A stretch of 24,075 nt of DNA, taken from positions 1 to 24,075 of the IMG/VR virus record IMGVR_UViG_3300007735_000511; one strand, written 5' to 3'. How positions within the stretch are numbered: the first letter of the stretch is position 1; each line of letters opens with the position of its first letter. The translations under genes and the position numbers were made by a program. Below the pieces are notes generated by a model. It saw only the letters and a list, made by a program, of their open reading frames with translations. It searched no databases and was not told the origin of the DNA. This document shows positions 1 through 24,075 of the stretch, one piece after another. The DNA is from a virus.

Positions 1-93
1 CCTGTTTTTCCACCTATAGAGGCCCGGTCGGGCCCGGATTCGCCCGGAGGTGCCCCCCGTGGCTGCGATTTCAGCCCCGATTGGGGGCATTTG
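1..93. other. Left-edge leader upstream of terminase; no gene seen
   Basis: No reading frame long enough to be a small terminase is visible here; the frame that overlaps the terminase start is closed by TAG at 17-19. A GC-rich inverted repeat, GGCCC (21-25) and GGGCC (30-34) around GGTC, could form a short hairpin, preceded by a T5 run at 5-9. A mini-frame of 11 codons beginning with GTG at 59 ends in TGA overlapping the terminase ATG (TGATG). It may be only the 5' leader, or the site of a cos/pac sequence. The true small terminase presumably lies beyond the left edge or elsewhere in the genome. Confidence 0.4.
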
Positions 94-1578
94 ATGGCGT
101 CTCGAGCTGATGGCAACGCCGCCAAGCGGGTCAAGGTCACCGGGCCGGCTCCGTGGGAGTCGTGGCCTGAGACGGATCGGGCCGAGCGGGCGATCCGTTG
201 GATCGAGGAGTACTGCAAGCTGCCGAAGGGTTTCGGCGCTGGCGAGATGATCACGCTGGCTCCGTTCCAGCGGGATTGGCTGCACCAGGTGCTGGCGGAC
301 GGGGTTTCGTCGGCGGTGATGGCCCTTCCTCGGGGGAATGGCAAGTCGACGTTCTTGGCGTGTGTGGCGTTGTGGGCTCTGTTTGATCCGGATGCCGGTC
401 AGGCGCCGCAGGTGCCGATCGTGGCGACCACGGTCAACCAGGCGATCCGCTCCTGTTACGGCGTGGCGTTGAACATGATCTCGGCCAGCTCGGTGCTGGC
501 GGATCGGGTGACGATCTACTCGGGGACGGGTTCGCAGCGAGTCAAGTATCCCCGCAACAACGGCGAGATGTTTCCGATCGCGAACGATCCTGATGGCCTT
601 CAGGGTTTGGATCCGTCGGTGGCGATCGCCGACGAGATCGGGTTCATGCCGGTCGAGTCGTGGGATTCGCTGCTGCTGGCGTCGGGGAAGCGGCCGCAGT
701 CGCTGGTGGTGGGGATCGGCACTCCCGGTTTCGACAAGCATTCGGCCCTGTGGCATCTGCGGTCTCGGGCCCGGTCGGGGGAGTCGCTGCCGGGGTTCTT
801 GTTCACGGAGTATGCGGCCGACGAGGGCTGCGACGTGTTGGACCGGGCCCAGTGGGCGGTGGCGAACCCGGCGCTCGCTCAGGGCTACATGAACGAGAAC
901 GCCCTGGAGACGGCGGTCGCCCTGTCGCCCGAAGCTCATTTCCGGATCTTCCGTTTGGGCCAGTGGATCGACGGTGTCGAATCGTGGCTGGGGGAGGATG
1001 GCCGCAACTTGTGGCGGTCGCTCGAGGATCCGTGGGCGATGGAACCGGGCGCGGAGACGTGGGTCGGCATCGACGTCGCGTTGAAGCACGATTCGACGGC
1101 GATTACTTGGTGTCAGAAGCGGCCTGACGGCCGGTTCCATGTGAAGTCGAAGATCTGGCAGCCGCAACCGGATGGCCGCCTCGATGTCACGGACGCGATG
1201 CAGTGGATCCGTGAGCTGGCGGCGATGTACCGGGTGATGTCGATCGCCTACGACCCCCGATTCTTTGATCTGCCGGCGCAGCAACTCCTCGACGAGGGTT
1301 ACCCGGTGGTGGAGTTTCCGCAGAGCTTGGAGCGGATGACTCCGGCGATCGGCGCGTGTTACGAGGCGATCAAGCGTGGCGAGTTGAGCCACGACGGCGA
1401 CCCCGAGTTCGAATCCCAGGTGTTGAACGCCGTGCCCAGATTCAACGAGCGGGGATTCACCCTGGCGAAAGCCAAGAGCAAGGGGAAGATCGACGCATGT
1501 ATCGCTATGTGTCTGGCGTTGGCCGGCGCTTCGCAGCCGCCGCAGTCGCTGCAAGTCATTTCGTTGGCCGATCTGTGA
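94..1578 (+). CDS. terL: Terminase large subunit
   Basis: DNA-packaging motor (ATPase plus nuclease) that cuts concatemeric phage DNA and pumps it through the portal into the prohead. The 494-residue length is normal for HK97-type phages. The ATPase half shows a Walker A segment ALPRGNGKST at about 77-86 and a Walker B VAIADE at about 176-181, followed by a GIGTPG coupling-type segment near 208. The nuclease half has the spaced acidic residues of the RNase H-like fold: D327 in GIDVALKHDST, D387 in IAYDPRF and D467 in GKIDACIA. I chose ATG 94 over the in-frame TTG at 91 because a GGGGG ribosome site (83-87) lies at good distance. The gene opens the late operon; the stop overlaps the next start (GTGA). 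Confidence 0.95.
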   Translation: MASRADGNAAKRVKVTGPAPWESWPETDRAERAIRWIEEYCKLPKGFGAGEMITLAPFQRDWLHQVLADGVSSAVMALPRGNGKSTFLACVALWALFDPDAGQAPQVPIVATTVNQAIRSCYGVALNMISASSVLADRVTIYSGTGSQRVKYPRNNGEMFPIANDPDGLQGLDPSVAIADEIGFMPVESWDSLLLASGKRPQSLVVGIGTPGFDKHSALWHLRSRARSGESLPGFLFTEYAADEGCDVLDRAQWAVANPALAQGYMNENALETAVALSPEAHFRIFRLGQWIDGVESWLGEDGRNLWRSLEDPWAMEPGAETWVGIDVALKHDSTAITWCQKRPDGRFHVKSKIWQPQPDGRLDVTDAMQWIRELAAMYRVMSIAYDPRFFDLPAQQLLDEGYPVVEFPQSLERMTPAIGACYEAIKRGELSHDGDPEFESQVLNAVPRFNERGFTLAKAKSKGKIDACIAMCLALAGASQPPQSLQVISLADL

Positions 1579-1736
1579 GTGCGGTGTTGCAGCTCTGCGG
1601 GATTGCTGCGGTGGTGGTCGGCTGTTGGCTGATCTCCCCATGGTTGGGGTGGATCACCGGGGGGATGGGATTGATTCTGATCGGGGTCGCGCTCGAGATG
1701 AGAAGGACGCAGCCAGATGCTGGCGAGACTGTTTGA
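1575..1736 (+). CDS. Small two-helix membrane protein
   Basis: A 53-residue protein starting at GTG 1575, which overlaps the terminase stop (GTGA). It holds two hydrophobic stretches, about residues 3-20 and 24-41, joined by a short SPWLGW turn, and a hydrophilic tail (EMRRTQPDAGETV). Small membrane proteins between terminase and portal occur in other phages, but their role is not known to me. Its last 20 bases overlap the portal gene start, which suggests translational coupling. No signal peptide or catalytic motif is visible. It could be a minor holin-like or superinfection protein; this is a guess. The reading frame continues upstream inside the terminase gene, but that part has the composition of a shadow frame. 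Confidence 0.6.
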   Translation: MSAVLQLCGIAAVVVGCWLISPWLGWITGGMGLILIGVALEMRRTQPDAGETV

Positions 1737-2934
1737 ACGACGCGCGATTCGCGATCCCCTGTGGGCGTCGTGGGCGCGTGGCGACCAGTACTACGGGGCG
1801 CAGTCTTCGGCGGGCGTCCAGGTCAATGAGGCGTCGAGCCTGCAGCTGCTGAGTGTGTTCGCCTGCGTCCGAGTCATTTCGGATGCGATTTCGATGCTGC
1901 CGGTGGATACGTTCCGCCGTCAGGGCGGCGTGCAGGAGCTGCTGCCGAACCCCCGGTGGATCGACCAGCCGAACGTCGACACCGACCGGATCAGTTTCAT
2001 TGCGCAGACGCTGGTCAGCCTGTTGCTGCGGGGGAATGGCTACTGGCTGGTGATCCGCAACGACCTGGGCAACATCATCGAGCTGTGGAACCTTCATCCG
2101 GATTGGGTGTCGGTCCGCCGGGTTCGGCACGCCCAGTCCACTCGCGAGTACCACCTGTTGGGTCAGCCGTTCGACGGGGAGATCGTCCAGATTCCGGCGG
2201 TGATGCTGCCGGGTGCGATCAAGGGTGTCGATCCGATCACCGCAGCTCGGGATGCGATCGGCCTTGGTCTGGCCGCACAGACGTTCGGCAGCAAGTTCTT
2301 CGCTCAGGGTGCGACTCCGAGCGGGGTGATCACGGCGCCGGGGATGGTGACGGTCGACCAGGCGAAAGAGCTGGCGGCTGGCTGGCGGGCCGCTCATGCG
2401 GGGATCGGCAAGGCGAACCTGCCGGCGATCCTGACTGGCGGCATGACCTATACGCCGGTGTCGATCACTCCGGAGCAAGCCCAGTTCCTCGAGTCGCGTC
2501 GCTACTCCGACGATCAGATCCACGAGCTGTTCGGCTTGTCGCACCCGTTCGAGCGGGGCGGCGGCGGCGTGAAGATGACGTACGCGAACACCGAAATGCT
2601 CGGCACCGATCTGGTGCGGTTCACGCTGATGCCGTGGGTCGCTCGCCTCGAGTCGGCGCTGGCTCGGCTCCTGCCCCGTCCCCAGTACGCGAAGTTCAAC
2701 CTGGACGCGTTCCTGCGGGCCGATCTCAAGACCCGTTATGAGGCGTACGACCTGGGCCTGAAAGCCGGATTCTTGACGGTCGACGAGGTGCGCGAGCGGG
2801 AGAACATGAGCCCGATCGCCGACCCGGCTGTCGAACCCGACCCGACGCTTCCTGACGCCCCGTCAGGTGTGGTGTCGTCGCCGGCGCCGCCGTCGTTCCC
2901 CCAGAACCCGGGGAACACGGTCACGGTCGTCTGA
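1717..2934 (+). CDS. Portal protein (HK97 family)
   Basis: Forms the dodecameric ring at one head vertex through which DNA enters and leaves and to which the terminase and neck bind. At 405 residues it has the usual length for the HK97-like portal family. Diagnostic stretches are the N-terminal SVFACVRVISDAISMLP, the LLLRGNGYWLVIRN strand with WNLHPDWVSV (residues about 90-130), MLPGAIKGVDPITAARDAI, and the C-terminal FNLDAFLRADLKTRYEAY followed by the GFLTVDEVRERENMSP helix. The C-terminal 40 residues are proline-rich and probably disordered. ATG 1717 is preceded by AGAAGGA at about 1700-1706. The stop TGA shares its last base with the ATG of the protease gene (TGATG), so the two are coupled. 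Confidence 0.94.
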   Translation: MLARLFERRAIRDPLWASWARGDQYYGAQSSAGVQVNEASSLQLLSVFACVRVISDAISMLPVDTFRRQGGVQELLPNPRWIDQPNVDTDRISFIAQTLVSLLLRGNGYWLVIRNDLGNIIELWNLHPDWVSVRRVRHAQSTREYHLLGQPFDGEIVQIPAVMLPGAIKGVDPITAARDAIGLGLAAQTFGSKFFAQGATPSGVITAPGMVTVDQAKELAAGWRAAHAGIGKANLPAILTGGMTYTPVSITPEQAQFLESRRYSDDQIHELFGLSHPFERGGGGVKMTYANTEMLGTDLVRFTLMPWVARLESALARLLPRPQYAKFNLDAFLRADLKTRYEAYDLGLKAGFLTVDEVRERENMSPIADPAVEPDPTLPDAPSGVVSSPAPPSFPQNPGNTVTVV

Positions 2935-4226
2935 TGGCTGCGACGTTCCGACCCCCCCGGGGGGTGCGAGACGAAGCTGCTCGGGCGGTCGGCTGGATCG
3001 AGGACGGGCAGGCCGGTTCGGGGTTCACTGCGGTTGGCCGGGCCCGGGCCAGCCAGCTCGCGAACGGCCGGCCGGTCAGTCTGGACACGATCCGCCGTAT
3101 CGCTTCGTATCTGGCTCGCCATGCGGGCGACCGGGACGGCGAGGGATGGCGTCCGGGCGAAGCGGGCTACCCGTCGCCGGGTCGGGTCGCTTGGGCCGCG
3201 TGGGGTGGCGATCCTGCCGTGTCGTGGACCAAGTCCGTTCTGCAATCTGTCGAAGACCGCGCACTGACCCAGAGGAGCACCATGCTCGCCGAAGAGCGCC
3301 GGTTCTACACCACCGAGTTCGAAGCCCGGAATGTCGGCAACGAGTTCCGCATCGCTGGGCATGCCGCCGTGTTCGAGCGGCACTCGCAGGATCTGGGCGG
3401 GTTCGTCGAGCGGGTCGCGCCGGGCGCGTTCGCAAAGACGATCCGTGAGGCTGACGTTCGCGCCTTGTTCAACCACGATCCGAACATGATCCTGGGCCGC
3501 TCCCGGGGCGGGATGGGCACGTTGCGTCTCGCCGAGGACCGTCAGGGCCTCTCCTACGAAGTGAGCTTGGATCGCCGCCAGTCGTATGCGAACGACCTGG
3601 CGATCGCCATCGAACGTGGCGACGTGACCCAGTCGTCGTTCGGGTTCCGCACCATTTCGGATTCGTGGAGCCGCACCGACAGCGGCTACCCGCTGCGGAC
3701 CCTGACCGAAGTCAGTCTGAACAACGGCGACGTGTCGCCTGTGACCTACCCGGCGTACCTCGACGCTGATGTCGCCGCCCGTGCCCTCACCCATGTGTCC
3801 ACCCGTATCGGGGTCAGCGCCGCTGACCTCCTCACGGCCCTGAGGGCCGGACAACTCCCCGGAGAGAACACCGTCATGCCTGCCACCGAGATCGTCGAGG
3901 CCCGAGACCTGGGCTACACCGTCATGTCGATCGCCGAGATCGCCAACGCTCTCGATGTCCTCCTCGACCAGTACGAGGCTTCGATGGCTGCCACGCCGAT
4001 GGACGCCACGACCTGTGCTGGCCTGTACACCGCGATCGACAACCTCGTCGACGACCTGTGCATGATCGTCGGCGTGTCCGACCCGGACGAAGCCGCCGAG
4101 GAGATGGCCGACGCCGCCGCCGAAGCCGAGGGCGACGCCCTCGAGCTGCCTCAGGGCGCGGCGTACGCCAACCAGATGAACTCGCTCAAGTTGGAGCTGC
4201 TCGCCAAGCGGCACAGCCCCGCCTGA
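2934..4226 (+). CDS. Prohead serine protease with extra N-terminal domain and acidic C-terminal (scaffold-like) region
   Basis: Head maturation protease (HK97 / S78 family) that cleaves the capsid delta domain and scaffold during maturation. The 430 residues are about twice the usual protease length and divide into three. Residues 1-110 form a compact domain (RGVRDEAARAVGWIEDG, DTIRRIASYLARH, GYPSPGRVAWAAWGGD) that I have seen fused to or near phage head proteins but whose role I do not know. Residues about 117-290 are the protease, with candidate catalytic H181 (FNHDP), S234/S235 (TQSSFGF) and an acidic residue near E259. Residues 315-430 are acidic and helical, as expected of a scaffold. 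Internal ATGs at codons 117 and 315 each follow a ribosome-site-like sequence, so shorter products are possible. Confidence 0.9.
   Translation: MAATFRPPRGVRDEAARAVGWIEDGQAGSGFTAVGRARASQLANGRPVSLDTIRRIASYLARHAGDRDGEGWRPGEAGYPSPGRVAWAAWGGDPAVSWTKSVLQSVEDRALTQRSTMLAEERRFYTTEFEARNVGNEFRIAGHAAVFERHSQDLGGFVERVAPGAFAKTIREADVRALFNHDPNMILGRSRGGMGTLRLAEDRQGLSYEVSLDRRQSYANDLAIAIERGDVTQSSFGFRTISDSWSRTDSGYPLRTLTEVSLNNGDVSPVTYPAYLDADVAARALTHVSTRIGVSAADLLTALRAGQLPGENTVMPATEIVEARDLGYTVMSIAEIANALDVLLDQYEASMAATPMDATTCAGLYTAIDNLVDDLCMIVGVSDPDEAAEEMADAAAEAEGDALELPQGAAYANQMNSLKLELLAKRHSPA
3271..3284 (+). promoter_or_regulatory. Internal ribosome binding site and ATG for a protease-only product
   Basis: AGAGGAG at 3271-3277 lies five bases before an in-frame ATG at 3282, codon 117 of the protease gene. 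Starting there gives MLAEERRFYTTEF..., exactly where the conserved protease domain begins, and removes the N-terminal domain. The match to a Shine-Dalgarno sequence is stronger than at the upstream start at 2934. This suggests that both a long and a short form are made; it is an inference from sequence only. Confidence 0.5.
3861..3878 (+). promoter_or_regulatory. Internal ribosome binding site and ATG for a nested scaffold-like product
   Basis: GGAGAG at 3861-3866 stands nine bases before an in-frame ATG at 3876, codon 315 of the protease gene. The product (3876-4226) would be 116 residues: MPATEIVEARDLGYTV..., acidic and alanine-rich, predicted mostly helical. This is the layout of lambda C/Nu3, where the scaffold is an in-frame 3' nested product of the protease gene. 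No separate scaffold gene exists between protease and MCP. Confidence is moderate because GC-rich coding sequence makes chance GGAG motifs common. Confidence 0.45.
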
Positions 4227-4322
4227 GCCTGTCTGCCTGACGATCGAGCCGCCTCACCGGCACTCGCCCGACGGCATCCCATCGCCGGCCGCCCAGAAGC
4301 ACCGGCAACGAAAACCCACCCA

Positions 4323-4340
4323 GAACCTGTGCCCGGGTTC
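4323..4340 (+). promoter_or_regulatory. Stem-loop upstream of the major capsid gene
   Basis: The gap 4227-4362 has no gene. Within it, GAACC (4323-4327) and GGTTC (4336-4340) form a five-pair stem around the eight-base loop TGTGCCCG. The same loop, with a stem changed by compensatory pairs, occurs at 12046-12063 before the tail tube gene. It ends 22 bases before the MCP ATG. Possible roles are mRNA stabilisation or processing, translation enhancement, or a regulator binding site. Confidence 0.5.
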
Positions 4341-4362
4341 TCCGACTCCAATGGGAGACCCA

Positions 4363-5634
4363 ATGTCCACCAAGGACTACCTGGGCAACCTTCGGGATGC
4401 CCGCAACCGGGCGTGGGGCGAGGCGCAGGAGCTCCTCGACCGCGCTACCGCTGAGAAGCGCACCTTCACCTCCGAGGAGGAGGCGAAGTGGACGGCCATC
4501 AACACCGACATCGACGCCAAGGACGAGCAGATTCGTTCGTTCCTCGACATCGAGCAGCGTGAGCGTGAGGCTGCCGTTGCCCGCGAGGCGTACGCCCCGA
4601 TCCTGGGTGACGCTGCCCTCGAGGCCACGGACCGTCGTTCGGTCGACGAGGTCGCCAAGTTCCTCCGTGGCGAGACTCGTTCGCTCGACCTCGACTTCCG
4701 GAGCGTGGCTCGCGAGAAGCGTGCGATCCGTTCGGGGGCCGACGCCCGCGAGCTTCGTGACCTCGGCGAGGACACGACCACCGCTGGTGGCTACACCGTC
4801 CCGACCTCGTTCCTGCGGTCGCTGTACGACTACCTCGAGTTCTACTCGGGTGCCCGTCAGCTCGGCGTGCAGATCGTGACGACCTCGTCGGGTGAGCCGA
4901 TCCAGATCCCGTCGGTGTCCGCTCACGGCACCGCCGCTCTGCGCGGCGAGGGCACGGCGCTCGGCGAGGCCGACGCCGCCTTCACCCAGGTGACGATGAA
5001 CGCCTGGAAGTACGGCACCCTCGTCCAGGTCAGCACCGAGCTGCTCCAGGACACCGGCATCGACATCCTCGGCTTCATCGCCGAGGACACGGCCCGTGCG
5101 ATCGCCCGTGCGACCGACACGGCCTACGTCACCGGGTCGGGGACCGGCCAGCCGAAGGGCATCATCTCGACGCAGGCGGTTGGTGCGACCGTGCAGACCG
5201 GCTCGACCGGTGTGCCGTCGTACGCCAACCTGGTCGACTTCGTGTACTCGGTCAACCCGACGGCCCGTCAGGCCGGCGCTCAGTGGTTCACCCTGGACCG
5301 CAACGTCGCCGCGATGCGGAAGATCGTCGACAACTACGGCCGGCCCCTGTGGGAGCCGAACGTGCAGGTCGGCGAGCCGGACCGCTTCCTGGGCTACCCG
5401 ATCGTGCAGGACCCGAACGTCACTGCGTTCGGCACTGCCGGCGGCACCCACGCCGCGTTCGGCTACTTCCGTTCGTACATGATCCGTGACGTTGGGACGC
5501 TGCGCTTCGAGGCCAGCCCCGACTTCGCCTTCAGCTCGGACCTGATGACCTACCGGGCCATCATGCGGACCGACGGCAAGTGGATCAACGGGTCGAACGG
5601 GGAAGTCAAGTTCCTCAAGGCCCCGACCTCCTGA
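4363..5634 (+). CDS. Major capsid protein (HK97 fold)
   Basis: Main shell protein of the icosahedral head. The 423-residue protein has the HK97-type layout: a charged, coiled-coil-like N-terminal delta domain (about 1-125, rich in E, R and A) followed by the segment DTTTAGGYTVPTSF at about 137-150 that usually opens the mature shell domain. Further family-like stretches are the WKYGTLVQVSTELLQDTGID region, DTAYVTGSGTGQPKGI, and WEPNVQVGEPDRFLGYPIV near the C-terminus. The delta domain is presumably removed by the upstream protease; the exact cut site cannot be read off. I prefer ATG 4363 over ATG 4351 because GGGAG (4353-4357) lies at the right distance for it. Codon use is clearly biased to C-ending codons, which fits high expression. 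Confidence 0.95.
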   Translation: MSTKDYLGNLRDARNRAWGEAQELLDRATAEKRTFTSEEEAKWTAINTDIDAKDEQIRSFLDIEQREREAAVAREAYAPILGDAALEATDRRSVDEVAKFLRGETRSLDLDFRSVAREKRAIRSGADARELRDLGEDTTTAGGYTVPTSFLRSLYDYLEFYSGARQLGVQIVTTSSGEPIQIPSVSAHGTAALRGEGTALGEADAAFTQVTMNAWKYGTLVQVSTELLQDTGIDILGFIAEDTARAIARATDTAYVTGSGTGQPKGIISTQAVGATVQTGSTGVPSYANLVDFVYSVNPTARQAGAQWFTLDRNVAAMRKIVDNYGRPLWEPNVQVGEPDRFLGYPIVQDPNVTAFGTAGGTHAAFGYFRSYMIRDVGTLRFEASPDFAFSSDLMTYRAIMRTDGKWINGSNGEVKFLKAPTS

Positions 5635-5734
5635 CCTAGTCAGGGGTCAACTTCGACCCTCCCCCTGGGTCAGCCTGCCGTCGGGTTCCGGACTCGGTTC
5701 CGGTTCCGGGCCCGACGGCGGGCACGTTCGTGCC
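5631..5734 (+). terminator. Tandem stem-loops directly after the capsid gene (possible terminator or mRNA 3' end stabiliser)
   Basis: Starting at the MCP stop, three inverted repeats follow one another. CTGACC (5631-5636) pairs with GGTCAG (5668-5673) and encloses GGGTC/GACCC (5644-5648, 5655-5659). GCCGTCGGG (5677-5685) pairs with CCCGACGGC (5711-5719), nine pairs with a 25-base loop. GGCAC (5721-5725) pairs with GTGCC (5730-5734). No T-run follows, so a classical intrinsic terminator is not shown; in GC-rich bacteria such hairpins may still stop or pause transcription, or protect upstream mRNA from exonucleases. Confidence 0.5.
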
Positions 5735-5746
5735 GCGCATTCCGAT

Positions 5747-5789
5747 CGCGATTCCCCGCCAGGTTGGGCACGGCCTGGCGGGGATCGCG
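5747..5789 (+). promoter_or_regulatory. Very strong 16-bp hairpin before the glycosylation genes
   Basis: CGCGAT-T-CCCCGCCAGG (5747-5763) pairs with CCTGGCGGGG-ATCGCG (5774-5789): ten plus six perfect pairs with a single bulged T and a ten-base loop. It ends 18 bases before the ATG at 5808, so it lies in the 5' leader of the next gene and just before its GGAG ribosome site. It could be a terminator without a U-tract, an attenuator lowering expression of the downstream enzymes compared with the capsid, or an RNase III-type processing site. Confidence 0.55.
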
Positions 5790-5807
5790 TGCCCCGATTG
5801 GAGCCCC

Positions 5808-5996
5808 ATGCCTGCGTTTCGTGTGTTGATCGACGGAGATGGTTCTGCGGCGGCGCAGCTCGTCGCTGCGGTCACCGCCTGCGAGAAGTCTGGCCCGATC
5901 GTTTCGGTGCTTCGTGTCGACGATTCGTTTGTGATCGTCACCGAGAAGAAGCCTCGAGCTCAGGCCCGCAAGACCGGCCCCCAGGAGACTCGGTGA
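5808..5996 (+). CDS. Small conserved-looking protein of unknown function at head of the glycosylation cluster
   Basis: I do not recognise this 62-residue protein. It starts at ATG 5808, preceded by TTGGAG (5798-5803). Its body alternates beta-like and helical stretches (AFRVLIDGDG, then AAQLVAAVTACE, then PIVSVLRVDD and SFVIVTEK), suggesting a small alpha/beta fold, and it ends in a basic tail (KKPRAQARKTG). No membrane segment or metal motif is seen. Its stop overlaps the GTG of the first glycosyltransferase (GTGA), so the two are probably translated together. A role in the capsid (decoration) or in the glycosylation pathway is possible but unproven. Confidence 0.65.
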   Translation: MPAFRVLIDGDGSAAAQLVAAVTACEKSGPIVSVLRVDDSFVIVTEKKPRAQARKTGPQETR

Positions 5997-7174
5997 AGAT
6001 CTGTTGGGCGTCGAACGCCCCCCAGGCTCCCACCGGGTACGGCCAGCAGACCGCCCAGATGCTGCCCCGTTTGCGCGACGCCGGCCACCAGGTGGCAGTC
6101 GCCTCGAACTTCGGGGTGCAGGGCGGCCCCCTCGAGTGGGACGGCTTCAGAATCTACCCGTGTGGTCGCGACTACTCGAACGACACCATTCCGCTGCACG
6201 CCATGCACTGGTTCGATCAGGATCCAGGCTGGCTGATCTTCCTGTACGACGCCTGGACGTTGCGGAACCCGCTGTATGCGGAGATGAACACGGCGGTGTG
6301 GGTACCGGTCGATCATCGGCCCGCTCCGCCGCTCGTCGTCGGCCACTTCAAGGATTACGGGTCGATCCCGATCGCGATGTCGCGGTTCGGGGAGGAGCAG
6401 CTGCGAGCCTCCGGGCTGGATCCGCTGTACGCCCCCCATGGGATCGACACCAGCATCTTCGTCGCCCACGACAAGGCCGAAGCGAAACGGGCGTTGGGTG
6501 TCCCCGACGACCGGTTCCTCGTCGGGATGATGTCGACGAACAACTCGTCGCAGCCGTCCCGCAAGGCGTACCCCGAAGCGTTCGCAGCGTTTTCGTTGTT
6601 CGCCCACGACAAGCCTGACGCGCTGCTGTACGTCCATGCCGAGAAAGCCGGCTTGCAGGGCGGCATGGAACTCGACATCTGCGCGCAGGGCCGGGGGATC
6701 CGCCCCGACCAGTTGGCGTTCGTCGACCAGTACCGGTACCGGGCGGGGGCGATCTCGCAGGCCGAACTGGCATGGATCTACAGCGCGTTCGACGTGCTGC
6801 TGTTCCCCTCGATGGGAGAGGGGTTCGGGATCCCGGCGATCGAGGCGCAGGCGTGCGGGACGCCGATCATCGTGTCGGACTATTCGGCGCAGACCGAACT
6901 GGTCTGCCCGGGCGCCGGCTACCTGGTCGCCGCCCAGCCGTACTGGGATTCTCCCCAGGCGTCGGATTTCTGTGTCCCGTCGATCGAAGACATTTACGAC
7001 AGTCTGTGCCACGCCTACCAGAATCGCGACAAGCTCGCAGCGTCTGGTGCGGCCTGCCGTGACTTCGCCCTGGCGTACGACGCCGACACGGTCTTCACCG
7101 AATATTGGAAGCCGATCCTCGAGCAGCTTGAAGCCGAACTGCCGTCGGTCGAGCCGATCAAGGTCAGCCGATGA
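5993..7174 (+). CDS. Glycosyltransferase, GT4-like (GT-B fold)
   Basis: A 393-residue retaining-type glycosyltransferase that would move a sugar from a nucleotide donor to an acceptor in the cytosol. The N-terminal half resembles an acceptor-binding Rossmann domain (KICWASNAPQAPTGYGQQT, a glycine-rich start). The C-terminal half carries the hallmark E-x7-E donor-binding motif: E276 and E284 in SMGEGFGIPAIEAQACGTP, followed by PIIVSDYSAQTELV. No membrane helix or signal peptide is visible. I chose GTG 5993, which overlaps the previous stop and follows AGGAG (5982-5986); the frame is open upstream but runs through the small gene. The sugar and acceptor are unknown. It opens a run of coupled carbohydrate enzymes. 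Confidence 0.88.
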   Translation: MKICWASNAPQAPTGYGQQTAQMLPRLRDAGHQVAVASNFGVQGGPLEWDGFRIYPCGRDYSNDTIPLHAMHWFDQDPGWLIFLYDAWTLRNPLYAEMNTAVWVPVDHRPAPPLVVGHFKDYGSIPIAMSRFGEEQLRASGLDPLYAPHGIDTSIFVAHDKAEAKRALGVPDDRFLVGMMSTNNSSQPSRKAYPEAFAAFSLFAHDKPDALLYVHAEKAGLQGGMELDICAQGRGIRPDQLAFVDQYRYRAGAISQAELAWIYSAFDVLLFPSMGEGFGIPAIEAQACGTPIIVSDYSAQTELVCPGAGYLVAAQPYWDSPQASDFCVPSIEDIYDSLCHAYQNRDKLAASGAACRDFALAYDADTVFTEYWKPILEQLEAELPSVEPIKVSR

Positions 7175-7857
7175 ACATCACGGCGTGCATCTTGACGTTC
7201 AACCTGATCGCAAACCGGCGAGAAGACCTGTTCTGGGAGACGCATCACAGCCTGTCCGAGGCTGGGGTGACGGTCATCCCGGTCGACAACGGGTCGGGGG
7301 ACGGCACCCACAAGATCGTCGAAGACCTCGGGGGATTCGTCTGGCAGGGGTGGAACACCACGTCTGGTCATGGGACGAACCTGTGCGCCCGAGTGGCGTT
7401 GGGCACGAATCCGGACCTGTGTGTCCTGTCCGACGACGACATGGTCTGGCATCCGGGGTGGCACGAAACGCTGGCCGCCTGGTGGGCAGAAGCTCCCGAC
7501 GACCTGGTGTTGACCGGCTGTCATCTCGAGCCGTTCTTCCCGTGGAACGAACCGTACGCAAAGGTCACCTATGGCGGCACGACTGGTCTGATGCGCGCCT
7601 CGACGGGCGCAGCCTCCTGGTCGTTCCGGCCGGCCGACTGGCCGAAGATCGGCCCGGTCCCGCAGCAGATCCAAGGCCATGGCGACGTTCCGGCCTGTCA
7701 GAACGTGTGGGCTAACGGCGGCAGGATCGCCCAGATCGACCTTGCCACCCACATCGGGCAGGGCAAGTCGACGTGGGGGAACCGCACCGACGCCATGTAC
7801 GGCTGGGATGTCGACCCAGTTCGCGAGCTGATCGCCCAGGGGGAAACGGTCCGATGA
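7171..7857 (+). CDS. Glycosyltransferase, GT2-like (GT-A fold)
   Basis: A 228-residue protein with the look of a GT-A family 2 enzyme. It begins with a beta strand (NITACILTFN) and has a VDNGSGDGT segment at about 39-46, the classic nucleotide-binding turn. LSDDDMVW at about 87-93 contains the DXD-type metal and nucleotide-sugar site (D88-D90). The C-terminal part contains GHGDVPACQNVWANGG, a plausible acceptor-side region. No membrane segments are present, so the acceptor is likely a soluble protein or a cytosolic precursor. The ATG overlaps the preceding stop (ATGA at 7171-7174) and its own stop overlaps the next ATG. Substrate cannot be inferred. Confidence 0.82.
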   Translation: MNITACILTFNLIANRREDLFWETHHSLSEAGVTVIPVDNGSGDGTHKIVEDLGGFVWQGWNTTSGHGTNLCARVALGTNPDLCVLSDDDMVWHPGWHETLAAWWAEAPDDLVLTGCHLEPFFPWNEPYAKVTYGGTTGLMRASTGAASWSFRPADWPKIGPVPQQIQGHGDVPACQNVWANGGRIAQIDLATHIGQGKSTWGNRTDAMYGWDVDPVRELIAQGETVR

Positions 7858-8783
7858 ACGTCCTCGTCACCGGGGGTTCCGGCTTCATCGGAACTCACGT
7901 CGTGCACCGGCTCCTCGAGCGTGGTCATGTACCGGTCATTTTCGACCGGCACATCCGCAAGCCGCCACCGGGCTGCGAACTGATCCTGGGTGATGTGCGC
8001 GACCCGGTCGCTGTGACCGAAGCTGCCGCCCACGTCCACGGTGTCATTCACCTTGCTGCCGTGCTGGGCACCCAGGAGACGATCACCAACCCGCGGCCCG
8101 CCGCGGAAACGAACGTGATGGGTGCCCTCAACGTGTTCGAAGCGGTCGCCCAGTACGAGCTGCGAGCCGCATATGCGGCGGTCGGCAACCATTGGATGGA
8201 CAACGGGTACTCCATCTCGAAGACCGCAGCCGAGCGGTTCGCGAAGATGTACAACGCCGAGCGAGGCACCCGCATCGGGATCGTCCGAGCGTTGAACGCC
8301 TATGGGCCCGGCCAGTCGGTCGCCGCCCCCTACGGGTACAGCAAGGTCCGCAAGATCATGCCGGCGTTCATCTGCCGGGCGTTGTGCGGCCATCCGATTG
8401 AGGTGTACGGCGACGGCAGCCAGATCATGGACATGGTTCACGTCGACGATGTCGCCGACATCTTCGTGCAGGCCATGGAGGTCGGACCGACTGACGGCTG
8501 GCCGATCTACGAAGCCGGTCCGGGCCGGGCGACGACCGTCCTCGAGATCGCCCACACGGTGCGCGACCTCGCCGCCGAAATCACGGGCAATGTGGTCGAC
8601 ATCGTGCATCTGCCGATGCGGCCCGGCGAGCCGCCCAGCTCTGAAGTGTTGGGGGATCCCAGCACCCTGGCGCCGCTGCTCGGCGAGACGTACGGGTTCG
8701 TCAGCCTCGAAGACGGGGTGCGCGAAACGGTCCGCTGGTTCCAAGCGAACCATGGCGTCACTTGGATGTATCAGCCCCGATGA
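7854..8783 (+). CDS. NAD-dependent sugar-nucleotide epimerase/dehydratase (extended SDR)
   Basis: A 309-residue extended short-chain dehydrogenase/reductase of the GalE/WcaG type, which would remodel an NDP-sugar as donor for the neighbouring transferases. Visible motifs are TGGSGFIG (6-13, dinucleotide binding), D31 at the end of the second strand (NAD preference), HLAA (66-69) and YSISK (119-123, the catalytic Tyr-Lys pair). The C-terminal half has VYGDGSQIMDMVHVDDVAD, typical of NDP-sugar epimerases. Oddly, the Ser/Thr normally found in an SSxxVYG segment before the Tyr is not evident (AAYAAVGNHW instead) and the loop to the Tyr is short. Exact product sugar is unknown. Its ATG overlaps the previous stop. 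Confidence 0.88.
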   Translation: MNVLVTGGSGFIGTHVVHRLLERGHVPVIFDRHIRKPPPGCELILGDVRDPVAVTEAAAHVHGVIHLAAVLGTQETITNPRPAAETNVMGALNVFEAVAQYELRAAYAAVGNHWMDNGYSISKTAAERFAKMYNAERGTRIGIVRALNAYGPGQSVAAPYGYSKVRKIMPAFICRALCGHPIEVYGDGSQIMDMVHVDDVADIFVQAMEVGPTDGWPIYEAGPGRATTVLEIAHTVRDLAAEITGNVVDIVHLPMRPGEPPSSEVLGDPSTLAPLLGETYGFVSLEDGVRETVRWFQANHGVTWMYQPR

Positions 8784-9460
8784 TTCCTCGGGTGGTGCAT
8801 CGCATCTGGTTCGGTGACCGGCCGATGCGTCGCGAGCTCGTCGAGTTCGGACGGGCCTGGGAACGGCTGGGCTACGAGGTCCGCCTGTGGACCGAATCGA
8901 ACCTGCCTGATCTGGTGAACCGTGAGGTGTACGACCAGATCGCTCTGAGAGGCGTCAACAGCGGCGGTGGCGACCCCACGCTGGGCGTGTGGGTCCAGAG
9001 GGCCGACATCGTCTCCTACGAGCTTCTGTGGCGTTACGGGGGGATCTACGCCAACACCGACATCGAACCCCGCCGGCCGATTCCTCTCGAGGGGGTGGTG
9101 GCGTTCGCCGGGTTCGAAGACGACACGTTTCTGTGCAACGCCCTGATGGGCTGCGTGCCCGACAACGATTTTTTCGCCCAGGTGATCGCCGAGATCCCCG
9201 GCCGGTACGCCCGCCATTGGGCATCGCCGATGAATTACACGACCGGCCCGCATCTGCTGACCGACGTGTGGAAACGGAACCCAGGGGGTCTGACGATCTT
9301 TCCTCGGGAGGCGTTCTACCCGGTGGGGTTTCACGCCGAACAGATGCGTTCCGAATGGGATGACCATCCGGGCAGCTTCTGTGTCCACCATTGGGGCCAC
9401 ACCCGCAGCCGATGGTCTGAAGAGCCATCCGACGAGTTTCTCGACGCCCGGTTCGGCTGA
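8780..9460 (+). CDS. Glycosyltransferase, GT32-like (DXD sugar-binding)
   Basis: A 226-residue enzyme resembling the GT32 / OCH1-capsular family. It starts with the family signature IPRVVHRIWFG (2-12). It carries QRADIVSYELLWRYGGIYANTD at about 73-94, split here as QRADIVSY, ELLWRYGGIY and ANTD. This matches the conserved arginine-aspartate, tyrosine and GGIYxDxD core, except that the first Asp of the DXD is Asn92 (N-T-D94). Near the C-terminus VHHWGHTRSRW supplies the usual HHW motif. No transmembrane anchor is present, unlike eukaryotic OCH1. The ATG overlaps the epimerase stop (ATGA); its stop overlaps the next ATG (TGATG). Confidence 0.85.
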   Translation: MIPRVVHRIWFGDRPMRRELVEFGRAWERLGYEVRLWTESNLPDLVNREVYDQIALRGVNSGGGDPTLGVWVQRADIVSYELLWRYGGIYANTDIEPRRPIPLEGVVAFAGFEDDTFLCNALMGCVPDNDFFAQVIAEIPGRYARHWASPMNYTTGPHLLTDVWKRNPGGLTIFPREAFYPVGFHAEQMRSEWDDHPGSFCVHHWGHTRSRWSEEPSDEFLDARFG

Positions 9461-9999
9461 TGCTGATCACGGTCATCACGCCCACGTTGCCGGAACGGAC
9501 CGAGTTCCTCGCCGATCTCGCTGACGACCTGGCCGCTCAGACATTCATCGACTGGACGTGGTTCGTCCGACCCGACCTCGATGGGCGGGGGCCCGCTCCG
9601 ATCCGAAACGAGCTGGCCGCCCAGTCGACTGGCGACTGGCTGGCATTCATCGACGACGACGACCGGGTGGATCCCAACCATCTCCAGGTGCTGTTCGACG
9701 CCGCCGGCGATGCCGACGTGATCTACACCCGGTGCCGCGTCGAGGGTCGCGACTGGCAGCCCGAACATGACTGCACTCACCGGTCGCTCGAGACGTTCAA
9801 CACGATTCCGGTGACGACATTGGTGCGCCGCACCGCGTTCTTGACCGTTGGTGGATTCCCGCTGGGAGTTCACGAAGAAGACTGGCATTTGTGGCGGAAC
9901 CTGCAAGCCGAAGGCGCGGTGTTCCGCTGCATCCACGAAACGACCTGGACGTACCGCTTCCACACGGTCGGCCGGGGGAACAGGACTTGGCATGGCTGA
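9460..9999 (+). CDS. Short glycosyltransferase, GT2-like
   Basis: A 179-residue protein that looks like a minimal GT-A domain. It begins ITVITPTLPERTEFL, has an acidic DXD-like cluster D65-D68 (FIDDDDRVDP), and contains HEEDWHLW at 138-145, matching the ED-W catalytic-base motif of family 2 enzymes. The protein is shorter than most GT2 enzymes (220-300 residues) and lacks the usual C-terminal helices, so it may work with a partner or be specialised. No membrane segments are seen. It is coupled to its neighbours: its ATG overlaps the previous stop, and its 3' end overlaps the start of the head-tail connector gene by eight bases. Donor and acceptor are unknown. Confidence 0.82.
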   Translation: MLITVITPTLPERTEFLADLADDLAAQTFIDWTWFVRPDLDGRGPAPIRNELAAQSTGDWLAFIDDDDRVDPNHLQVLFDAAGDADVIYTRCRVEGRDWQPEHDCTHRSLETFNTIPVTTLVRRTAFLTVGGFPLGVHEEDWHLWRNLQAEGAVFRCIHETTWTYRFHTVGRGNRTWHG

Positions 10000-10618
10000 C
10001 ACTCTGGATGTGATCACGCTCGCCGAAGCGAAATCGGCGATCAACATCGCTTCGTCGGACACCAGCCAGGACACCGAACTGGGCGGCTACATCACTGCCG
10101 TGTCCCGCCGGCTCGACACTTTGTGCGGCCCGATCGTCAAGCGCACCATCTCCGGTGAGCAGCACATGGTGTCTCGCGACTTGTACATCGACGTGCGGTA
10201 CCGGCCGATCTACTCGGTCGCCGCCGTCTACGAGTTCAGTGCGGACGGCACGTCGCTGCCGTTGAACAACGAATCGACAACGGTGAAGCCGCAGGACGGC
10301 TATCTGATCGACCCGAACACCCGGGAGCGGTACCGGATCTACCGGCGCAGCTCGGGTCTCATGTACCCGTTCCCCTACTACGGGATCGTGGAGGTGTCGT
10401 ACGACGCCGGCCGGGCGACCGACACGGCGAGTGTCGACCCGGTCTTCAAGCAGGGTGCGGCCATCATGCTTTCGCAGCTGTGGCGGCGCGAGCAGGGCAT
10501 CGGCACCAACAACTTCGGTCTGCCCGACCAGGGTGGTGCCATGGTTCCGACGTTCGCAGTGCCCCGAGCGGTCATCGAGCTGCTCGCCGAGTATCTGCGG
10601 CCTGCCGGCGTCGGCTGA
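9992..10618 (+). CDS. Head-tail connector / adaptor protein (HK97 gp6-like)
   Basis: Adaptor ring that attaches below the portal and receives the tail. The 208-residue product starts at ATG 9992 (AGGA at about 9982 is a suitable ribosome site). The N-terminal stretch VITLAEAKSAINI followed by DTELGGYITAVSRRLD is the typical opening of gp6-like connectors: a helix pair that reads LxEAKxxLxI...D..L...I..AS..id. A beta-rich centre (YRPIYSVAAVYEF, YRIYRRSSGLMYPF) and a C-terminal helical part (FKQGAAIMLSQLWRREQG, PRAVIELLAEYLRP) complete the family pattern. It is unusual that this neck gene is embedded among glycosyltransferase genes, overlapping one directly. Confidence 0.85.
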   Translation: MADTLDVITLAEAKSAINIASSDTSQDTELGGYITAVSRRLDTLCGPIVKRTISGEQHMVSRDLYIDVRYRPIYSVAAVYEFSADGTSLPLNNESTTVKPQDGYLIDPNTRERYRIYRRSSGLMYPFPYYGIVEVSYDAGRATDTASVDPVFKQGAAIMLSQLWRREQGIGTNNFGLPDQGGAMVPTFAVPRAVIELLAEYLRPAGVG

Positions 10619-11013
10619 TGGCCGCCACGTCGCTCACGAACGCCAAGGCCGACCTGTACGGCCTGCTGGTGTCCAACACGACCACGGGCGCACCGGTGGC
10701 CGCTCTGACGGCTGTGGCACGGGTCTACGACCACGAGCCGCTGCCCGGCGATCTGTTCCGGCCAGTGTCGGTCACCATCACCAGCGCCGGGATGACTCCG
10801 AACGAGTTCCTCCTCGAGGTGCGGATCTACGCCACCGACGCTACGCAGCAGCTCACCCAGGCCCGGATGGATCTGGCCGTCGCCCAGGTCGACGCCCGGA
10901 TCGGAAGCACCGCCGAGTTCGGACCGTCCGACTGGACGATCGCTTGGGTCAACGAAATCGGCGCCTGGGTGGCGTTGTGTCAGATCACCGCTGGCCGTCA
11001 GGACAACATGTGA
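10618..11013 (+). CDS. Probable tail terminator / neck protein
   Basis: A 131-residue protein placed after the connector, where head-closure and tail-terminator proteins normally lie. It reads as a small alpha/beta protein: an N-terminal helix (LTNAKADLYGLLVS), strands with VARVYDHEPL and FRPVSVTI, then FLLEVRIYATDATQQLTQARMDL, and a C-terminal strand WVALCQITAGRQ. The order helix, strands, long helix and the phrase EVRIYA fit tail terminators, which cap the tail tube and bind the head, but I cannot exclude a head-closure protein. The ATG overlaps the previous stop (TGATG), and the stop overlaps the GTG of the following glycosyltransferase. Confidence 0.6.
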   Translation: MAATSLTNAKADLYGLLVSNTTTGAPVAALTAVARVYDHEPLPGDLFRPVSVTITSAGMTPNEFLLEVRIYATDATQQLTQARMDLAVAQVDARIGSTAEFGPSDWTIAWVNEIGAWVALCQITAGRQDNM

Positions 11014-12032
11014 GACTGTTGATGGTGCGTCCGGGCCCGAACTTCTCGGTGCAGGATGTCCACAACGGTTACGTCGACGCGTTCTCCCAACTGGGTGTCC
11101 ACGTCGAAGAGTTCCAGCTCGACGACCGGCTCACGTTTTTCAGCCAGGCGATGCTGGAACGAGACGGCGAAATGCGCCGGGCTTTCGACCATGAGGCCGC
11201 CGTCCGGATGGCTGCCGCCGGCTTGAAAGAAGTCCTGTACGCTTTCTGGCCGCAGGTGGTGGTGATCACGTCCGGGTTTTTCATCCCTCCGGACTTTTAT
11301 CCGCTGTTCCGTGATCGGGGCCACAAGCTCGTCGCCTTGTTCACGGAATCGCCCTACGAAGACGATCGGCAGCTGGAACGAGCCGGATTCTTCGACCTGG
11401 TGCTGATCAACGATCCGACGAACCTCGAGGCGTTCCGGCCGGTCAACCCGAACAGCCACTACCTGCCGCACTCGTACAACCCACTGGTGCATCGTCCGGG
11501 CCCGGCGCTTGCCGAACTGGCGTGCGACGTGGCGTTCGTGGGAACCGGCTACCCGTCCCGAGCCTCATGGTTCCGGAGAGTCGACTGGGAAGGCTTGGAC
11601 GTGCGTCTGGGAGGCCATTGGGCCGCCTGGAAAGACGATCCGTGGTTCGCCGACCGGATGGTGCATCCGATCGACTGGTGCATGGACAACAGCGAAGCGG
11701 TCGACCTGTACCGCTCCTGCAAGGCCAGCCTGAACCTGTACCGCAAAGAGGCGTCGGAGTCGGCGACCGCTGACGGCTGGGCGTGCGGCCCCCGGGAGAT
11801 CGAACTGGCCGCCACCGGCACGTTCTTTCTGCGGGAACCCCGAGGCGAATCGGACGACTTGTTCTGGATGTTGCCGACGATCGGCGATCCGGAGCAGGTC
11901 CGTCCCGAGCTCGACTGGTGGTTGGCGAACGACCGAGCCCGGGAACGAGCTGCTGACGGTGCCCGCCAGGCGATCGCCGACCGAACATTTGTGAATCACG
12001 CCAAAGGCATTCTGAGCCGTCTCGGCGTGTGA
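11010..12032 (+). CDS. Glycosyltransferase, CgeB-like
   Basis: A 340-residue protein resembling the CgeB family of GT-B glycosyltransferases (first known from Bacillus spore coat modification). Typical stretches are the C-terminal-domain opening CDVAFVGTGYPSRASWF, then GLDVRLGGHW, and a late segment with NLYRKEASES, GPREIELAATGTFFL and EPRGESDDLFW, i.e. the pattern of a conserved Glu, a glycine-containing turn and an acidic patch near the donor site. No membrane segment is visible. GTG 11010 is preferred because it overlaps the preceding TGA; ATG 11022 is an alternative. It is separated from the other transferases by two neck genes and lies directly before the tail tube gene. Confidence 0.8.
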   Translation: MRLLMVRPGPNFSVQDVHNGYVDAFSQLGVHVEEFQLDDRLTFFSQAMLERDGEMRRAFDHEAAVRMAAAGLKEVLYAFWPQVVVITSGFFIPPDFYPLFRDRGHKLVALFTESPYEDDRQLERAGFFDLVLINDPTNLEAFRPVNPNSHYLPHSYNPLVHRPGPALAELACDVAFVGTGYPSRASWFRRVDWEGLDVRLGGHWAAWKDDPWFADRMVHPIDWCMDNSEAVDLYRSCKASLNLYRKEASESATADGWACGPREIELAATGTFFLREPRGESDDLFWMLPTIGDPEQVRPELDWWLANDRARERAADGARQAIADRTFVNHAKGILSRLGV

Positions 12033-12045
12033 CTTCTCGTAAACC

Positions 12046-12063
12046 GCCCCTGTGCCCGGGGGC
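12046..12063 (+). promoter_or_regulatory. Stem-loop upstream of the major tail tube gene (pair of the capsid one)
   Basis: GCCCC (12046-12050) and GGGGC (12059-12063) form a five-pair stem around the loop TGTGCCCG. Loop and stem length are identical to the element at 4323-4340; two stem pairs differ and both remain paired. It ends 27 bases before the GTG start, and an AGGAGG ribosome site follows at 12079-12084. It is one of the few untranslated gaps in an otherwise overlapping gene chain. Confidence 0.5.
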
Positions 12064-12090
12064 TTTCCGCCACTATCCAGGAGGATTCCC

Positions 12091-12489
12091 GTGGCACGCA
12101 TCCATGGCCGTAATGGCCGTCTGTACGTTGGGATCGCTTCGGGCGGTACTGCCGAGCCGGTCGCCTTCCTGAACAAGTGGTCGATGAACTTCTCGACCGA
12201 CGACGTGGAGGTCACGTCGTTCGGCGACGCGAACAAGACGTACGTCGCCGGCCTGCCGGATGTCGACGGGTCGTTCGGCGGCTTCTACGACAACGCCACC
12301 GCCCAGACCCTCACCGCGGCGACCGACGGGGTGGCCCGCAAGTTCTACGCCTACCCGGACAACTCGTCGACCAGCCAATACTGGTTCGGGACGGCCATCT
12401 TCGACTTCGCCGTCTCTACCGGTGTCGGCGAGGCCGCGACGATCAGCGGCAACTTCAAGGCGTCCAGCGCCGTCACCAAGGTCGGCTGA
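12091..12489 (+). CDS. Major tail tube protein
   Basis: Subunit of the stacked rings that make the tail tube. The 132-residue protein is small for the family but has the expected features: an N-terminal strand region ARIHGRNGRLYVGI, the phrase FLNKWSMNFSTDDVEVTSFGD, a gly-rich VDGSFGGFYD turn, and a closing strand AATISGNFKASSAVTKV. This matches the T-S-F-G-D and GSF pattern of siphophage tail tube proteins. GTG 12091 is chosen because AGGAGG lies seven to twelve bases upstream, the best ribosome site in the window. Its position before the tail assembly chaperone supports the call. Strong initiation and the leader hairpin fit high expression. Confidence 0.85.
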   Translation: MARIHGRNGRLYVGIASGGTAEPVAFLNKWSMNFSTDDVEVTSFGDANKTYVAGLPDVDGSFGGFYDNATAQTLTAATDGVARKFYAYPDNSSTSQYWFGTAIFDFAVSTGVGEAATISGNFKASSAVTKVG

Positions 12490-12509
12490 CCTCACCACAA
12501 GGAGCTTTC

Positions 12510-12797
12510 GTGCCCGAGCAAGTGTGGGCGGTCCGATACGCCGACCGGGAGACCCAGATTCGGGATCTTCCGGTCGGCGTCATCGCCGAAATCGCCAAGA
12601 AGAACGATCAGTCTTGGGTCATCGTCCAGGCGGCGCCGCTGCTCGACCTGTTCATCGCCAATGACGTGTTCGAAGCGATGTGCAACAAGTGGGGTGTCGA
12701 TATCCCCGAGGACATGACCGCCCGAGAGCTCACCGGGTATTTCGTCCAGGTGGACGACGACCTGCCGGAAGTATTCGAGGACGGGATCCCTCAGTAG
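12510..12797 (+). CDS. Tail assembly chaperone (short, gpG-like form)
   Basis: A 95-residue acidic protein between tail tube and tape measure, the fixed place of the lambda gpG-like chaperone that coats the tape measure before tube polymerisation. GTG 12510 follows AAGGAG (12499-12504). The sequence is helical (VGVIAEIAKKNDQSWVIV, LLDLFIANDVFEAMC) and ends EVFEDGIPQ. A second open frame, offset by -1, continues to 12925, as expected for the frameshifted gpGT product. No canonical heptamer is evident at the junction. Assignment is mainly by gene order plus the frameshift-compatible overlap; sequence similarity alone would be weak. Confidence 0.75.
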   Translation: MPEQVWAVRYADRETQIRDLPVGVIAEIAKKNDQSWVIVQAAPLLDLFIANDVFEAMCNKWGVDIPEDMTARELTGYFVQVDDDLPEVFEDGIPQ

Positions 12798-12925
12798 GGG
12801 GTCGGCCACTCGACGCGTGGATCGTGTTGTTGTGCCGGCCCCCTAACTCGTTTACTCCTCACCAGGTGCGGACCGAGTTCACCGCTCGAGACCTTCAACT
12901 GTTGAACGCTGCCGCACCGGAGTGA
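12791..12925 (+). CDS. Frameshift extension of the tail assembly chaperone (gpT-like part)
   Basis: After the short chaperone stop (TAG 12795-12797), the -1 frame stays open to TGA 12923-12925 and encodes about 44 residues (SVGGRPLDAWIVLLCR, then PPNSFTPHQVRTEF, ending LLNAAAPE). It has no credible start codon and ribosome site of its own, so it is probably made only by -1 slippage from the 12510 gene, giving a fusion of about 138 residues. The best local slip point I see is the proline codon CCT preceded by C (12788-12791), which can re-pair as CCC; this is not a classical X-XXY-YYZ site. The long form would bind the tail tube protein. Confidence 0.55.
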   Translation, partial: SVGGRPLDAWIVLLCRPPNSFTPHQVRTEFTARDLQLLNAAAPE

Positions 12926-12927
12926 TT

Positions 12928-13479
12928 ATGAGTGTGATCAACGACGACTGGGTCAAGTTCGGCGGCAAGCTCGTCCGGCTGCAATCCGAGCTGGAGAAGA
13001 TCCCGAACGAGGCGTTGAAAGACTCGGCGCTGTTCACCAAGAAGGCCGTCATGAGCATTCTGGGCCGGCCGAACGGCTCGCCTCTGGTGATGAAAGGCGT
13101 CGGGAAGAAAGGCAACCACAAGATCGGTGTGACGTTCGACATCAAGGGCCGAGGCGAAACTGCCACGGCTCTGATTCGCGCGTTCGGACAGTTTCACCTG
13201 ATCGAGCGGGACACGAAGCCGCACACCATTCCCCGCACTCGGGGATCTCGCCGTACCCGCACGTCGTCGGGCCGGATCTCGGCCAAGCGGGTGGCGACCG
13301 ATCGGACCTACTCGGGACGGCGGCTGCTCGTCATCGGCGGCCAGGTCGTCACGGGCCCGATCAACCATCCGGGCACCCGAGGCAAACACGCCTGGGAACG
13401 TGGGGTTGACGTGGCTCGCGGCTACACCAAGGCCCGTTTCGAATCGGGTCTTACTCGAGCTATGACAAAGGTCTTCTGA
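12928..13479 (+). CDS. HK97 gp10-like tail/neck protein
   Basis: A 183-residue basic protein resembling the HK97 gp10 family (tail completion or head-tail joining). Family-like features are the N-terminal helix KLVRLQSELEKIPNEALKDSALFTKKAV (read in parts), then SPLVMKGVGKKGNHKIGVTF, an Arg/Ser-rich loop (PRTRGSRRTRTSSG), and HPGTRGKHAWERGVD, where H-P-G-T-x-G is the most recognisable signature. ATG 12928 is preferred to GTG 12922, as CGGAG lies at 12918-12922. The usual position is between connector and tail tube; here it sits after the chaperone and before the tape measure, so either a moved neck gene or a tail component is possible. The stop overlaps the tape measure ATG. Confidence 0.72.
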   Translation: MSVINDDWVKFGGKLVRLQSELEKIPNEALKDSALFTKKAVMSILGRPNGSPLVMKGVGKKGNHKIGVTFDIKGRGETATALIRAFGQFHLIERDTKPHTIPRTRGSRRTRTSSGRISAKRVATDRTYSGRRLLVIGGQVVTGPINHPGTRGKHAWERGVDVARGYTKARFESGLTRAMTKVF

Positions 13480-15251
13480 TGGGTTTGACGGAACGGCTGG
13501 CAATCCTGGTCGACGCCAAGACTGGCGGTGCGATCACCGAGCTGAACAAGCTCAACGCCGAAGTCAACGCTGTAAACCGCACCCAGGTCGAAGCGACTGG
13601 TGCGACCGGGTTCCTCGAGAAGGGGCTGAACAAGCTCGGGATCGAGTCGAACAACGCCGGCGCGCTGCTCAAGGCCGGCGTCGCCGCTGGGGCTGCCACG
13701 GCCGGATATGCGGTCGTGGGTTTCGCCAAGGATGCGGTCAAAGCGTCGGTGGACTGGGCCGATTCGATCAGGACCGTGCAGCGGGCGACTGGTCAGACTG
13801 CCGAAGAGTCATCTCGTCTGACAGCGATCATGGACGACTACCAGATTCCGGTCGAGTCTGGCGCCAAGGCGTTTGCGCGTCTCGGCCGGTCGATCTACGA
13901 CAACGGCGACGTTCTCAAGCAATACGGCGTCGAGGTTGCCCGCTCCAAAGACGGCAACGTCGATATGCAAAAGACGTTGGGCAACATTGCCGACGCCTAC
14001 AACGGAATGCAGGATCCCGCTGCGAAAGCGTCGCTGGTCAATGATGCGTTCGGCAAGACTGGCCGGGATCTGATTCCGATTCTGGAACAGGGCCGCAAGG
14101 GCATCCAGGACATGTATGCGGCAGTGCCCGACAAGCAGATCTTCTCGCAGCAACAGTTGGACAACGCGCAGCAGTACAAGCTCGCGATGGACAACCTGAG
14201 CGACGTGATGATGGAAGTCAAGGTGACGATCGGCAATGCGTTGCTGCCGGCCTTGACCGATCTGGCGAACGCGGCGGCGACCGTGGGTCGTGCCGTTGCC
14301 AACGTGGATCACATCATCCCCGGGTTTTCGAGCAACCTGGTGAACTTGGCGTTGACGTTGAATCCAGTGACTGCCGGTCTTGTGATGTGGGGCAAGGCGC
14401 TGGGTGCAGCCAACGATCCCGGCAAGCAGTTCATGGAGTCGCTCGACGCGCAGTCTCGGCATCAGTTGCTGAACGCCAATGTGCAGTTCACGTCGATCGA
14501 GCAGATGAAGCAGTACATCCAGACTCTTCAGACGAAGAATGCGGACAAGCAGTACGAAATCCAGTTGGAGCAGCAAGCGAATCAGAAGATTCAAGACAGC
14601 ATCGACCTGATCTACCGGCGGATCAACGCCAACCTGGGGGTCGAGGGGGCGCAGCTCAACGTCGCCAGCGCGATGGAACGCACCAACCAGGTTCTCTCCG
14701 ACGGGAACAGCACCGAACTTGAACGCGCCCAGGCGGTGATGGGCAGCAAGACGGCGATCGAGAGCTACATCACGGCGATCAAGGAAGCTGCGGTCGCCAA
14801 CGGTGACGCAAGCGGCGGAGTTCAGAAGCAGATCGACACGCTCAACTATCTGATGGGCACCCTCGCTCCCGATTCTCCGCTGCGCGCCTACTTGCAGCAG
14901 TACATCGACAGTCTGAACAGCATCCCGGGCTACAAGTCAACGCAGGTCGATCTGAGCTTCGTTGGTCGCTGGACTGACGACACAATGCCACCGCCTCCCG
15001 ACTGGCCGGGCGGTGCTGACGGCGACCCCCTTACGCCGTATCCGATGGCGAAGGGCGGGATCGTGACCGGTCCGACCAATGCGTTGATTGGTGAGGCTGG
15101 CCCCGAGGCGGTCATTCCGCTGTCGGGACGGAACGGGTTGGGTACGACGATCAATCTGGTGTTGGACGGCGAGGTGATCAGCCGGGTGGTCCGTCAGGAT
15201 CTGATTTCGATTGGCCGGGCGAATGGCTCGAGCCTTGGACAGTTCGCGTAG
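13479..15251 (+). CDS. Tape measure protein
   Basis: Rod-like protein that sets tail length and is ejected with DNA. At 590 residues it is short; with about 1.5 angstrom per residue the tail would be near 90 nm (inference). The N-terminal part has helical heptad-like sequence (ITELNKLNAEVNAVNRTQ), a hydrophobic Ala/Gly segment at about 62-82 (LLKAGVAAGAATAGYAVVGF), and a typical AKDAVKASVDWADSIRTVQ region. The middle is glutamine-rich and helical. The C-terminus carries AKGGIVTGPTNALIGEAGPEAVIPL (read as KGGIVTGPT and GEAGPEAVIPL at 538-548), a common tape measure signature. ATG 13479 overlaps the previous stop (TGATG). It is the longest helical gene of the tail module. Confidence 0.93.
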   Translation: MGLTERLAILVDAKTGGAITELNKLNAEVNAVNRTQVEATGATGFLEKGLNKLGIESNNAGALLKAGVAAGAATAGYAVVGFAKDAVKASVDWADSIRTVQRATGQTAEESSRLTAIMDDYQIPVESGAKAFARLGRSIYDNGDVLKQYGVEVARSKDGNVDMQKTLGNIADAYNGMQDPAAKASLVNDAFGKTGRDLIPILEQGRKGIQDMYAAVPDKQIFSQQQLDNAQQYKLAMDNLSDVMMEVKVTIGNALLPALTDLANAAATVGRAVANVDHIIPGFSSNLVNLALTLNPVTAGLVMWGKALGAANDPGKQFMESLDAQSRHQLLNANVQFTSIEQMKQYIQTLQTKNADKQYEIQLEQQANQKIQDSIDLIYRRINANLGVEGAQLNVASAMERTNQVLSDGNSTELERAQAVMGSKTAIESYITAIKEAAVANGDASGGVQKQIDTLNYLMGTLAPDSPLRAYLQQYIDSLNSIPGYKSTQVDLSFVGRWTDDTMPPPPDWPGGADGDPLTPYPMAKGGIVTGPTNALIGEAGPEAVIPLSGRNGLGTTINLVLDGEVISRVVRQDLISIGRANGSSLGQFA

Positions 15252-15260
15252 GAGCAGATT

Positions 15261-15950
15261 GTGGCTGACAACGTTTCGATCACTGCCGGTTCGGGCACGT
15301 CGGTTGCGTCGGACGACATTGGTGGCATCCAGTTCCAGCGGGTGAAGCTGACGGTCGGCCCGGATGGGACGAACACCGGCGACCTGGCGGGCCGTACGAT
15401 CACGTCGAGCCTGGTGGCGACGGGCGCGACCGATGTCGCCGCCTACGTCGATCCCCGGGTGCAGCGGCAGATCCTGCCGATCAACCCGACAGTGTCGACG
15501 ACGCCGGCGTACACGTCGGGTGACTGCCTCGGCGGGCTGCAGACCATTTCGAACGCCGCCCGATTCTCGGGTGGTGGGGGTGTCATCACGTCGGTGACGG
15601 TGCTGGACAAGTCGCCGTCGCAGCGCGCTGCGTTCGACATCTTCTTGTTCAACGGCAGCATTACGGCCACGACCGACAATGCGGCGTTCACCCCGACCGA
15701 TGCCGACACGGCGAAATGCGTCGGTGTGATCTCGATCCTGTCCACGGATTACAACACGGCGTTCGTGTCCGCTGCGAACAGCGTCGCGTTCAAGCCGGAC
15801 ACGAAAACGAACACGTTGCCGCAGGCGATGGCTGTCCCGTACTACTGCTCTGGTAGCACGACGTTGTACGCGCAGCTGGTGGTGCGGGCCACGCCGACGT
15901 ACACGTCGACGACCGACATCGTCGTGCAGCTCAACTGCGTCTTGGACTGA
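15261..15950 (+). CDS. Virion structural protein, probable minor tail or decoration protein
   Basis: A 229-residue beta-rich protein. It starts at GTG 15261 with AGGAG (15250-15254) upstream, which overlaps the tape measure stop. The N-terminus ADNVSITAGSGTSVASDDIGG resembles the opening (read in parts NVSITAGSGT, VASDDI) of structural proteins found in many phages between tail and fibre genes. The central part (QRAAFDIFLFNGS, NAAFTPTDADTAKCVGVI) and the C-terminal strand IVVQLNCVL suggest a compact beta-sandwich. There are three or four cysteines. No enzyme motif is visible. A role as minor tail, tail-tip or surface decoration protein is inferred from order and composition. Confidence 0.65.
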   Translation: MADNVSITAGSGTSVASDDIGGIQFQRVKLTVGPDGTNTGDLAGRTITSSLVATGATDVAAYVDPRVQRQILPINPTVSTTPAYTSGDCLGGLQTISNAARFSGGGGVITSVTVLDKSPSQRAAFDIFLFNGSITATTDNAAFTPTDADTAKCVGVISILSTDYNTAFVSAANSVAFKPDTKTNTLPQAMAVPYYCSGSTTLYAQLVVRATPTYTSTTDIVVQLNCVLD

Positions 15951-15954
15951 TCCG

Positions 15955-17898
15955 ATGCCGCTGCTGACGTTGCCGCAGGCAACCAGCGCACAGTCGACGT
16001 TCCCGACCGCATGGCGGGGCTCGGCCCTGTTTGCCGTCGAGTTTTCGCCGACGACTTCGCCGACGGCCGACCCGGTGTGGGTCGACATCACGTCGCGTGT
16101 CATGTCGGTGTCGATCCGGCGGGGCCGCCAACGCGACCTGGACCGCTTCGAAGCTGGTACTGCCGAGCTGATGCTCGACAACTCGGATCGGCTGTTCGAC
16201 CCGTCCTATGACGCTGGCGTCTACTACGGAAACCTGTTGCCGATGCGGAAGTTCCGGATCCGCAGCCAGTACGGGGACGCCGAATACAAGCGGTTCGTGG
16301 GGTTCGCCGATTCGTTCGAGCAGATCTACGACGAGGGCAACCGGGCGGCGTTTTGCCGGGTGCGGTTGACTGATGCGTTCAAGTTGTTGAATCTGACGAA
16401 GCCGACGAGCCCGTGGGTGATGCAGGTTCAGTCCAAGTCGCAGTACTGGTCGGCGTGGTACCGGCTGTCCGAAGCCGAATCTGCGGTCGGATTGAAGGAC
16501 TCGTCGGGTTACGGACGTGACGGCTCCTACGTGTCGACGCCGACGATGGCGCAGACCGGCCTGGTCGCCAACGACTCGAACACCTGTGTGCAGTTCGGAG
16601 CCGGGGCGTACGCCTACAGCGACAACGTTCCTAGCCCCGCCAACTATCTCCACGCCGAGTCGTGGTTCTCGTCGTCGAGCGCGACTGCACAGACAATCCT
16701 CGCCTACGGCAATCCGACGACCGGCAACGTCTTGGTGCAGATCGAGGTGACCGCCGGCGGCCAGCTGCGGTTCGTGTACGGCTTCGAGCGGTACAGCATC
16801 GTGTCCCGGTACACGACCACGGCCGGAACGTATCTTGATGGTGCGGCGCACCATGTGAGCATCTGGGCTCAGTTCGGCAATCAGGGGACGATCCTGACGA
16901 TCGGCTATTCGGTCGACGGCAATGCGAACCCCTCGATCACCTACGACACAGCCGACATCACCACCTATCCGTCGTACGCTGGGCGCCTGTCGATCGGATC
17001 GTCGTTCGGAGCGTCGCAGAACCTGACCGGCAAAGTCGACGAGGTGCTGGTCGCTGTCGACGCCGACCCGTACCAGGTGTCGCCCGGCTATCTGGCCCCG
17101 TCGCAGTATGCGGCCGGTTCGAACCCGTATGCGGGCGATGCGACCGGCACGCGAGTCGGCCGAGTGTTGAACGCGATCGCCTGGCCGACTTCGGATCGTG
17201 ACATCGATACGGGCAACTCGACGTTGCAGTCGGCGCTGTACTCGGGATCGGCGTTGGATCATCTTCAAGATGTGACGCTGACCGAACAAGGCCAGTTCTT
17301 CGTCGCTCGAGACGGCAAGATCCGTTTCCGGGCCCGCCGGTCGACGATCGGGGCGGCGTCATCGTTCACGTTCAAAGATGCGAACGACGGGTCGATGCTC
17401 TACCAGCAGGTCGCGTTGGCGTTGGACGACACGCTGATCCGAAACTCGGTGACTGCACAACGAACCGGTGGCGGCGAGGTGACGGTCGACGATTCCACGT
17501 CGATCGGCAAGTATCTGCCCCGGACGTACAGCCAGACCGGCCTGCTGTACCAGAACGACGCTCAGACCCGTGATTTCGCCGCGTGGATCATCAACCGGTA
17601 CAAGGATCCCCAGGTGCGCGCCACTCAGGTGCAGCTGCGCCCCGAACGGAATCCGACGGTGATGTATCCCGAAGCGTTCGGGTTGGAGATCGGCGATCTC
17701 GTCACACTGGTCCGTACTCCGCAGGGGGTCGGGACGGCGATCACCCGTTCGTTGATCGTGGCCGGCATCTCGGAGCAGATCACGCCTGCGGACTATTCGA
17801 TGACCGTCGATCTGTACGAGGCGGACACGTCGTCGTACTGGATTCTCGACGACGCGACGTATTCGGTGCTGGGTTCGACGACTCGTCTGGCGTTTTAG
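15955..17898 (+). CDS. Minor tail protein (tail tip/hub) with LamG-like carbohydrate-binding insertion
   Basis: A 647-residue tail-tip protein. The N-terminal part (about 1-150) resembles the start of distal tail or hub proteins: WVDITSRVMSVSIRRGRQR, DRFEAGTAELMLDN and FDPSYDAGVYYGNLLPMRKF. Residues about 160-375 look like a concanavalin/LamG jelly roll: DSSGYGRDGSY, VQFGAGAYAYSD, HHVSIWAQF, YAGRLSIGSS and LTGKVDEVLVAVDA are the usual landmarks. The C-terminal part returns to hub-like sequence (VLNAIAWP, FVARDGKIRFRAR, FGLEIGDLVTLVR). I would expect it to join the tube to the receptor-binding protein and bind surface sugars. No separate distal tail gene is seen, so this protein may combine both roles. 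Confidence 0.82.
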   Translation: MPLLTLPQATSAQSTFPTAWRGSALFAVEFSPTTSPTADPVWVDITSRVMSVSIRRGRQRDLDRFEAGTAELMLDNSDRLFDPSYDAGVYYGNLLPMRKFRIRSQYGDAEYKRFVGFADSFEQIYDEGNRAAFCRVRLTDAFKLLNLTKPTSPWVMQVQSKSQYWSAWYRLSEAESAVGLKDSSGYGRDGSYVSTPTMAQTGLVANDSNTCVQFGAGAYAYSDNVPSPANYLHAESWFSSSSATAQTILAYGNPTTGNVLVQIEVTAGGQLRFVYGFERYSIVSRYTTTAGTYLDGAAHHVSIWAQFGNQGTILTIGYSVDGNANPSITYDTADITTYPSYAGRLSIGSSFGASQNLTGKVDEVLVAVDADPYQVSPGYLAPSQYAAGSNPYAGDATGTRVGRVLNAIAWPTSDRDIDTGNSTLQSALYSGSALDHLQDVTLTEQGQFFVARDGKIRFRARRSTIGAASSFTFKDANDGSMLYQQVALALDDTLIRNSVTAQRTGGGEVTVDDSTSIGKYLPRTYSQTGLLYQNDAQTRDFAAWIINRYKDPQVRATQVQLRPERNPTVMYPEAFGLEIGDLVTLVRTPQGVGTAITRSLIVAGISEQITPADYSMTVDLYEADTSSYWILDDATYSVLGSTTRLAF

Positions 17899-17906
17899 GA
17901 GTGCCC

Positions 17907-18467
17907 ATGATTCGTGAAACTGCGTCGGGCGCATTTGTCGTCGACGCCGGACAGATCACATCGGTCGTGGTGGACCCCCAGGCGATGATCGTCACGGGGG
18001 GTTCCGGAGATCCGAACGATCCGGGCTATCCGGATGTGATCATCGACCAGCGGCGGGGTTATGGGCATCCCGACTTGGCATCCCCGAACGATCTCGAGGC
18101 GTTCTGGCAATCGACGTTGAGCCGCCGGGAACCCCCAGTGGAAATCGTCGATGATCCGACCGAAGTGGTCGCTTACATCAACGCCAGCCGATGGGTGGCG
18201 GACTGTGTGTGCGACGGGGGCGCGATGTTCTGCTGGGATCGCAACCCCCGGGCCTGTTGCTTGCTGTGTGGCCGCCGATTCTTCGTCCGGTGGGAACCGC
18301 CGGCGGTGCGAGCTGCGGTGATTCGTGAGCTGGCGGCCCGTCCGGAACCGAATCGGAACTGGGATCCCCGCCTGCGCGACGAGTTGGGCGGCCTGGTCGA
18401 AACACCTGAGTTTTTGCATCGTGAGAACGTGTTGATGGGAGTTGATTGTGGCGTATACCACCCCTGA
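17907..18467 (+). CDS. Tail-module protein with cysteine cluster, unknown function
   Basis: I do not recognise this 186-residue protein. ATG 17907 follows TAGGAG (17896-17901), which overlaps the stop of the previous gene. The N-terminal 60 residues are beta-like, with repeated Gly-Asp-Pro (TGGSGDPNDPGYPD). The centre holds six cysteines at 100, 102, 109, 117, 118 and 121 in the pattern CxC-x6-C-x7-CC-x2-C, which suggests a zinc-binding knuckle. The C-terminus is helical and charged (AAVIRELAARPEPN, LRDELGGLVE). The last 20 bases overlap the next gene. It probably acts in tail assembly or at the tail tip, judged from location only. Confidence 0.65.
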   Translation: MIRETASGAFVVDAGQITSVVVDPQAMIVTGGSGDPNDPGYPDVIIDQRRGYGHPDLASPNDLEAFWQSTLSRREPPVEIVDDPTEVVAYINASRWVADCVCDGGAMFCWDRNPRACCLLCGRRFFVRWEPPAVRAAVIRELAARPEPNRNWDPRLRDELGGLVETPEFLHRENVLMGVDCGVYHP

Positions 18468-18975
18468 TCGAACGTGGGTGCCGGGCGAGGTTGCGACCGC
18501 CGCCTTCTTCAACACGTATCTGCGGGACAACATGAAGTGGTTGTCGACCGACAAGCCGATGGCGCGAGCGACCAACAGCGCCACGCAGAACATCCTTGTC
18601 TCCGGTTCGGTGACGGCCGTGACGTTCAACACGAACACGTTTGACAATGCGTTTATGCACAGCACGTCCAGTCTCACCGAACGATTCGTCGTGCCCGCAG
18701 GAGGCGCTGGTAAATACATCTCGGGCGGCTACGTGTCGTGGACGGCGTCCGCGTTGGGTTCGTATCGAGCATCGTTTGCTCAGGCAAACGCATCCGTGAA
18801 CCTGGCAACTGCTCTCGCGCCCGTGGGTGCCGGCCACAACGGACAGTCTTCGTGCTGCGGGATCGCCAGCTACACCGCTGGCCAATACATGAACCTGGCG
18901 TGCGCTCAGGATTCCGGCGGTGCGCTCGCCACCCAGGCAGATCACAACGCTTGGGCCATCTGGGTGGGGATCTGA
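18448..18975 (+). CDS. Candidate receptor-binding / tail fibre tip protein (C1q-like)
   Basis: A 175-residue protein. I chose GTG 18448, giving MAYTTPDRTWVPGEVATAAFF, which matches the common opening of phage tail proteins (AYTTPxTWxxGEVxTAAxxNTYLRDNxxWL, split here). GGGAG (18437-18441) provides the ribosome site. After this short coiled head, residues about 55-175 form a beta-rich unit: NTFDNAFMHSTSS, LTERFVVPAGGAGKYIS, VSWTASALGSYRASF and NAWAIWVGI. That order resembles the C1q/TNF-type jelly roll found at fibre tips. The end lies directly before the holin (TGATG overlap), a usual place for the host-recognition protein. There is a CC pair near the C-terminus. Confidence 0.68.
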   Translation: MAYTTPDRTWVPGEVATAAFFNTYLRDNMKWLSTDKPMARATNSATQNILVSGSVTAVTFNTNTFDNAFMHSTSSLTERFVVPAGGAGKYISGGYVSWTASALGSYRASFAQANASVNLATALAPVGAGHNGQSSCCGIASYTAGQYMNLACAQDSGGALATQADHNAWAIWVGI

Positions 18976-19265
18976 TGAACGTGCAGTTCTTCACCGACCT
19001 GTTGGATCGAGCGGTCCGCACGTTCCTCCAGGCGTTCCTCGCCACCTTCTCCGTGGCGTTCGTCGCTCCCCAAAACGTCGTTGACATCACCGCATGGAAA
19101 GCCGCCGGAGTCGCCGCTCTCGTCGGCAGTCTCTCGGCAGCGATCTCCGCCGTCATGTCGATGCTCGCCAAGCACGTCGGGAATCCCAACACGGCAAGCC
19201 TCACCGAAACCGGCCCGGGTCCCGCCAACGACCTCGAGGCGGGCATCAAGCAGCCGGCCACCTGA
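18975..19265 (+). CDS. Holin (r1t-like)
   Basis: A 96-residue membrane protein that would form the lysis pore letting the endolysin reach the cell wall. It has an amphipathic N-terminus (FFTDLLDRAVRTFLQAF), a first hydrophobic segment at about 16-32 and a second at about 43-64 (AAGVAALVGSLSAAISAVM). It ends in a hydrophilic tail rich in Pro, Asn and Glu. The R-T-F-x-Q-x-F-x-A-T-F motif followed by W-K-A-A-G is typical of r1t-type holins. It is immediately followed by the endolysin gene with a TGATG overlap. Confidence 0.82.
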   Translation: MNVQFFTDLLDRAVRTFLQAFLATFSVAFVAPQNVVDITAWKAAGVAALVGSLSAAISAVMSMLAKHVGNPNTASLTETGPGPANDLEAGIKQPAT

Positions 19266-20098
19266 TGCCCGACGAATGGTTTCCGGCAGCAGTGCAAGAT
19301 CCTGGAGCTGCCGCCGGCTGGGCGAAAGGCCGCACTCCGGTCCGGACTGTGATCTGCCATTTCACTGTTGGTCGTGATTCCACGGCGATCGGCCGCCGGG
19401 GATATTTCCATTGGCTGGTACGACGTAACGGCGAAATCGTCCAGTTCTGCGAAACGTCAGCCCTGTCGTGGCACGCTGGGAACGAGGGCAACCCGTTGGG
19501 CCCCGGTATCGAAGTCGAGTTCCTTCCCGGTGTCGACGACGACATATTCACTGATGAAGCGCGTGATGCGTGTGGCGCGCTGGTCCGCTGGCTGAACACC
19601 GAATGGGGTGTTGAACTCGTCTACTTCGATCCTGTTGATCGCATGACGTTGCCACTTCCCGACGGGTTCATCGCTCACCGGTCGCTGCCCAACCAGGATC
19701 ACACCGACTGGTGGCCACGCGACGACTGGGACCGCATGACGGGCGTGGTGCCACCCCCGCCGATTCCCCCGATTCCCGACGATCTCGGAGCTGCGATGTC
19801 TGCCACCAGCCTCAACTACAACGGCCAGTTGACGACGTTCCGTGTCGACGCCAAAGGCCGCCTGATTGAGACCTGGTGGGCGGGCGACCGCTGGGCAACC
19901 CTGTTTCTCGCTGGCCCCGGCACGACGCCGATCGGCCGATCACACTGCTATTCGAAGGCCGTGTCGAATCTTGCTCCCGCAGTGACGCGCGACTGGTCGA
20001 CCCCCGGACGACTCGACGTGTTCGCACAGACCACCGATGGCCGTCTCGTACACGCCTGGTATGTGCCAGGCAGTCCGTTCGAATCAGAACTGATCTGA
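19265..20098 (+). CDS. Endolysin: N-acetylmuramoyl-L-alanine amidase with lectin/propeller-like C-terminus
   Basis: Zinc amidase that cuts the bond between muramic acid and the stem peptide. The N-terminal domain (about 1-155) is of the Amidase_2 type: VICHFTVGRDST gives Zn ligand H32, then YFHWLVRRNGEIVQF, LSWHAGNEGNPLGPGIEVEF (in parts), and AHRSLPNQDHTDWW with H138 and probably D148. A proline linker follows (VVPPPPIPPIP, about 161-171). Residues about 185-277 hold two repeat-like blades, GQLTTFRVDAKGRLIETWW and GRLDVFAQTTDGRLVHAWY, resembling PLL/tectonin-type beta-propeller lectin blades instead of a usual LysM or SH3 module. The ATG overlaps the holin stop. Two blades are too few for a full propeller, so oligomerisation may be needed. 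Confidence 0.88.
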   Translation: MPDEWFPAAVQDPGAAAGWAKGRTPVRTVICHFTVGRDSTAIGRRGYFHWLVRRNGEIVQFCETSALSWHAGNEGNPLGPGIEVEFLPGVDDDIFTDEARDACGALVRWLNTEWGVELVYFDPVDRMTLPLPDGFIAHRSLPNQDHTDWWPRDDWDRMTGVVPPPPIPPIPDDLGAAMSATSLNYNGQLTTFRVDAKGRLIETWWAGDRWATLFLAGPGTTPIGRSHCYSKAVSNLAPAVTRDWSTPGRLDVFAQTTDGRLVHAWYVPGSPFESELI

Positions 20099-20199
20099 TC
20101 AACCTGTCGGTCTGAGCGCGACGCCCCCAGCGCGGCGGCGGTGTTGCGTGGGATAAAGCGCGCCCTGGTGGGGGGGCCGCGCCCTTTCGGAGTACCACC
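20099..20199 (+). promoter_or_regulatory. GC-rich leader with hairpin before the second lysis membrane gene
   Basis: No gene is seen. AAAG-CGCG-CCC (20155-20165) can pair with GGG-C-CGCG-CC-CTTT (20174-20187), eleven pairs with two bulges. It ends four bases before the CGGAG ribosome site. It might be a terminator after the endolysin, or a translation-control structure for the next gene. The nine-base word GGCCGCGCC in its 3' arm recurs at 20447-20455, also just before a start codon. Confidence 0.4.
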
Positions 20200-20439
20200 A
20201 TGCCCGCAACGTTGCCGACCTGGCTTTCCGACACCGGTCAGGTGCTGCTGTTCCTGTCGACACTCTTCGCTGTTCTCGGCCTGGTCGGCGCATGGATCCG
20301 CCGGTCCATCGGCCGGATGATCGACGACAAGCTCGACCCGATCTACCGGCGTCTCGACGAACACATGTCGGAAGAAGACCAGTCGCTGAAGTTGATCGCT
20401 CACGCCCTGAAAGCCCTCAGCGAACACATTGATCCCTGA
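20200..20439 (+). CDS. Small membrane protein, possible second holin or spanin-like factor
   Basis: A 79-residue protein with one hydrophobic helix at about 12-33 (TGQVLLFLSTLFAVLGLVGAW, read in parts) and a charged helical tail likely to form a coiled coil (RRLDEHMSEEDQSLKLIAHALKAL in parts). Start ATG 20200 follows CGGAG (20188-20192). Such single-helix proteins with a soluble coiled coil are common beside actinophage holins and may act as a holin partner. The charge pattern suggests the N-terminus outside or in the membrane and the tail in the cytoplasm. I cannot assign a family. It is followed closely by the zinc-ribbon gene. Confidence 0.6.
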   Translation: MPATLPTWLSDTGQVLLFLSTLFAVLGLVGAWIRRSIGRMIDDKLDPIYRRLDEHMSEEDQSLKLIAHALKALSEHIDP

Positions 20440-20455
20440 AACAGGAGGCCGCGCC

Positions 20456-20665
20456 TTGTTTCCCAGAATGTGCTGCTCCAACTGTGACGTGTACTGGCTT
20501 GATCTTGGCGACGACCCGTTCTGTTGGGTGTGTGGCCGGCACGGCTGGCGTACCGGCGAAACCGTCATGACAAGTCCCGGCGTTCACACATACCGTCACG
20601 ATGCCGTCATGGCCGTCGTGGGGGGCGCATTCGTCCCGATCGAAACGGCGGCGGCACCGTGGTGA
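20456..20665 (+). CDS. Small zinc-ribbon protein
   Basis: A 69-residue protein. I prefer TTG 20456, because AGGAGG (20442-20447) lies eight bases upstream; ATG 20468 is the alternative. Cysteines 7, 10, 23 and 26 form C-x2-C-x12-C-x2-C, the classic zinc ribbon, with an extra Cys6. The rest (SPGVHTYRHDAVMAVVGG, AFVPIETAAAPW) is short and beta-like. Comparable small zinc-ribbon genes are frequent in actinophages; their function is not established. Its stop overlaps the GTG of the next gene (GTGA at 20662-20665). Confidence 0.65.
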   Translation: MFPRMCCSNCDVYWLDLGDDPFCWVCGRHGWRTGETVMTSPGVHTYRHDAVMAVVGGAFVPIETAAAPW

Positions 20666-20901
20666 GCAAAGGGCTCGCCGCAGAGCTCGCCGCCATTTCG
20701 CATCTCCCGAAACGGGGGATGTGTGGCGTGTCGGCGTTGGGCTTCGAGATGCCTCCCGACGACTATGCGGCCTGCCTCGAGGCGATCGCCGACCGGAAGA
20801 AGCCGGCGGCGGCGATCACCCAGGTGTTGCGAGCGCACGGCTACCACATCGGCGACCAGGTGATTCAACGCCATCGACGGGGAGCGTGTTCATGCCGTTG
20901 A
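20662..20901 (+). CDS. Small helix-turn-helix protein
   Basis: A 79-residue basic protein starting at GTG 20662, overlapping the previous stop. Residues about 33-73 (DYAACLEAIADRKKPAAAITQVL, then AHGYHIGDQVIQRHRRG) read as a helix-turn-helix of the kind found in recombinase or small-terminase DNA-binding domains. The end RRGACSC recurs in small actinophage proteins of unknown function. It could be a transcription factor or a DNA-binding partner; one possibility to test is a displaced small terminase. The gene overlaps the phosphoesterase start by ten bases, so the two are probably expressed together. Confidence 0.6.
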   Translation: MSKGLAAELAAISHLPKRGMCGVSALGFEMPPDDYAACLEAIADRKKPAAAITQVLRAHGYHIGDQVIQRHRRGACSCR

Positions 20902-21935
20902 GCGACGACTTGGACAACATCGACGACGACGTGCAGCGGGCCCGGGCGGACAGCCTCGCCGACGAGATCGGCCGGCTCCGCAAGATCATCGCCGGGCAGC
21001 AAGCTCAGATCGACACGCTGGAACGTCTCGCCGACTATTCGGGGCGGGCCCTCACCGTGCCGAAATGGCTGTCTCGGAAGCCGAAGAAAGCCGACAAGGT
21101 TGCGACTCTCGTCACGATCCTCTCCGACTGCCATTTCGACGAGGTGGTGAACCCCGCCGAGATCGACGGGCGCAACGCCTACAACCGCCGCATCGCCGAG
21201 CTGCGCCTCGAACGGTATTTCACCGGTGTGATCCATCTCGCCCAGGACTACCTCACCGGCATGACCTACGACGGCGTCGTGCTGATGCTGGGTGGGGACC
21301 TCATCTCGGGCGACATCCACGAAGAACTGCAAGACACGAACGACGCCCAGACGCTCGACACCGTCCTGTTCTGGTCGGGACGGATCGCCGCGGGCATCGA
21401 ACTGCTCGCCGACACCTACGGACGTGTCCATGTGCCCGTCGTCGTCGGCAACCACGGCAGACGGTCCCGTAAGCCCCGGGCGAAAGGCCGCGCTCGAGAC
21501 AACTTCGACTGGATGATCGGCCAGCTCGTCGCCCGCCACTTCCACGCCGACCCCCGAGTCACATTTCAGATCCCCGACGGCACCGACGCCCTCGTCCGAA
21601 TCCACGACACCACCCTGCTCCTCACCCACGGCGACCAGGTGTCGGGCGGCGGCGGCATCGGAGGAATCTGGCCGCCGATCATGCGAATGATCGCCAAGAA
21701 ACGAACCCGCCACCAGTTCGACGCCGTGGTCATGGGCCACTGGCACCAACTGCTGATGGCCCCCAGCGCCGGCGTGATCGTAAACGGCAGCGTCAAAGGC
21801 GAAGACGAGTACTCGGCCGTCATGAACTTCGCCCCCGAACGGGCCCAGCAGGCCCTGTTCACCGTGGCTCCGGGCCGCGGCGTGACGTTTTCGGCTCCGG
21901 TGTTCTGCGACGACCGAGCGAAAGAAGGCTGGTGA
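20892..21935 (+). CDS. Calcineurin-like metallophosphoesterase
   Basis: A 347-residue metal-dependent phosphoesterase or nuclease. All five family metal motifs are present: D79-x-H81 (LSDCHFDE), GGD136 (LGGDLISG), GNH187-188 (VVGNHGRRS), H246 (LTHGD) and GHWH 282-285. The N-terminal 55 residues are charged and helical (ADEIGRLRKIIAGQQAQIDTLERL in parts), probably a coiled coil for dimerisation. Substrate cannot be deduced; related phage enzymes are annotated as Mre11-like or unknown phosphatases. ATG 20892 follows GGGGAG (20879-20884). The location right after lysis genes and with an HTH protein differs from DNA-replication clusters. Confidence 0.85.
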   Translation: MPLSDDLDNIDDDVQRARADSLADEIGRLRKIIAGQQAQIDTLERLADYSGRALTVPKWLSRKPKKADKVATLVTILSDCHFDEVVNPAEIDGRNAYNRRIAELRLERYFTGVIHLAQDYLTGMTYDGVVLMLGGDLISGDIHEELQDTNDAQTLDTVLFWSGRIAAGIELLADTYGRVHVPVVVGNHGRRSRKPRAKGRARDNFDWMIGQLVARHFHADPRVTFQIPDGTDALVRIHDTTLLLTHGDQVSGGGGIGGIWPPIMRMIAKKRTRHQFDAVVMGHWHQLLMAPSAGVIVNGSVKGEDEYSAVMNFAPERAQQALFTVAPGRGVTFSAPVFCDDRAKEGW

Positions 21936-21939
21936 TCTG

Positions 21940-22143
21940 ATGGACGACCTAGACCGTCCGGTCCCCGAGGGGATCGAAGCCCATGCGGCGCAGCTGCGCC
22001 AGACCGCCTACCTGTGCGGCACGTTCTGGCGCGCCCTCCTCGACGCCGGGATCCCCGCCCATCTGGCCGACGACCTGGTCCGCACCTGGTTCGACGACAC
22101 CGCCGACATCGAAGCGTCGATCCTCGACATCGAAGATGACTGA
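21940..22143 (+). CDS. Small acidic helical protein of unknown function
   Basis: A 67-residue acidic protein beginning at ATG 21940 a few bases after the phosphoesterase stop. It looks wholly helical: EGIEAHAAQLRQTAYLCG, FWRALLDAGIPAHLADDLV and RTWFDDTADIEASILDI. The pattern of a hydrophobic helix followed by G-I-P-x-x-L-A-x-x-L resembles small phage proteins of unknown function. No motif points to a job. Its last bases overlap the next gene by eight. Direct coupling and similar composition suggest that both belong to one short operon with the phosphoesterase. Confidence 0.55.
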   Translation: MDDLDRPVPEGIEAHAAQLRQTAYLCGTFWRALLDAGIPAHLADDLVRTWFDDTADIEASILDIEDD

Positions 22144-22414
22144 CGCCGGGGGAGCGGCGCGCGGCCGGGGGGCGCGCCTCACCGACGAGCGCGGCAAGCG
22201 GTACGGGCATCCCCAGGAGAACTTCGCTCGGATCGCCGGGATCTGGCAGGTGATCTTCGGGATCGACGTGACGCCCGAGCAGGTCGGTCTGGCGATGCTG
22301 GGCGTGAAACTTGCCCGCTTGGTCGAAACGCCCGACGATCCGGATTCGTTGGCGGACCTGGCCGGCTACGCCGCCACCCTCGAGCTGCTCGCCGGACGGC
22401 AACCCACTGTGTGA
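22136..22414 (+). CDS. DUF6378-like phage protein
   Basis: A 92-residue protein beginning at ATG 22136, inside the end of the previous gene. From about residue 17 it matches the pattern I associate with DUF6378: ERGKRYGHPQENFARIAGIW, then VTPEQVGLAMLGVKLARL and DSLADLAGYAATLELL. That is, D/E-R-x-x-x-YG, a tryptophan, K-x-A-R and D-S-x-x-D-x-x-G-Y. The layout of acidic and basic helices recalls MazG-like nucleotide pyrophosphohydrolases, but the metal-binding EExxD motif is not present. Function is unknown. It is the last gene before the terminator at 22563. Confidence 0.65.
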   Translation: MTDAGGAARGRGARLTDERGKRYGHPQENFARIAGIWQVIFGIDVTPEQVGLAMLGVKLARLVETPDDPDSLADLAGYAATLELLAGRQPTV

Positions 22415-22562
22415 CTCCAGTATGCTCTCAGACGGCCCAGAAGGGCCCTAGAAGCGATTCGGTACGTATGGGGAGGCTATGACGCCTAAACCCCGGATCG
22501 GAGGCTTCTGGGGCCTGCCAGCCGTAATGCCGGTTTCACGCGCTTGACATTCCCGGTTTCGG
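22415..22562. other. Non-coding stretch after the late operon
   Basis: No gene is convincing here. A five-pair hairpin GGCCC-AGAA-GGGCC occupies 22434-22447. A 22-codon frame from ATG 22479 ends at 22547, but its GGGAGG is only two bases from the ATG. A TTGACA-like word at 22544-22549 has no matching -10. The stretch leads into the terminator. Confidence 0.4.
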
Positions 22563-22590
22563 CCCCGCCTCGAGCGGGGTCGTTTTCCGT
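22563..22590 (+). terminator. Rho-independent terminator
   Basis: CCCCGC (22563-22568), loop CTCGA, GCGGGG (22574-22579), followed by TCGTTTTCCGTTTT: a six-pair all-GC stem with a U-rich tail. It ends rightward transcription of the late/accessory operon before the att-integrase region. This is the only classical intrinsic terminator I found in the window. Confidence 0.75.
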
Positions 22591-22611
22591 TTTCGGATCC
22601 ATTCGTTGTCC

Positions 22612-22712
22612 ATTCCACGGGATGGAATCAGAGTCGGCTTAGGCGGCGGATAGTTATCACCAAACGCCGGAATCCCGTCACTGGAGGCCAATCGTGGAAC
22701 CTAGCGATAACT
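22612..22712. repeat. Palindromes beside the att-like site (possible recombination arm sites)
   Basis: ATTCCA (22612-22617) and TGGAAT (22623-22628) form a perfect six-pair repeat around CGGGA. AGTTATC (22652-22658) recurs inverted as GATAACT (22706-22712). Both lie 30-130 bases left of the att-like core. They could be arm-type integrase or excisionase sites, or chance; no consensus can be derived from one copy. Confidence 0.3.
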
Positions 22713-22719
22713 CGGAAAA

Positions 22720-22778
22720 CTGTCTCTGTCGTTCTGCAAAACCCTGGACGCGGGTTCAATTCCCGCCACCGCCTCTCC
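22720..22778 (+). other. Putative attP: fragment matching the 3' end of tmRNA (or tRNA)
   Basis: Within 22745-22777, TGGACGCGGGTTCAATTCCC and GCCACCGCCTC reproduce a T-arm and acceptor 3' strand: stem GCGGG/CCCGC with the seven-base loop TTCAATT. GGACGCGGGTTCAA is identical to the same part of E. coli tmRNA as I recall it, so ssrA is the likeliest target, with tRNA as the alternative. The 5' half of such an RNA is not present, so this is not a functional RNA gene. It lies just left of the integrase gene, the usual place for attP; on integration it would rebuild the 3' end of the host gene. The exact core boundaries cannot be fixed without the host sequence. Confidence 0.65.
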
Positions 22779-22901
22779 AAAAGCCCTTGTAGTTGGCTGG
22801 TAATCGGGCTTCCGGTGTGGCAGGCTCTCCATACCGCTCCCCGGATCCAGCCTGGATCCATCCTCTGGGACGGTGTGCCCGCCGCCGCAGATTGGAGCCC
22901 C

Positions 22902-24023
22902 GTGATTCGTCGTCGTGGCAGCAGTTGGATCGTCCAGGTGTATCTGGGGCCCGATCCGCTGACCGGACGGAAGCGTTTCAAGTCCCGCAGCGTCCCCGCC
23001 GGTAAAGAAACGAAGCCGCCGAAAGCCGTCCGGGACCTCGAGATCAAGATGAAGGCCCAGGTGATGCGGGGCGAGCTCCAGCCGTCGGCGACCACCGTCG
23101 GCGAGCTGATGGCTCTCGAACTGGAGTTCGGCAAGGGCTCCTGGTCGCCGTGGACGTACGCCGGCTACGAGTCCAAGGCCCGCCTGTACATCGTCCCGGC
23201 GCTCGGTTCCGTGCGGTTGAACAAGTTGACCGTGGCGAAGATCGACCAGCTGTACCGAGATCTCGAGGCGCGGGGGTTGTCTCCTCAGACGATCCGGCAC
23301 GTTCACGTCGTTCTTCGCAAGTCGCTGGATCGGGCCCGCCGGTGGGGATGGATCGTGGCGAACCCGGCGGCGGATGCGACCCTGCCGAAAGTGGTGACGA
23401 AACCGATCCGTCCGCCGTCGCTGGACGAAGTCGCCCAGTTGGTCGAAGCTGCCGGCGACGACCTGGCCGACGCCATCGTCTTGGCCCAGCACACCGGAGC
23501 CCGCCGGGGTGAGCTCTGCGGCCTGCGCTGGTCCGACATCGACCTTGACCTCGACCCGGCCCGACTGGTCATCCGGAGGTCGATCGTCGATCGCACCGCC
23601 GACAACATCGTCGTGAAGGGCACGAAGACCAACAAGTCCCGAGCGGTCCTGCTCGGCCCGACCGTCGCCGACCGCCTGCGGACCCGCCGGGCGCGCATGG
23701 AAGACATCGCCGCCACGTTCGGCACCCAGCTGGTGGACGACGCCTACGTCCTGTCTGAATCGGTCGACGGCTCCGAACCCCTGAAACCCAATCTGATCAC
23801 CGGGCGGTTCACGAACCTGACGAAACGGTTGGGCATCCACACCCGATTCCACGATCTGCGCCACGCCAACGCCACGGCGCTGCTCCAGGCCGGCATCCCG
23901 GTGAACGATGTTGCCCAACGGCTGGGACATGCCAGCGTCCGCATGACCTTGGACGTGTACGGCCACGCCTCCGAGAACGTGGCGGCCGCCTGGGTGTTCG
24001 AGCCACAGAATCGACCCGATTAG
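22902..24023 (+). CDS. int: Tyrosine recombinase (phage integrase)
   Basis: Catalyses attP x attB integration and, with an excisionase, excision. The 373-residue product starts at GTG 22902 (TTGGAG at 22892-22897); the frame is open further upstream, but IRRRGSSWIVQVYLGPDPLTGRKRF (read in parts) is a typical integrase N-terminus. The arm-binding domain is followed by a SAM-like core-binding domain (VGELMALELEF to about 155) and the catalytic domain, with R201 (HTGARRGE), K near 239 (VVKGTKT), H317 and R320 (FHDLRHANAT), H343 (LGHASVRMT) and nucleophile Y353 (LDVYGH). All active-site residues are intact. The gene lies 124 bases right of the putative att core. Confidence 0.94.
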   Translation: MIRRRGSSWIVQVYLGPDPLTGRKRFKSRSVPAGKETKPPKAVRDLEIKMKAQVMRGELQPSATTVGELMALELEFGKGSWSPWTYAGYESKARLYIVPALGSVRLNKLTVAKIDQLYRDLEARGLSPQTIRHVHVVLRKSLDRARRWGWIVANPAADATLPKVVTKPIRPPSLDEVAQLVEAAGDDLADAIVLAQHTGARRGELCGLRWSDIDLDLDPARLVIRRSIVDRTADNIVVKGTKTNKSRAVLLGPTVADRLRTRRARMEDIAATFGTQLVDDAYVLSESVDGSEPLKPNLITGRFTNLTKRLGIHTRFHDLRHANATALLQAGIPVNDVAQRLGHASVRMTLDVYGHASENVAAAWVFEPQNRPD

Positions 24024-24075
24024 GCAACAAATGCACATCTCGCCTGAAACCGGTTGACGGGGGGGGGGGGGGGGT
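24024..24075. other. Window end with G16 homopolymer
   Basis: After the integrase stop come 35 ordinary bases and then sixteen G (24059-24074) and a final T. Such a run at the very end of a sequence is commonly a two-colour sequencing or assembly artefact. I see no gene or signal here. Confidence 0.55.

Follow-up and report, generated by a model that had tools for sequence, protein, structure and literature searches.

RESULTS

Two hairpins precede the capsid and tail-tube genes

We analyzed a window of 24,075 bases, which is a whole IMG/VR virus record. Its genes run in the order terminase, portal, protease, capsid, glycosyltransferase block, major tail protein, tape measure, lysis, exonuclease, and integrase. 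The gap at 4227-4362, with the protease gene upstream and the capsid gene downstream, and the gap at 12033-12090, with a glycosyltransferase gene upstream and the tail-tube gene downstream, each contain a hairpin on the coding strand (Table 1). The products of the two downstream genes are generally the most abundant proteins of a virion.

As the relatives show, translation of the capsid gene most likely starts at ATG 4363. With this start, the distances of 22 and 27 bases between the hairpins and the start codons (ATG 4363 and GTG 12091) in an earlier note on this DNA are correct, and its coordinates and sequences hold as well. The note had further reported that GAACC/GGTTC before the capsid gene becomes GCCCC/GGGGC before the tail-tube gene through two A-T to C-G pair changes, and these are present. 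The shared stem-loop that it described is real at both sites, but its 8-base loop on a 5-bp stem is not. We rejected that loop because the RNA fold adds the inner pairs U-G and G-C, leaving a UGCC tetraloop on 7 to 8 bp; the best fold of the capsid site has one extra outer A-U pair. As refined, the hairpins in the window end 21 to 27 bases 5' of the start codons. The predicted energies of the isolated hairpins are -9.3 (capsid) and -12.2 kcal/mol (tail tube); for segments of 28 nt, the values are -9.9 and -13.6 kcal/mol, respectively, with z of about -2.2.

TABLE 1 Positions of the leader elements, neighboring features, and a duplicated motif in related contigs
Feature	Position	Strand	Basis or remark
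Major capsid protein gene, HK97 type	4363..5634	+	PHROG major head protein, 1.1e-66
Major tail protein (tail tube) gene	12091..12489	+	PHROG major tail protein, 1e-14
Capsid leader hairpin AGAACCUG-UGCC-CGGGUUCU, 8 bp, UGCC tetraloop	4322..4341	+	Sequence, fold, covariance model 30.8 bits
Tail-tube leader hairpin GCCCCUG-UGCC-CGGGGGC, 7 bp, UGCC tetraloop	12046..12063	+	Sequence, fold, covariance model 32.9 bits
Invariant core CCTGTGCCCGGG, capsid copy	4326..4337	+	12/12 identical in relatives
Invariant core CCTGTGCCCGGG, tail-tube copy	12049..12060	+	11/12 in relatives; one change, U-G to U-A
Shine-Dalgarno-like GGGAG, capsid gene	4353..4357	+	Sequence; AAGGAG at this place in relatives
Shine-Dalgarno AGGAGG, tail-tube gene	12079..12084	+	Sequence
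Very stable hairpin 3' of capsid gene	5753..5784	+	-29.7 kcal/mol; equivalents in L003-L006, L126, L129
Duplicated motif 5' of capsid start	L003:1054-1107; L006:7537-7594; L129:2549-2618		

The block that separates the capsid gene from the tail-tube gene (5789-12032) carries glycosyltransferase and epimerase genes. Glycosyltransferases occupy the equivalent capsid-to-tail-tube interval in Pontimonas phage phiPsal1, and this parallel suggests glycosylated virions. At the other end of the window, the interval 22620-22771, which adjoins the integrase gene (22815-24023), contains GGACGCGGGTTCAATTCCCGC and matches the tmRNA 3' end (21 bits and E 7e-7 in a local search, under the gathering score). 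It is a probable attP, through which the phage would integrate into the tmRNA gene of its host.

The core is kept and the stem re-paired in close relatives

Three related IMG/VR contigs (L003, L004, and L005/L011) encode capsids 94 to 95% identical to that of the window; in L003 and L005/L011, the tail-tube gene is present too, at 77 to 78% identity. The core CCUGUGCCC[A/G]GG precedes the same genes in these relatives, on stems of 6 bp in the capsid leaders (GCCCUG-UGCC-CGGGGC) and 5 bp in the tail-tube leaders (GCCUG-UGCC-CAGGC). Both the loop and the pairing are kept in L003, L004, and L005/L011. Together with the window copies there are four distinct hairpin sequences, from two lineages.

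All four copies have the same tip and loop but different arms. Two stem positions are each seen as A-U, C-G, and G-C across the copies, and the inner U-G pair is replaced by U-A; the core CCUG-UGCC-CRGG is otherwise invariant. Paired cells make up 81%, falling to 50% or less when the 3' partner is slid. Between lineages, the core is identical at 12/12 (capsid) and 11/12 (tail-tube) positions, and the leaders outside it at 81/131 (62%) and 27/53 (51%). The covariation score, calculated from four sequences, was matched by 4 of 500 shuffles; it is suggestive and not statistically strong. Because the stem pairs change together while the core stays invariant, selection likely acts on an RNA hairpin, as judged from the sequences of two lineages. 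The earlier note's proposal of selection on RNA structure thus gains a fixed core with compensated stem pairs in relatives, and its reach is two lineages only.

Every copy has the same orientation, on the coding strand only. Each contig has at most two, each before a capsid or tail-tube gene, and we found no third copy in the window or in the relatives' contigs. This count covers the record only; because the record stops at the integrase gene, without the early region, copies elsewhere in the genome are possible. By hand calculation from the coordinates, the core GTG lies 34, 39, 32, and 35 bases from the start codon in the four copies. The reading frame is not kept across them, as it would be for a leader peptide or an alternative start.

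The shared hairpin exceeds random expectation

The octamer TGTGCCCG alone is unremarkable, with 4 matches against 2.0 expected and at least 4 in 14 of 100 shuffles. By our own estimate from random counts, 24 kb should also contain a repeated 12-mer by chance. The paired hairpins are another matter: in 200,000 pairs of leader shuffles that preserved dinucleotides, two same-core tetraloop hairpins never arose (both at least 7 bp, same core, one mismatch permitted). A covariance model of the four copies scored the window sites, which are themselves among its training copies, at 32.9 and 30.8 bits, and the next-best place in the window at 11.4 bits. In a search of 0.85 Mb with a model built from just the two window copies, the check that the earlier note had proposed, the relatives' capsid site came close to the top, yet its score of 19.2 bits (E 0.33) was level with that of one chance match in L008; the relatives' tail-tube site was not reported. 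Neither hairpin had a match among the Rfam 15 covariance models up to E 5.

The start and the 3' end of the capsid gene are unusual

Capsid codons 1 to 30 (4363-4452) have 0/27 synonymous differences between the window and L003/L005, the lowest of 395 windows; synonymous change is 22 to 24% in the rest of the gene, and the leader just 5' of the frozen codons is strongly diverged. The first 30 codons of the other genes had synonymous change of 0.19 to 0.69 where at least 20 codons were countable, and none was frozen as strongly as those of the capsid gene, for which the script used in this comparison, which chooses the ortholog start itself, gives 1/28. A recent recombination tract is an alternative explanation of the freeze. 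Other capsid groups showed a milder early-codon reduction, or none. Folds also predicted a switch between the hairpin and a pairing of its core with the first capsid codons. We do not claim this switch, because the duplex energy was no better than that of synonymous shuffles (fractions 0.38 and 0.14).

At its 3' end, the capsid gene is followed by a hairpin of -26 to -37 kcal/mol in all relatives tested; those after other window genes have -8 to -16 kcal/mol. The hairpin in the window is a possible 3' boundary of the capsid message. Since so stable a hairpin follows the gene in the relatives tested, this message may be a discrete unit.

The element belongs to a small lineage

A pattern scan of IMG/VR for the core together with AGGAG returned 37 stretches. 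Core matches outside this small lineage look like chance, and many are in coding sequence. Among the matches listed for this pattern and a wider Shine-Dalgarno pattern, stems of 4 bp occurred 66 times, 5 bp 30 times, 6 bp 9 times, and 7 bp once; extended stems were not enriched elsewhere among them, and the lengths fit random extension. The capsid leader had no DNA similarity match in annotated phages. At the loci searched in other groups for the same hairpin before a capsid and a tail gene, no capsid-leader segment recurs 5' of a tail gene. Capsid relatives in bacterial genomes were found only in Treponema MAG contigs, at 21 to 22% identity. The open literature that we searched contains no description of such a capsid/tail-tube element.

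Other capsid groups have leader hairpins of their own

In L126-L133, whose capsids are 64 to 66% identical to that of the window, the capsid leader has a hairpin at a roughly equal offset. The 5' arm is CCTGTGCCC in L126 and L133, ATGTGCC in L128-L131, and GTGTGCC in L127. The register of its pairing differs, with UCC/GGA pairs that involve the Shine-Dalgarno site, and this hairpin may be an earlier version of the element or a coincidence. Conserved ATCCGTC and AAGGAC flank this hairpin, whose arms and loop vary (L126:8110-8162, L129:2621-2673, and L132:9643-9695).

Another phage group (L086, L135, L136, L146, and L149-L153) has a capsid-leader hairpin that includes the Shine-Dalgarno site, CUCCGGAGC...GGAG, with some paired changes. 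In L086:1139-1191, L146:6280-6332, L150:9951-10003, L153:9951-10003, and similar leaders, this hairpin buries the Shine-Dalgarno sequence, and we regard these leaders as a candidate capsid translation switch. A short GUUCUUGAAAGGAAC hairpin with the Shine-Dalgarno site inside its 3' arm is found in many of L170-L215 (for instance, L170:1590-1624, L172:317-351, L173:1878-1912, and L207:7029-7063), with the stem variants GUC/GGAC and AGUC/GACU. When ribosome sites were ranked by accessibility within each contig, those of capsid genes came out lower than those of the other genes (mean rank 0.34, with 0.5 expected, over 34 non-independent contigs; gene calls were from a simple script). This ranking makes control of capsid genes after transcription plausible in these phages, but it does not point to a particular mechanism in the window.

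We also observed a duplicated motif of 14 to 18 bases 5' of the capsid start (GACCGCCAGAAGCAT, GCCGCCGAAAGCAC, and GGCCGCGCGCAACGCACC), with copies 39 to 52 bases apart (Table 1).

DISCUSSION

A proposed recognition element in two leaders

Our preferred reading, to which we give a probability of about 0.45, is that the hairpins form a sequence-specific leader element that would modulate the translation or mRNA stability of the capsid and tail-tube genes through a putative bound factor. The two 5' leaders would each have a copy of a single RNA recognition element. Recognition is suggested because the hairpin tip is fixed, and RNA rather than duplex DNA because the lower stem is compensated. A putative phage or host protein would bind the fixed tip and upper stem, and the lower stem would need only to pair, whatever its sequence. 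The factor might hold or release the leader beside the Shine-Dalgarno site, or shield the 5' part of the message. It would thereby tune the amounts of capsid and tail tube, in step with each other and apart from their operon neighbors. In favor of this reading are the shared core at the two genes in both lineages, the paired stem changes, the wide margin of the two sites over the next-best covariance score, and the synonymous freeze of capsid codons 1 to 30.

Several observations count against this reading. The distinct copies number only four, from two lineages. The hairpin is absent from the leader of L006, whose capsid is 70% identical, and from the other tail-tube relatives inspected, and the tail-tube leader of L126 has a hairpin with a different loop, GCCCC-GCAA-GGGGC-UUUU. 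Codons 1 to 30 of the tail-tube gene show no synonymous constraint. When the first codons are included, equilibrium folds prefer different pairings to the capsid hairpin.

A more specific proposal, which we consider doubtful, is an RNA regulon of two genes in a tailed DNA phage: one putative RNA-binding factor would read the hairpin tip, the same at both genes, and balance head and tail subunits during assembly. This factor would possibly be a virion protein. The MS2-type coat protein operator is a short hairpin read by a virion protein for translational control, but MS2 is an RNA phage and its operator hairpin contains the replicase start.

Among documented designs, the gene 43 operator of T4 and RB69 comes closest. 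Its hairpins, of 18 and 16 bases, have an identical top 10 including the loop, lie about 40 bases 5' of the start, and overlap the ribosome binding site, and gp43 binding has been demonstrated (PMC3014915). The elements in the window are likewise short leader hairpins with a fixed tip, a 4-base loop, and a variable lower stem, and here too a conserved loop and upper stem lie 5' of the ribosome binding site. However, the T4/RB69 operator has a UAAC loop and precedes a DNA polymerase gene, whereas here the loop is UGCC and the genes encode capsid and tail tube; any binder here is putative.

Repeats in mycobacteriophages resemble the element less. The 13-bp SAS/ESAS of cluster K (GGGATAGGAGCCC), in 11 to 19 copies per genome, also lie just 5' of start codons, and about half have inverted repeats (PMC3203893), whereas the window has two hairpins only; 7 SAS-like matches with at most 3 mismatches in the window, against 7.7 expected, are at chance level. 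The 17-bp repeat of cluster O, in more than 30 copies, is also short and dyad symmetric within a phage genome, but it has fixed arms and a variable center (PMC4351075), the reverse of the pattern here, and its matches in the window were likewise at chance level.

Alternative explanations

The main rival, which we think unlikely but still credible, is a structure-only stabilizer or processing element that shields the 5' end of a processed capsid or tail-tube message from nucleases, or leaves the ribosome site accessible, with no dedicated binding partner. The hairpins do sit just 5' of the Shine-Dalgarno site, related phages keep a hairpin at the same place with other sequences, and the very stable hairpin 3' of the capsid gene in all relatives tested would fit as well. 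However, the tip and loop are identical in four copies whose arms vary, and a purely structural role would not call for one conserved loop at both sites and in both lineages.

A transcriptional role, in pausing, attenuation, or weak termination between segments of the operon, seems improbable. It would accord with GC-rich hairpins in intergenic gaps and with the U run after the L126 tail-tube hairpin. However, no T run follows either hairpin in the window (the tails are CCGACTCC and TTTCCGCC), a terminator scan listed neither on the + strand, and a terminator 21 to 27 bases 5' of the start would cut expression of two major virion genes unless overridden.

We give as little credence to a DNA element, whether an imperfect palindrome bound by a protein as duplex or a site for recombination on either side of the capsid-glycosyltransferase block. 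The inverted symmetry, and the fact that the two copies bracket a 7.7-kb block, favor it, but the arms differ in all four copies yet remain complementary, which duplex recognition does not require; in addition, every copy has the same orientation and the conserved core is itself asymmetric. Chance or inherited resemblance without current function, whether left by an ancient duplication or reached by convergence of GC-rich sequences, would suit the few copies in a small lineage, the random-looking IMG/VR matches, and an octamer that is not rare. We find it equally improbable: no shuffle reproduced the shared hairpin, and arm changes are paired around a frozen core in leaders otherwise 51 to 62% identical.

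Implications for tailed phages

The recognition element that we favor is a small target of 14 to 20 bases and is directly testable. The capsid leaders of several uncultured phage groups have hairpins of their own, some burying the ribosome site, as our survey suggests. Tailed phages need shell and tail subunits in bulk and in fitting amounts from late transcripts that also encode scarce proteins. If our reading is true, a leader hairpin at just the capsid and tail-tube genes would meet this need after transcription by simple means.
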